Assembly (NCBI GenBank): GCA_012735535.1
Contig: JAAYHC010000015.1
Coordinates: 1-53,068 of the forward strand
Direction: 5' to 3'
From: Bacillota bacterium
Lineage (GTDB): Bacteria > Bacillota > UBA5301
DNA length: 53,068 nucleotides
The notes under the pieces were generated by a model that did no database searches, was not told where the DNA came from, and worked only from the letters and a program-made list of their open reading frames with translations. Both the position numbers and the translations under genes were made by a program. The first letter of the stretch is position 1, and every line of letters starts with the position of its first letter. Positions 1-53,068 of the stretch are shown piece after piece.

Positions 1-26
1 GCGATGTCTACGCCATCGCTCTTCAT
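1..26 (-). CDS. Possible start of a leftward gene, truncated by the window edge
   Basis: On the minus strand an ATG at 26-24 begins a reading frame (MKSDGVDI...) that runs off the left end. An AAAGGAG-type ribosome binding site lies at 42-36, nine bases upstream. Only eight residues are visible, so no product can be named. A perfect 10-bp inverted repeat immediately precedes the start codon and may affect its translation. It could be chance; a gene here would follow fdnI after the fdn terminator. Confidence 0.35.
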
Positions 27-68
27 GAGACCTCGCTCCTTTCTGTCTATCTGTTGGTGCGAGGTCTC
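27..68 (-). promoter_or_regulatory. Perfect inverted repeat flanking a ribosome binding site
   Basis: GAGACCTCGC at 27-36 is exactly complementary to GCGAGGTCTC at 59-68, forming a 10-bp stem with a 22-base loop. On the minus strand the AAGGAG Shine-Dalgarno sits at the loop edge and the stem ends at the base before the ATG. That geometry could control translation of the leftward gene. On the plus strand the stem is followed by a short T-rich stretch, so a terminator for an outside gene is the alternative. Confidence 0.4.
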
Positions 69-163
69 TATTTTTATCTCCACACGCGTTTTTCCTGCCA
101 CCGCCTACCAAAACTTTACGCTAACCCCGGGGAGTCTTTTTCCAGCTGGGCACAGACTAAAGA

Positions 164-187
164 GGGCCCTATCTTACGACAGGGCCC
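164..187 (-). terminator. Terminator after fdnGHI
   Basis: A 10-bp stem (GGGCCCTGTC on the minus strand, one G-U pair) closes a GTAA loop and is followed by a short, poor U-rich run. It lies about 30 bases after the fdnI stop codon, where the formate dehydrogenase transcript should end. Confidence 0.7.
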
Positions 188-214
188 GTATTTTATGGAG
201 TTGGCTGTAAGGAT

Positions 215-907
215 TTAAGCGTCTTTGCCGGTTACGCGCCGGTACCACTTCGGATAGTGTGATTTGGCGAACTCTTCATCAACCCAGCCGGTGGTGATGC
301 CCTTAAGCGCAGCTCGCATTTTCGGGTGGATCAAGCTCAAGAACATATGCACCATCAGCATACAGGTCATGAACATCCAGCTTAAGTCGTGCACCGGATA
401 GGCGATCAGGACCAACCAAGACGGGAAGATGTTCGGGAACCACATGATCAATCCGCTGACGCTGAGGGTAAACAAGGTGATAATGGTTAACAGAGAGTTA
501 ACCTTCTCACCGGCGTTGATAAAGTCGGCCTCCGGAAGATCGTCAGCATGGCGCCCCATGAACTCGGTCACGATGTACTTGGGCATGAACGCGATATCTT
601 CGCCTTTCCAAGTAAAGGTAACCTTTAACCATTCCTTCGTCGGTTTGCCGCCGCCAACAAGGAGGATCAGCAAAGCGAACAAGGCGTATGGAAGCGCAAC
701 GACACGGTGGATAATCCTGGCGATCTGAATTCCGCCAAAGAGATAACCGATCCAACTGGTCGCCGGTACATAGATGGCCAACCCGGTTAACAGGAGGAGC
801 AAGAAGGTGACGGTGTGAATCCAGTGCGCAGCCACTTGCGCCTTAGTAAACCGGTAGACCTTTCCGTCTTTTACCGTACCGATTTGCGGCTCTTTCGCTC
901 TAGCCAT
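215..907 (-). CDS. fdnI: Formate dehydrogenase gamma subunit, membrane cytochrome b
   Basis: This 230-residue protein matches the FdnI/FdoI family, the di-haem cytochrome b556 that anchors the enzyme and passes electrons from the iron-sulfur subunit to the quinone pool. Four hydrophobic segments are visible, around residues 28-46, 63-83, 135-155 and 170-192. Candidate haem-ligand histidines lie in AAHWIHT (28, 31), IIHRV and the last helix (MVHMF, LIHP). It starts directly after fdnH in a tight three-gene operon. The length is normal for the family. The physiological direction, formate oxidation to menaquinone or the reverse, cannot be read from the sequence. Confidence 0.92.
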   Translation of the reverse strand: MARAKEPQIGTVKDGKVYRFTKAQVAAHWIHTVTFLLLLLTGLAIYVPATSWIGYLFGGIQIARIIHRVVALPYALFALLILLVGGGKPTKEWLKVTFTWKGEDIAFMPKYIVTEFMGRHADDLPEADFINAGEKVNSLLTIITLFTLSVSGLIMWFPNIFPSWLVLIAYPVHDLSWMFMTCMLMVHMFLSLIHPKMRAALKGITTGWVDEEFAKSHYPKWYRRVTGKDA

Positions 908-1702
908 TTATTTCACTCCCCCTTCTACATGAACTGGCGGCTCCTTCGGCTTCTGCACGTAGTTAAACCATGCAGCCACCAACAGCAACACGAGAGTGCC
1001 GCCGAGGGCGATGTTACCGATCGGACGAGCGAAGTTCTGCCAGAATTTGACCTGCCATGGTACCTGAGTGCCATGTGGCGGCAGTCCGTACACGGATGGG
1101 TCTTCGGTCAGGATATACAGGACCGTACCGCCGGCCTCCTCGTTACCATAGATGGTCGCGTTCGGGTGAGTCCGTTTTACGACGGCCAACCGTTTGTGGG
1201 CGGCCACTTCCATGTCTTGCCGTTCGCCGAACATAATGGCTCCAGGCGGACAAGTCTTAGCACACATCGGGGTCAGACCGTTTTCGATCCGGCTCACGCA
1301 CAGGTTGCACTTAGTGCTCTTGTGGTTGACGGTATCGAGTTTGGGCACCCCGAACGGGCAGTTCTGTACACAGTAGCCGCAGCCGATACAGAGGTCATGG
1401 TCAATCCAGACAGCGCCTTGCGGACTACGCTTGATCGCATTTTTCGGACAAACCATGATGCAGGCCGCCTCAGTGCAGTGCATGCACTGACGCTTGCCGA
1501 AGATCCAATCGACCCGGCCGTTGTTGACCACCTCGGTCATCTTAACCACGGTGTAGGTCTGGGTGGCAAAATCCTCTTTGGTCTGGTATGACCCGTTGAA
1601 CGGCTGGATATCGGCTTCTAAGTCGTTCCAGTTCTTGCAGGCTACCTCACAACCGCGGCAGGCCATACACTTGGTGGTGTCAATGAACATGGTTTTTGCC
1701 AT
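908..1702 (-). CDS. fdnH: Formate dehydrogenase beta subunit, four-cluster ferredoxin
   Basis: This 264-residue protein carries four cysteine groups typical of FdnH: C12-x2-C15-x2-C18-x3-C22, then CMHC..C..CP, CIGCGYCVQNCP and CNLC..C..CP. Together they bind four [4Fe-4S] clusters that wire the molybdenum/tungsten site to the cytochrome subunit. A single hydrophobic segment near residues 228-247 is the expected C-terminal membrane anchor. It follows the fdnG stop without a gap and precedes fdnI without a gap, so translation is probably coupled. It has no Tat signal of its own and is presumably exported piggy-back with FdnG. Confidence 0.94.
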   Translation of the reverse strand: MAKTMFIDTTKCMACRGCEVACKNWNDLEADIQPFNGSYQTKEDFATQTYTVVKMTEVVNNGRVDWIFGKRQCMHCTEAACIMVCPKNAIKRSPQGAVWIDHDLCIGCGYCVQNCPFGVPKLDTVNHKSTKCNLCVSRIENGLTPMCAKTCPPGAIMFGERQDMEVAAHKRLAVVKRTHPNATIYGNEEAGGTVLYILTEDPSVYGLPPHGTQVPWQVKFWQNFARPIGNIALGGTLVLLLVAAWFNYVQKPKEPPVHVEGGVK

Positions 1703-4681
1703 TTATTTCACCCCCCTAATGTTGACAAGGAAGGCCTTGTATTCTGGGATCATGGTGTTTCCATCTCCGATATGCGGCGTCAAGTTATTGGCGGTCGCAC
1801 CTGTGGCGATACCCTGGAAACCGTAGTGCCACGGTAAGCCGACATGGTGGACTTTCTTGCCGTTAACTACCATCGCTTGCATCCGCTTGGTGACCAAAGC
1901 GTAACACTCGATCTCGCCGCGCGCTGAGGAGACAACTACCTTTTGTCCGTTCTCGATTCCCAGTTCAGCTGCCAGATCCTCGCCGATTTCGGCGAACATG
2001 TACGGCATGACCTCGGCCAACCATGGGAGGTTACGGGTCATCGCACCGGCCTGCCAGTGCTCGGATACACGGTAGGTCGTGCAGACATATGGGAATCTGC
2101 TGACATCACCCTTATCATTCATCGGGGTATCCCAGAGCTTAACCACCGGGTTGAGGTTAACACTCGAGAGGATGTTGCCGGTCGGCGTCTCCCACGGCTC
2201 GTAGTGCTCAGGCAATGGACCTTCGTTACAAGCCGAGTACAGACATCCAACCCCTTCCGGCCTCATGATGTAGGCATTCTGGCCACCAGCCGAGAACGGT
2301 GAGGTCGTCACACCAAAGTCAGGCACGTCATACCCGACCCAGCTGCCCTGGGCCTCATCCCACCAGATGTTCGCCTTATCCTCCGCCCACGGCTGTCCAT
2401 ACGGATCGGCCGAGCAGCGGTTGTAGATGATCCGGCGGTTAAGCGGCCAAGCAAAGGACCACTGGAGGTAGTTGCCTACGCCGCCCGGGTCAACGGTGTT
2501 GCGCCGCTTGAGCATATTGCCTTCCTCGGTGTACTGGCCGCAGTAGATCCACACACCGCAAACGGTAGTACCATCATCTTTAAGCAGACCGAACGAAGAA
2601 AGCTGCTTACCGGTGGTCAGATCATAGCCATTGATCTCTTTGGCCACTTTGTCGATATCCGGATGGCTGCCTGTGCCATAATCCCACCACATCTTGAGGA
2701 CCGGCTCATCCTTCGGATCGGTACTGCCTTTGTATTTCTCCACAATTTTGTTGCGCAATTGATGGATGATCTCGAGGTCAGCTCTAGAATCGCCCTTCGG
2801 CGCGATGGCCTGCCAGCGCCACTGCGCCCAGCGGCCGGAGTTGGAAATTGAGCCTTCTTTCTCAAATGAACCGCACGCCGGTAGGAAGAAGACCTCGGTC
2901 TTGATATTCGCCGGGTTCACTCCCGGACGTTTCCAGAAAGCAGCTGACTCGTGCTCCCACAAATCAACGACAACCAGCCAATCCAGGTTCTCCATGGCCT
3001 TGGCTTCTTTGCCGGAGTTCGGACCACCGACAACCGGGTTCTGACCCCACAGGAACAAGCCCTTGATTACACCCTCATACATTGCTTCGAACAAAGCGAT
3101 GTGCTCGTAGTTCCGATTCGGATCCCTCTTAGGCAGCCACTGATAGCCGAACTCGTTCTCCGGAGTTGCATTCGGACCATAGAAGGCCTTGAGCATACTG
3201 ACCATGAACTTCGGCTTGTTAACCCAGTATCCTGATTTCGGGGTCTCGGTCCGGTGGTAATCAGCCAAGGTGGCATAGGCCGGAGTAGCGACCGCAGAGT
3301 TCAAATAGCCCGGATACAGATGCTGCAACAGACCCATGTCCGTTGAACCCTGCACGTTGGACTCGCCGCGAAGTGCGTTAACGCCACCGCCCGGCAGACC
3401 GGTGTTGCCTAACAGCAACTGCAAGATGGCATAGCTGCGAACATTCTGCGTACCAACGGTGTGCTGGGTGGTACCCATCGCATACAGGATCGTACCCGTT
3501 TTATCCGGTGCACCGGTCGCACAATAGGCCTCGGCTACCTTGAGGTAAAGATCTTTCGGCGTACCGGTGATCTTGCACACGGTATCTACATCATAGCGGT
3601 CATAATGCCGTTTCATGATCTGGAAGACGCAGTTCGGATCCTGCAAGGTCATATCCCGCTTGTAGTTGCCGTTTTCATCAGTTTGGTAGGCCCAAGTGGT
3701 GCGGTCATACTTCCGGGTCTTCGGGTCATAGCCGGTAAACATGCCATCGCTAAACCCATACTCCGGATGAACCAGGAAAGAAGCGTTGGTGTAGTTCACC
3801 AGGTAATCATACTGATACAGCTTGTTGTCGATCGCATACTTGATCAAACCACCGATAAAGGCGATATCGGTACCGCTGCGCATCGGAGCGTAAATGTCCG
3901 ACAACACTGAGGTCCGGGTATAACGGGGGTCGACGTGGATAATCTTGGCTCCCCTCTTCTCCCGCGCCTCGGTTAACCACTTGAAGGACATCGGATGGTT
4001 CTCAGCAGCATTCGAACCGATGATCAAGGCACAATCGGTGTTTTTAAAGTCAATATAGTGATTGGTCATTGCTCCTCTACCATACGTGGGCGCCAGACCG
4101 GCGACCGTAGAGGAGTGTCATATCCGAGCTTGGTGTTCTAAGTAGACAACACCAAGCATCCGCGCAAACTTGTGCAATAAATAGCCCTCTTCGTTGTCAA
4201 GGGCAGCTCCGCCCATGTTCGCAATCGCATGACAACGGTTAACGGTAATTCCATTCTGCTCTCTCTCGAAATACCGGTCACGCGTCTCTTTAACTTTTTC
4301 AGCAATCCGATTGAGCATCCAATCCCAATCTTTTTCTTCCCACCTATCACTACCGGCAGCACGGTACATCGGCTTGGTAAACCGTTTTGGACTCTCATAT
4401 ACCTGCCGAACGGCTGCCCCCTTGCTACATACCGCTCCCTGGTTGATCGGATGATCCGGATCACCCTCGGAGCCAATAAGCTGACCGCCCTTGGTGTAGA
4501 TTAAAATACCACAACCACAGGAGCAGTACGGGCAAATAGTCGGGGTGGCCTGGCAGGATGCTGTCTTTAATTCGGGAACCTTGGCCTCTATGGCATCAAG
4601 GTTGAATCCCAACTCCCGTACAAAGAGAGATCCTGCGGTCATCCCAGAGATTTTAAGAAAATCCCTTCGACTAACGCGCAT
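1703..4681 (-). CDS. fdnG: Formate dehydrogenase alpha subunit, selenoprotein (Sec188)
   Basis: This is the catalytic molybdopterin subunit of a formate dehydrogenase-N type enzyme, about 992 residues with an internal UGA read as selenocysteine. The first 187 codons (4681-4121) carry a twin-arginine signal (SRRDFLK, residues 4-10) and the N-terminal [4Fe-4S] cysteines C50, C53, C57 and C85. The UGA at 4120-4118 follows ...QARI and continues in frame as Sec-HSSTVAGLAPTYGRGAM into the long downstream frame. E. coli FdnG has its Sec in an equivalent place (residue 196). A SECIS hairpin follows the UGA. A GGAG lies 7 bases before the ATG, with AAAGGAG further upstream. Automated tools would split this gene in two. 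Confidence 0.95.
4072..4115 (-). promoter_or_regulatory. Bacterial SECIS element of fdnG
   Basis: Starting two bases after the UGA, CTCCTCTAC (4115-4107) pairs perfectly with GTAGAGGAG (4080-4072). An inner GCC/GGC stem presents the pentaloop GGUCU (4099-4095). The same GGUCU apical loop is the SelB-binding feature known from E. coli fdhF. This directly supports selenocysteine insertion rather than termination, and implies that selA, selB, selC and selD lie elsewhere in the genome. Confidence 0.9.
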
Positions 4682-5074
4682 CTTGAGACTCCACTCCTTT
4701 CTCTATTTCAGACTCGCGGTTCCGAAAATCCGACTGTTCACCTCCAATCTACGGAACCGGACGAATCAACAGCGGATTAAAGTGACAAACTAATACATTA
4801 ACATTTTATCGGGCCTGCCACTGAAACCCAATGAAAAATCTTGGAAGTAGTCTGAATATTCTGAATTATTTCGAGCGTGACGCTCCTTGCTTTTGCCCTT
4901 CTTCCCTTCTTCTCTGGTGGATTATATTCTAAGGCTCCTGCGAATTTCCTCTTTTCCGGAGGGGGTAAATTTTGATATTCGTGCCAAATAGAACGAGATT
5001 TCTACAAAAAGTAGCTTTGATCTGGGGTTTGAGGTGTTAAAAATAGTGAAATTCGTGTAGATAGTAACGAAATT
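4682..5074. other. Intergenic leader of fdnGHI
   Basis: This stretch upstream of fdnG holds no supported gene. On the minus strand a TATAAT lies at 4926-4921 without a recognisable -35 box, and a small GAGCG/CGCTC hairpin lies at 4873-4885. A TGGCAC at about 4987-4982 resembles a sigma-54 -24 element, but no matching -12 GC follows. Regulation by an activator is therefore possible but not shown. Confidence 0.4.
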
Positions 5075-5104
5075 AGATAGGAGGCCATTAGCGGCCTCCT
5101 ATCT
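5075..5104 (-). terminator. Terminator after fdhE
   Basis: AGATAGGAGGCC at 5075-5086 is perfectly complementary to GGCCTCCTATCT at 5093-5104, a 12-bp stem with a 6-base loop. It begins 26 bases after the fdhE stop. The T-run is weak on both strands. It separates the gyrA-fdhE transcript from fdnGHI. Confidence 0.65.
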
Positions 5105-5129
5105 CGTAATTTACAGATTTTTTCATTTT

Positions 5130-5978
5130 TTACTGGTTAACTAACTCAGGATCCTGCGTATACCCTTCTTTCTGAGCTAACAGATCCAGTTCCATCGTGA
5201 GTAAATCTTCTAACAGCATATATGGCTCAGAAGTCAGCTCCCGCGCATCTAATACTTTAATGTAGCCTTTGCACTTTTCGCAGACATCGATTTGGTATTG
5301 ACTATCCTCAATCTGCAAATAACGCACTTGTTCGTGACCGGATCCACAATATGGACACTCTAACCGTTTATACTTCCAGACCGTATCACATAGTGAACAA
5401 TATAAACTGCGTTTACCGCCCTCGCCGTCCAGTTTGCCGATTCGCCCCGGGGCCCCGCACACCGGACAATAGGGGTCGGCCCAGGCATGCTCTTTGACCA
5501 GATGGCGCATGACTTCGGCATAGGCGATGTAGAAGGGGCGTAGGGCGTTGCGGACCAGAAAGGAAAAGAGTCTTTCGTTAACATTTAGTGCCTTGGCCCT
5601 TTCTACAATCGCGCCATCATCTTCGGTTACAAAAGAGCGGATTATCTTTTCGTAATCGTCTTTCACTAATCCGCTGAGCATCAGATCTAGTTCGGCTTCA
5701 GTCTCAGGCCGGTGGGTCTTAAGGATCTCGGCAAGCTTTGTAAAGAGGGCTTGAAATTGCTCGACGTCAACGGCGACCGGCCATTTTTTAACCAGAGGTT
5801 CCTGCTTTAACAGCTGACTCTCCGCCTCTTTCTCGGTTACGGTCCAGTCCGGCTCCGGTTGCTTGTTCGCCACTTTGATCTGCTCTTTGAGAATATCCCG
5901 GTGAAACTGTAGAATCTCCGCAAGCTCCGGGTGCTTTTCAATGGCCTGATCAAACTTTTTTAAAATCCCCTTATCCAT
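5130..5978 (-). CDS. fdhE: FdhE, formate dehydrogenase maturation protein
   Basis: FdhE is a cytoplasmic accessory protein needed for assembly of active Tat-exported formate dehydrogenases; in E. coli it is an iron-binding rubredoxin-like protein that interacts with the catalytic subunit. This 282-residue protein shows the signature set of four CxxC pairs: C171/C174, C194/C197, C208/C211 and C233/C236. The N-terminal half is helical. It sits just upstream of fdnGHI, separated by a strong hairpin, so the two units may be regulated separately. The length is close to that of E. coli FdhE (about 309 residues). Confidence 0.92.
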   Translation of the reverse strand: MDKGILKKFDQAIEKHPELAEILQFHRDILKEQIKVANKQPEPDWTVTEKEAESQLLKQEPLVKKWPVAVDVEQFQALFTKLAEILKTHRPETEAELDLMLSGLVKDDYEKIIRSFVTEDDGAIVERAKALNVNERLFSFLVRNALRPFYIAYAEVMRHLVKEHAWADPYCPVCGAPGRIGKLDGEGGKRSLYCSLCDTVWKYKRLECPYCGSGHEQVRYLQIEDSQYQIDVCEKCKGYIKVLDARELTSEPYMLLEDLLTMELDLLAQKEGYTQDPELVNQ

Positions 5979-6010
5979 TCGATTCCCTCCTCGATCATTG
6001 GCTTGACAGG

Positions 6011-7369
6011 TTAATTGCGCAATCCCTGCAGCGGAGCCGGAATACGCCCGCCCCGAGCGATAAAGGCTGCAGGGCTCTCCGTATTTATTTCCATCACCGG
6101 AGCTTTACCTAATAATCCCCCGAACTCCACCCACTCTCCGCTCTTTTTTCCTGGTGCTGGAATCAACCTGACAGCTGTAGTTTTGTTGTTCATTACCCCA
6201 ATGGCAATTTCATCGGCGATGATTCCGGAGATTACCTCGGCCGGGGTATCGCCCGGAATCGCAATCATATCCAAACCCACGGAACAGACCGCGGTCATCG
6301 CCTCCAGTTTATTAAGGGTTAAACTTCCGCATTCAACCGCTCTGATCATCCCGGCGTCTTCACTCACGGGAATAAAAGCCCCGCTCAGCCCCCCTACATA
6401 CGCAGAGGCCATCGCTCCACCCTTTTTAACCGCATCGTTGAGCAGGGCTAAGGCGGCGGTTGTCCCCGCACAGCCGGTTCGTGACAAGCCCATGGCTTCC
6501 AAGATCTCGGCCACACTATCCCCAACCAAAGGCGTCGGAGCCAAAGATAGATCGAGGATGCCAAATTCCACTCCTAACTCCTCGGCGGCCCGTCTACCGA
6601 TAAATTCCCCGGCCCGAGTAATTTTATAAGCCGCCCGCTTGATCACTTCGCTGAGTTTGCCAAAGGGAGCCGGTCCGAGCCCGCGAACCGCCTCCAGGAC
6701 GACACCGGGACCACTGACCCCAACATTGATGACATTCTCGGTTTCTTCCAAACCATGGACGGCCCCGGCCATAAACGGGTTATCCCCCGGCATATTGGCG
6801 AAGACCACCAATTTGGCGCAGCCGATACCATCCCGCTCCTTGGTCAGTTCCGCGGTCTCTTTAATAATCCGCCCCATTTGGGCAACCATATCCATATTAA
6901 TTCCGGCTTTGGTACTCGCCAGATCAACCGAGGAACAAACCCGATCGGTCGCAGACAAAACCCGGGGTATCGAGGTGATGAGACGCTCATCTCCCAGGGT
7001 TGCCCCTTTGGCCACCAAGGCCGAGTAACCGCCAATAAAGTCGATACCGATATTTTTAGCCGCCCGGTCCAGCGCTAATCCGACCTCATCTGGCGCTTCG
7101 GTAAAAGAGTCGGCCAAAAAGGCAACCGGGGTGACCGAGACGCGCTTGTTGATAATGGGAATTCCGTACTCTTCCTGGATTTGCTGGGCCACCGGCACTA
7201 ACCGCTCCGCCGTACGGCAAATCTTGTCATAAACCTTGGTTGCACACTGCGCTGCCGATGGCGCGGTACAAGCGCGCAGGCTAATACCAAGGGTGATGGT
7301 ACGAATATCTAAGTTTTCAAATTCAACCATCCGAATTGTTTCGACAATTTCTTTGGGTGATAGGGGCAT
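6011..7369 (-). CDS. UPF0210 (PFL/DUF711 family) protein
   Basis: This 452-residue protein matches the UPF0210/DUF711 family, widespread in Firmicutes and archaea and structurally related to glycyl-radical-type folds, but with no established reaction. Visible family features include the N-terminal [14 protein letters not shown] block, glycine-rich [20 protein letters not shown], and the C-terminal IPAPLQ. It is paired with a small ACT-domain gene 9 bases upstream, a recurrent arrangement in Firmicutes that suggests the ACT protein is its allosteric partner. It lies between gyrA and fdhE on the same strand. Confidence 0.85.
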
Positions 7370-7378
7370 ACTAACCTC

Positions 7379-7711
7379 CTAAACCGTATGCATAAAATCA
7401 AAGACTTCTTCTCTGTGGATATAAATCTTGACCCCTAACCGCTCGCCCTCGGCATTCAATAAGGTGCTCAGCTCATGAAAGCTGCAGGTCATCCCCGACA
7501 GATCAACAATCATGTTCATCGTAAACAGGTCTTGCAAAACCTGTTGGCTGATATCGGCTATGTTCACCTGCTGCTCGGCGAGGACCCGGGCCACCCCGGC
7601 AATAATGCCCACCTTATCCTTGCCGATAACGGTCACAACTCCCCGGTCGCGGTGGGCCTCCGGTTCGGTTAGGGACTTTAAAACAGATAATATCTCCGCT
7701 CTATCGGTCAT
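7379..7711 (-). CDS. ACT domain protein, UPF0237 family
   Basis: This 110-residue protein contains one ACT domain beginning at VVTVIGKDKVGIIAGVA (about residues 25-95). ACT domains bind amino acids or other small ligands. The usual UPF0237 protein is about 90 residues and begins at the ACT fold. The chosen ATG adds some 20 residues and has a GAGGTGGG-type ribosome binding site directly upstream, so the extension may be real. It precedes the UPF0210 gene and probably regulates it. Confidence 0.85.
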   Translation of the reverse strand: MTDRAEILSVLKSLTEPEAHRDRGVVTVIGKDKVGIIAGVARVLAEQQVNIADISQQVLQDLFTMNMIVDLSGMTCSFHELSTLLNAEGERLGVKIYIHREEVFDFMHTV

Positions 7712-7722
7712 GCTCCCACCTC

Positions 7723-10176
7723 TTACTCTTCATCGCTCGGTTCGGCTTCCTCCGTCCGCGCCATCTGGGCCACGGCCACCACAAAATCACCCTCGTCCAG
7801 GCGCATGATCCGGACACCCTGGGTGGCCCGGCCAAATGAGGAGATGTCCTCGACCGGAACCCGGATGATGATACCTTCGGCCGTAGTCAACATGATATCA
7901 TAATCGTCGCGGACGATCTTCATGCCGACAATCGGTCCGTTCTTGGCCGTGACATTCATGGTTTTGATGCCGTAACCTCCGCGGCTTTGTAGGCGATATT
8001 CATCAATAGCCGTCCGTTTACCATAACCATACCGGCTAATGACCAAAACCTCGGAGTTGGGACGAACCACATCGAGGCCAACAACTTCATCGCCCTCTTG
8101 CAGCTTAATCCCGATGACCCCCCGCGTCATCCTGCCCATCGGCCGCACATCCTCTTCGGAAAAGCGAATGGACATGCCTTGTTTGGTCACCAGCATCACT
8201 TCTTGATTACCGTTGGTTAGGCGAACCCCGATCAATTCATCGCCATCGACCAAGTCAATCGCATTAATCCCATTTGACCTGATATTCTCGAATTCGCTGA
8301 GCGCCGTCTTCTTGACCCGGCCCATCTTGGTGCCCATGAACAAGTAGGCATCCGGATCAAACTCTTTGATCGGAATAACGGCATTAATTGTTTCGCCGGG
8401 CATGATTTGGATCAGGTTGATAATTGGTGTTCCCCGGGCTTTCCTCCCCGCTTGCGGAATCTGATAGCCCTTTAATTTGTGCATCCGCCCGCGGTTGGTA
8501 ATGAAGAGGATATCGGCATGGGTAGAGGTGATAAAGAGATGCTCTACAAAATCCTCTTCTTTGGGCATAGCACCGGTAACCCCGCGGCCGCCGCGTTTTT
8601 GCGGCTTGTAGGTATCGGCGGGAATGCTCTTGATATAGCCCTGATGCGTGATGTTCACGACGATCGCTTCATCAGCGACGAGATCCTCCATTTCGAAGTC
8701 TCCTACTGCGCTGCCGATCGTCGTCCGGCGGGAATCGGCATACTGTTCCTTGACCTCGAGCAGTTCGTCGCGGACGATGGCATAAACTTTGCGAACATCA
8801 GCCAGAATCTCTTTGTAGTAGGCAATTTTGCCCAACAAATCCTGATACTCCGCCTCAAGCTTGTCAATCTCCAAGGCGGTTAAGCGCCTGAGCCGCATAT
8901 CCAAGATCGCGATCGCTTGTTTCTCCGATAAAGCAAACTCGGCGATGAGAGCCGCTTTTGCTTCCTGATCGTCAGCCGATCCGCGGATGATCTTGATCAC
9001 CCGGTCGAGATTGGCCACCGCGATCTTAAGTCCTTCGAGAATATGGGCGCGTTCCTCGGCTTTCTCGAGCAAAAACCGGGTTCTACGCGTCACGACTTCG
9101 CGCTGGTGCTCTAAATAATAGTGCAAGGCCTCAAATAAATTCATCACCTTGGGCTGATTGTCAACCAACGCGAGCATAATCACGCCAAAGGTATCCTGAA
9201 GCTGCGTATGCTTGAACAGCTGGTTTAGCACAACATGCGGATTAACATCGCGCCGTAGATCCATCACGATCCGCATACCCTGACGATCGGACTCATCACG
9301 GAGATCGGTAATGCCGTCGATCTTCTTATCCCTGACCAGTTCGGCAATCTTTTCGATTAGCGCAGCCTTGTTCACCATATACGGGAGCTCGTGGACAATG
9401 ATCCGCGGCTTGCCGTTACTCAAGGTTTCAATGCTGGTTTTGGCGCGTACCTTGATCGAACCCCGCCCGGTCTGATAGGCCTTCTTGATCCCCTCGCGGC
9501 CGAGAATGATCCCGCCGGTCGGAAAATCCGGACCTTTAATGTACTTCATCAGACCATCAATGGTGATCTCCGGATCATCGATCATCGCTACCAGGCCGTC
9601 AATAATCTCACCCAAATTATGCGGGGGAATATTGGTCGCCATACCGACGGCAATTCCACTAGCCCCGTTGACCAAGAGATTCGGAAATCTGGCCGGTAAG
9701 ACCAGGGGTTGCTCCAATGATTCGTCAAAGTTTGGCCCGAAATCAACCGTATTCTTGTCGATATCTTGCAGCATTTTAACGGCAAAAGGCGATAGCCTGG
9801 CCTCGGTATAGCGCATTGCCGCCGGCGGGTCACCGTCGACACTACCAAAGTTGCCGTGTCCATCGACCAAGCAGTACCGGTAGGAAAAATCTTGGGCCAT
9901 CCGGACCATGGCGTCGTAAATCGCCGCGTCGCCATGGGGATGGTATTTACCCATGACTTCACCGACGATACGGGCCGATTTCTTGTGCGGCTTATCGGGC
10001 CACAGGGACAGCTCGCTCATGCCGTAGAGGATCCTACGTTGCACCGGCTTGAGTCCGTCACGGACATCCGGGAGCGCCCGCTCAACAATAACGCTCATCG
10101 CGTAGTTGATGTAGGATGTTTTCATTTCGTCGACTATCTGAACTGGTACGACCTTGCCGTCCGTGTATTCTATCAT
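7723..10176 (-). CDS. gyrA: DNA gyrase subunit A
   Basis: This 817-residue protein is the breakage-reunion subunit of DNA gyrase, which introduces negative supercoils. The catalytic tyrosine is Y123 in RYTEARL, and the GyrA box needed for DNA wrapping reads QKRGGRG near residue 550. The C-terminal part shows the repeated beta-pinwheel blades. The position equivalent to E. coli Ser83 in the quinolone-binding region is Ala84 (HGDAAIYD), a natural variant seen in several Firmicutes. It follows gyrB by 30 bases in the conserved dnaA-gyrA block. Confidence 0.97.
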
Positions 10177-10206
10177 TTGGTCTTCCTCCTAAACAACGCG
10201 TACTCC

Positions 10207-12403
<2,197 letters not shown>

Positions 12404-12416
12404 GGTTTTCAACCCC

Positions 12417-13592
12417 CTAGTGTTGTGCTCGCTCAGTAATCCTGCCCGCCCGGACTTCGAAAACTCTCGCTCCGGCCAAATGGGTCGGATCGAAATATCT
12501 CGTTTCGGTAGCGGTGACCAAGATCTGCACCTGCTCCTTAACGGTATCCAACAAAAACTTGCGACGGAAAGCATCGAGTTCGGAAAAAACATCATCGAGC
12601 AACAAGACCGGATATTCGCCGGTTTCTTGATGCATATACTCGAGCTCGGCCAATTTCAGAGCCAAAGTAGCAGTTCGCTGCTGACCTTGGGAACCAAAGG
12701 TCCGAATCTCATTAGCATTGATCAACAGATTCAAATCGTCCCGATGCGGGCCATACAAGCTAATTCCGCGCTTGATTTCTTCTTTAGTTTTGGACTTGAG
12801 GTAATTCAGCAACGATTCTCGAACTTCCTCTTCATCCAAGTTTATCGTACCATCAAGTAGCCAACTGCGTTTATTCCGGTACAGTGGATAACTGGCGACA
12901 TACTCTAAGGCCAGTGACTCACGTCCATCGGTGATGCTGCGATGCAACTCCTGCGCAGAGCGGGCAATCTGTTGAAGGGCAAAGACTCGTTTGACAACTA
13001 ACTTCGCCGCTATTTCCGCCAATTGCTTGTCAAAAACCTCTTTCAGGTCGTCGGAGAAGTTGTCCGCAGTAGCCATCTGCCGCAACAACATGTTGCGCTG
13101 GCGCAAAACTTTGCCGTAATCAATGAGATTATAGCGAAACGCCGGGTTAATCTGGGCGAGTTCAAAATCAATAAAGCGGCGACGGTGGCTGGGCCCTCCT
13201 TTAACGATACTTAAATCTTCCGGTGTAAAAATAACCACAGTTAGATAACCGAGCAACTCGCTTCTTTTGGCAATCGGAAAACCGTTGATACTAATAACCT
13301 TACCGGCTTTCGGCTCATACTCCACCGTCAAACATAGATCACCACTGCGCGAGATGACGCGGGTCTGAACGCGAAATCCGTCGGCCTCCCGCTGATCATC
13401 ACCGCGTCTGATCAGTTCACGATCATGGGCGGTGCGAAATGATTTGCCCGTGGCACAAACGTAGACGGCTTCAATAATATTGGTTTTACCTTGAGCGTTA
13501 TCCCCGTAAAAAAGGTTTAATCCAGGCCCAAAAGCGATTTTGGCCTGGTCATATCCCCGAAAATTAGTTAATTCAAGCTCTGCAATCCTCAC
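12417..13592 (-). CDS. recF: DNA repair and recombination protein RecF
   Basis: This 391-residue SMC-like ATPase helps load RecA on gapped DNA. The Walker A motif is GDNAQGKTN (around residues 32-40), the ABC signature is in GSQGQQRTATLALKLAE and the Walker B is LLLDDVFSELD near the C-terminus. It overlaps the stop of yaaA by four bases, indicating translational coupling. The position between yaaA and remB is the ancestral Firmicutes order. Confidence 0.96.
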   Translation of the reverse strand: MRIAELELTNFRGYDQAKIAFGPGLNLFYGDNAQGKTNIIEAVYVCATGKSFRTAHDRELIRRGDDQREADGFRVQTRVISRSGDLCLTVEYEPKAGKVISINGFPIAKRSELLGYLTVVIFTPEDLSIVKGGPSHRRRFIDFELAQINPAFRYNLIDYGKVLRQRNMLLRQMATADNFSDDLKEVFDKQLAEIAAKLVVKRVFALQQIARSAQELHRSITDGRESLALEYVASYPLYRNKRSWLLDGTINLDEEEVRESLLNYLKSKTKEEIKRGISLYGPHRDDLNLLINANEIRTFGSQGQQRTATLALKLAELEYMHQETGEYPVLLLDDVFSELDAFRRKFLLDTVKEQVQILVTATETRYFDPTHLAGARVFEVRAGRITERAQH

Positions 13593-13816
13593 TGGTCAGA
13601 CTCCATCGTTGTAACCAACCAGACCCCGGTATCAGCCAATTCCACCCGATCGCCGGGGTATAACTTTCTCCCGCGTCGTAGCTCAGTTTCGCCATTAACT
13701 TTTACCAAGCCGGACTTGATGACATACTTGGCTTCCCCGCCGCTGGCGACCAAGTTGGCATATTTCAACAACTGGTCAAGGGTGATATACTCCGTTGTGA
13801 TCGTAATTTTTTGCAT
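13589..13816 (-). CDS. yaaA: S4-domain RNA-binding protein YaaA
   Basis: This 75-residue S4-domain protein (ITLDQLLKYANLVASGGEAKYVI) is conserved between dnaN and recF in Firmicutes. S4 domains bind structured RNA, and a role in ribosome assembly has been proposed for YaaA. It starts four bases after the dnaN stop and overlaps recF. The length is typical. Confidence 0.93.
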   Translation of the reverse strand: MQKITITTEYITLDQLLKYANLVASGGEAKYVIKSGLVKVNGETELRRGRKLYPGDRVELADTGVWLVTTMESDQ

Positions 13817-13820
13817 CTTC

Positions 13821-14927
13821 TCACCTTAACAGCACCGGCATAACAACATAAATATAATTCTCATCATTTACCGGAGCAATTACCGCCGGGCTATTGCGAC
13901 CGGTCAGTTTCAGCTTAACCTGGTCGACATCGAGAATTCTGAGAACTTCGATTATGTAGCGGGCATTAAAGGCGATCTCCATGCTATCCCCCGCGACCTC
14001 ACAAAAGATCTCGTCATAAGTCTCCCCTACATCCGGAACATTTGCAGAGAGTGAAATTTTCTCGCCAGAAACGCCAAACTTTACAACGCTGGCTCCCTCT
14101 CTGGCGAGCAACGATGCCCGCTCGACCGCCTGCATGAATTCTACCCGATCAACCGTTGCCTCCGTTGTAAAACTGGTCGGAATCGGTTGCCGATAGTTCG
14201 GGAATTGACCGTCAATCAACCGCGAAACAAATCTGGTTTCATTGATTTGAAATAAAATATGATTAGTACTCAGCAATATTTGGACCGACTCTTCGCTGTT
14301 GTCCAAAACTCTGCTGACCTCGGTCAAACACTTGGTTGGTACGATCACCTTAAATTGACCAAAGTTTTGGTCGAATGATTGAACTCGCAGCGCTAAGCGC
14401 GATGTATCGGTAGCGCAAAGGGTAAGGGTATTGTCGATAGCATCCCATAAAACGCCGGTGAGAAATGGTCTGGTTTCATCAAGTGAAACCGCAAAACTGG
14501 TTTCTTTAATCATCTTACGCAGCTCGTTTTGCGGGATCGTCCAGTAGCCTTCCTCTTTGGTCTCAGGTAGTGACGGATAATCCTCGGCCGGCATTGGGTT
14601 AACCACAAACCGTGAGCTGCCACTCTTAATTTCTACACTATTTTTACCTTCAACGACGCCGACAGTTAGGCCTTGGCTAGGCAGCTTGCGAATGATCTCG
14701 GTTAAATACTTAGCTTCGAGTACGACTGCCCCCTCTTCCAGCACTTTGACCGGCAGATAGCTCTCGATCCCCAATTCCAGATCGGTGGCAACCAATCGTA
14801 AGCGCTCATTTTTGGCTTCCAGCAAAATCCCGGAGAGGATAGGTAACGTCGATTTTGAGGGGACAGCTCGGCTTACCACTTGAAGTCCCTGATAAAATAG
14901 GTCTCTTGGACATTCAAATTTCATCAT
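13821..14927 (-). CDS. dnaN: DNA polymerase III beta subunit, sliding clamp
   Basis: This 368-residue protein is the ring-forming processivity clamp that tethers DNA polymerase III and recruits repair proteins. All three clamp repeats are visible, with conserved blocks such as SGILLEA, RPFLTGVL and the C-terminal YVVMPVLL. It is separated from dnaA by a 248-bp intergenic region that carries DnaA boxes and a DnaA-trio-like run, as at the Bacillus origin. Confidence 0.97.
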   Translation of the reverse strand: MMKFECPRDLFYQGLQVVSRAVPSKSTLPILSGILLEAKNERLRLVATDLELGIESYLPVKVLEEGAVVLEAKYLTEIIRKLPSQGLTVGVVEGKNSVEIKSGSSRFVVNPMPAEDYPSLPETKEEGYWTIPQNELRKMIKETSFAVSLDETRPFLTGVLWDAIDNTLTLCATDTSRLALRVQSFDQNFGQFKVIVPTKCLTEVSRVLDNSEESVQILLSTNHILFQINETRFVSRLIDGQFPNYRQPIPTSFTTEATVDRVEFMQAVERASLLAREGASVVKFGVSGEKISLSANVPDVGETYDEIFCEVAGDSMEIAFNARYIIEVLRILDVDQVKLKLTGRNSPAVIAPVNDENYIYVVMPVLLR

Positions 14928-14988
14928 TAATACCGCCTTTCACCTGATTCACAAGCTTTACTATATCTGTAAACTATCTTTAATTGTT

Positions 14989-15162
14989 TAGCAGTAGTAG
15001 TAATAGAGCCTGTAGATTCTGTTGAAAACCGTCTCTAGGACCGACCGGTGGCGCACTTGTGCTGTGGAAAAGAATGTGAATATAGTGGACATTTAACCAC
15101 AATATCCGGTCTGTTTACACAACCGCTCATCTATCCACACTATATCCACTTGCTTATACACA
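14989..15162. other. Origin sub-region between dnaA and dnaN, with putative unwinding element
   Basis: DnaA-box-like 9-mers lie at 15063-15071 (TGTGGAAAA, inverted), 15131-15139 (CTATCCACA), 15142-15150 (ATATCCACT) and 15154-15162 (TTATACACA), next to the dnaA stop. A run TAG-CAG-TAG-TAG-TAA-TAG at 14989-15006 has the sequence and strand polarity of the Bacillus DnaA-trio element. An A+T-rich stretch follows toward dnaN, and a G+C-rich stretch (about 15039-15056) lies on the box side. The distance from the nearest box to the trios (about 57 bp) is longer than expected, so the assignment is tentative. Confidence 0.6.
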
Positions 15163-15175
15163 ACAGTATCTACAG

Positions 15176-16507
15176 CTACTTTAAACTGCGAATTAACTCC
15201 TTAATTACTTGGGCTAACTCCGGATCTTGCTGAACTGCCTCTGAAATCTTTTCATAGGCATGTAAAACGGTAGTATGATCGCGTCCACCGAAGGCCTCGC
15301 CGATCTTGGGCAGCGAAGCATCGGTTAATTCGCGTGAAAGATACATGGCGACCTGTCTGGGGAATGCTACCGATCGACCTCGTTTGCGTGAATTCATTTC
15401 TGAAATATCAATTTCGAAATACTGTGAAACGACTTTTTGAATATCCTTGATCTCGACCTTGCTCTTTTTCACATTAATCAAAATGTCTTTGAGTGCTTCA
15501 CTAGCCAACGAAACGTCGATGGGACGGTTCGTCAGTGAGGAATAAGCCACAACGCGTATTAGGGCGCCCTCCAGCTCCCGGATGTTAGAATTAATGTGTT
15601 CGGCGATAAAAGTCAAGGCCTCCGGCTGGATTTTGATCTTCTCTAGTGCAGCCTTTTTGTCGAGGATAGCAATTCTGGTCTCCAGATCAGGCGCCTGGAT
15701 ATCGGTGATTAAGCCCCATTCAAAGCGGGACCGCAAACGGTCTTCGAGTGTTGGTATCTCGCGGGGTGGGCGATCTGAAGACAATACAATCTGTTTGTTG
15801 GCCTCGTGTAAGGCATTGAAAGTGTGGAAGAACTCCTCTTGAGTTCGCTCCTTATTAGCCAAAAACTGGATATCATCGACTAATAAGACGTCGATGTTAC
15901 GGTAGCGTTCGCGAAATTCAGAGGTTTTATCGTCTCTAATTGCGTTGATGATATCGTTGGTAAACTGTTCGGAAGTCACATACATGACTTTTGTTTCCGG
16001 TGAGTTTTCCAGGACGAAATGGCCGATCGCGTGCATCAAATGTGTTTTGCCCAGACCCACTCCGCCGTAAATAAATAGAGGGTTATACGCGCGTGCCGGC
16101 GCTTCGGCTACCGCAAGCGCAGCTGCATGAGCAAAACGATTGCTATCACCAACCACAAAGGTGTTGAAAGTATACTTAGGATTAAGCTTGGCCCGTTGAG
16201 CAGCGGTTTCCGCCGCCCTCGTGTCACCGTTGGTGGCCACAGGGCCGGCTATCGTTTCCCCAGGAACAAGGTAACGACAATTGACATTGGCACCGGAAAC
16301 GGCGAACAGACCCTGTTTAATAATGTCGGTATAGTGATTTTCAATCCAATTGCGAACAAAGTCGTTCGGGGCTTCAAAGAACAAAGTATCCCCCACAATC
16401 TGTAGAGGCTTCAGCGATTTTACCCAGGTATCTAAACTGGCCTTCGGCAATTGGCCCTGTAGGTACTCTAATGCCGAATCCCAAAGCTTTTCTAGATCGA
16501 ATGACAC
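15176..16507 (-). CDS. dnaA: Chromosomal replication initiator DnaA
   Basis: DnaA binds 9-mer boxes at oriC and opens the duplex. It shows the N-terminal helicase-interaction domain (LEKLWDSALEYL), the AAA+ Walker A GGVGLGKTHLMH, Walker B LLVDDIQFL, and the C-terminal DNA-binding signature GGRDHTTVLHAYEKI. The GTG at 16507 (MSFDLEKLW) is preferred because AGGTGA lies five bases upstream; a GTG nine bases earlier is also in frame. The ribosome binding site overlaps the stop codon of the preceding ATPase gene, so the two are probably translationally coupled. The length, about 443 residues, is standard. Confidence 0.97.
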   Translation of the reverse strand: MSFDLEKLWDSALEYLQGQLPKASLDTWVKSLKPLQIVGDTLFFEAPNDFVRNWIENHYTDIIKQGLFAVSGANVNCRYLVPGETIAGPVATNGDTRAAETAAQRAKLNPKYTFNTFVVGDSNRFAHAAALAVAEAPARAYNPLFIYGGVGLGKTHLMHAIGHFVLENSPETKVMYVTSEQFTNDIINAIRDDKTSEFRERYRNIDVLLVDDIQFLANKERTQEEFFHTFNALHEANKQIVLSSDRPPREIPTLEDRLRSRFEWGLITDIQAPDLETRIAILDKKAALEKIKIQPEALTFIAEHINSNIRELEGALIRVVAYSSLTNRPIDVSLASEALKDILINVKKSKVEIKDIQKVVSQYFEIDISEMNSRKRGRSVAFPRQVAMYLSRELTDASLPKIGEAFGGRDHTTVLHAYEKISEAVQQDPELAQVIKELIRSLK

Positions 16508-16516
16508 TAAGATCAC

Positions 16517-17371
16517 CTAAAACTCCATATTGTCCTGCTCTAATTGCGGATTAAGCATCCGCTTTCCGCCTTCGGTCTGGATCAGCAACCCTAACTCCGT
16601 GAGCACCACCATGTCGCGATATGCCGAGCTAGGGCTGGTCTGAATATACTCGGCGACTTTTGATGGTCCTAGCGGTCCCTGGCTGCGCAACACGGTTAGG
16701 ATTGCTCTCTGCCGATCGGTAAGGGAAGCAAATGGGTCCGCTTGAAGAACGCGTTCCTGTAGTCTTTCACCAACGGGAGGGCCACTTCCTGCCGCCGAAG
16801 TCTCGCGAACCGGGAGTAAATCCCGGGTACATGCGGTCGTCTTAGCCCAGAGGGTGACTACCGTTCCCTGCTGCAAATTGTCGGAGATTTCCAGTTGACC
16901 GCCGATTTGTTCCAGATAAAAGGAGACTAGCGGTAAACCCTGCCCCAGGCCGCGGATGTATCTCCTTTGTTTGGGTGTTGCCGAAGTAAAGCCTGGTAGG
17001 ACGGCGTGGTCTTTCTTGGCGATACCCGGACCTTGGTCGGCAACCCTTACCGCACTACCATCGCTAAAGATGGTGATCAGCGGATCTGCAAACTCGGCAT
17101 GTACCAAGTTATCGATTACTTCTTTAATCGCCTGTGAAGGTAAGTTGCCGCCGCATTCGCAATGGAGCTGATGGGTCTTAGTGGCCAGCGTGGTTAGCAT
17201 GTTTTTTAGGTTGCGTTCGGTGATGACCTGCATTTCGCCGGACTGATTAATTGGATCATAGATGGCAAGTCTGGCCTTGAAAAGTGGCAAACGAAAAATT
17301 GAAATAAAATCCGACAGCCTGAAATGGCCCATTCCACATTTCACATCCCTGTAAATAGAACAATTATCCAC
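16517..17371 (-). CDS. GHKL ATPase fused to winged-helix domain, upstream of dnaA
   Basis: I do not recognise a named family. The frame has up to 284 residues. A GHKL/histidine-kinase-type ATP site is clear: N-box EVIDNL (84-89), G1 box ADQGPGIA (111-118), G2 box GLGQGLPLV (141-149). A winged-helix domain follows at about 216-284 (LTDRQRAILTVLRSQG...). No phosphoacceptor helix, receiver or membrane segment is present, so it is neither a standard sensor kinase nor a simple SpoIIAB-like anti-sigma factor. It lies between the DnaA-box cluster and dnaA and its stop abuts the dnaA ribosome binding site. The start is uncertain: GTG 17371 lies in a DnaA box, and in-frame GTG 17344 and ATG 17332 are alternatives. 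An origin-linked ATP-responsive regulator is a guess. Confidence 0.75.
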   Translation of the reverse strand: MDNCSIYRDVKCGMGHFRLSDFISIFRLPLFKARLAIYDPINQSGEMQVITERNLKNMLTTLATKTHQLHCECGGNLPSQAIKEVIDNLVHAEFADPLITIFSDGSAVRVADQGPGIAKKDHAVLPGFTSATPKQRRYIRGLGQGLPLVSFYLEQIGGQLEISDNLQQGTVVTLWAKTTACTRDLLPVRETSAAGSGPPVGERLQERVLQADPFASLTDRQRAILTVLRSQGPLGPSKVAEYIQTSPSSAYRDMVVLTELGLLIQTEGGKRMLNPQLEQDNMEF

Positions 17372-17756
17372 AAGGGTTAACCTACGTTATTCCTGGTTTC
17401 CGTAATATTCGCGGTGAATTTATCCACAACCTGCTTTTTCAGTTTGTTAAATTAACAAACCGGACTGATGATAACGCTCAAAACCTCTTGCCAAGCGATT
17501 TACAGCGATTATGGAGGCAGAAAAAGATTCGCTGAACAATGCGGTTTTACGCGGTCTTAGCCAACTTTTCCACAAGTTTTCCACAGCCTGAAAATCAACA
17601 ATAAATCCACAAAGTATACGGAGTTATCCACTGAAATATCCACAGGTTGTTTTGTCAGGAAACTGAAATGGTGAAAACTATTGTGGTAAAGAGGATTGCG
17701 AAACTAACAATCTATCCAAAGAAGTATCCACAAAGTTATCCACAATCTGTGGATGA
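17364..17756. other. oriC: Chromosomal replication origin, main DnaA-box cluster
   Basis: At least eleven DnaA-box-like 9-mers lie between the divergent arms. Perfect TTATCCACA: 17364-17372, 17420-17428, 17736-17744. One or two mismatches: 17566-17574 and 17577-17585 (TTTTCCACA), 17603-17611, 17624-17632 (TTATCCACT), 17636-17644 (ATATCCACA), 17724-17732 (GTATCCACA). Inverted: 17748-17756. Gene direction switches here, as expected at oriC. The first box overlaps the beginning of the ATPase frame, so initiator binding could repress that gene and dnaA. Confidence 0.93.
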
Positions 17757-17763
17757 ACTCATT

Positions 17764-17793
17764 CTTGACTAATAATGGGCATTAAGATAAACT
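17764..17793 (+). promoter_or_regulatory. Promoter of rpmH-rnpA operon
   Basis: TTGACT (17764-17769) and TAAACT (17788-17793) are spaced by 18 bases and lie just outside the DnaA-box cluster, about 60 bases before rpmH. A similar TAAACT -10 box is used before purA in this window. Confidence 0.5.
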
Positions 17794-17853
17794 ACTAATG
17801 ATCCTTTCTCAATTATTATAGCATTGGTCGTGCTTATACAGGGGGTGGGTGCG

Positions 17854-17988
17854 GTGAAACGGACTTTCCAGCCAAATAATCGCAGGCGGAAAAGGGTTCA
17901 CGGTTTTTTGAGCCGGATGAGCACTCGTGCTGGTAGGCGGGTAATTAGTCGCCGGCGTCGGAAAGGACGCAAGGTGTTATCAGCTTAG
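17854..17988 (+). CDS. rpmH: 50S ribosomal protein L34
   Basis: This 44-residue, very basic protein starts [18 protein letters not shown] and ends KGRKVLSA, the complete L34 sequence pattern. It starts at GTG 17854, with a G-rich Shine-Dalgarno (GGGGGTGGG) upstream. It is the first gene of the right-hand arm and heads the conserved rpmH-rnpA-yidD-yidC-jag-mnmE operon. Confidence 0.97.
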
Positions 17989-17998
17989 TTGATGATAA

Positions 17999-18020
17999 TG
18001 AGGTCTCATCAGGGGCCTCA
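17999..18020 (+). promoter_or_regulatory. Small hairpin between rpmH and rnpA
   Basis: TGAGG and CCTCA enclose a short inner stem (CTC/GGG) with loop ATCA. It lies right after the rpmH stop and before the rnpA ribosome binding site. It could lower rnpA expression relative to rpmH or mark an RNA processing site, but it has no U-run and may be chance. Confidence 0.3.
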
Positions 18021-18042
18021 TTTCATATTTATGGGAGTTATG

Positions 18043-18396
18043 ATGCATAATAAACTGGTTACTCTCAGTGATCAAAGAGCGATCGCGCTGTTGTTTCAGC
18101 AAGCGAATGCAGCCTCTAACCGTTTTTTTGTAGTCAAAGCCCGGCCCAATGGCTTAGACTGTGCCCGGTTTGTGTTTGCTGTTGGTAAGCGCTATGGAAA
18201 TGCGGTTCGGCGTAATCGGATCAAGCGACAAATTAGAGAAATACTCCGACTAAATCTGGAGTCGATTGAAGTAGGATTCGATTACGGCATTATTCCGCGC
18301 CGCACTTGTTTGGATCAGCCGTTTGTGCTTTTGCGCGATGCATTGCTGGACTGTATAGCCCGGGCTGCAAATATCAATAGAGGAGCAAAGGCGTGA
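18043..18396 (+). CDS. rnpA: Ribonuclease P protein component
   Basis: The protein subunit of RNase P binds the catalytic RNA and helps mature tRNA 5' ends. The family signature is seen as [20 protein letters not shown], including the RNR motif. The ATG at 18043 is chosen because GGGAG lies five bases upstream and the protein then begins [12 protein letters not shown]; the frame can extend to 17989 without support. It has 117 residues, a normal length. The RNA partner (rnpB) is not in the window. It overlaps the start of yidD. Confidence 0.93.
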
Positions 18397-18605
18397 TGTC
18401 CTGGTTAGCCATTAAGCTAGTCCGCCTGTATCAGCGAGCGATCTCCCCGCTCTTCCCGCGATCTTGTCGCTTTTATCCGACCTGTTCGCAATATATGATT
18501 GAAGCGATAAGCAAGTATGGTTGTTGGCGCGGGGTTTGGCTGGGGATCAAGCGCATTCTGCGGTGTCACCCTTTTCATGAGGGTGGATATGATCCCGTTC
18601 CGTAG
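18393..18605 (+). CDS. yidD: Membrane protein insertion efficiency factor YidD
   Basis: This small membrane-associated protein of about 70 residues helps YidC insert membrane proteins. The signature [19 protein letters not shown] is complete, followed by [21 protein letters not shown] 18393 and ATG 18396 are both possible starts behind AGGAG. It overlaps rnpA by four bases and precedes yidC, the standard arrangement. Confidence 0.95.
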
Positions 18606-18696
18606 ATTATTTGCCCAAACAGCAGGATTTTTTGTGGCTAGGTATAAATTTTTTCAGTTAGGTTGTTTTCTAAAGCAGAGAAGGTGGGGCTGACCA

Positions 18697-19326
18697 TTGA
18701 GCTTTTTAACAAGTATTATCTCATCGGCACTGAGTTTTTTTTACGAGCTCACCCAAAGCTGGGGCTTGGCTATTATTTTGTTAACGATCGTCATTAGGCT
18801 GTTAATGCATCCGTTAACAGTCAGCCAGTCCAAGAGTTTGCTGGTGATGCGCAAATTACAGCCGAAAATGAAAGAGCTTCAGGAGAAGTATAAAGATAAA
18901 CCTGAGGAGTACCAAAAACGGCTGGTGGCCTTGTATAAGGAGCATAAGACCAATCCGCTTGGCGGTTGCTTGCCGATGTTGTTACAGATGCCGATTCTTT
19001 TTGCCCTCTTTTACGTCTTGCGTGATGCTAACTACGGAGAAGCCGGTTTCTTGTGGATTCCTTCGCTGAGCGCCCCGGATCCGACATATCTGTTACCGTT
19101 ACTCACGGCTGCTTCGACCTATATTCAAATGAAGTTAACGACCACCGACCCCGCTCAGCAGGGGATGATGTACATAATGCCGTTGTTTATCGGTTTTATC
19201 AGCTTGAGCTTTCCGTCCGGTTTAACTCTGTATTGGGTGATCAGCAATATTACCGGCTATGTTCAGCAATTACTGATTAACAAACGCTTAATGGCTTTGG
19301 ATGAAGAGGGGAGCGTAGCAAATTGA
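18697..19326 (+). CDS. yidC: Membrane protein insertase YidC/SpoIIIJ
   Basis: This 209-residue YidC/Oxa1-family insertase shows the conserved core of membrane helices and the positively charged cytoplasmic loop (MRKLQPKMKELQEKYKDKPE), followed by NPLGGCLPMLLQMPILFALF. It starts at TTG 18697 behind AAGGTGGGG. No lipobox cysteine is seen at the N-terminus, unlike Bacillus SpoIIIJ. The protein is shorter than most Bacillus homologues (about 260 residues). It overlaps jag by four bases. Confidence 0.93.
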   Translation: MSFLTSIISSALSFFYELTQSWGLAIILLTIVIRLLMHPLTVSQSKSLLVMRKLQPKMKELQEKYKDKPEEYQKRLVALYKEHKTNPLGGCLPMLLQMPILFALFYVLRDANYGEAGFLWIPSLSAPDPTYLLPLLTAASTYIQMKLTTTDPAQQGMMYIMPLFIGFISLSFPSGLTLYWVISNITGYVQQLLINKRLMALDEEGSVAN

Positions 19327-20036
19327 GATCCATCGAATCCGTTGGCAGGACTGTCGAAGAAGCGATTGACGAGGCCTTGAAGAAGCTGCAGGTCACGCGA
19401 GACCAGGTCCAAGTCGAGGTCATCGATGAGGGCGCCAAAGGTATTTTTGGCTTGATCGGCACCAAATTGGCTCGGGTGAGAGTATCGCTAAAGCCCGTAC
19501 CCCAGGAGAAAGTGGTGGTTGCCCCGCCGCCGCGACCGACCATTAGTGATATTAATAATGAAGCAACACCGGTGACCGCACAGCCCACGGAAAAGGCGAG
19601 CTGGGGTAAGGAGTTTTTACAGCAGCTTCTAGACAAGATGGGGGTTGAGGGTGAGGTCAACGTTGCCGGCGTCGGCGATGTCATCAGCTTATCCATTACC
19701 GGTGCCAATGCCGGGTTAATTATCGGTCACCGTGGACAAACCTTAGATGCAATCCAGTACATAACTAATCTGGCCGCCAGTAAAGCCGGATTAGAAGGTC
19801 CGAAGTTTGTCGTGGATGCGGAGAACTATCGCGTCAGACGCCAAAAAACCCTAGAGCAACTGGCGGAAAGATTGGCCGCCAAGGTTATTAGCCGGCGGCG
19901 TAAAGCGATTTTAGATCCCATGTCTCCGCAAGAGCGTCGGGTTATTCATCTCTATCTGCGTGACAATCCGAGTGTCTGCACCTATAGCGAGGGAAAAGAG
20001 CCTAATCGCCGGGTGATCATCGACCTGAAAAAATAA
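19323..20036 (+). CDS. jag: RNA-binding protein Jag/KhpB
   Basis: This 237-residue protein has the Jag N-terminal domain (SIESVGRTVEEAIDEALKKL), a KH domain (about 110-160, GLIIGHRGQTLDAIQYI) and an R3H domain at the C-terminus (MSPQERRVIHLYLRDNPSV). Jag/KhpB binds RNA and is linked with cell-wall synthesis and, in Bacillus, sporulation. It starts at TTG overlapping the yidC stop, so it is probably translationally coupled. Confidence 0.94.
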   Translation: MRSIESVGRTVEEAIDEALKKLQVTRDQVQVEVIDEGAKGIFGLIGTKLARVRVSLKPVPQEKVVVAPPPRPTISDINNEATPVTAQPTEKASWGKEFLQQLLDKMGVEGEVNVAGVGDVISLSITGANAGLIIGHRGQTLDAIQYITNLAASKAGLEGPKFVVDAENYRVRRQKTLEQLAERLAAKVISRRRKAILDPMSPQERRVIHLYLRDNPSVCTYSEGKEPNRRVIIDLKK

Positions 20037-20142
20037 GCCGACTTTAGCTTGTCTTTGTCAGGCTGAGAGTCGCCGGCTTTAGTGCTGGCGACTTGTTTTA
20101 TGAGTGGGTTTTATCGAAAAGCTATCCAAAGAGGTGTCTTTG

Positions 20143-21534
20143 GTGAAGATCCGGTTTGATCATGACACGATTGCAGCCATATCCACTCCGCTGGGTGAAG
20201 GTGGACTGGCTGTGATCCGGGTCAGCGGTGATGATGCCGTCGCGGTTGTTGATCGGGTTTTTGCCCCCGGAGGCAAAGTAAAGCCAGGTTTTCTTGGTTC
20301 GGTAGCCAGCCATACCGTCCATTATGGCTATATCCATAACCGCCAGGGGGAACGGGTTGACGAGGTATTGGTGACGGTAATGCTGGCGCCACGTACCTTT
20401 ACCAGGGAAGATACCGTAGAAATTAGTTGCCATGGCGGAATTGTCAGTGCACAAAGAGTCTTGGAGGCTGTCCTCGGTGCAGGTGCCCGACTGGCCGAAC
20501 CTGGCGAATTTACTAAACGGGCTTTTCTCAATGGCCGGATTGATCTGGCCCAGGCCGAAGCGGTTATCGACCTAATCCGCGCCAAGACCGAGGCCAGTCA
20601 GGCAGTTGCCCTGACTAATCTACGTGGTGGGCTCTCCGAGCGGGTACGCCGGATCCGCGAGGCCATCGTCGAGGTGCTGACCTATTTGGAGGCTTCGATT
20701 GATTTTCCCGAAGATGAGATTCCACCGCTTGAGCAAGATCTCGACCAGTTGCTCACCTGGGCTCGCTCCGAGGTCGCTGCGCTAATCGAGACGGCGCGCA
20801 CCGGACGCATATATCGTGAGGGCCTGGCGACGGTCATCTTAGGGCGGCCCAACGTTGGCAAGTCCAGTTTACTTAATGCCTTATTAGGTGAGGAGCGCGC
20901 CATTGTCACCCAGATCCCTGGAACCACGCGGGACATACTGGAGGAACAGATTAACCTACGCGGCCTACCGTTACGAATTATCGACACTGCGGGTATTCGG
21001 GCAACCACCGATGAAGTTGAGCGAATTGGCGTAACCAGGAGCATCGAGGCTATTGAGCGGGCCGATATCATTCTCTTTCTGGTCGATTATTCCAGCGGCT
21101 TAACTCCGGAAGACTGGGAGGTAGCGGCCACCTTACCGGTGGGACGAACCATCTTGGTGGCGAATAAAGCCGATTTGCCGTCGGGTTCAGGATTCGGCGA
21201 TCTGGTGGAACGCTTTGGCGAGCCGGTACTCATCTCGGCCAAGGAACATACCGGCCTCGATGAGCTCAAAGACCGGATCTTGGAGAAAGCCAGTGTAATT
21301 AAGGTGGATCGTACCGAGACCGTTTTGGTCACTAATCTGCGCCACCTGGAAGCTTTGCGACAGGCCTGCGAAAGTCTGGAGAATGCCCACCAAGCTTTTG
21401 TCGGCGGAATGCCGGCCGACTTAATTACCATTGACTTACATGCCGCAGTGGCTTATCTCGGCGAGATAACCGGGGATACCGCGTCTGCGGATGTAATAGA
21501 TCGCATCTTTGCCAACTTTTGCATTGGAAAGTAG
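20143..21534 (+). CDS. mnmE: tRNA modification GTPase MnmE
   Basis: MnmE, with MnmG, makes 5-carboxymethylaminomethyl-uridine at the wobble position of certain tRNAs. The N-terminal folate-binding domain starts DTIAAISTPLGEGGLAVIRVSG. The inserted G domain has GRPNVGKSS, DTAGIR and NKADL. The C-terminal catalytic FCIGK is intact. GTG 20143 is selected because GAGGTG lies six bases upstream and the protein then starts MKIRFDHDTIAA; the frame itself opens at 20104. It has 463 residues, a normal length. Confidence 0.96.
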   Translation: MKIRFDHDTIAAISTPLGEGGLAVIRVSGDDAVAVVDRVFAPGGKVKPGFLGSVASHTVHYGYIHNRQGERVDEVLVTVMLAPRTFTREDTVEISCHGGIVSAQRVLEAVLGAGARLAEPGEFTKRAFLNGRIDLAQAEAVIDLIRAKTEASQAVALTNLRGGLSERVRRIREAIVEVLTYLEASIDFPEDEIPPLEQDLDQLLTWARSEVAALIETARTGRIYREGLATVILGRPNVGKSSLLNALLGEERAIVTQIPGTTRDILEEQINLRGLPLRIIDTAGIRATTDEVERIGVTRSIEAIERADIILFLVDYSSGLTPEDWEVAATLPVGRTILVANKADLPSGSGFGDLVERFGEPVLISAKEHTGLDELKDRILEKASVIKVDRTETVLVTNLRHLEALRQACESLENAHQAFVGGMPADLITIDLHAAVAYLGEITGDTASADVIDRIFANFCIGK

Positions 21535-21542
21535 GGACGGGA

Positions 21543-23423
21543 ATGGGTTTTGCGCAATCCTATGATGTTGTGGTTATTGGTGCCGGTCATGCCGGCTGTG
21601 AGGCAGCTGTTGCCACCGCCAAAATGGGTTTGCGAACACTTCTGCTCACCCTCAGTTTGGATAATGTCGGCCTGATGCCGTGTAACCCTAGTATCGGCGG
21701 GGCGGCCAAAGGGCAGCTGGTGCGGGAAATCGATGCCCTCGGCGGCGTTATGGGGATTGGCGTCGACCAAAACTATATTCAAATCAGGATGCTCAATACC
21801 AGCAAGGGCCCTGCTGTCCATGCCCTGCGCGCCCAAGTTGATAAAATAGCCTATATGCGCTGGATGAAACGGTTGTTGGAGGCGACCCCCAATCTCGACT
21901 TGAAACAAGGGGTGGCCACCAAAATCCTCACGCAGGGCGAGCGGGTTGTCGGGGTGCGTTTGAAGACGGAGATTGATATTGCCGCCCAGGCGGTCATTGT
22001 GGCTACCGGGACTTATCTCCGCGGCCTGGTCCATTATGGACTGGTCCACTATTCTTCCGGACCACAAGGACAACACCCGTCGGTGGAGTTAGCACACAGT
22101 CTGCTCGAGTTAGGCTTTGAATTACAGCGCTTTAAGACCGGAACTCCTCCCCGGATCCACGGTGATACCGTGAATTATAGCAAGACAACCGAAATGCCGG
22201 GAGAAGAGTTGCGGCGTGGCTTCTCTTTTCGCGCCCCCTTGCCGCAACGTCGCCAAGTATCTTGTTGGTTGACGTGGACTACTCAAGAAACGCATGAGAT
22301 TATCCGGCGAAATCTCGACAAGGCGCCGATGTATACCGGAGAGATTACCGGGATTGGTCCGCGGTATTGCCCTTCGCTTGAGGCCAAGGTCTACGAGTTC
22401 CCCGATAAGCCGAGCCATCAAATCTTCATCGAACCGGAAGGTCTGGACACGAGGGAGATGTATCTGGCCGGTTTTTCGACCAGTTTACCGGAAGACATTC
22501 AGATTGAGATGATCCGGACAGTGCCCGGACTGGAAAACGTTAAAATCATGCGACCGGGTTACGCGATCGAATATGATGCCTTAAATCCGCTCGACTTAAA
22601 ACCTAATTTGGAAACCAAAGCGATTAGAGGCCTCTTTTGTGCGGGGCAGATCAATGGGACCTCGGGATATGAAGAGGCGGCGGCCCAGGGCTTGATGGCC
22701 GGCATCAATGCCGCTTTAATGATTAAAGGAGCCGAGCCGCTCGTGCTTAAACGCTCCCAAGCCTATATTGGAGTGCTCATTGATGATCTGGTGACCAAAG
22801 GCACCCGCGAGCCGTATCGACTCCTGACAGCGAAAGCTGAATACCGGTTGCTGTTGCGCCAGGACAATGCGGATTTGCGCTTAACGGAACTCGGACATCA
22901 AATTGGCTTAATCAGTGATACGGAGTATGCCGCCTTTCTGCGCAAGAAAGAAAGCATCGATAAGTTATTGGCCAAGCTGAGAGCGGAAACAATCCAGCCC
23001 AGCCCGGCGGTGAACGAAAAGCTCGCCGGTTTCGGGCAGGCTCCGCTCCAACGGGCGGTGAGCGCAGAAGTCTTTTTGCGGCGGCCGGAGATTAATCTTA
23101 GCCTGCTGTCAGAGTTTGTCGAGCTGGAGACGGAGGAGATCGACCCGGAAGTCGCCGAGCAGGTTGAACTGCAAGTCAAGTACAGTGGCTACATCGAGCG
23201 CCAACAAGAACAGGTCGAACGATTTCTGAAGCTCGAAGCCAAGAAGATCCCACCTGATTTACAGTATGAATCTTTGCACGGACTGAGCTCCGAAGCGCGG
23301 GAGAAACTGGCGCGAGTCCGTCCCGAGTCCCTTGGCCAAGCGGCCCGTATTTCCGGGGTGTCCCCGGCAGATATCAACTATTTGGCGATCATCTTGGAGC
23401 AGCGTAGGAGAGGAAAGGCTTAA
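21543..23423 (+). CDS. mnmG: tRNA uridine-5-carboxymethylaminomethyl modification enzyme MnmG
   Basis: This 626-residue FAD-dependent partner of MnmE carries the dinucleotide-binding motif VVVIGAGHAGCEAA at its N-terminus, NPSIGGAAKGQLVREIDALGG, and the C-terminal helical domain (LRRPEINLSLL). It acts on the wobble uridine of tRNAs. The ATG at 21543 follows AGGGACGGGA; an upstream in-frame codon at 21519 lies inside mnmE and lacks a binding site. The order mnmE-mnmG-rsmG-noc matches Bacillus. Confidence 0.96.
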   Translation: MGFAQSYDVVVIGAGHAGCEAAVATAKMGLRTLLLTLSLDNVGLMPCNPSIGGAAKGQLVREIDALGGVMGIGVDQNYIQIRMLNTSKGPAVHALRAQVDKIAYMRWMKRLLEATPNLDLKQGVATKILTQGERVVGVRLKTEIDIAAQAVIVATGTYLRGLVHYGLVHYSSGPQGQHPSVELAHSLLELGFELQRFKTGTPPRIHGDTVNYSKTTEMPGEELRRGFSFRAPLPQRRQVSCWLTWTTQETHEIIRRNLDKAPMYTGEITGIGPRYCPSLEAKVYEFPDKPSHQIFIEPEGLDTREMYLAGFSTSLPEDIQIEMIRTVPGLENVKIMRPGYAIEYDALNPLDLKPNLETKAIRGLFCAGQINGTSGYEEAAAQGLMAGINAALMIKGAEPLVLKRSQAYIGVLIDDLVTKGTREPYRLLTAKAEYRLLLRQDNADLRLTELGHQIGLISDTEYAAFLRKKESIDKLLAKLRAETIQPSPAVNEKLAGFGQAPLQRAVSAEVFLRRPEINLSLLSEFVELETEEIDPEVAEQVELQVKYSGYIERQQEQVERFLKLEAKKIPPDLQYESLHGLSSEAREKLARVRPESLGQAARISGVSPADINYLAIILEQRRRGKA

Positions 23424-23424
23424 G

Positions 23425-24150
23425 ATGAACACTTTATTCGAACTTGCCCCGGTCCTGACCGCCGGCCTAGCCCGGCTGGGGATATCTGTGGATCGCGCCG
23501 TGACCGAGAAACTCCTGCTCTTTGCCGAGGCGGTCTTGACGGAAAACCAACGGCAAAACCTCACCAGAATCACCGAGCCGGCCGCTGTGGTCAGCCGTCA
23601 CTTGATTGATTCGCTAGCAGTTTTGCCATGGGTAAGTCGGGGTCGGCTCCGGGTGTGTGATGTAGGTACGGGCGCCGGCTTCCCTGGTGTGCCGCTGGCT
23701 ATTGTCGTTCCCGAATTTGAGGTTACCCTCATCGACAGTGAAGGCAAGAAGGTTGATTTTCTCAAGCGCGCAGCGAGCGAATTGGGGCTAGCCAATGTGA
23801 CTGCATTGCACCTGCGCGCAGAAGAAGCGGGTCAAGACCCGAGTCTGCGGGAGAGTTTCGCGATCGTGGTCTCGCGCTCGGTGGCTAGACTGTCCATTCT
23901 TTATGAGTACACGGTTCCGCTGCTAAGCATCGGCGGAACACTTTGGGCTTACAAAGGTGAAACCGCCCGCACGGAAGCGGCTGAAGCAGAGCCCGCCCTA
24001 CAAATACTTGGTGGGGCTTTAATCGGCTGCAAAGACTATCAGCTGCCTACCGGTGAGACGCATACCCTCGTCCAAGTCGAAAAGATCGCGCCAACCCCGC
24101 AACGCTATCCGCGCCGGGCCGGCATTCCCGCCAAACGGCCACTCTGCTAG
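23425..24150 (+). CDS. rsmG: 16S rRNA (guanine527-N7)-methyltransferase RsmG
   Basis: This 241-residue SAM-dependent methyltransferase methylates G527 (E. coli numbering) in 16S rRNA; loss of it gives low-level streptomycin resistance in other bacteria. The SAM-binding motif is DVGTGAGFPGVPLAI, and the NRQNLTRIT-like block and HLIDSLAV are typical. The start ATG lies one base after the mnmG stop and has a purine-rich upstream region (AGGAGAGGAAAGG). The C-terminal RRAGIPAKRPL is the family end. Confidence 0.95.
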   Translation: MNTLFELAPVLTAGLARLGISVDRAVTEKLLLFAEAVLTENQRQNLTRITEPAAVVSRHLIDSLAVLPWVSRGRLRVCDVGTGAGFPGVPLAIVVPEFEVTLIDSEGKKVDFLKRAASELGLANVTALHLRAEEAGQDPSLRESFAIVVSRSVARLSILYEYTVPLLSIGGTLWAYKGETARTEAAEAEPALQILGGALIGCKDYQLPTGETHTLVQVEKIAPTPQRYPRRAGIPAKRPLC

Positions 24151-24190
24151 AGGAGATGTGCTTCATCCTGCCGAAAACTATCCCAGAGAA

Positions 24191-24206
24191 TGTTTCACGT
24201 GGAACA
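24191..24206. promoter_or_regulatory. parS: parS centromere site upstream of noc
   Basis: TGTTTCACGTGGAACA differs at one base from the near-universal parS palindrome TGTTTCACGTGAAACA. It lies 20 bases before the noc start. It should nucleate ParB (Spo0J) spreading near the origin and might also influence noc transcription. Confidence 0.88.
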
Positions 24207-24225
24207 TCATGGGGGAGCTGTATAA

Positions 24226-25065
24226 ATGGCCGAGACAATTTGGAGTAAATTATTGCGAAGGTCTCCGCACGCCGACTCACGCCCTTTGCTCCATCTGCCG
24301 ATAGATTCGATTGCTCCTAATCCCTATCAACCACGGTGCAATTTTAGCGAGGAGGAGCTCCAGGAGCTCGCGGAATCGATCAAAACACACGGAATACTTC
24401 AGCCATTGGTTGTCACCACGTCTGATGGAGAAAAAGCGGAATATATATTGGTTGTAGGAGAACGGCGCCTGCGGGCAGCCCAAATGGCTGGGCTGACCGA
24501 GGTCCCCGCGATCGTCGCTCAGTACACGGACCGAGAGCTCGCTGAGGTAGCGCTCGTAGAAAACTTACAACGCAAGGATCTGACGCCAATCGAGGAGGCG
24601 ATCGCATTCAAAAAGTTATTGGAGGAGTATGGCCTGACCCAACAGGAGCTTGGCGAGCGGTTGGGTAAGAGCCAGAGCGCGATCGCCAATAAGATTCGTT
24701 TGCTAAATTTGCCGGCGGAGGTCTTGGATTATATTTCCCGGGAAATGATCACGGAGCGCCATGGTCGCGTGTTATTGAAGCTCCAGCCCGAGCAGGCCAA
24801 AGAAGTGGCGGAACACGTGGTTAAGGCCGGTTTGTCGGTAAAGCAAACCGAGGCCTTGGTTGAGCAATTATTAGAAGCAAAAGCGAAAAAAGAAAGAAAA
24901 GTCATCCGAATCTTTAAAGATGCACGTTTGTTTCGCAATTCGGTTTTGCAGCTGGTTAAAGAGCTGCAGGCGAGCGGTTTGAAGGTTAAAGTGACGGAAG
25001 AGGATAATGCAGATAGTTATCAATTGACGATAAATATCTCAAAGGTGAGTAGGAGGCAGTCTTGA
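24226..25065 (+). CDS. noc: Nucleoid occlusion protein Noc (ParB family)
   Basis: Noc is a ParB paralogue that binds DNA and membrane and blocks division over the chromosome in Bacillus. This 279-residue protein shows the ParB N-domain (PNPYQPR, then GERRLRAAQMAG, then ALVENLQRKDLTPIEEA) and a helix-turn-helix (LTQQELGERLGKSQSAIANKIRLL). Assignment to Noc rather than ParB rests on position (rsmG-noc-soj-spo0J) and an N-terminal basic helix (IWSKLLRR) like the Noc membrane-targeting region. A second ParB lies two genes downstream. Confidence 0.9.
   Translation: MAETIWSKLLRRSPHADSRPLLHLPIDSIAPNPYQPRCNFSEEELQELAESIKTHGILQPLVVTTSDGEKAEYILVVGERRLRAAQMAGLTEVPAIVAQYTDRELAEVALVENLQRKDLTPIEEAIAFKKLLEEYGLTQQELGERLGKSQSAIANKIRLLNLPAEVLDYISREMITERHGRVLLKLQPEQAKEVAEHVVKAGLSVKQTEALVEQLLEAKAKKERKVIRIFKDARLFRNSVLQLVKELQASGLKVKVTEEDNADSYQLTINISKVSRRQS
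24732..24747. promoter_or_regulatory. Noc-binding site within noc
   Basis: TATTTCCCGGGAAATG matches the Bacillus Noc-binding palindrome TATTTCCCGGGAAATA at 15 of 16 positions. It lies within the noc coding sequence, where it encodes YISREM. Chance is possible, but the match length and location are notable. Confidence 0.6.
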
Positions 25066-25835
25066 TGGGGCGGATCTTGGCGGTGGTCAACCAAAAAGGC
25101 GGGGTTGGTAAGAGCACAACGGCGGTAAACCTGGCAGCCTATTTAGGTGCCGCGGGAAAAAAGGTTTTGCTGCTCGACATTGATCCCCAAGGGAATGCCA
25201 CCAGCGGGATGGGGATCGACAAATCGAAGGTCGATAAATCAATCTATGACGTCTTAATCAATGAGGTCCCCGTATCCGAGGCGGTAGTGCAATGCAAGCA
25301 CCCGGAACTGGCTAACGTCGATATTTTGCCGGCGACCATACAATTGGCCGGTGCAGAAGTTGAGCTGGTCTCGATGATGAGTAGGGAGTACCGATTGAAG
25401 ACTGCTCTGGAAGGTTTAGGCGATCAGTATGACTATATTATTATGGATTGTCCTCCATCATTGGGCCTGTTAACGATCAATGCGCTTACTGCTGCGGATG
25501 GCGTTATCGTTCCGATCCAATGCGAGTATTATGCGTTGGAAGGCTTAAGCCAACTTTTAGACACGCTGAATCTGGTGAAAAAACACCTCAATCGATCGCT
25601 GGAGATTGCCGGGGTGCTGCTCACGATGTACGATTCGCGGACTAATCTCGCCCAACAGGTGATCGATGAGGTGCGGGGATATTTCGGCGACAAGGTATTC
25701 AAGACGATTATTCCCCGGAACATTAGGCTTAGTGAGGCACCGGGCTATGGACAACCAATTTCGCTGTATGACCCGAGCTCGAAGGGGGCCCAGGCGTACA
25801 AGGCGTTATCTGACGAGGTGATCGAACGTGGCTAG
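25065..25835 (+). CDS. parA: Chromosome partitioning ATPase ParA/Soj
   Basis: This deviant Walker A ATPase of about 256 residues works with ParB in chromosome segregation and, in Bacillus, regulates DnaA. The Walker motif is NQKGGVGKSTTAVNLA near the N-terminus, and IIMDCPPSLGLLTINAL and the C-terminal SEAPGYGQPI block are conserved. ATG 25065 and TTG 25062 are both plausible behind AGGAGG, overlapping the noc stop. It overlaps parB by eight bases. Confidence 0.96.
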   Translation: MGRILAVVNQKGGVGKSTTAVNLAAYLGAAGKKVLLLDIDPQGNATSGMGIDKSKVDKSIYDVLINEVPVSEAVVQCKHPELANVDILPATIQLAGAEVELVSMMSREYRLKTALEGLGDQYDYIIMDCPPSLGLLTINALTAADGVIVPIQCEYYALEGLSQLLDTLNLVKKHLNRSLEIAGVLLTMYDSRTNLAQQVIDEVRGYFGDKVFKTIIPRNIRLSEAPGYGQPISLYDPSSKGAQAYKALSDEVIERG

Positions 25836-26682
25836 GCAAGCGCTTGGCAGGGGGCTGAAGGCCCTAATTAACACCGATGATGTGGCGGAAAATGAGGTGC
25901 GGGAGCTCGCGATCGGCGCGATCATACCGAATCCCTACCAGCCGCGCCGGGAGTTTGATGATGAGAAACTGCGTGAATTAGCTGATTCAATAAAAGAACA
26001 TGGCATTATTCAACCACTTGTTGTAAAGGACGGTCAAGACGGGAAGTATATCTTGATAGCAGGTGAGCGTCGCTTCCGGGCAGCCCAGTTAGCCGGCTTG
26101 GAAACGGTGCCGGTGATCGTCCGTGAACTCGATCAGGATCAAATGATCCAGTGGGCCTTGGTTGAGAATCTGCAACGGGAGGATCTCAACCCCATAGAGG
26201 AGGCTTTGGCTTATCGTCGCTTGGCCGATGAGTTCGGTTTAACTCAGGAGGCAATTGCCCAAGTTGTCGGGAAAAGTCGGCCGGCGGTAGCCAATACCCT
26301 CAGATTGTTGACATTGCCGCAGCATATTCAGGATGCTGTTTCACGTGGAACTATTTCGATGGGCCACGCCAAATGCCTGATCGGGCTGGCTGAAGGCGCT
26401 CAGCGCCAAGTGTTTGAAAAAATCGTCTCACAGGGGTTGAGTGTCCGGCAGACTGAAGAAATCTGTGAGCGGCTGAGGCGGACCACTACCGATCACCCGT
26501 GCCAGACGCCGAAAAAGAGCAGCCGAGATCCCTATATTGCCGCCGCTGAAGATGAGCTGCGGTTAGCCTTGGGGACTAAGGTGCATATCGAATGGAACAA
26601 AAAGGGGCAAGGAAAGATCCAGATCGACTTCTACAGCGAGGAAGAGTTGAATCGGTTAATCGAGTTGTTAGGTCGGAGATAA
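25828..26682 (+). CDS. parB: Chromosome partitioning protein ParB/Spo0J
   Basis: This 284-residue CTP-dependent DNA clamp loads at parS. It has PNPYQPRREFDDEKLRELADSI, the CTP-binding GERRFRAAQLAGL and ENLQREDLNPIEEA motifs, and a helix-turn-helix (LTQEAIAQVVGKSRPAVANTLRLL). The C-terminal dimer domain is complete. A parS-like site lies inside the gene, as in Bacillus spo0J. It starts GTG within the end of parA. Confidence 0.96.
   Translation: MARQALGRGLKALINTDDVAENEVRELAIGAIIPNPYQPRREFDDEKLRELADSIKEHGIIQPLVVKDGQDGKYILIAGERRFRAAQLAGLETVPVIVRELDQDQMIQWALVENLQREDLNPIEEALAYRRLADEFGLTQEAIAQVVGKSRPAVANTLRLLTLPQHIQDAVSRGTISMGHAKCLIGLAEGAQRQVFEKIVSQGLSVRQTEEICERLRRTTTDHPCQTPKKSSRDPYIAAAEDELRLALGTKVHIEWNKKGQGKIQIDFYSEEELNRLIELLGRR
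26337..26352. promoter_or_regulatory. parS: parS-like site within parB
   Basis: TGTTTCACGTGGAACT differs from the parS consensus at two positions and shares the core GTTTCACGTGGAAC with the site at 24191. An intragenic parS in parB is also known in Bacillus spo0J. Confidence 0.8.
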
Positions 26683-26692
26683 GGTGAAACGA

Positions 26693-27847
26693 ATGATTTA
26701 TCTAGATAATGCAGCAACCTCCTGGCCAAAGCCGGAAAGCGTCTACCATGAGGTGGGGGATTTCCTCCGCCGAGCCGGGGCCAACCCGGGGCGCGGCGGA
26801 CATGCCCTCGCCAGAGCAGCATCGGAGATGGTTGAGTCAGTTCGTAAGGACTTGGCTCATTTTTTCAACATCACCGATGCGAGTCAATTTGTCTTTACCG
26901 CGAACGCGACCGAGGCGCTCAACTTAGCTATCAAAGGGGTGCTCGCCAAAGGAGGGCATGTGGTTACCTCCAGCATGGAGCATAATGCGGTGGCCCGTCC
27001 GTTGTTTGCGCTGCAAGCGGCCGGCTCATGCCAAGTCTCGGTTGTGCAAGCCGACCACGAGGGTATGCTCAAGGTTGATGATGTTATTAAGGCGGTCGGT
27101 CCGGAGACGCGGTTGATTGTCTTAACTCATGCCTCAAATGTCACCGGCGGACTGCTACCCATCGAAGAGGTCGGCGAATTCGCCCGCCAGCGGGGGATCA
27201 CCTTTTTGGTTGATGCCTCGCAAACGGTTGGCGAGAGACCGCTTGATCTCAATAAATTACCGGTTGATTTGGTGGCTTTCCCGGGGCACAAAGCCTTGTT
27301 GGGCCCGACCGGGATCGGCGCCCTTTACATTCGGAAAGGTTGCGAACTCGAGCCTTTACTCCAAGGCGGTACCGGAACGCATTCGGAACTTTTGGAGCAG
27401 CCAAGCGAGGTTCCGTATCGCTATGAAAGCGGTACGCTCAATACTAGCGGCATAGCTGGGCTCGGGGCCGCCCTACGCTATATTTCCGAGGTTGGTTTGG
27501 AGCAGATCAGTGCCACAATCCGGGAGCTGACCCGGAGCTTTCTGGAGGGTTGTGCTCAAATACCTGGTCTGCGCATCTTGGGTCCGTCTTCGGCAGAGAT
27601 GCGGGTAGGGGTCGTGAGCATAGTGGCTGATTTTCTGAATCCCGATGAATTAGGCTATATCTTAGACCAGGTGTACGGAATTGCGGTGCGCGCCGGGTTA
27701 CATTGTGCGCCACTCGCCCATAAGACCCTTGGGACCTTTCCCGCGGGGGCGGTTAGATTCAGCTTCAGCCATTTCAACACTGCGGAGGATGTGCAACAGG
27801 CTTTGCAAGCCTTACGGGAAATAGCTGAGCAAGCCGGGGGTTATTAA
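26693..27847 (+). CDS. Cysteine desulfurase family protein
   Basis: This PLP-dependent class V aminotransferase fold of about 384 residues resembles SufS/Csd-type cysteine desulfurases of the stand-alone Firmicutes subfamily. Visible features are MIYLDNAATSWPKP, FTANATEALNLAIKG, the HNAVARPL block, the PLP-lysine region FPGHKALLGPTGIGALYI and the C-terminal RAGLHCAPLAH containing a candidate catalytic cysteine. ATG 26693 is preferred to GTG 26684 because AAGGTG lies six bases before it. It precedes larB by five bases, so sulfur delivery to nickel-pincer cofactor synthesis is an attractive but unproven role. Confidence 0.85.
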   Translation: MIYLDNAATSWPKPESVYHEVGDFLRRAGANPGRGGHALARAASEMVESVRKDLAHFFNITDASQFVFTANATEALNLAIKGVLAKGGHVVTSSMEHNAVARPLFALQAAGSCQVSVVQADHEGMLKVDDVIKAVGPETRLIVLTHASNVTGGLLPIEEVGEFARQRGITFLVDASQTVGERPLDLNKLPVDLVAFPGHKALLGPTGIGALYIRKGCELEPLLQGGTGTHSELLEQPSEVPYRYESGTLNTSGIAGLGAALRYISEVGLEQISATIRELTRSFLEGCAQIPGLRILGPSSAEMRVGVVSIVADFLNPDELGYILDQVYGIAVRAGLHCAPLAHKTLGTFPAGAVRFSFSHFNTAEDVQQALQALREIAEQAGGY

Positions 27848-27852
27848 CGCGA

Positions 27853-28533
27853 ATGAGAGACTGTGGATTTACGGATTTAGGCTTTGCCAAAATCGACATC
27901 GACCGCAAACGTCGCTGTGGCTTTCCGGAGGTTATCTACTGTGCCGGCAAGACGGCAGATCAGGTTCAAGAGATCTTTTTTCATTTGAGCCAACGTGAGG
28001 AGCGGGTGATGGCCACCCGGGCGAATAGAGAACATTTTCAAGCCGTGGTGGAGAAGGTTCCGGAAGCACTATATTTTCCGCAGGCGAAGGTCATCACCAA
28101 AGGGCCGCTGCCGGATGATCGCCAGGGGCTGGTGGCTGTTGTCACTGCCGGCTCATCAGACATTCCCGTGGCGGAAGAGGCGGCGATCGTTGCCGAGTAT
28201 CTAGGTTCGGCGGTCCGACGCTACTATGATATGGGAGTGGCCGGGATTCATCGAGTCTTGGCGGTGCGCGATGAGCTGAACACGGCGAATGCGATCGTCG
28301 TTGTTGCCGGCATGGATGGTGCTTTGCCTAGTGTGGTTGGTGGTCTGGTGGACAAGCCGGTTGTAGCGGTGCCGACCAGCGTCGGTTATGGAGCCAATTT
28401 TCAGGGATTGGCGCCGCTGTTGACGATGCTGAACTCTTGTTCGGCCGGGGTAGCGGTGGTCAATATTGACAACGGCTTCGGTGCCGGTTACTATGCACAT
28501 ATAGTCAATAAGGGGGTAGTAGCCGGTGGGTGA
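27853..28533 (+). CDS. larB: Nickel pincer cofactor biosynthesis protein LarB
   Basis: LarB carboxylates and hydrolyses nicotinic acid adenine dinucleotide in the first step of making the nickel-pincer nucleotide of lactate racemase (LarA) and related enzymes. This 226-residue protein has the N-terminal RCGFPEVIYCAGKT block and the PurE-like core VTAGSSDIPVAEEA and VVVAGMDGALPSVVGGLV. It overlaps larC by eight bases. No larE or larA is in this window. Confidence 0.93.
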   Translation: MRDCGFTDLGFAKIDIDRKRRCGFPEVIYCAGKTADQVQEIFFHLSQREERVMATRANREHFQAVVEKVPEALYFPQAKVITKGPLPDDRQGLVAVVTAGSSDIPVAEEAAIVAEYLGSAVRRYYDMGVAGIHRVLAVRDELNTANAIVVVAGMDGALPSVVGGLVDKPVVAVPTSVGYGANFQGLAPLLTMLNSCSAGVAVVNIDNGFGAGYYAHIVNKGVVAGG

Positions 28534-29698
28534 GGTTCTATATTTGGATGCCACCTTCGGCCTTAGCGGAGATATGCTGCTGGCTGCCCTTTCTTACCGG
28601 ATTGATTTGGCGGAGGTTATCGCTCGCCTGAAAACTCTGCCCTTGGAACCCTGGCAAGCAGAGGTGACCGAGGTCACGCGCTGCGGAATTAGGGCGCGAC
28701 AAGTTGTTTTTACCGGCTCCGGGGGCAGCGGGCTGCGCCACCTAAGTCAGATTCAGGAGTTGTTCAGGGCGAGCGACTGGCCTCCCGAGGTCACTCGGCT
28801 GGCCTCCACTGTTTTTTCGATTCTCGCTGAAGCCGAGGCGGAGGTGCATGGGGTCAGCCCCGAAAAGGTTCATTTTCATGAGGTCGGCGCTTTGGACTCG
28901 ATCTTAGATATTGCCGGGTTTGCCTGGGCATATCACCTGGCCGGGCAGCCGCCGGTATTTGTCTCAACCCTACCTTTTACCGAAGGCACTGTCCGGACCG
29001 AGCATGGCCTAATGCCTGTGCCGGCCCCGGCAACTACCAGATTGTTGCAGGGCTATCGGCTACGCCAGGGGGATGTGCCGACCGGCGAAGCGATTACCCC
29101 AACCGGTGCCGCTATTTTGGTTGGCCTGGCGGCCAAGCAAGGTTGGCCTGACGGACAGCTGATCAGCATCGGCTATGGCGCCGGCCAACGCGATCCGGAA
29201 AATTACCCAAATGTGCTGCGTGCCCTCTGGTTAGAACAGGATAACCAGGCCGAGGCCGATGAAGTGATCCTGATCGAAGCCACCATTGACGACCTGGACC
29301 CGCGTCTCTACCCGGTAGTAATGGACAAACTGTTCAACGCGGGTGCGCTTGATGTGGCTGTAGCCCCGGTGGTGATGAAAAAGGGGCGCCCCGGTCAGTT
29401 GCTGCGGGTGCTGGTCAGGCCGACGGATTTACTTACCGCGGCGGGGATCATCTTTGCCGAAACGACCACGATTGGTCTCTCCTATACCACCAGGCGGCGC
29501 ATCACCTTGCCCCGCTCGGTGATTACCGTGACCATTGGAGATATTCCGGTCAGAGTGAAGCTGGCACAGCTTCCCGAAGGATCCCTCAATGTCTCGCCGG
29601 AGTATGCTGACTGCTTAGCGGCCGCAGCAACTTTAGGGCGGAGTGTTAAAGAGATCATGTTGGAAGCGAGTTCGTTGGCGCTGCAGCGAAGGGAGTAA
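28526..29698 (+). CDS. larC: Nickel insertion protein LarC
   Basis: LarC inserts nickel into the pincer nucleotide in a CTP-dependent reaction. The 390-residue protein begins with LYLDATFGLSGDMLLAAL and has HFHEVGALDSILDIAG, typical of the family. It is a single uninterrupted frame, unlike the programmed frameshift seen in Lactobacillus larC1/larC2. The GTG start overlaps the end of larB. Confidence 0.93.
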   Translation: MGEVLYLDATFGLSGDMLLAALSYRIDLAEVIARLKTLPLEPWQAEVTEVTRCGIRARQVVFTGSGGSGLRHLSQIQELFRASDWPPEVTRLASTVFSILAEAEAEVHGVSPEKVHFHEVGALDSILDIAGFAWAYHLAGQPPVFVSTLPFTEGTVRTEHGLMPVPAPATTRLLQGYRLRQGDVPTGEAITPTGAAILVGLAAKQGWPDGQLISIGYGAGQRDPENYPNVLRALWLEQDNQAEADEVILIEATIDDLDPRLYPVVMDKLFNAGALDVAVAPVVMKKGRPGQLLRVLVRPTDLLTAAGIIFAETTTIGLSYTTRRRITLPRSVITVTIGDIPVRVKLAQLPEGSLNVSPEYADCLAAAATLGRSVKEIMLEASSLALQRRE

Positions 29699-29703
29699 GA
29701 AGA

Positions 29704-30180
29704 ATGCAATTTAGTCAAGACTTTCTCATTTGGGTTCTTACCGCTTTATTGGTGGTGATGGGGGCGAGCTTCATTTTGTTCCTTTCGGCCTACGGAAAGT
29801 TCCGTCGTTTAAATAAACATTTGGAGCGGATGCTTCCGAACGGAGGTGGGTTAGAGGATCTGGTCAACCGCTATCTATCAGAACTTGCGCAACTCCAAGA
29901 GGCACGGGTCCAGCTCGAGCAACGATTAGCGCAACTAGAAAAATGGGCCGAAACAGCTGTATCCAGGGTCGGTTTGGTCCGCTATAACGCTTTTCCGGGG
30001 GTTGGGGGAGATCAGAGCTTCTCGTTGGCCTTGCTTAAAGGCAATGGTGAAGGAATCGTTATAAGCGGAATCTATGGCCGGGATGATACCAGGGTCTATG
30101 CTAAACCGGTAAAAGACGGCCAATCGACTTATCAGCTGTCCACTGAAGAGCAGAGTATCATAGATGCATTGATGCATTGA
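29704..30180 (+). CDS. DUF4446 family membrane-anchored protein
   Basis: This 158-residue protein has an N-terminal membrane helix (residues about 8-29), a coiled-coil stretch rich in Q, L and E (about 55-85) and a C-terminal domain starting VGLVRYNAFPGVGGDQSFSLALL, which is the DUF4446 hallmark. The family is common near parAB in Clostridia and its function is unknown. It sits five bases after larC and 31 bases before a bactofilin gene. Confidence 0.85.
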   Translation: MQFSQDFLIWVLTALLVVMGASFILFLSAYGKFRRLNKHLERMLPNGGGLEDLVNRYLSELAQLQEARVQLEQRLAQLEKWAETAVSRVGLVRYNAFPGVGGDQSFSLALLKGNGEGIVISGIYGRDDTRVYAKPVKDGQSTYQLSTEEQSIIDALMH

Positions 30181-30211
30181 TCATTACCAAATAAGTGTGA
30201 GGTGGGATAAG

Positions 30212-30628
30212 ATGTTTAGAAAAGAAGAACCAATTGCTGTTTCCCCGGACAAGTTGGATAAAATGGGGACACTGATCGCACCAGGAGCGCTTATTGAAGG
30301 CAAGCTGCACGCCAAAGGCATGCTCAGAATTGATGGTACGGTAACCGGTGAAATTACTTGCGAAGGAAACGTGGTTATCGGCAAAGATGGCAAGGTTGAG
30401 GCGAGGGTTGAAGCCGTCAACTTGACCATTGGCGGAGTGCTCAAGGGTGACGTTAAAGTTGCCGAACGGTTGGAGGTGCTCCCGACCGGCCGGTTGGAGG
30501 GTAACGCTTCGACGAAAATCATCGTTATTGAGGATGGCGGTTTCTTCTCCGGTAGTTGCGAAATGCCGACCCCGGAAGGCAAAATCGTGGCCAAAGCTAA
30601 CCCAAACCCAGACTCCAAAAAAGAGTAG
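30212..30628 (+). CDS. Bactofilin, polymer-forming cytoskeletal protein
   Basis: This 138-residue protein has the beta-helix repeats of bactofilins (GTLIAPGALIEGKLHAKGML, then IDGTVTGEITCEGNVVIG and further repeats), about residues 15-115, with short charged tails. Bactofilins polymerise without nucleotide and organise envelope or chromosome-segregation machinery. ATG 30212 is chosen because of GAGGTGGG upstream. Location close to parAB and a membrane-anchored DUF4446 protein is suggestive, but no role is shown. Confidence 0.9.
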   Translation: MFRKEEPIAVSPDKLDKMGTLIAPGALIEGKLHAKGMLRIDGTVTGEITCEGNVVIGKDGKVEARVEAVNLTIGGVLKGDVKVAERLEVLPTGRLEGNASTKIIVIEDGGFFSGSCEMPTPEGKIVAKANPNPDSKKE

Positions 30629-30643
30629 GGCGAATCTCTACGT

Positions 30644-30659
30644 TTAGCCGTCCGGCTAA
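30644..30659. terminator. Hairpin between convergent bactofilin and yyaC
   Basis: TTAGCCG and CGGCTAA form a 7-bp stem with a 2-base spacer between the convergent stops of the bactofilin gene and yyaC. It is weak and has no T-run; shared termination is a reasonable reading. Confidence 0.4.
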
Positions 30660-31274
30660 CTAAGTTTGTAGTGTCGCTGAGGCCTCAAGCAAACCGAGGT
30701 GAGTTTTAGTGGCTAGGGACAGTGCTGTACTGATTACCCTAGCCATATTCATGACCAGGCTTAATCTCGTGTTTTGTAGAACGAGATACTCCATGAATCC
30801 CCCGACATTGACGGTGCCGATAATGTGCAGATCACCGATACACGGAAGAGTTTTCTTCACTCCTGTCCCAGGGTATAATGGTCCGCTCTTGGCGCTGATG
30901 TAGCCGACATTTTCAGCCCGACCGAGGCAAGCATCAACGGCAATGATAGTAATCCCCTGGTGTAAGGAGTTGATTAATTCGATCTTTTCAACTAGGTTCG
31001 CGGCATGCACCGGCTCGTCCAAAGTTCCATATACATGCAGCCCGGGGATGGTATCAATTAGCTGAGATCCGATAATCGGCCCCAATGCATCACCGGTTGA
31101 GCGGTCGGTCCCGATGCAAACCAGAACTAACTCCGAACAGCCGGCGCGGATGGCTTGCAGTTGCTTGTGAATTGCTGTAGCTAAGGTCTCAGCGGCACAA
31201 GGGGCTTCCCAGTGCACTCTTTCAAACAGCAAAGCACGGTTTAATAGCGGTTGAGCAGGTGACTTGTTAAGCAT
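30660..31274 (-). CDS. yyaC: Sporulation protein YyaC (GPR-related, DUF1256)
   Basis: This protein of about 204 residues belongs to the YyaC family, structurally related to the GPR germination protease, and restricted largely to spore-formers. Key blocks are LVCIGTDRSTGDALGPIIG, GTLDEPVHAANL, IIAVDACLG and KTLPCIGDLHIIGTVN. ATG 31274 is chosen because GGAGAGGG precedes it by six bases; the frame extends to 31358 without support. It is transcribed against the replication direction, unlike its neighbours. In Bacillus it also lies near spo0J. Confidence 0.88.
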   Translation of the reverse strand: MLNKSPAQPLLNRALLFERVHWEAPCAAETLATAIHKQLQAIRAGCSELVLVCIGTDRSTGDALGPIIGSQLIDTIPGLHVYGTLDEPVHAANLVEKIELINSLHQGITIIAVDACLGRAENVGYISAKSGPLYPGTGVKKTLPCIGDLHIIGTVNVGGFMEYLVLQNTRLSLVMNMARVISTALSLATKTHLGLLEASATLQT

Positions 31275-31378
31275 ACTCGGCCCTCTCCATCGCATTGTTT
31301 TCCGCGGATTCCGCATATACATAGGCAAGTATATGGGAAATTGTTGGAAAATATGCATGGATCTGAGGAGGGGGCTGA

Positions 31379-32455
31379 GTGCGTAGTAATTATCAGGACC
31401 TATGCGGGTTGGTCGCGATCTGTGTCGGGGCTGTCGTTGGCGCCGGCTTTGCCAGCGGCCAGGAGATTAACCGGTTCTTTGTTCGGTTTGGTTGGCTGGG
31501 GGTAGCGGGTATTGGTATTGCGGTGAGCATCTTCATCGTCTGGACCCGTTTCATCATGGCGACGGCGTACGAGCGAAAACTGACCGAGTATCGCCAAGCC
31601 TGCCGGATCTTGCTGGGGCCGCGTTTAGCTACCTTGGGAGATCTGATCGCCGGCAGCTACGTCTTTGCCGGGTTGGCGGTGATGATCGCCGGTGGCGGCG
31701 AGGCCATTGCGGCCTTGTGGCCAATGCCGACGCGGCTAAGCTCGCTTCTCTTTGCGCTACTGGCGGTACTTGGGATGGCTCGAGGAGCAAGCGGGCTGGT
31801 CAAAATCAATAAAGCTTTGGTACCTTTGTTGCTTATAATCGTTCTGCTCGTCTTAGCCGGTCAGCTAGTTCCGGATTGGCCGGCTGCTCCCGCCTTGGCC
31901 CGCATCTACCCGTTGATCCCGGCGCTACTTGCGGTCGGTGAATTCACGTTGCTGCCAAATTGGCTGGTGGCCGGGATATTGTACGCCGCTTTCAATTTAG
32001 GTACGGTGATTACGGTTTTTTCAGCTTTAGGAAATCATATTCCGGACACGCGCACGGGTAAATTGGCCGGGCTCTTCTCAGGGCTGATTTTGGGGTTACT
32101 TTTATTCTTGTTTTGGTCCGGGATCTATTTTACCCCCGGGGCCAGCCAGAGTACGCTGCCGATGGCTTACATTGCCGCCTTAGGGGGCTACGGAACCCGC
32201 CTTGCCTACTTACTCTTATTATTCCTGGCGATGTACACATCAGCGATTGCCGATCTTTTTGCTTTGAACAGCCGGTATCGAATCTTTGCTCGTTATCCGG
32301 CAGCCGGATCACTGTTGGTCGCCGCTCTGGCTTGGGCCGTGGCGCGGGCCGGCTTTGTGAGGCTAATAAATACGGTTTATCCCGCATATGGGTATCTGTG
32401 GACTGCAATGCTAATAATCGTGGTAATTCGACATCGGATAGCAGGTTGCCGTTAG
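31379..32455 (+). CDS. YkvI-like membrane transporter
   Basis: This 358-residue integral membrane protein with about ten hydrophobic segments resembles the YkvI family of APC-type (LeuT-fold) permeases. The N-terminal AICVGAVVGAGFASGQEINRF motif in the first helix is characteristic. The substrate is unknown, probably an amino acid or similar. It starts at GTG 31379 behind GAGGAGGGG and is divergent from yyaC. Confidence 0.82.
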   Translation: MRSNYQDLCGLVAICVGAVVGAGFASGQEINRFFVRFGWLGVAGIGIAVSIFIVWTRFIMATAYERKLTEYRQACRILLGPRLATLGDLIAGSYVFAGLAVMIAGGGEAIAALWPMPTRLSSLLFALLAVLGMARGASGLVKINKALVPLLLIIVLLVLAGQLVPDWPAAPALARIYPLIPALLAVGEFTLLPNWLVAGILYAAFNLGTVITVFSALGNHIPDTRTGKLAGLFSGLILGLLLFLFWSGIYFTPGASQSTLPMAYIAALGGYGTRLAYLLLLFLAMYTSAIADLFALNSRYRIFARYPAAGSLLVAALAWAVARAGFVRLINTVYPAYGYLWTAMLIIVVIRHRIAGCR

Positions 32456-32477
32456 GCGGGTTGTAGAATAATGCAGC

Positions 32478-32933
32478 ATGAGCAATGGTGAATTTACCGC
32501 CGCTGAGGAACAATTAAATAAGGGAAAGATGTTGCTCCGCGAAGGACAGTTTACCGAGGCCGAACAGATCTTTCGGGGGCTAATTAACAATGGGGAGCTG
32601 GCCGGTGAGGCCTGGAATCAATTAGGCATCCTGCAAATTCGCCGCGGCGCTGATCCACAGCAGGCTCAGGAGTGTTTTCTGCGGGCGGTTGCGGAAAATC
32701 CGCTCAACCCGGCTCCATATTCAAATTTAGGTGCCTTGATGCACGAAGCCGGTGACCTGGCCGCGGCCGAAGACTTCTGCCGGCGTGCTTTGCAACTAGA
32801 CCCCGATTATCCTCCGGCCCTGCACAATATGGGGGTCATCTACCGGAAAAAGGGGAATATCTGGACTTCGGTTAAGTACCTGAAACGAGCATCCAAAGCG
32901 GAGCTGCGTCGTAACCGCAACCGGAAGCGTTAA
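32478..32933 (+). CDS. Tetratricopeptide repeat protein
   Basis: This 151-residue protein has three to four TPR repeats from about residue 12 to 140, for example NQLGILQIRRG, YSNLGALMHEAGDLAAAEDF and HNMGVIYRKKGN. It has no signal peptide. TPR proteins usually mediate protein contacts; the partner is unknown. It follows the YkvI gene by 22 bases and precedes a VanW protein. Confidence 0.82.
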   Translation: MSNGEFTAAEEQLNKGKMLLREGQFTEAEQIFRGLINNGELAGEAWNQLGILQIRRGADPQQAQECFLRAVAENPLNPAPYSNLGALMHEAGDLAAAEDFCRRALQLDPDYPPALHNMGVIYRKKGNIWTSVKYLKRASKAELRRNRNRKR

Positions 32934-32992
32934 GGGGGTTTGGTGCAGCTATAGCGGTTTATATTGAGGTCACCCTGAATAAACGCAATATC

Positions 32993-34327
32993 TTGCTGGT
33001 ATTTTTGGCGGCCCTGTTGGTCTTAACGGTAGGTTCTCTCGGCGGGTTTTACACTTATGATTTTTTACGGACCGATGTAATTGAAGGGGTCTACTTAGAG
33101 AATCTATCCTTGGGCAAGCTTAAGCGGGACGCGGTGATCCAGCGCTTGCAAGAATATCTTGAACCCCGCTTGCAAGAACCAATCAATTTTGAAGCGGACG
33201 GGGTTGTCGGCACATTGACAGCCGCCGAGCTTGGTTACGGCTTTGACTACGCTAAAATGGCCGATCAAGCCCTGCGGGCGGGGAGAACCGGCAATTGGTT
33301 TCTGCAACGTGCCGCGCGGCGCAGGATTCTCAAAGAGGGCTTATTTATCCGTCCGCAAGTGACCGTTGACCGCGAGAAATTTCAGCGTGCACTTGAGCCG
33401 CTACGGGAAAAAACTCAAGTGGAGCCGGTCTCCGCGCAGTGGGAGGTTTTACCGGACCGACGTCAGGTTAAACTAATTCCGGCCCAGCCCGGGCAGACCA
33501 TTGATTATGACCGCCTAGCCCTGCTAGTTACGGAGCTGCTCAAGCAGGCTCCGCCTTATTCCGTATCCTTGCCTTTTCGCGAAATCAAGCCCCGGTTGGA
33601 TACCGAAGAAGCAGTAAACCTGGGGATCACTGAGGTTGTGGCCTCGTATCGTACGTACTTTAGCCCGAGCAACACCAGCCGGGTGAAGAATATACGTTTG
33701 GCCGCCGAGTCGATTGATAACAAGATCCTGTTGCCTGGTGAAGTTTTATCCTTTAATCGCTTGACCGGTCCCCGGTTGCCGGAGTCCGGCTATGAAGAAG
33801 CACCGGTGATTATTAATGGGGAATTGGTCCCGGGTGTCGGCGGCGGCGTGTGTCAGGTTTCGACCACATTGTATAATGCTGCTGTCCTAGCCAACTTAAC
33901 GATTCTCGAGCGCAATAAGCACAGTTTGCCCAGTGCCTATGTGGGGCTAGGCCGCGATGCGACCGTATATTACGATTACTTGGACTTAAAGATCCATAAT
34001 GAAACTGTGCGGCCGGTCTTGATTAAAGCAATTGTCGGACGCGATTATATTGAAGTTCTCATCCTCGGCAAATGGGTTTATGATTGGCGGGTTCAGATCG
34101 AGGTTGAGGATTTGGAAACCATCCCACCGGTGTGGACGGAGCGTTATGATCCAAGTCTCGAGCCGGGGCAGCGGGTTATCGAGAAGGAGGCAATGCCCGG
34201 ACGCAAAGTCAGAGTGTGGAAAAAGTATGTCGGTCCGGGAGGCGTTGTGAGCCGAGAAATCTTGAGCGTTGATACTTATCAGCCGATCAACGGAGTAGTA
34301 AGAGTTGGCAGTATGCCTAAAAATTGA
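32993..34327 (+). CDS. VanW family protein with G5-like C-terminus
   Basis: This secreted or membrane-anchored protein of about 444 residues has an N-terminal hydrophobic segment (residues about 1-22), a peptidoglycan-binding-like region (about 25-200), the VanW domain (about 215-360, ending in VPGVGGGVCQVSTTLYNA and ...RNKHSLPSAYVGLG) and a C-terminal G5-like domain. VanW domains occur in cell-wall proteins; their activity is not established. The TTG start at 32993 is the first standard codon. A CTG at 32975 behind GAGGT would add basic residues (LNKRNI) before the membrane helix and may be the true start. Confidence 0.86.
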   Translation: MLVFLAALLVLTVGSLGGFYTYDFLRTDVIEGVYLENLSLGKLKRDAVIQRLQEYLEPRLQEPINFEADGVVGTLTAAELGYGFDYAKMADQALRAGRTGNWFLQRAARRRILKEGLFIRPQVTVDREKFQRALEPLREKTQVEPVSAQWEVLPDRRQVKLIPAQPGQTIDYDRLALLVTELLKQAPPYSVSLPFREIKPRLDTEEAVNLGITEVVASYRTYFSPSNTSRVKNIRLAAESIDNKILLPGEVLSFNRLTGPRLPESGYEEAPVIINGELVPGVGGGVCQVSTTLYNAAVLANLTILERNKHSLPSAYVGLGRDATVYYDYLDLKIHNETVRPVLIKAIVGRDYIEVLILGKWVYDWRVQIEVEDLETIPPVWTERYDPSLEPGQRVIEKEAMPGRKVRVWKKYVGPGGVVSREILSVDTYQPINGVVRVGSMPKN

Positions 34328-34352
34328 CACCCGTAACTAGGTGCAGTACAAT
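34324..34352 (+). promoter_or_regulatory. Strong sigma-A promoter of ilvE
   Basis: TTGACA (34324-34329) and TACAAT (34347-34352) are spaced by exactly 17 bases. The -35 box includes the TGA stop codon of the VanW gene. It is well placed for ilvE, which starts 38 bases downstream. Confidence 0.85.
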
Positions 34353-34390
34353 ATAGGTTAATTCCCGAGAAGAAGTGGAGGAGTAGAGTT

Positions 34391-35305
34391 ATGGGAGAGT
34401 ACGCATATTTTCAGGGTCAGTTTGTGCCAATCGAAGAGGCGAAGATTAGTATTAAGACTCACGCTTTTTTGTACGGCACAGGCGTTTTTGAGGGTATTCG
34501 AGCTTATTGGAACGAAGATGATCAGCAGCTATATGTCTTTCGGTTGCTCGAACATTTTCAGCGTTTAGAGCGTTCGGGCCGGATCTTCATGATGAAATCG
34601 CCGCTCACCGTCGAGGAAATGGTCGAGGTTACGGTGGAGCTGCTCCGAAAGAATCAGTTCAAGACTGATGCGTACATCCGGCCGATCTTATATAAATCCG
34701 GTACGGAGATCGGGATTCTCTGTAATAAGATGCCCGATGATTTTCTGGTCTTTGCTATTCCGTTCGGGGCTTATCTGGATACCAGCAAGGGTTTGAGCGT
34801 TAAAGTTTCCTCCTGGCGCCACCTGGAGGATAATATGATTCCGATGCGGGCCAAGTGTAACGGGGCTTATGCCGGTGCGGCGTTGGCCAAGAATGACGCG
34901 GCCAATGACGGTTATGGTGAGGCCATCTATCTTACTTCCGATGGACATGTCTCCGAAGGTACCGGCGAGAACCTGTTTATTGTGCGCAACGGGAAGCTGA
35001 TTACTTCGCCCTGCACCGCTGATATCTTAGAGGGGATTACCAGAGCGACCGTGGTTACTTTGGCCAAGGAGGAGCTAGGCTTAGAGGTTGAGGAACGTCA
35101 GATCGACCGTACGGAACTGTACATCTGCGATGAAGCCTTCTTCACCGGTACGGCGGCCGAAGTCAGCCCGATCACCTCGATTGACCACCGTCCGGTGGGC
35201 AATGGTCAGGTTGGCCCGCTGAGCAAGTCACTCCAGACCCTCTTCTTTGACGTTGTGAAGGGACGTAATCCGAAATACAAGCACTGGTTAACTCCGGTCT
35301 ACTAA
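34391..35305 (+). CDS. ilvE: Branched-chain amino acid aminotransferase
   Basis: This class IV PLP aminotransferase of 304 residues interconverts branched-chain amino acids and their 2-oxo acids. The expected PLP lysine lies in RAKCNGAYAG, followed by DGHVSEGTGENLFIV, ILEGITRATV and FFTGTAAEVSPITSID. A GGAGGAG ribosome binding site precedes the ATG. It is alone between a strong promoter and a clear terminator, not within an ilv operon. D-amino-acid aminotransferase is a less likely alternative. Confidence 0.92.
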   Translation: MGEYAYFQGQFVPIEEAKISIKTHAFLYGTGVFEGIRAYWNEDDQQLYVFRLLEHFQRLERSGRIFMMKSPLTVEEMVEVTVELLRKNQFKTDAYIRPILYKSGTEIGILCNKMPDDFLVFAIPFGAYLDTSKGLSVKVSSWRHLEDNMIPMRAKCNGAYAGAALAKNDAANDGYGEAIYLTSDGHVSEGTGENLFIVRNGKLITSPCTADILEGITRATVVTLAKEELGLEVEERQIDRTELYICDEAFFTGTAAEVSPITSIDHRPVGNGQVGPLSKSLQTLFFDVVKGRNPKYKHWLTPVY

Positions 35306-35320
35306 TTGGACGAGCTAAAG

Positions 35321-35352
35321 ACGGGTGTTTTTGACACCCGTTATTTTTTTTT
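35321..35352 (+). terminator. Intrinsic terminator of ilvE
   Basis: ACGGGTGT pairs with ACACCCGT around a TTTTG loop (35321-35341), followed by an 11-base stretch with nine consecutive Ts. This is a textbook intrinsic terminator. Confidence 0.93.
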
Positions 35353-35474
35353 GCACTTTACTTGGAAATAAAAGGAAATTCCAGGCCTGCGATGAATTTT
35401 AGCTTGGATACGGTGCTTTTCTTGTTGCCAGCCGCGTAAAAATGGGTGAGACGTATTGTGCGGAGGGATTCTGC

Positions 35475-36428
35475 ATGGCAACAATTAAGGCAGCCGTAGT
35501 CCAACTGTCCATCTCCGATCTCAGCCGGTACTCTTGGTCAGAGCTGGAAAAGAAGCTGATTTTCCTCTTTTCCCAGGGGATAGAGTCCGGGGCAGATCTC
35601 ATCGTCTTTCCGGCCTTGACTGCGCTCTTGTTTTCTCCGGAGTCTCGCAAGACGATCGAATACGGGATCGATGCCAAAACGAACCAGTTGGTTGCCAGGC
35701 TCGGTCGTTTTTGGACCGGGGAATGGTTGGACTTCTTCACTTCATTGGCCAAAAACCACCATGTTCAGGTGGTCCCGGGGACAACTTTGGAGGCTTCCGA
35801 CCGCGGACTGTTGCACCGGGGCTACTTGGTGGACAGAGATGGGCAGGTGGTCTTAACCCAAGAGCAGATCCATTTTTCCCCGCTTGATCAAGAACATGCC
35901 TTTCAACCCGGGGAACAAATCACGACGGCCCAAACCGATCAGGCTACCATTGGCTTAGTGCTGGGCTGGGATGCGTGGATACCGGAGATGGGCCGGGTTT
36001 TGGCCCTGCAAGGAGCCGATCTCATCATCAGCCTGCAAGCTGTCGGTAAGTTTTATGATTACCGTAAACAGTTGCTGGGAGTCTGGCAGATTGCTCAGGC
36101 CAATGGCGTATTTACCCTGGAGAGCTGCTTAGTTGGTCGGGCCGTAAAATTTGCTTACCAAGGATTGACCACCATTTGTGGTCCGGCTGCGCTCTATCCG
36201 CCGACCGGCATTCTGGCCCATATTGATCCACAGTTAACCAACCTTACCAGCTTGGATCTTGGTTACTTGATCTCACCCCAAAAGGAAAAAGAAGGGGTCT
36301 TGATCCGCAACCTCGATTTGGCGGCGGCTAAAGCTTTTCGTGATACCGCGGGACTTTTAAAGCTCTCCAAAGCTCACTGGGGCAATACCGGAGGTGATTT
36401 CGGTGATATCGCCGAGAAAGCTCATTGA
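35475..36428 (+). CDS. Nitrilase-fold protein without catalytic residues (first of tandem pair)
   Basis: This 317-residue protein has the overall nitrilase/carbon-nitrogen hydrolase fold pattern: ADLIVFPALTALL (40-52), a GYLVDRDG strand, HAFQPGE, and IGLVLGWDAWIPEMGRVLAL (159-178). The catalytic triad Glu-Lys-Cys appears replaced: Ala47 for Glu, Gln131 for Lys and Gly164 for Cys. It is therefore predicted to be a pseudoenzyme, perhaps a ligand-binding or scaffold protein. ATG 35475 follows GGAGGG. It overlaps the second copy by 26 bases and is followed by a secreted barrel-like protein. Confidence 0.78.
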   Translation: MATIKAAVVQLSISDLSRYSWSELEKKLIFLFSQGIESGADLIVFPALTALLFSPESRKTIEYGIDAKTNQLVARLGRFWTGEWLDFFTSLAKNHHVQVVPGTTLEASDRGLLHRGYLVDRDGQVVLTQEQIHFSPLDQEHAFQPGEQITTAQTDQATIGLVLGWDAWIPEMGRVLALQGADLIISLQAVGKFYDYRKQLLGVWQIAQANGVFTLESCLVGRAVKFAYQGLTTICGPAALYPPTGILAHIDPQLTNLTSLDLGYLISPQKEKEGVLIRNLDLAAAKAFRDTAGLLKLSKAHWGNTGGDFGDIAEKAH

Positions 36429-37365
36429 CAAAGTCAATTGGGAACCGGTGCGGGAGTTATACTACGAGGTGGAAACTTTCTTTCTTTTTCATCCCGAGCG
36501 GATCAAAAGTCTGATCGAATCATACGGCGCCAAGCCGAAAGAGCCGTGTGCTCCGCAACCCGGCCGGCTAGCCTTGGTGAAGAGAACGCAGTTGGCGGCG
36601 GAGTCGCTAACCGATTTGGTTGTCAAAACGAGCGAGCTGTTGGTGAAGGCGTGTGAGGTTGGGGCGGGCGTAGTGATTTTGACCACAGGGGCGAACGAGG
36701 TCTTGCTACAGTTGGCGCCGCTGGCGACAAGACGTGTTACCCGCCTGATCATGGATTCTTTTGAAGCTTTTTGGGGCAGTTTGGCCCGCAAATACCAATT
36801 GTGGATCATCGTCGGAACCAGAACCCTGCAAAGCCGCGCCCATAAACGTGAGCTATGTTATTGTTTTGATCCCGCTGGGAAATGCAGCTATCAGTTCAAG
36901 ACTCATCTCTCGGCCGGGGAGGTCCAAGACGGTTATCTGCCGGGAAGACAAGTGAAGGTCTTTAATACCGGCGCGGGCCCGCTCGCGCTGGCCTTTGCCG
37001 GGGAGGAGCAATTCTTTGAATTGGCCCGGATTCAGGCGGCTCGGGGCGCGAAAATTGTCGTGCGCCTGGGCGAGTGGCCGCAAGAACTAGAGATCACCAC
37101 TTTATCTGGGGAGTGGGGGCGGGCCCAGGAAAACAATTTCTATTACATTTCCGGTAAACGTATTTACTCGCCAACCTATTTGAGCATCGACGGGAGCGGT
37201 GTATTTGTCGTCGCCGAAACCGATGATCTTCCCTTTATCCAGATCGATGTGAATTTGGCCCGGCTGGCGCAGTGCGGGGAGGATCCTGGGGCGGTACCGG
37301 CCGTCAACCGGGAAATTATGACCGGCTACTTACCAAACTTGTACCGCCAATTATGGAATTTGTAA
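36403..37365 (+). CDS. Degenerate nitrilase-fold protein (second of tandem pair)
   Basis: This protein of about 320 residues is a divergent nitrilase-fold relative. The lysine region survives (FKTHLSAGE) and GAKIVVRL matches the strand after the active-site helix, but the expected cysteine is alanine (LAFAGEEQFFELARI) and the first glutamate block reads VVILTTGANEVL. GTG 36403 is chosen because GGAGGTG lies exactly six bases before it; a GTG at 36394 is inside that site. The gene overlaps the first copy and precedes the barrel-like gene by ten bases, so the three form one transcription unit. The function is unknown. Confidence 0.68.
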   Translation: MISPRKLIDKVNWEPVRELYYEVETFFLFHPERIKSLIESYGAKPKEPCAPQPGRLALVKRTQLAAESLTDLVVKTSELLVKACEVGAGVVILTTGANEVLLQLAPLATRRVTRLIMDSFEAFWGSLARKYQLWIIVGTRTLQSRAHKRELCYCFDPAGKCSYQFKTHLSAGEVQDGYLPGRQVKVFNTGAGPLALAFAGEEQFFELARIQAARGAKIVVRLGEWPQELEITTLSGEWGRAQENNFYYISGKRIYSPTYLSIDGSGVFVVAETDDLPFIQIDVNLARLAQCGEDPGAVPAVNREIMTGYLPNLYRQLWNL

Positions 37366-37375
37366 AGGAGTGATG

Positions 37376-38695
37376 ATGGTGCCAAGGTTTTTTGTGTCTC
37401 CAGTGTGGACAAGCCTGCTGATCCTAATCCTTTGTCAGGTGAGCGGTCTTGCTGCAGAACCTAAGCTCACCATTGAACATATCGCCGGTCAAGGCGATGA
37501 TTCGTACTCGGAGCTAAGCTTGCAGAGCGACTGGCGCCGGCCGAATGGCTGGCAAATCTCGGTGGATCCGTCAGTACGGGTTTACGGCTTGGCCGAGGTG
37601 GCCAAATTGCGGCTGGCCAATGAGCTCAAGATTGACCAGGCGATCGGTTGGGACAAGTTTAATTTCAACTACACCCGGTACGACCGGCCGGAAGATGTGG
37701 CCAATCAGTATAATCTGGGTTACGAGCACAAACGCAAAGTGCAGGCGTGGTGGAATCCTGGCGAGCAAGGCTCATGGGTCGCCAGGCTCAAAGGTGAGTA
37801 CAAAACTTATCCGGAGAAGCCGCACCGGGACTATGTTGCCGGGGAATGGGAACTGTATTCCGAATCCAAAGAACCGGTCAATCGACCGAATTGGGCCGAC
37901 CATCTCTGGTCTACGGGGATCTTCGATTTCACGGTGAATCGAGCATTAGACGGGCAAGACTGGTTTTTGGACGGCTGGGTTCTAGGTGAGGTTTTGCTCA
38001 ATAGCGGCGAAGACTACCGGTACCCGTGGGCCGAATCTGAGGATATTATCTCCACCAAATTAATCTCCCGGATTGGCGGCGGTTGGTCTAACCACTATCG
38101 TAATGCCCAATATACCTGGCGGGTCAAAAACTACGAAGTTCAGTGGCAGCAGCAGCTCAGCCCGACCAACAGCCTTAAGTTCGGTTATCGGACTATCGAT
38201 AAGACTTACCCGGCTAAACTGACCAAAAGCTATCATACCCGCGAACATCTCCTGCGGTGGCTGGGCAATGGAGATAAAGCCACAGTCGAGGCCGGGTTTA
38301 CATACGATTCTAAGCGTTATTTGGCCGGGAAGGTCGTTGAGGAATACCAGGTGTGGGCGACGCGTACCGGGCGCGGAACTTGGCCGAACTCGCTGAAATT
38401 GCAGGGTCGGCTCCAAACGGAACCAGCGTGCAAACCGGATGCTTCAATCGCAACCACTTTCGCAATCGAACTGCCAAAAAGCCGGAACTGGGCGGCTAAG
38501 CTCTCCGTGAAAGCTGAGCACAAGTGGGAGGAGCTTGTTTCTCACAAGACGACTGCTACTGCTAGCGTGTCAATTATCCGGCACTTGCGGAAGCAGACCG
38601 ATCTCAGTCTGGCTTTTGAACGAAAACGAGTCTGGGAAAGGCAAGCGGTCAGCGACGATTGGGGGGCCAAGATCGGACTGAAACTGGCACTGTAG
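37376..38695 (+). CDS. Secreted beta-strand-rich protein, outer-membrane-barrel-like
   Basis: I do not recognise a named family. This 439-residue protein has a clear signal peptide (basic start, hydrophobic WTSLLILILCQVSGLAA, cleavage near residue 26). The mature part is almost entirely alternating polar/hydrophobic strands rich in Trp and Tyr with short charged turns, for example FNFNYTRYD, SLKFGYRTIDKTYP and ATVEAGFTYDSKRY, ending AKIGLKLAL. That pattern resembles outer-membrane beta-barrels of diderm bacteria, although there is no terminal aromatic residue. A secreted all-beta surface protein is the alternative. AAAGGAG lies five bases before ATG 37376. Confidence 0.7.
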   Translation: MVPRFFVSPVWTSLLILILCQVSGLAAEPKLTIEHIAGQGDDSYSELSLQSDWRRPNGWQISVDPSVRVYGLAEVAKLRLANELKIDQAIGWDKFNFNYTRYDRPEDVANQYNLGYEHKRKVQAWWNPGEQGSWVARLKGEYKTYPEKPHRDYVAGEWELYSESKEPVNRPNWADHLWSTGIFDFTVNRALDGQDWFLDGWVLGEVLLNSGEDYRYPWAESEDIISTKLISRIGGGWSNHYRNAQYTWRVKNYEVQWQQQLSPTNSLKFGYRTIDKTYPAKLTKSYHTREHLLRWLGNGDKATVEAGFTYDSKRYLAGKVVEEYQVWATRTGRGTWPNSLKLQGRLQTEPACKPDASIATTFAIELPKSRNWAAKLSVKAEHKWEELVSHKTTATASVSIIRHLRKQTDLSLAFERKRVWERQAVSDDWGAKIGLKLAL

Positions 38696-38758
38696 TATGG
38701 CCACCGGTTTTCCGGGGTATACCAATGCTGGATCTCGGAAAACATGGGAGGTATTAAG

Positions 38759-39733
38759 TTGCAAGTCTTTCTTGGTGTTGATGTTGGATCGGTAAGCACG
38801 AATTTTGCCCTGGTCACGGCCGAAGGTAAACTGGTCGAGTCATTATATATCCGAACCAAGGGCAATCCTATCCAAGCCGTTAAAGATGGATTGGCGCGGA
38901 TCCGGGATCTGATTCCGCCGAGTGTCAAGGTTGTCGGGGTGGGGGCTACGGGGAGCGCCCGTCACTTGACCGGGGTGCTCATCGGTGCCGATGCGGTCAA
39001 GAATGAAATTACCGCCCATGCGGTAGGTGCTTTGCAGTTTAATCCGGAGGTACGAACCGTTTTGGAGATCGGCGGTCAGGACTCAAAGATCATTATTATC
39101 CGCAACGGAATAGTTGTTGATTTTGCCATGAATACGGTTTGTGCTGCAGGGACCGGCTCATTTTTGGATCACCAAGCAGAGCGGTTGAACATTCCCATTG
39201 AGCGCTTTGGCGACCTCGCCCTACAGTCCACCACCCCGGTACGCATCGCCGGCCGGTGCGGGGTTTTTGCCGAGTCGGACATGATCCACAAGCAACAAAC
39301 AGGTCACCGTATCGAGGATATCATTGCCGGGCTTTGTCAGGCTTTGGTGCGCAACTATCTTAGTAATGTGGCCAAAGGCAAAGAGATTGCTCCGCCGATC
39401 GTCTTTCAAGGGGGCGTTGCGGCGAACAAAGGAATTAAAGCCGCCTTTGAAGCGGCTTTGGGTCAGCCGGTACACGTATCACCTTATTACGGGGTTACGG
39501 GCGCAATTGGCGCCGCTTTACTCGGTAAAGCTGCGGCTGAACAGAGCGGCCGGACCAATTTTAAAGGATTTGAGGCCGCTGAACTCAACTACCATGCGCA
39601 AAGTTTTGAATGTGGCGGCTGTCCAAATCGGTGTGAAGTCGTCCAGATCTGCGTAGACGAGACGGTCCTAGCCCGCTGGGGTGACCGCTGCGGCAAGTGG
39701 GCAGAGGGGGTTGGTGCGGGGACGGTTGCCTAA
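38759..39733 (+). CDS. BadF/BcrA-type acyl-CoA dehydratase activase, standalone
   Basis: This ASKHA-fold ATPase of about 324 residues is related to HgdC/BadF, which drives an electron into 2-hydroxyacyl-CoA dehydratases or benzoyl-CoA reductases through an inter-subunit [4Fe-4S] cluster. It has FLGVDVGSVSTNFALV, EIGGQDSKII, NTVCAAGTGSFLDHQ and GRCGVFAESDMIH with the bridging cysteines. The C-terminal FECGGCPNRCEVVQI resembles the linker before DUF2229 in the long fused activases, but the frame stops there. TTG 38759 behind GGGAGGT is the probable start; ATG 38744 is the alternative. No dehydratase gene is nearby. Confidence 0.87.
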   Translation: MQVFLGVDVGSVSTNFALVTAEGKLVESLYIRTKGNPIQAVKDGLARIRDLIPPSVKVVGVGATGSARHLTGVLIGADAVKNEITAHAVGALQFNPEVRTVLEIGGQDSKIIIIRNGIVVDFAMNTVCAAGTGSFLDHQAERLNIPIERFGDLALQSTTPVRIAGRCGVFAESDMIHKQQTGHRIEDIIAGLCQALVRNYLSNVAKGKEIAPPIVFQGGVAANKGIKAAFEAALGQPVHVSPYYGVTGAIGAALLGKAAAEQSGRTNFKGFEAAELNYHAQSFECGGCPNRCEVVQICVDETVLARWGDRCGKWAEGVGAGTVA

Positions 39734-39835
39734 TTGGTAGTTTACGGCAAAGTAGCAAGTAAAAACAGGATTTAGGGGTTCCGCCTCGAATAGAATTATG
39801 GTCTACTACCTACCTTTCAAGGAGGCCCCTATTAA

Positions 39836-40777
39836 ATGCAAGCACCACTAACTATCTTTGCCGGCACGTCCGTCCCTGAGTTGGCTGCTGAAGTAGCTCA
39901 ACTACTAGGTCAAGAGCTTGGTAAGGTGAGTATCAAACGCTTTGCTAACGGTGAGATTTACGTCCGATTCCAGGAAACAGTTCGCGGCAATGATGTTTTT
40001 ATCTTGCAATCAATTTGTGCACCGGTCAATGATAACCTAGTTGAGCTGCTCTTGATGGTTGATGCGCTCAAACGCGCATCTGCCGGTCGGATCAATGCGA
40101 TCATCCCTCATTACGGATACTCGCGCCAAGAGCGCAAAGAAGCGCCCCGCGAACCGATCTCCGCGCGGATGGTGGCGGATGTGCTCACCGCCGTTGGGGT
40201 TGATCGGGTGATTACCTTTGACCTTCATGCACCGGCGATTCAGGGCTTTTTTAATATCCCGGTGGATCACCTGACGGTCTTGCCGTTGTTAGCCGACTAT
40301 TATCGGAAAAAGAATCTGGAAAATGCGTGTGTGGTCGCGCTTGATGCCGGCGGGATCAAACGAGCCGAGAAACTCGCCAAACGGCTTGACTTGCCCCTAG
40401 TTGGTATGTATAAGCGCCATCCGGAGCATAACGTTTCCGAGGTCACCCATGTTATGGGCGATATTGAAGGAAAAATTCCCTTAATCATCGAGGATATGAT
40501 CGATACCGGCGGAACCTTGCTTGAAGGGGTCAAGGCGCTGCTAGCTCATGGCGCCCGGCCGGAGATTCACGTTTGTGCGACTCATCCGGTCTTCTCCGGA
40601 CCGATCTTGGAGCGCTTGGCCCACCCGGCGATCAAAGAGGTTTTGGTTACCAATACCATCCCATTAGGGCCGGAAAAGCAGCTTGATAAGATTAAGACCC
40701 TTTCCATCGGGCCTTTGACGGCTTCCGCGATTATGAGGGTACACGAAGAGTCGTCAGTCAGTTCATTGTTTAATTAA
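39836..40777 (+). CDS. prs: Ribose-phosphate pyrophosphokinase (PRPP synthetase)
   Basis: This 313-residue enzyme makes PRPP from ribose 5-phosphate and ATP for nucleotide, histidine and tryptophan synthesis. Signatures include KRFANGEIYVRFQE, PHYGYSRQERK, the metal-binding DLHAPAIQGFF and the PRPP loop IIEDMIDTGGTL. A strong AAGGAGG precedes the ATG by ten bases. It is followed by a strong terminator. The upstream 100 bases hold no clear promoter, although a TAGAAT lies at 39791-39796. Confidence 0.96.
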   Translation: MQAPLTIFAGTSVPELAAEVAQLLGQELGKVSIKRFANGEIYVRFQETVRGNDVFILQSICAPVNDNLVELLLMVDALKRASAGRINAIIPHYGYSRQERKEAPREPISARMVADVLTAVGVDRVITFDLHAPAIQGFFNIPVDHLTVLPLLADYYRKKNLENACVVALDAGGIKRAEKLAKRLDLPLVGMYKRHPEHNVSEVTHVMGDIEGKIPLIIEDMIDTGGTLLEGVKALLAHGARPEIHVCATHPVFSGPILERLAHPAIKEVLVTNTIPLGPEKQLDKIKTLSIGPLTASAIMRVHEESSVSSLFN

Positions 40778-40802
40778 ACAGCTTACAGACCTGCTAGGAA
40801 AA

Positions 40803-40830
40803 GGGGCCCGCGAGCGGGCCCTTTGTTTTT
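40803..40830 (+). terminator. Intrinsic terminator of prs
   Basis: GGGCCCG (40804-40810) pairs with CGGGCCC (40815-40821) around CGAG, extended by A-T pairs, and followed by TTTGTTTTT. It is well formed. Confidence 0.88.
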
Positions 40831-40888
40831 CTAGAGGAATAGGGGTTAGGCTCACGAATAAACTAGTAGGGATAAGAGGTGTCCCGCG

Positions 40889-41200
40889 ATGAGCAAACCA
40901 AAAGGATATCAAATGATCTTTCGTTGGATTGGTTGGGGGGCCACTGCTGCCAGCACAATTTGGGGCGGGCTTTTTTATCTCCGGTTTAACAACCCGATCG
41001 TAGACGCATTTCACGATGTTTCGGCTCAGGTTGCGGCTTTGCAAGCAGAAGCCGTCTCATGGCAAATCGCTGGTATGCTGCTAATTTCCAGCGCCATAAT
41101 CTCCCTCGGTATAGGTTATCTCGGCCGGGGAGCCACCGAGCCGCCACCAGGTGAAGAAACGGCGGAAACCGCCAAGAAAAAGATGGTCGAGGGAAGCTGA
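40889..41200 (+). CDS. Small membrane protein, unknown
   Basis: I do not recognise this 103-residue protein. Two hydrophobic segments are visible, about residues 11-31 and 57-76, with an acidic then lysine-rich C-terminal tail (GEETAETAKKKMVEG). A GAGGTG ribosome binding site precedes the ATG by seven bases. It is separated from prs by a terminator and lies four bases before a PHP-domain gene, suggesting co-expression with it. Confidence 0.72.
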   Translation: MSKPKGYQMIFRWIGWGATAASTIWGGLFYLRFNNPIVDAFHDVSAQVAALQAEAVSWQIAGMLLISSAIISLGIGYLGRGATEPPPGEETAETAKKKMVEGS

Positions 41201-41204
41201 TTGA

Positions 41205-42035
41205 TTGATTGATTTGCATGTGCATTCAACAGCATCAGACGGCCTTGATCCGCCGGAGCTACTGGTAGCCAAAGCGGCCCAGGCTGGAATTACTGTCTTA
41301 AGCTTAACCGACCATGATACGGTAGCCGGTGTGGCTGCGGCTGCTCAGGCGGCTGCAGCTTATCCAGTGACCTTTATACCGGGTATTGAAATTACCACCG
41401 ACTATTTGGATACCGAGGTGCATTTACTAGGTTATTTCATCGACCATACCCATCCTGGGCTGATCCAGGGCTGTGCCGACATTCATAATCAGCGGCGCGA
41501 ACGAGCGAAAGAGATCCTCGCCAAGTTACGGAGCTTTGGTTATGAACTAGATTGGACCGATTTCCCGGAGGCTGCCGATCCTCACAGCTTTATCGGTCGT
41601 AGTCACATTATGGACAAATTGGTCGAGAAAGGCTTAGTTGCACCGCATAACCGGGATCTTTTCTTCGATGCCTTTTTAGCGAAGACCGGCAAAGCGTATA
41701 TTCCCCATTATTACATTACCCCGCGGCGGGGTATCGAGTTGATTGTGGAGGCCGGCGGAGTAGCGGTGTTGGCCCATCCGGGCAGGATGATCGGGGACTG
41801 GGACTTGCAGGAGCTGGTCAACTACGGGATAGGCGGTATCGAGGTCTGGTATCCCTCCCATTCAGCGGCGGAGGTTGCCCGCTATCTTGAATTAGGGCGC
41901 AAATATGGTTTGGTTTTGACGGGTGGGACGGATTATCATGGCCGCGGCACCCAAGTCCTAGGGATGCCGGGGATTCCGGAGCAAACCGCAGCCCTCTTGA
42001 AAGAGGCTGCGAGCAAGGGGGGAAAACATGGCTAA
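41205..42035 (+). CDS. PHP domain phosphoesterase
   Basis: This 276-residue protein of the PHP superfamily has metal-binding motifs DLHVHSTASDG (residues 3-13), LTDHDTV, PGIEITTDY, AVLAHPGRM and TGGTDYHG. The closest group is the TrpH/YciV (RNase AM) type, which includes 3',5'-nucleotide bisphosphate phosphatases and 5'-3' exoribonucleases on short RNAs. It starts at TTG within a run of three TTGA repeats behind GAGGGA. It overlaps the PspC gene by eight bases. Confidence 0.88.
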   Translation: MIDLHVHSTASDGLDPPELLVAKAAQAGITVLSLTDHDTVAGVAAAAQAAAAYPVTFIPGIEITTDYLDTEVHLLGYFIDHTHPGLIQGCADIHNQRRERAKEILAKLRSFGYELDWTDFPEAADPHSFIGRSHIMDKLVEKGLVAPHNRDLFFDAFLAKTGKAYIPHYYITPRRGIELIVEAGGVAVLAHPGRMIGDWDLQELVNYGIGGIEVWYPSHSAAEVARYLELGRKYGLVLTGGTDYHGRGTQVLGMPGIPEQTAALLKEAASKGGKHG

Positions 42036-42438
42036 ACGGTTGTACCGGTCGCGCAAAAATGTCATGATCGGTGGGGTGGCGGCCGGCTTGGCCGAGTATT
42101 TTGATGTCGATGTCTCCATTATGCGGCTCATCTGGGTGATCGCGGCGTTAATGGGCCCGGGGGTATTAGCCTATTTGGTTGCCTGGGTTATTATACCCCA
42201 AGAACCCCTGGTCCCTGAATATGTGGATACGGAACAGGTCGGCGATATTTGGCAAGCCGTGGATGGCTCGCTATTTCCCGAAGAGAAACAACGTACGGTG
42301 GCGATTGTGCTGATCGGTGTTGGCCTTGCCCTCTTGGCCCGCCGGATAATACCGGATTTCATTATTGCCTGGGCGTGGCCGTTGGCTTTAATTGTTATTG
42401 GAGCGTACCTCTTTTATCAGCGTAAAGAAAGAGACTAA
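42028..42438 (+). CDS. PspC domain membrane protein
   Basis: This 136-residue protein has the PspC domain at residues 1-55 (RLYRSRKNVMIGGVAAGLAE...), containing one amphipathic and one transmembrane segment, and a C-terminal pair of hydrophobic helices (about 89-130) resembling a LiaF-type membrane region. PspC proteins take part in envelope stress sensing in other bacteria. No pspA or regulator is near. It overlaps the PHP gene. Confidence 0.85.
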   Translation: MAKRLYRSRKNVMIGGVAAGLAEYFDVDVSIMRLIWVIAALMGPGVLAYLVAWVIIPQEPLVPEYVDTEQVGDIWQAVDGSLFPEEKQRTVAIVLIGVGLALLARRIIPDFIIAWAWPLALIVIGAYLFYQRKERD

Positions 42439-42622
42439 CTTGATAGCCGTTTTCTTTCTTGGAGAGCCGGTGGCGAGCGGGTAGTCGGCCGAAGGCACCG
42501 GCAGGGAAAGGGCTGCTACGGCAAGAAGATACTTGGCACCACCCTGCGTATTGCGGGCTGTTATCCGTTAACGAGGTCAGTGCAGCGCGCAGTAAATATT
42601 AATGTGTTAGGATGGAAGTTTA
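42439..42622 (+). other. Intergenic region with possible RNA structure
   Basis: These 184 bases lie between pspC-like and dnaD. GCCGGTG (about 42467-42473) pairs with CACCGGC (about 42496-42502) as a 7-bp stem around an inner G+C-rich element, followed by further short complementary segments (AGGGAAAGGG.. with CCACCCT). No known riboswitch, T-box or small RNA signature is recognised, and no promoter or gene is seen. Confidence 0.35.
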
Positions 42623-43390
42623 ATGTCATTACGGTTTTCCCTGAAGTATTCGGGACATAACCGTTCCGGTTTGCTGGTCTACCCGGAGCTCTTAACCCTT
42701 TATTATCCCCACCTCGGGAAAGATGGGGTAATTCTGTGGCTCTTTTTGGCCATGCAAGCCCAGACCCAACCCGTGACCGATACCGCAACGGTGGCGCGCC
42801 AGGTTGATCTTTCCTTGGCTCAATTTGACGAGGCTTTGGCGCTGCTCTTGCAGTTTGGGTTGGTTTCAATCGAAACGGCGCCGGATGGTGGACAAGTTAT
42901 CTTGGTACACGATCCGCTCCCGGAGCCGGAGTTTAAAGCGATTTTCGGCACTGAGGCTGCGGCTGCCGCTGAGGAAAGCGGGGCGGCTCGAGTTACCGCT
43001 ACCTCCTCATCCCCGTCGCAAACAGTCGATCCGTTTGGTGATCTATTACGCTATTATGAGGAGAAAACCGGTTGGATTACGCCCAAAATCTCTGAAGATT
43101 TGGCCAAGTGGGTCGATGATGGGTTTGAACCGGCCGTAATTAAAGAAGCAATTGATGAAATGATGCAAAAAGCCGATAGCCCGCGTTATGCTTATCTGAA
43201 TGCAATCCTTCTCTCCTGGCATAAGAATGGCTGGTTGACCCGGCAAGATTTGGAACAAGCCAGGGCCAAAGCCCGGAAAGACGCGTTCCAAGGGGTGCCG
43301 AATGCGGCAGCTTATCGGGAGCCGGATTCTGAAGATATAGCGCGGATCCGCCGGTGGAAGGAGTTATTCCCAGATGAGTATGATGCCTAA
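42623..43390 (+). CDS. dnaD: DnaD-like primosome protein
   Basis: DnaD acts in primosome assembly at the origin in low-GC Gram-positives. This 255-residue protein has an N-terminal winged-helix domain (about 15-90) and a DnaB/DnaD C-terminal domain (about 135-205, with the YYEEKTGWITPK and YAYLNAILLSWHKNGW blocks; the latter corresponds to the YxxxI-Wxx motif). A low-complexity Ala/Ser linker joins them. It overlaps the dnaB helicase gene by 17 bases, linking the two functions. The exact subfamily (DnaD or DnaB-like loader) is not certain. Confidence 0.82.
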   Translation: MSLRFSLKYSGHNRSGLLVYPELLTLYYPHLGKDGVILWLFLAMQAQTQPVTDTATVARQVDLSLAQFDEALALLLQFGLVSIETAPDGGQVILVHDPLPEPEFKAIFGTEAAAAAEESGAARVTATSSSPSQTVDPFGDLLRYYEEKTGWITPKISEDLAKWVDDGFEPAVIKEAIDEMMQKADSPRYAYLNAILLSWHKNGWLTRQDLEQARAKARKDAFQGVPNAAAYREPDSEDIARIRRWKELFPDEYDA

Positions 43391-44774
43391 TCCTGCTTTC
43401 GATCTTAGTTACCAGTATCCCAGCGATATTCCGGCCGAACGGCGGGTCTTGGGTATTCTGGTCAAATTTCCACATTTGATTGATGAGGTTGTTGATTCTC
43501 TCAAACCCGAGTATTTCTTCGATCGGGAGAATCGCCTGATTTACCGAGTGATCTTAGAACTATATCAAGAGCAAGGTACGGTTTCCTATACCCAGATTTA
43601 TAACCGCTTGCGCAAAGAGCCGGAGATTGTTGCTGCCGACCAGGTGCTGATCAAGCTCACCGAGTCGTTTATCAGCAAAACAGAGTTGGAGCCGAGCATC
43701 GAAACGCTGCGCGCGGCCTACGGACGACGCAAACTGCTCGCTGCTGTCGAAGAAATCGAAAAGCTGATCGCACATGACGACGGAGATCTGACCAGCCTAC
43801 GCGAACGGGCTCAAGAACTGATTTTTGCCGCAACCAGCGATGAGAACGGCGGACAAGACGAAATCTGCGATTTAAAGGCGATCCTCAGCCAGTGTTACAA
43901 CAATTTGCTCAATCGGTCGGAAGGCAGCCAACCTTTTGGCCTCTTGGTGCGCTATCCGTCCATTGACAGCTTGACCACCGGTTTTAAAAAGAAAGACTTG
44001 ATCATTTTGGCCGGGCGGCCAAGTATGGGTAAGACCGCGCTGGCGCTCAATTTCGCGGTTAATGTGGCCAAGCGGAACATTCCCGTACTCATTTTCAGCT
44101 TGGAAATGGATAGCGAGCAGATCGGCGACCGGATCGTCATCGGAGAGCTTTTTAGCTTGCGCGACCGGAACGGGGAGCCGCTTATTACGAGCTATGAGTA
44201 TAATACGAAGCTCACCGATGAAGGAAAGGTCAGGCACGCCTTAAATGTCTTTAACTCGCTCAATGACCTGCCGCTGTTGGTGGTCGACAAGCGCGGCCTG
44301 ACTACCGTGGAGATTCGGGCCAAGGCGCGCAAGGTCAAAAGCCAATATCCGGATTTAGGGTTAATTATCATCGACTACTTACAATTAATCAAACCGCCGG
44401 CAGATCAAAACCGCAACTGGGCGTTGGTCGTCGGCGATGCCGTGCGCGAACTGCGCGATCTGGCCGGCGAACTCGGCGTCCCGATTATTTTACTATCCCA
44501 GCTGAACCGGGGTGTCGAGGCTAGGGATAACAAACGGCCGGTTATGAGCGATTTGCGGGATAGCGGAAACATCGAAGAATTCGCTGATCTGGTGATGTTT
44601 GTTTATCGCGATGAATACTATTATCCCGACCAAGCCGAAGCCAGAGGCACCAAAGGAGTTGCCGAGGTGATCATCGGCAAGAACAGAAAGGGGCAGACCG
44701 GGAAGGCGATTCTCCAGTTCATTCCGGAATTCGCCAAGTTCGTGGATATCACCGATCGGGAACCGGATAATTAA
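43374..44774 (+). CDS. dnaB: Replicative DNA helicase
   Basis: This 466-residue hexameric RecA-fold helicase is called DnaC in Bacillus and DnaB in E. coli. The N-terminal domain (PAERRVLGILVKFP...) is followed by the C-terminal motor with Walker A AGRPSMGKTALALNFAV, Walker B LGLIIIDYLQLI, and SQLNRGVEARDNKRP. Three ATG codons (43374, 43380, 43383) are near AAGGAG; the first has the best reach. A DnaI-type loader is not found beside it. Confidence 0.96.
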   Translation: MSMMPNPAFDLSYQYPSDIPAERRVLGILVKFPHLIDEVVDSLKPEYFFDRENRLIYRVILELYQEQGTVSYTQIYNRLRKEPEIVAADQVLIKLTESFISKTELEPSIETLRAAYGRRKLLAAVEEIEKLIAHDDGDLTSLRERAQELIFAATSDENGGQDEICDLKAILSQCYNNLLNRSEGSQPFGLLVRYPSIDSLTTGFKKKDLIILAGRPSMGKTALALNFAVNVAKRNIPVLIFSLEMDSEQIGDRIVIGELFSLRDRNGEPLITSYEYNTKLTDEGKVRHALNVFNSLNDLPLLVVDKRGLTTVEIRAKARKVKSQYPDLGLIIIDYLQLIKPPADQNRNWALVVGDAVRELRDLAGELGVPIILLSQLNRGVEARDNKRPVMSDLRDSGNIEEFADLVMFVYRDEYYYPDQAEARGTKGVAEVIIGKNRKGQTGKAILQFIPEFAKFVDITDREPDN

Positions 44775-44787
44775 GAGGAAGAGACAG

Positions 44788-44994
44788 ATGGTCGATTTGT
44801 ACCAGGATTTCGCCAAAGCCAAGATACTGTTAATCGCTTCATATGAGGAACTGCTCAAGGCGAAGATAATTAGTGAAGCACAGTTTGAGGCTATTTTAGC
44901 GCTGCTGGATGAACTTGATACTACACCCCAATCCGAGCTAATAGCGCGCTTACAGGCCATCTTCGATCGCGAGCGAGGTGAGCAAAATGAATGA
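44788..44994 (+). CDS. Small helical protein, unknown
   Basis: I do not recognise this 68-residue protein. It is predicted to be all helical and acidic, beginning MVDLYQDFAKAKILLIASYEE. A GAGGAAG ribosome binding site precedes the ATG by six to eight bases. It lies 13 bases after dnaB and overlaps the next small gene, which argues that it is translated. Confidence 0.62.
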   Translation: MVDLYQDFAKAKILLIASYEELLKAKIISEAQFEAILALLDELDTTPQSELIARLQAIFDRERGEQNE

Positions 44995-45178
44995 TCGACA
45001 TGAATTGGAACGGCTCTTGGAGGGTAAAGTTATCAAGCAGGCCGATCTCAGTAACGGTACCGTTAAACTGGTTTTTTCAGATGGGACGAGATTTGAGCGC
45101 GAAAAAACCTTCGAGGGAATGATTCACGCCACGCTCTATAGTACAACCGGTGAGGTCATTTTTAGCACCCGGATCTGA
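44987..45178 (+). CDS. Small beta-rich protein, unknown
   Basis: I do not recognise this 63-residue protein. It begins MNDRHELERLLEG and then has several predicted strands (TVKLVFSDGTRFEREKTF, then ATLYSTTGEVIFSTRI). ATG 44987 follows GAGGTGAG by about four bases and overlaps the stop of the previous small gene, suggesting translational coupling. Confidence 0.62.
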   Translation: MNDRHELERLLEGKVIKQADLSNGTVKLVFSDGTRFEREKTFEGMIHATLYSTTGEVIFSTRI

Positions 45179-45251
45179 ATTCGTCCGTTAAATATTGGAT
45201 AGACTACCACCGCTTAGATCAAGTCACTTGTTACGTCGAGGTGAAGAACGA

Positions 45252-46145
45252 ATGATTGATCAGGAGCAGGTGGTAGCTAAGCCAATCTCTCCGCTCTTGG
45301 CCGCCATAGTAGGCCTATGCTTAGGCATCGCCCTATCTTTAAACTGGTATCTGGCCGGTCTACGTACGGTCACCGTGCTGGTCGACGGGGTTAGTTTTGA
45401 GCATCAGACCCGGATGCGCACGGCAGCAGAGGTTTTGGCTGAATTAGGCATCCCTGATGAGTGCTTTTCCTTGCTTGCTCCCGACTTGCAGAGCGAGCTG
45501 GCTCAGCATACGGTTATCGAGCTGGCCTCGAAAGAGGAGCCAACATTAGTCCCTGCTTCCACTATTCCATTACCGGATTTTAGCGCCGAGTACATCACCG
45601 AGCAGATCACAATTCCCTATAGTGTTACCAAGAAGCCTGACAGCACCCTTGACAAAGGGACCGAGCAAATAGTAACACCTGGTCAGGAGGGTTTACTTGA
45701 GCGTATACGGAAAATAGTTAAGAGAGACGGCGAAGTGGTAGCCGATGTACTGATTATGGAGAAGGTGTTGGCCGAGCCGGTGGACCAAGTGGTGCTGGTC
45801 GGGCAAAAAGAACCGGTTAAGACTGTCGCCACCGAAAACGGTACCTACCGGTACCGCGAGGTAAAAGAGATGCTGGCCACCGCCTACTATCCCGGTCCGG
45901 AATGCACCGCTCCATATACTAACGGGCTGACCGCGATCGGACTAAAAGCAGGGTATGGCATTGTTGCGGTCGATCCCAGGGTTATTCCGCTGCGTTCTCG
46001 GGTGTATATCCCAGGGTATGGGATTGCGATCGCCGGTGATGTTGGCGGAGCAATCAAGGGCGACCAGGTTGATTTATGCTATGAAACCCTGGAGGAGGCT
46101 ATCGCCTTTGGCCGTCAATGGGTCAAAGTTTATATTCTCGAGTAG
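45252..46145 (+). CDS. YabE-like G5 and 3D domain cell-wall protein
   Basis: This 297-residue protein has an N-terminal membrane helix (about 16-36), a DUF348-like region (VTVLVDGVSFEHQTRMRTAAEVL), a G5 domain (about 108-190) and a C-terminal 3D domain (about 205-296) with LATAYYPGP and the aspartate-containing AGDVGGAIKGDQVDL. It resembles B. subtilis YabE and resuscitation-promoting-factor-like or Stp-type hydrolases that remodel peptidoglycan. Bacillus has yabE just before rnmV and ksgA; here rnmV is missing and rsmA follows directly. ATG 45252 follows GAGGTGAAG. Confidence 0.88.
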   Translation: MIDQEQVVAKPISPLLAAIVGLCLGIALSLNWYLAGLRTVTVLVDGVSFEHQTRMRTAAEVLAELGIPDECFSLLAPDLQSELAQHTVIELASKEEPTLVPASTIPLPDFSAEYITEQITIPYSVTKKPDSTLDKGTEQIVTPGQEGLLERIRKIVKRDGEVVADVLIMEKVLAEPVDQVVLVGQKEPVKTVATENGTYRYREVKEMLATAYYPGPECTAPYTNGLTAIGLKAGYGIVAVDPRVIPLRSRVYIPGYGIAIAGDVGGAIKGDQVDLCYETLEEAIAFGRQWVKVYILE

Positions 46146-46162
46146 ATAGTAAGGATCGACAG

Positions 46163-47017
46163 ATGAGTTTCGAGCTCTACAAACCCTCTGTGGTGCAACA
46201 AGTACTGGCTCAATATGATCTTCAGACCAAAAAAGCCTTTGGCCAAAACTTTCTGGTCGACCGGAATGTCCTCGCCAAGATCTGTTCCGCTGCAGCTTTT
46301 GAGCGGGACGATTTTGTTTTAGAGATCGGACCCGGACTGGGAGTACTGGCTGATTTCGCAGCCGATCAGGTCGAGCGCTGGTTGGCTGTTGAAATTGACC
46401 GCGATTTTGAGGAGCACTTGGCCCGGCTCACCGCAGCTCATCCTAACTTTGAAGTCATCTATGGTGATTTTCTTAAGTTATCCCTACCTGATTTGGTGGG
46501 GACCAGGTGCTACAAGGTGGTTGCTAATCTGCCGTATTATATTACGTCCCCTATTATCACCAAGATTATCTCGTCGCAGACCAACTGGCAACGCCTGGTC
46601 TTTATGGTTCAATTCGAGGTTGCCAAGCGTTTGACGGCGACTCCCGGCACTAAAGACTACGGATCCCTCACCCTTTATCTGCAATATTATGGCCAAGTTA
46701 ATTTGGTGGCGAAAGTCTCACCAAATTCATTTCTACCGCCACCGGAGGTGGATTCAGCGGTAATCGCCATCATTAGACACCCGGAACCACCAGTGAAGGT
46801 GGAGGATGAGCAGCTAATGTTTGCCATCATTCAAGCCGCTTTCCAGCAGCGTCGGAAAACACTTGCTAATTGCCTGAAAAACGCACCAAATCTTAATTAT
46901 TCCTCGGAACAAGTTGATTGGGCTTTGGCGCAGGCCGGCATTAGCGGCCAGCGGCGTGGTGAGACCCTCTCGCTAAGTGAGTATGCCCGGCTGAGTCAGG
47001 TTTTTGCGCAGTTGTGA
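46163..47017 (+). CDS. rsmA: 16S rRNA (adenine1518/1519-N6)-dimethyltransferase
   Basis: KsgA/RsmA dimethylates two adjacent adenines near the 3' end of 16S rRNA. This 284-residue protein shows KKAFGQNFLVD, the SAM motif VLEIGPGLGVLADFA and the catalytic NLPYYITSPII (NLPY). ATG 46163 is preferred because it matches the usual N-terminus, with AAGGA upstream; the frame extends to 46118 inside the previous gene. The rnmV gene that normally precedes it is absent. Confidence 0.95.
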   Translation: MSFELYKPSVVQQVLAQYDLQTKKAFGQNFLVDRNVLAKICSAAAFERDDFVLEIGPGLGVLADFAADQVERWLAVEIDRDFEEHLARLTAAHPNFEVIYGDFLKLSLPDLVGTRCYKVVANLPYYITSPIITKIISSQTNWQRLVFMVQFEVAKRLTATPGTKDYGSLTLYLQYYGQVNLVAKVSPNSFLPPPEVDSAVIAIIRHPEPPVKVEDEQLMFAIIQAAFQQRRKTLANCLKNAPNLNYSSEQVDWALAQAGISGQRRGETLSLSEYARLSQVFAQL

Positions 47018-47040
47018 AGCCGGGGGATAAGCAGTATAAT
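47012..47040 (+). promoter_or_regulatory. Promoter of the YkuK-like gene
   Basis: TTGTGA (47012-47017) and a perfect TATAAT (47035-47040) have a 17-base spacer. The -35 box ends in the rsmA stop codon. The YkuK-like start is 38 bases downstream. Confidence 0.7.
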
Positions 47041-47078
47041 AAAAGCGTGGTTGTCTGGGACAAAGGGGGTGCCCAGTA

Positions 47079-47567
47079 ATGTCGAAAGAGTACTATATAA
47101 GCCCCAGCCGGGGCAGACTCTCGTTTGAAGAGGTATTTGCGGACATTATCGAGTTCGTCAGTTCTGAACCCCAACTGCGCCACAAACTGATTATCGGAAC
47201 CGATTCGCAGTTTCGCGAAGAAAATGGCTCCTGTTTTGTGACGGCCATTATTGTCCATCGCGAGGGCAAGGGTGGTCGTTATTATTACCAAAAATATTAT
47301 GACTCCTCATACAGCGCCAACCTTAAGCAACGCCTCTTTTTCGAGGCTTCCCAGAGCCTTTCGTTAGCAGGACGGCTGGCGGAGAGATTGGCCGAGAACG
47401 GCTATGCCGATCTTAATGTGGAGATCCACCTCGATGTGGGCGAGATCGGATCCAGCCGGGAGATTGTGCGCGAGCTTGTCGGCATGATCATCGGTAGCGG
47501 CTTTGAAGCCCAAATCAAACCTAACTCCTTCGGCGCCTCCACCGTTGCTGATCGTTATACCAAATAG
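47079..47567 (+). CDS. YkuK/DUF458 family ribonuclease H-like protein
   Basis: This 162-residue protein has the DUF458 pattern: FEEVFADIIEFVSSEP, then the putative nuclease-like IIGTDSQ, and LDVGEIGSSREIVRELVGMI. The fold is RNase H-like, but enzymatic activity is unproven. AAGGGGGTG precedes the ATG. It has its own promoter and stands between rsmA and an amidase-like gene. Confidence 0.85.
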   Translation: MSKEYYISPSRGRLSFEEVFADIIEFVSSEPQLRHKLIIGTDSQFREENGSCFVTAIIVHREGKGGRYYYQKYYDSSYSANLKQRLFFEASQSLSLAGRLAERLAENGYADLNVEIHLDVGEIGSSREIVRELVGMIIGSGFEAQIKPNSFGASTVADRYTK

Positions 47568-47625
47568 CACTTTCCAGGCAGGGTTTCCATAGACTGTAAG
47601 AGCATTGCCTATGGAGGGAATATCC

Positions 47626-48513
47626 ATGCCGGAAGGTGCCGACCTAATTATCAACGGCAGATTTCTTGATCCTAAACACAAAGCAGTAAAAGGTAATACC
47701 GGGTATTTGGTTCCACTACGCCTCGTCGCCGAAAATCTCGGCGCTGAAGTGGATTGGACGCCGGGACGCGGTTCAATTGTCGTTAGCAAGAAAGAGAAGA
47801 GCTATGAGTTCCATGTGGGAAGTACTTTGGTATTAGTCAACGGAGAGCGGCAGAACCTACCGGAACTGGTCCGGTCTTACCACGGGCATGCCTTCGCTCC
47901 GGCGGCATTTATCGCTAAGGCGTTGGGGGCGAATCTTAGCTTTAGTGAAGATACCGAAACCTTAGCTTTGATCAGACAAGAGCCGGCCCTGGAGGGCCAA
48001 ATAGTCGTCCTGGCGGCTGCCGACGGCAATCCGGATTGCACCGTGACTATCGATGGCTTGAGCGAAAAGCAGTTGACCTACGATATCGCTGACCGGGCGC
48101 GACGTTTCTTAACAGCTGCCGGCGCGGCGGCGCTGGTGGTTGAGCAGCCGGCGGAGGCAGAGGGGCAGAGACCGACGCTACTGCTAAGTGTGCACATAAA
48201 TTCGTCCACCGACCTAACGCTGGAAGGTATCGAGGCCTACTATTATTCGCACTGGCAGAGCCAACGCTTGGCAGGCATAATTTTAGCGGAGATCGCCGCG
48301 GAGACGCGGGCGGTAAACCGTGGCGTGAAGGAGGCCAGCTTCTACCTCCTGAGGCATGCCGGTTGTCCCACCTGTCGCATTGAATGCGGTTTTCTGACGA
48401 ATGCTCAAGACCGAGCCAAATTAGCACAGCCGGAATACCGGGAAAAAATCGCGGTTGCCATATTCCGCGGGATCAGGTCATATTTTGAAACGCACCCCGG
48501 GAAAAATTATTGA
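47626..48513 (+). CDS. Stalk-domain plus degenerate Amidase_3 protein
   Basis: This protein of 295 residues has an N-terminal copper-amine-oxidase-like stalk domain (about 1-115, VPLRLVAENLGAEVDWTPG) and a C-terminal N-acetylmuramoyl-L-alanine amidase (Amidase_3) domain. The second zinc histidine (SVHINS) and catalytic glutamate (CRIECGFLTN) are present, as is the EK glutamate (SEKQL). The first histidine of the DPGHGG motif is missing (AAADGNP), and the segment after it is short. Activity is therefore doubtful. No signal peptide is visible. ATG 47626 follows GGAGGG. Confidence 0.78.
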   Translation: MPEGADLIINGRFLDPKHKAVKGNTGYLVPLRLVAENLGAEVDWTPGRGSIVVSKKEKSYEFHVGSTLVLVNGERQNLPELVRSYHGHAFAPAAFIAKALGANLSFSEDTETLALIRQEPALEGQIVVLAAADGNPDCTVTIDGLSEKQLTYDIADRARRFLTAAGAAALVVEQPAEAEGQRPTLLLSVHINSSTDLTLEGIEAYYYSHWQSQRLAGIILAEIAAETRAVNRGVKEASFYLLRHAGCPTCRIECGFLTNAQDRAKLAQPEYREKIAVAIFRGIRSYFETHPGKNY

Positions 48514-48539
48514 CAAAACCTGAGGGGTTAGACTATAAT
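48510..48539 (+). promoter_or_regulatory. Promoter of veg
   Basis: TTGACA (48510-48515) and TATAAT (48534-48539), both perfect matches, have an 18-base spacer. Veg in Bacillus is also served by a very strong vegetative promoter. The -35 box includes the stop codon of the amidase-like gene. Confidence 0.88.
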
Positions 48540-48607
48540 ATCTACTTCTTGATTAACGCCTGCTCTTATGGTACACTATAAGTGTATCTTTAAGAGAGGT
48601 GATGTAG

Positions 48608-48898
48608 GTGGCAAAGGCACTTCCGCGGTGTAACAATGTCCTCAAGATTATCAAAGACAATATGGATAGTCTGGTAGGGCAGCCTGTTACGATTAAAGCC
48701 AACCGCGGTCGTAAAAAGGTTCTTGAAGTAGAGGGTATTGTCGAGCAAACATATCCCAAGGTTTTCGTGGTCAAGCTTCAAGAGGATAATCTAGCCACCC
48801 GACTTTCCTACACGTACACAGATATCCTAACCAAGACCGTAGAAATCAGCGTAAATGGTAAAAATGTCGGGCAACAATTGTTGAAAGCGAATGCCTGA
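48608..48898 (+). CDS. veg: Veg protein
   Basis: Veg is a small SH3-like barrel protein, highly expressed in Bacillus and reported to influence biofilm formation and spore outgrowth. This 96-residue protein matches the family throughout: NNVLKIIKDNMDSLVGQPV, ANRGRKKVLEVEGIVEQTYP and FVVKLQ. It starts GTG 48608 behind AAGAGAGGTG. In Bacillus it also lies just downstream of ksgA. Confidence 0.93.
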   Translation: MAKALPRCNNVLKIIKDNMDSLVGQPVTIKANRGRKKVLEVEGIVEQTYPKVFVVKLQEDNLATRLSYTYTDILTKTVEISVNGKNVGQQLLKANA

Positions 48899-48905
48899 TG
48901 GGGAG

Positions 48906-48980
48906 GGGCTCCAAACGGAGCCCAGTTTGCTGTATAGGGCATGACAAACCGACCAACCTACACTTGGAGATGGTCGGTTT
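48906..48980 (+). terminator. Two hairpins after veg
   Basis: GGGCTCC/GGAGCCC (48906-48923, loop AAAC) is followed by a 10-bp perfect stem AAACCGACCA/TGGTCGGTTT (48946-48955 with 48971-48980). Neither has a long U-run on the plus strand. Together they separate veg from the convergent F0 operon. Confidence 0.65.
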
Positions 48981-48986
48981 ATTAAT

Positions 48987-49011
48987 AAAAAAAACAGACC
49001 TTTCGGTCCGT
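48987..49011 (-). terminator. Intrinsic terminator of the F0 operon
   Basis: On the minus strand ACGGACC pairs with GGTCTGT around GAAA, followed by eight Ts. It lies 35 bases after the atpF stop, so transcription ends before any F1 genes could be reached. Confidence 0.9.
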
Positions 49012-49046
49012 TTTCATAAAAGTATTGGGGCACTTACAACCAGATA

Positions 49047-49538
49047 TTATTGCAATTGACTGACTTCGTCAACACATTCTTTGACGATGCGTTCGTGATC
49101 TGCTGTGGTAAGTACCCGTCCAATAAGCTTACCGGCAGCGTGAACAGCCAGGTCCGCAATTTCATCGCGAATGTCTGCCAAAGCTTTTTCTTTCTCTTTC
49201 TTAATCTGAATTTTTGCTTCTTCAATCATCTGTTGGTAACGCGCTTCAGCTTCAGCGGCGCGTTCTTTAAGAATGGCTTCTGCCTTTTTGTTGGCTTCGG
49301 CGATGATGTTGGCTGCTTTTTGGTCAGCACCCTCCATTTGGCGCCGATATTTGGCCAAGATTTCTTCGGCTTCCTGTTTGGTGGCGGCAGCTTGCGCTAA
49401 AGAGTTTTCAACGTGCTCTTCCCGCTGTTTCAACAAGTTCATTACCGGCTGCCACCCAAATTGTTTCAGCAGCAGGAAAATGATGGCCAGGTTGATCACC
49501 TGAAAGATTAATGACCAGATGTCGAAATTCTCAAGCAT
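49047..49538 (-). CDS. atpF: ATP synthase F0 subunit b
   Basis: This 163-residue protein has one N-terminal membrane helix (residues about 8-26, SLIFQVINLAIIFLLLKQF) and a long charged coiled coil. It is the peripheral stalk that links F0 to F1 through delta. It follows atpE by 82 bases and ends the operon. atpH (delta), which normally comes next, is absent. Confidence 0.94.
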   Translation of the reverse strand: MLENFDIWSLIFQVINLAIIFLLLKQFGWQPVMNLLKQREEHVENSLAQAAATKQEAEEILAKYRRQMEGADQKAANIIAEANKKAEAILKERAAEAEARYQQMIEEAKIQIKKEKEKALADIRDEIADLAVHAAGKLIGRVLTTADHERIVKECVDEVSQLQ

Positions 49539-49620
49539 AGTTTACAACTCCTCTTTGGGACGGGTTTTCCGAGTGCAGGGAAGATGCCTGACGGCAACTC
49601 CCTGCACTTCCACACTTAAA

Positions 49621-49845
49621 TCAGATTTTGGTCCACATCAGGATCGCCATAACGAAAGTAAACAGAGTAAGTGCCTCCATCATGGCTAGAGCCAAGATAA
49701 GGGTGGTACGGACATCGCCAGCGATTTCCGGCTGACGAGCCATGCTCTCCAAAGCTTTACCGGAAGCGAAAGCCTGACCCATGGCTGAGAACACTGCGAC
49801 TATTGCTAGTGTTAAACCAACAGCGAACAAGGATGACATCTGCAT
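49621..49845 (-). CDS. atpE: ATP synthase F0 subunit c
   Basis: This 74-residue hairpin of two membrane helices forms the ion-carrying ring. The polar loop is ARQPE. The carboxylate is the Glu in MMEALTLF of helix 2. Helix 1 has the GQ glutamine seen in Na+-binding rings, but the Ser/Thr after the glutamate is replaced by Ala-Leu, so ion specificity is ambiguous, with H+ more likely. ATG 49845 is used behind AAAGGGGGG; ATG 49839 is possible. Confidence 0.95.
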
Positions 49846-49881
49846 TTTCCCCCCTTTCCACAAGGCAACAAGCTTATAAGA

Positions 49882-50652
49882 TTAGTGCCCCACAACGAAA
49901 TCAGCAATGTAGGTAATGGTCAGCAATGTAAAGACAAATGCTTGGATAAAGCCCATGATAATCCCGAGAATCTGAACCGGCAGGGGGAAAATCAAGGGAA
50001 CCAATATTGCTAATACGGTAGCAACCATTTTTTCGCCGAACATATTTCCGAATAGACGGATGCCGAGCGAAAAAGCGTGGGTGAACTGCTCCATCAGGAT
50101 CAACGGATTGTAAAAGTGTTTGATGTAGTGTCTAAACCCATTGGCCTTGATTCCGTAGTAGTTCACAAAGATGATTGCGCAAATAGCGAAACCAAAGGTT
50201 GTATTCATATCGGTCGTTGGTGGCAACATCCCTGGGATAAACCAGGCTAAGTTACAAACTAGAATGAAGACGAAAATAGTGCCCACAAACGGGATGTACT
50301 CGCGCCCCTTGGGGCCAATGACGGTCTCGGTCAGGCTGCCGATAAACTCGACGGCCATCTCGAGCACTTTTTGTCCGGTCTTGCGCGGGACAAACTCCAG
50401 GTTGCGGGTTAACAGATAACATCCGCCGATGACAAGCGCAGCTAGCAACCAAGTGTTAAGGATGGTGCTGGTAATTGTGATCGGGCCGATATGGATCTTC
50501 GGAATTGGAGCAAGGTGCGCCAACACGTGATTAAGCTGTTCGAACTTATCGGCCATCATGGCAGCCAAACCTGTCTCCCCGCCGTGGGCTTCCGCAGCTA
50601 CGGTTGCTGCATGCTCAGCCGCTTTAACGATTGTTGCGGGTAAGAAAAACAC
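49882..50652 (-). CDS. atpB: ATP synthase F0 subunit a
   Basis: This 256-residue protein forms the static half-channels. The essential arginine is in FSLGIRLFGNMFGE; multiple membrane helices are evident, and VEFIGSLTETVIGPKG and IPGMLPPTTDMNTT are typical. It lies 27 bases after the AtpZ-like gene and 37 bases before atpE. The N-terminal extension (about 45 residues with an Ala/His-rich segment) is longer than in many Firmicutes. Confidence 0.95.
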   Translation of the reverse strand: MFFLPATIVKAAEHAATVAAEAHGGETGLAAMMADKFEQLNHVLAHLAPIPKIHIGPITITSTILNTWLLAALVIGGCYLLTRNLEFVPRKTGQKVLEMAVEFIGSLTETVIGPKGREYIPFVGTIFVFILVCNLAWFIPGMLPPTTDMNTTFGFAICAIIFVNYYGIKANGFRHYIKHFYNPLILMEQFTHAFSLGIRLFGNMFGEKMVATVLAILVPLIFPLPVQILGIIMGFIQAFVFTLLTITYIADFVVGH

Positions 50653-50679
50653 TCAGAACCCCTCTCTTTCTTTGCGGAA

Positions 50680-51117
50680 TTAGTACTTTTTTATCTCGCC
50701 ACGCGAATCCGTTTCAATATCTTCGTCTTTTTCTCCACGAATTCGCCGCAGGGCTTGCCTTTCCTTCTCTGCGACCATCTCTTCAAAGTCGGTGAGTAAA
50801 CTCCGGGCATGAGATAAAGACTCTTTTGCCTCGGCGACCCGGCGCCGATGTTGCTCCTCTTTATCGAGCATACTCTCTTGCATATTAGCTTCGAGACGTC
50901 GGGAGTCCTCAAGGACCCGGATCATCTTTTCAAATTCGCGATAAATTAAATAGCCGGCTAAAGCCAGTCCGACGACCAGAAAGGTCGGTGTGGTGCCGAA
51001 ACGGTTATCTAGCCAGGTCCCACCAAAAAAGCCAAATAATAAATAGAAGATCAATGATAGACCAAAGGACAACCCAATGTTAATGTGTTTGAAGCTTGCC
51101 CAGGTACTTTTTTTCAC
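50680..51117 (-). CDS. AtpZ/AtpI-like protein with coiled-coil tail
   Basis: This 145-residue protein has two membrane helices (about 12-32 and 44-62, INIGLSFGLSLIFYLLFGFFG and LVVGLALAGYLIYREF) of the AtpZ/AtpI type that helps ring assembly. The remainder (about 65-145) is a long charged coiled-coil tail (RRLEANMQESMLDKEEQ...), which is unusual; normal AtpZ proteins are about 70-90 residues and AtpI has four helices. It starts GTG 51117 behind GGGGT and is the first gene of the operon. Confidence 0.78.
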   Translation of the reverse strand: MKKSTWASFKHINIGLSFGLSLIFYLLFGFFGGTWLDNRFGTTPTFLVVGLALAGYLIYREFEKMIRVLEDSRRLEANMQESMLDKEEQHRRRVAEAKESLSHARSLLTDFEEMVAEKERQALRRIRGEKDEDIETDSRGEIKKY

Positions 51118-51160
51118 AAAAACTGACCCCCTAGATAATCATGGAGGGACAAGTGCAGTA

Positions 51161-51188
51161 AATCTAGTAGTAAACGTTAATATGTCAA
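51161..51188 (-). promoter_or_regulatory. Promoter of the F0 operon
   Basis: On the minus strand TTGACA (51188-51183) and TAGATT (51166-51161) are separated by 16 bases, and the AtpZ-like start lies 44 bases downstream. This intergenic region also carries the divergent purA promoter. Confidence 0.7.
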
Positions 51189-51284
51189 ATATTTAAGAAA
51201 TTAGCGCGCACTGTTCATATATTCTCGCCAATGGGTTAAATTCCTTTCAACTAAATAAAAATACCAGAAGAGCGGCCGCGTTGC

Positions 51285-52629
<1,345 letters not shown>

Positions 52630-52684
52630 AGCGTGGCCGGAAAAGGTCGACAGGAGTGCCAGAAAAATAATGGCGCTTACCCTC

Positions 52685-52713
52685 TTGCGTTAAAAGTAAC
52701 TTGACGCTATACT
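52685..52713 (+). promoter_or_regulatory. Possible upstream promoter of the tRNA genes
   Basis: TTGCGT (52685-52690) and TATACT (52708-52713) have a 17-base spacer. It is weaker than the next promoter and its transcript would run through the 52728 inverted repeat. Confidence 0.35.
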
Positions 52714-52727
52714 ATATGGGTGTGGTT

Positions 52728-52752
52728 TGTCCGAATTGCGCGAATTTGGACA
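52728..52752 (+). repeat. Inverted repeat upstream of tRNA genes
   Basis: TGTCCGAATT and AATTTGGACA form a 10-bp stem (one G-U pair) around GCGCG. It lies between the two possible promoters and has no U-run. It could be a processing or regulatory site. Confidence 0.35.
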
Positions 52753-52771
52753 TAGACCCTGCTAGAGTTGC

Positions 52772-52800
52772 TTGACAGCTATATCGAAATGTAGTATGCT
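52772..52800 (+). promoter_or_regulatory. Promoter of tRNA-Lys/tRNA-Glu
   Basis: TTGACA (52772-52777) and TATGCT (52795-52800) have a 17-base spacer, 18 bases before the first tRNA. This is typical for a stable RNA promoter. Confidence 0.75.
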
Positions 52801-52818
52801 ATTAAAGCAATTGGAGAT

Positions 52819-52894
52819 GAGCCATTAGCTCAGTTGGTAGAGCACCGGACTTTTAATCCGGGTGTCCCGCGTTCGAGTCGCGGATGGCTCACCA
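52819..52894 (+). tRNA. tRNA-Lys (TTT anticodon)
   Basis: A 76-base cloverleaf with acceptor stem GAGCCAT/ATGGCTC, D arm TTAGCTCAGTTGG, anticodon loop CTTTTAA (anticodon TTT), T arm with GTTCGAGTC and an encoded CCA. It decodes AAA and AAG. Confidence 0.97.
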
Positions 52895-52900
52895 GTAAGT

Positions 52901-52976
52901 GCCCCCATCGTCTAGAGGCCTAGGACACCGCCCTTTCACGGCGGCGGCAGCGGTTCGAATCCGCTTGGGGGTACCA
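52901..52976 (+). tRNA. tRNA-Glu (TTC anticodon)
   Basis: A 76-base cloverleaf with acceptor GCCCCCA/TGGGGGT, D arm TCGTCTAGAGGCC, anticodon loop CTTTCAC (anticodon TTC), T arm GGTTCGAATCC and encoded CCA. The first acceptor pair is G-U. It is six bases after tRNA-Lys and probably cotranscribed. Confidence 0.96.
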
Positions 52977-52993
52977 TATTTTATCTAGCGGTG

Positions 52994-53022
52994 CCTTCTA
53001 AATATCAGTAGAAGGTTTTTTT
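52994..53022 (+). terminator. Intrinsic terminator of the tRNA pair
   Basis: CCTTCTA and TAGAAGG form a 7-bp stem with an 8-base loop, followed by seven Ts, 17 bases after tRNA-Glu. Confidence 0.88.
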
Positions 53023-53030
53023 GTCTCCGC

Positions 53031-53060
53031 TTGCTATTCTGCGAAAAAGTGAGATATAAT
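53031..53060 (+). promoter_or_regulatory. Probable promoter at the right edge
   Basis: TTGCTA (53031-53036) and a perfect TATAAT (53055-53060) have an 18-base spacer. The transcribed gene lies outside the window. Confidence 0.45.
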
Positions 53061-53068
53061 ATATTACA

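Follow-up and report, generated by a model that had tools for sequence, protein, structure and literature searches.

Two neighboring genes in a Bacillota genome encode proteins that belong to the nitrilase fold but differ from the enzymes of that superfamily in missing the Glu-Lys-Cys catalytic triad, and a gene for a secreted protein follows them directly. This raises the question of what such a set of genes does, and whether it is a system in its own right or part of something more widespread. The window, by which we mean the whole 53,068-nucleotide stretch of DNA analysed, is the entire contig C60 of a 1.94 Mb genome (G000) that is 98% complete. It is compared below with G001 and G002, representing two other genera of the same family, and with G003 and G006, from other families of the same class.

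Organization of the locus

All three genes are on the forward (+) strand and each has its own ribosome binding site. The first, N1 (35475–36428), codes for a 317-residue pseudo-nitrilase lacking a signal peptide and is preceded by the sequence GGAGGG at 35462–35467. Because a terminator-like stem-loop and T run on the + strand (35320–35342) closes the transcript of the upstream aminotransferase gene, N1 probably starts a transcript. The second gene, N2′ (the window's version of N2; 36394–37365), codes for a protein of nitrilase fold whose N-terminus carries a conserved extension; its listed start is the GTG at 36394, and the GGAGGT at 36390–36395 favors the GTG at 36403 as the likely real start, so that the N1 and N2′ reading frames overlap by 26–35 bases depending on the choice. 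The third gene (37370–38695) encodes a secreted, beta-strand-rich, barrel-like protein of 441 residues. Its listed start is at 37370, the AGGAG at 37366–37370 favors ATG 37376 as the likely true start, and the gap to N2′ is 4–10 bases according to the start chosen. A BadF/BcrA-type ATPase gene (38744–39733, + strand) lies 48 bases 3′ of the third gene, occupies the same position in G001, G002 and G003, and is possibly on the same transcript as the trio. Elsewhere in the window, a formate dehydrogenase gene (1703–4681, minus strand) is split by an in-frame TGA, EHQARI-TGA-HSSTVAGLAPTYGRGAMTNHYIDF; this is probably the usual selenocysteine site, and the product a selenoprotein rather than that of a broken gene.

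Catalytic residues of N1 and N2′

Both proteins score above the curated cut-off (23.2 bits) of the Pfam CN_hydrolase family PF00795, N1 with 63.2 bits (3e-17) and N2′ with 29.2 bits (7.5e-7), the latter also matching the N2 profile with 308 bits. An earlier note on this DNA, made from the sequence alone, was right to place two overlapping nitrilase-fold genes at these coordinates. Fold family, motif positions and best sequence matches are shared with members of the superfamily such as the N-carbamoylputrescine amidase 5h8i and the archaeal nitrilase (6ypa and 1j31).

The catalytic columns were placed by profile alignment and by alignment to solved nitrilases. In N1 they contain Ala47 (codon 35613–35615, + strand) at the Glu position, Gln131 (35865–35867, +) at the Lys position and Gly164 (35964–35966, +) at the Cys position, the same three replacements that had been proposed. 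In N2′ the Glu position is Thr98 (36685–36687, +) and the Cys position is Ala202, which is followed by a GEEQFFE motif (36997–37020 for the two together, +) where CMDATYFE would stand; the earlier note's Cys to Ala change is thus borne out and a loss of Glu accompanies it, but its claim that the triad is replaced does not extend to the Lys, which is kept as Lys169 (36898–36900, +). The columns therefore read A/Q/G in N1 and T/K/A in N2′, neither being the Glu-Lys-Cys of an active enzyme, and alignment of both proteins found no intact triad elsewhere in either; it was the presence of such a triad that had been named as able to overturn the proposal. From its residues, N1 is predicted to be unable to use the known nitrilase mechanism. 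It carries a QxQxH signature (Q129, Q131 and H133) and Asp166, and N2′ retains the N-terminal extension of about 45 residues that is conserved in N2 proteins. No export signal was found in N1 or N2′, neither N1 nor N2 reaches an equivalog cut-off in NCBIfam, and PADLOC gave no match for either.

A widespread pair of N1 and N2 genes

A search with an N1 profile across 399 genomes sampled from the phylum finds N1-N2 pairs in 69, from which 70 pairs were read for their triad residues. Several patterns emerge. First, the order N1-N2 is fixed in all 70, five of which are natural fusions in one open frame. Secondly, the full triad is present in no N1; the Glu survives in 5 of 64, the Cys in 9 of 69, and the Lys position is Gln in 67 of the 68 that are readable. 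The N1 triad thus appears, from these residues, to have been lost by differing routes with the Lys to Gln change as the constant. The N1 proteins with Cys kept and both Glu and Lys replaced (AQC) are those of L048, L049, L073, L075, L078 and L082–L085, and those with Glu kept (EQG) are in L079, L081, L086, L090 and L092. Thirdly, the N2 proteins outside the window's family have EKC in 65 of 67; one other is half readable owing to masked bases, and one, in G132 (L102:5576-6634), has EKG for EKC with an altered nucleophile loop, GLPLGADALDWEY. The latter is apparently a second, independent loss of the N2 cysteine.

In a quick tree built without row L001, the N1 proteins form one clade with support of 99, the window's N1 lies within it with the N1 of G003 as its nearest relative outside its own family, and N2 has support of only 73. 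Taken by residues, N1 alone would be a pseudoenzyme across the whole pair family, with the loss of the N2 triad belonging to the window's family. The window's pair shares with the canonical one its gene order, the QxQxH and Asp166 of N1 and the N-terminal extension of N2, but differs in that N2′ has no triad, no GH125-like or MFS gene lies beside the pair, and a secreted-protein gene follows it.

Genes accompanying the pair

A GH125-like gene is located within 7 kb of at least 40 of the 70 pairs, and MFS sugar-type transporter genes are near at least 25, these counts being lower bounds as several contigs are short. We refer to the former as GH125-like since the match to PF06824 is weak yet above threshold; the proteins are about 600–700 residues long, with no signal peptide seen. 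The association is also apparent genome-wide, with the pair present in 38 of 45 genomes with a GH125-like enzyme versus 31 of the 354 that lack one (Fisher p 5e-27, uncorrected for kinship). In about nine loci a PIG-L deacetylase-type gene, identified by Pfam in one of them, follows N2; in L059, L077, L079, L081, L086, L090 and L092–L094 the order is N2, a PIG-L (GlcNAc-type) deacetylase-like gene, then the GH125-like gene, which may hint at what the canonical pair acts on. This company, together with the genome-wide association, suggests that the pathway deals with sugar conjugates and includes an amide step; the substrate is our reading of the gene neighborhoods. Neither G000 nor G001 has a GH125-like gene, at the locus or elsewhere in the genome, and neither has an intact N2; G002 contains both, in a separate canonical locus.

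Loss of the N2 triad in the window's family

The trio of N1, N2′ and the third gene occurs together in three genera of the window's family, with identities of 39–63%; the lack of co-occurrence that the earlier note had set as a refutation is thus not seen. The N2′ triad columns of the three are TKA (the window), PKC (G001, which keeps Cys and Lys) and PQP, such that none has the catalytic Glu, two retain Lys and one retains Cys. Outside this family N2 is the more strongly conserved member in 1926 of 1953 comparisons; within it the order is inverted, with N1 proteins 57–62% identical and N2′ proteins 39–41%. Of the family-conserved positions, N1 keeps 17 of 20 and N2′ 21 of 55. Where MDAT followed the Cys, GEEQ is invariant in the three N2′ proteins, within the full motif GEEQ(F/Y)FE.

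The window and G003 have a common gene order, consisting of LarC, DUF1256, transporter and VanW-like genes followed by N1, N2, a secreted-protein gene and BadF. The G003 pair lies in an arrangement of MFS, N1, N2 and secreted protein with N2 intact, and G006 has the same arrangement, again with an intact N2. Because G003 has the same neighborhood with an intact N2, the window's pair is most simply viewed as an in-place descendant of an intact pair. The proposal of an undescribed three-gene system is therefore to be modified: the trio is conserved as supposed, but it is not a self-contained novelty, being one branch, catalytically dead, of an N1-N2 pair that is widespread.

Simple decay could be supposed, with N2′ relaxing after loss of its pathway and N1 and N2′ persisting in an operon useful for the secreted protein; the absence of the GH125-like partner from G000 and G001 and the faster evolution of N2′ than N1 agree with this, but the frames are open in three genera, N1 retains both its identity of 57–62% and its conserved positions, and N2′ has gained a new conserved motif rather than suffering random loss. 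We regard decay as improbable. The pattern, drawn from only three genomes, seems to fit loss of the old reaction combined with a new constraint better, and it is likely, judging by the residues, that the original hydrolysis has been lost in the window's family. Some residual N2′ chemistry may persist, given the Cys and Lys in G001 and the Lys in the window. A variant is that catalysis has been changed rather than lost, the glutamates of GEEQ(F/Y)FE, with Lys169 where it is kept, forming a new active site or metal binder. The invariance of GEEQ at about 40% identity, and the retention of Lys in two N2′ proteins and Cys in one, speak for it; variation in the triad residues among the three would be unusual for an active enzyme, and with the catalytic Glu gone from each we consider this variant unlikely as well. 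Loss of catalysis with the fold kept is the reading we prefer, and to that extent the earlier suggestion of a repurposed fold agrees with it, without the surface partner that was attached to it.

The secreted, barrel-like protein

The third protein has no family match in Pfam. Its N-terminus, read by eye, is signal-peptide-like, and strand-like hydrophobic alternation is above that of shuffled sequences (z 3.6) on a home-made score run with control proteins; the alternating-strand, signal-peptide protein described earlier is therefore upheld, as is its distance of within ten bases. The same score is 3.7 and 4.3 in the two family relatives, no more than 1.2 in the controls, and 3.0–4.6 across the window's protein, these relatives and the counterparts in G003 and G006. 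Among 61 genomes searched, relatives of the third protein were detected only within the family, in G002 (41%) and G001 (39%). AlphaFold, working from two usable sequences, gives a model with many hairpins at a pLDDT of 31 (the N2′ model, likewise from two usable sequences, has 34), scores too low for either model to be used. Because the class is diderm by Omp85, the machinery for inserting such proteins, which is present in seven of seven genomes (9.4e-45 in G000), an outer-membrane barrel is possible. The C-termini in the window's family (KLAL, KVEI and IRTL) lack the terminal aromatic residue usual in such barrels, and the counterparts in G003 and G006 end in Phe. The protein thus appears barrel-like, with an outer-membrane location putative.

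In G003 and G006 a secreted, strand-alternating protein is encoded directly after the intact N2, although hhalign found no homology between these and the window's third protein. A barrel-like third gene recurs in the class, and it is tied to N1-N2′ by position and probably by co-transcription; co-expression is as far as we would take the relationship. The trio could instead form one uptake or surface unit, with the third protein an outer-membrane channel or receptor whose cargo N1-N2′ sense or hold inside the cell, which would be the earlier note's idea taken to its furthest. A third gene adjoins the pair in three of the class's families, also where N2 is intact; this, the diderm envelope, and the MFS transporter gene before N1 in G003 and G006 fit such a unit. 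However, N1-N2′ and the third protein are in different compartments, the third proteins of different families share no sequence, and the gene is absent from pairs elsewhere in the phylum, which makes the unit doubtful. Nor is the surface partner of the earlier note supported: the third protein has an export signal and N1 and N2′ do not, and the genes that usually neighbor the pair in other genomes code for a GH125-like glycosidase and for transporters.

In G002 and G001, multihaem CXXCH cytochrome genes and a gene for a barrel-like protein of 630–650 residues lie directly before the trio (L042:858-7162 in G002, with an NHL propeller in addition, and L041:10426-15056 in G001), resembling an outer-membrane electron conduit of diderm Bacillota. 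That the third protein belongs to a cytochrome conduit was considered and rejected, as G000 does not have the cluster's barrel-like protein and the link is not constant.

A proposed heteromer with dead subunits

We propose that N1 and N2 assemble, as its two subunits, into a heteromeric complex of nitrilase fold. In the majority of Bacillota with the pair, N2 would be the catalytic amidase, and the dead N1 would complete or regulate assembly, its altered pocket perhaps binding a ligand. The probable substrate is an amide-bearing sugar conjugate, which the neighboring MFS transporter would import and the GH125-like glycosidase would trim. The window's family would have kept the pair in place while the N2 triad and the GH125-like enzyme were lost and the GEEQ(F/Y)FE loop was gained; there the complex most likely no longer cleaves the old substrate but serves for binding or regulation, its genes being expressed together with that of a protein resembling an outer-membrane barrel.

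The heteromer is the most likely arrangement because of the analogies with the AdoMetDC-prozyme system and plant nitrilases and the assembly requirement of nitrilases, and we consider it fairly probable. The explanation as a whole, with dead N1 and active N2 as the norm and repurposing for binding or regulation in the window's family, we favor by a little. Homology, residue changes, co-occurrence, synteny and the inversion of conservation are its observed basis, to which we add by inference the heteromer, the substrate class, the present role and the location of the barrel.

Relationship to known systems

In Trypanosoma brucei a dead paralogue, the prozyme, activates live AdoMetDC (PMC5201418), and by analogy the canonical N1-N2 pair probably works in a like manner; the AdoMetDC-prozyme fold is unrelated to that of nitrilases, however, and the window's pair has no live member. 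Sorghum NIT4A and NIT4B2 are two nitrilase paralogues in one heteromeric complex (Jenrich et al. 2007, as cited in the parts of PMC5154151 that we draw on); these are plant enzymes, and those parts describe no consistently dead subunit, whereas the bacterial heteromer is extrapolated. The nitrilase domain of DRT1 provides an example of a nitrilase fold regulated by assembly, which nitrilases need for activity (PMC13275509), but unlike N1 and N2 it is part of a reverse-transcriptase protein and is a catalytic effector. A defence system was rejected for the window's genes, given the PADLOC result and the different architecture of DRT1, the known defence nitrilase. Among non-subscription papers, searches on pseudo-nitrilases, tandem nitrilases and nitrilases with GH125 turned up no description of the pair. 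What appears to be new is the paired arrangement, together with the branch in which both members are dead; the nitrilase fold itself is already well known.

It is routine to annotate a protein of nitrilase fold as a hydrolase on the strength of homology, and the N1 clade contradicts this by its residues; this dead clade adjoins a capable partner in about a sixth of the genomes sampled from the phylum, and the gene company points to an uncharacterised sugar-amide pathway. Generic nitrilases, dead-plus-active pairs and doubly dead pairs constitute a natural series in which to study the control that a dead subunit has over a live one; the last lets one ask what remains after both subunits die. 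We tentatively speculate, with some reserve, that nitrilase pairs of one dead and one active member, working in the manner of a prozyme, are widespread among Bacillota, and that a single diderm family has made of its pair a heteromer without any catalysis, which has a new conserved loop and is linked through its operon to an outer-membrane protein. If true, what was an amidase fold would now serve for binding or signalling, and the stages in between could still be seen in relatives.
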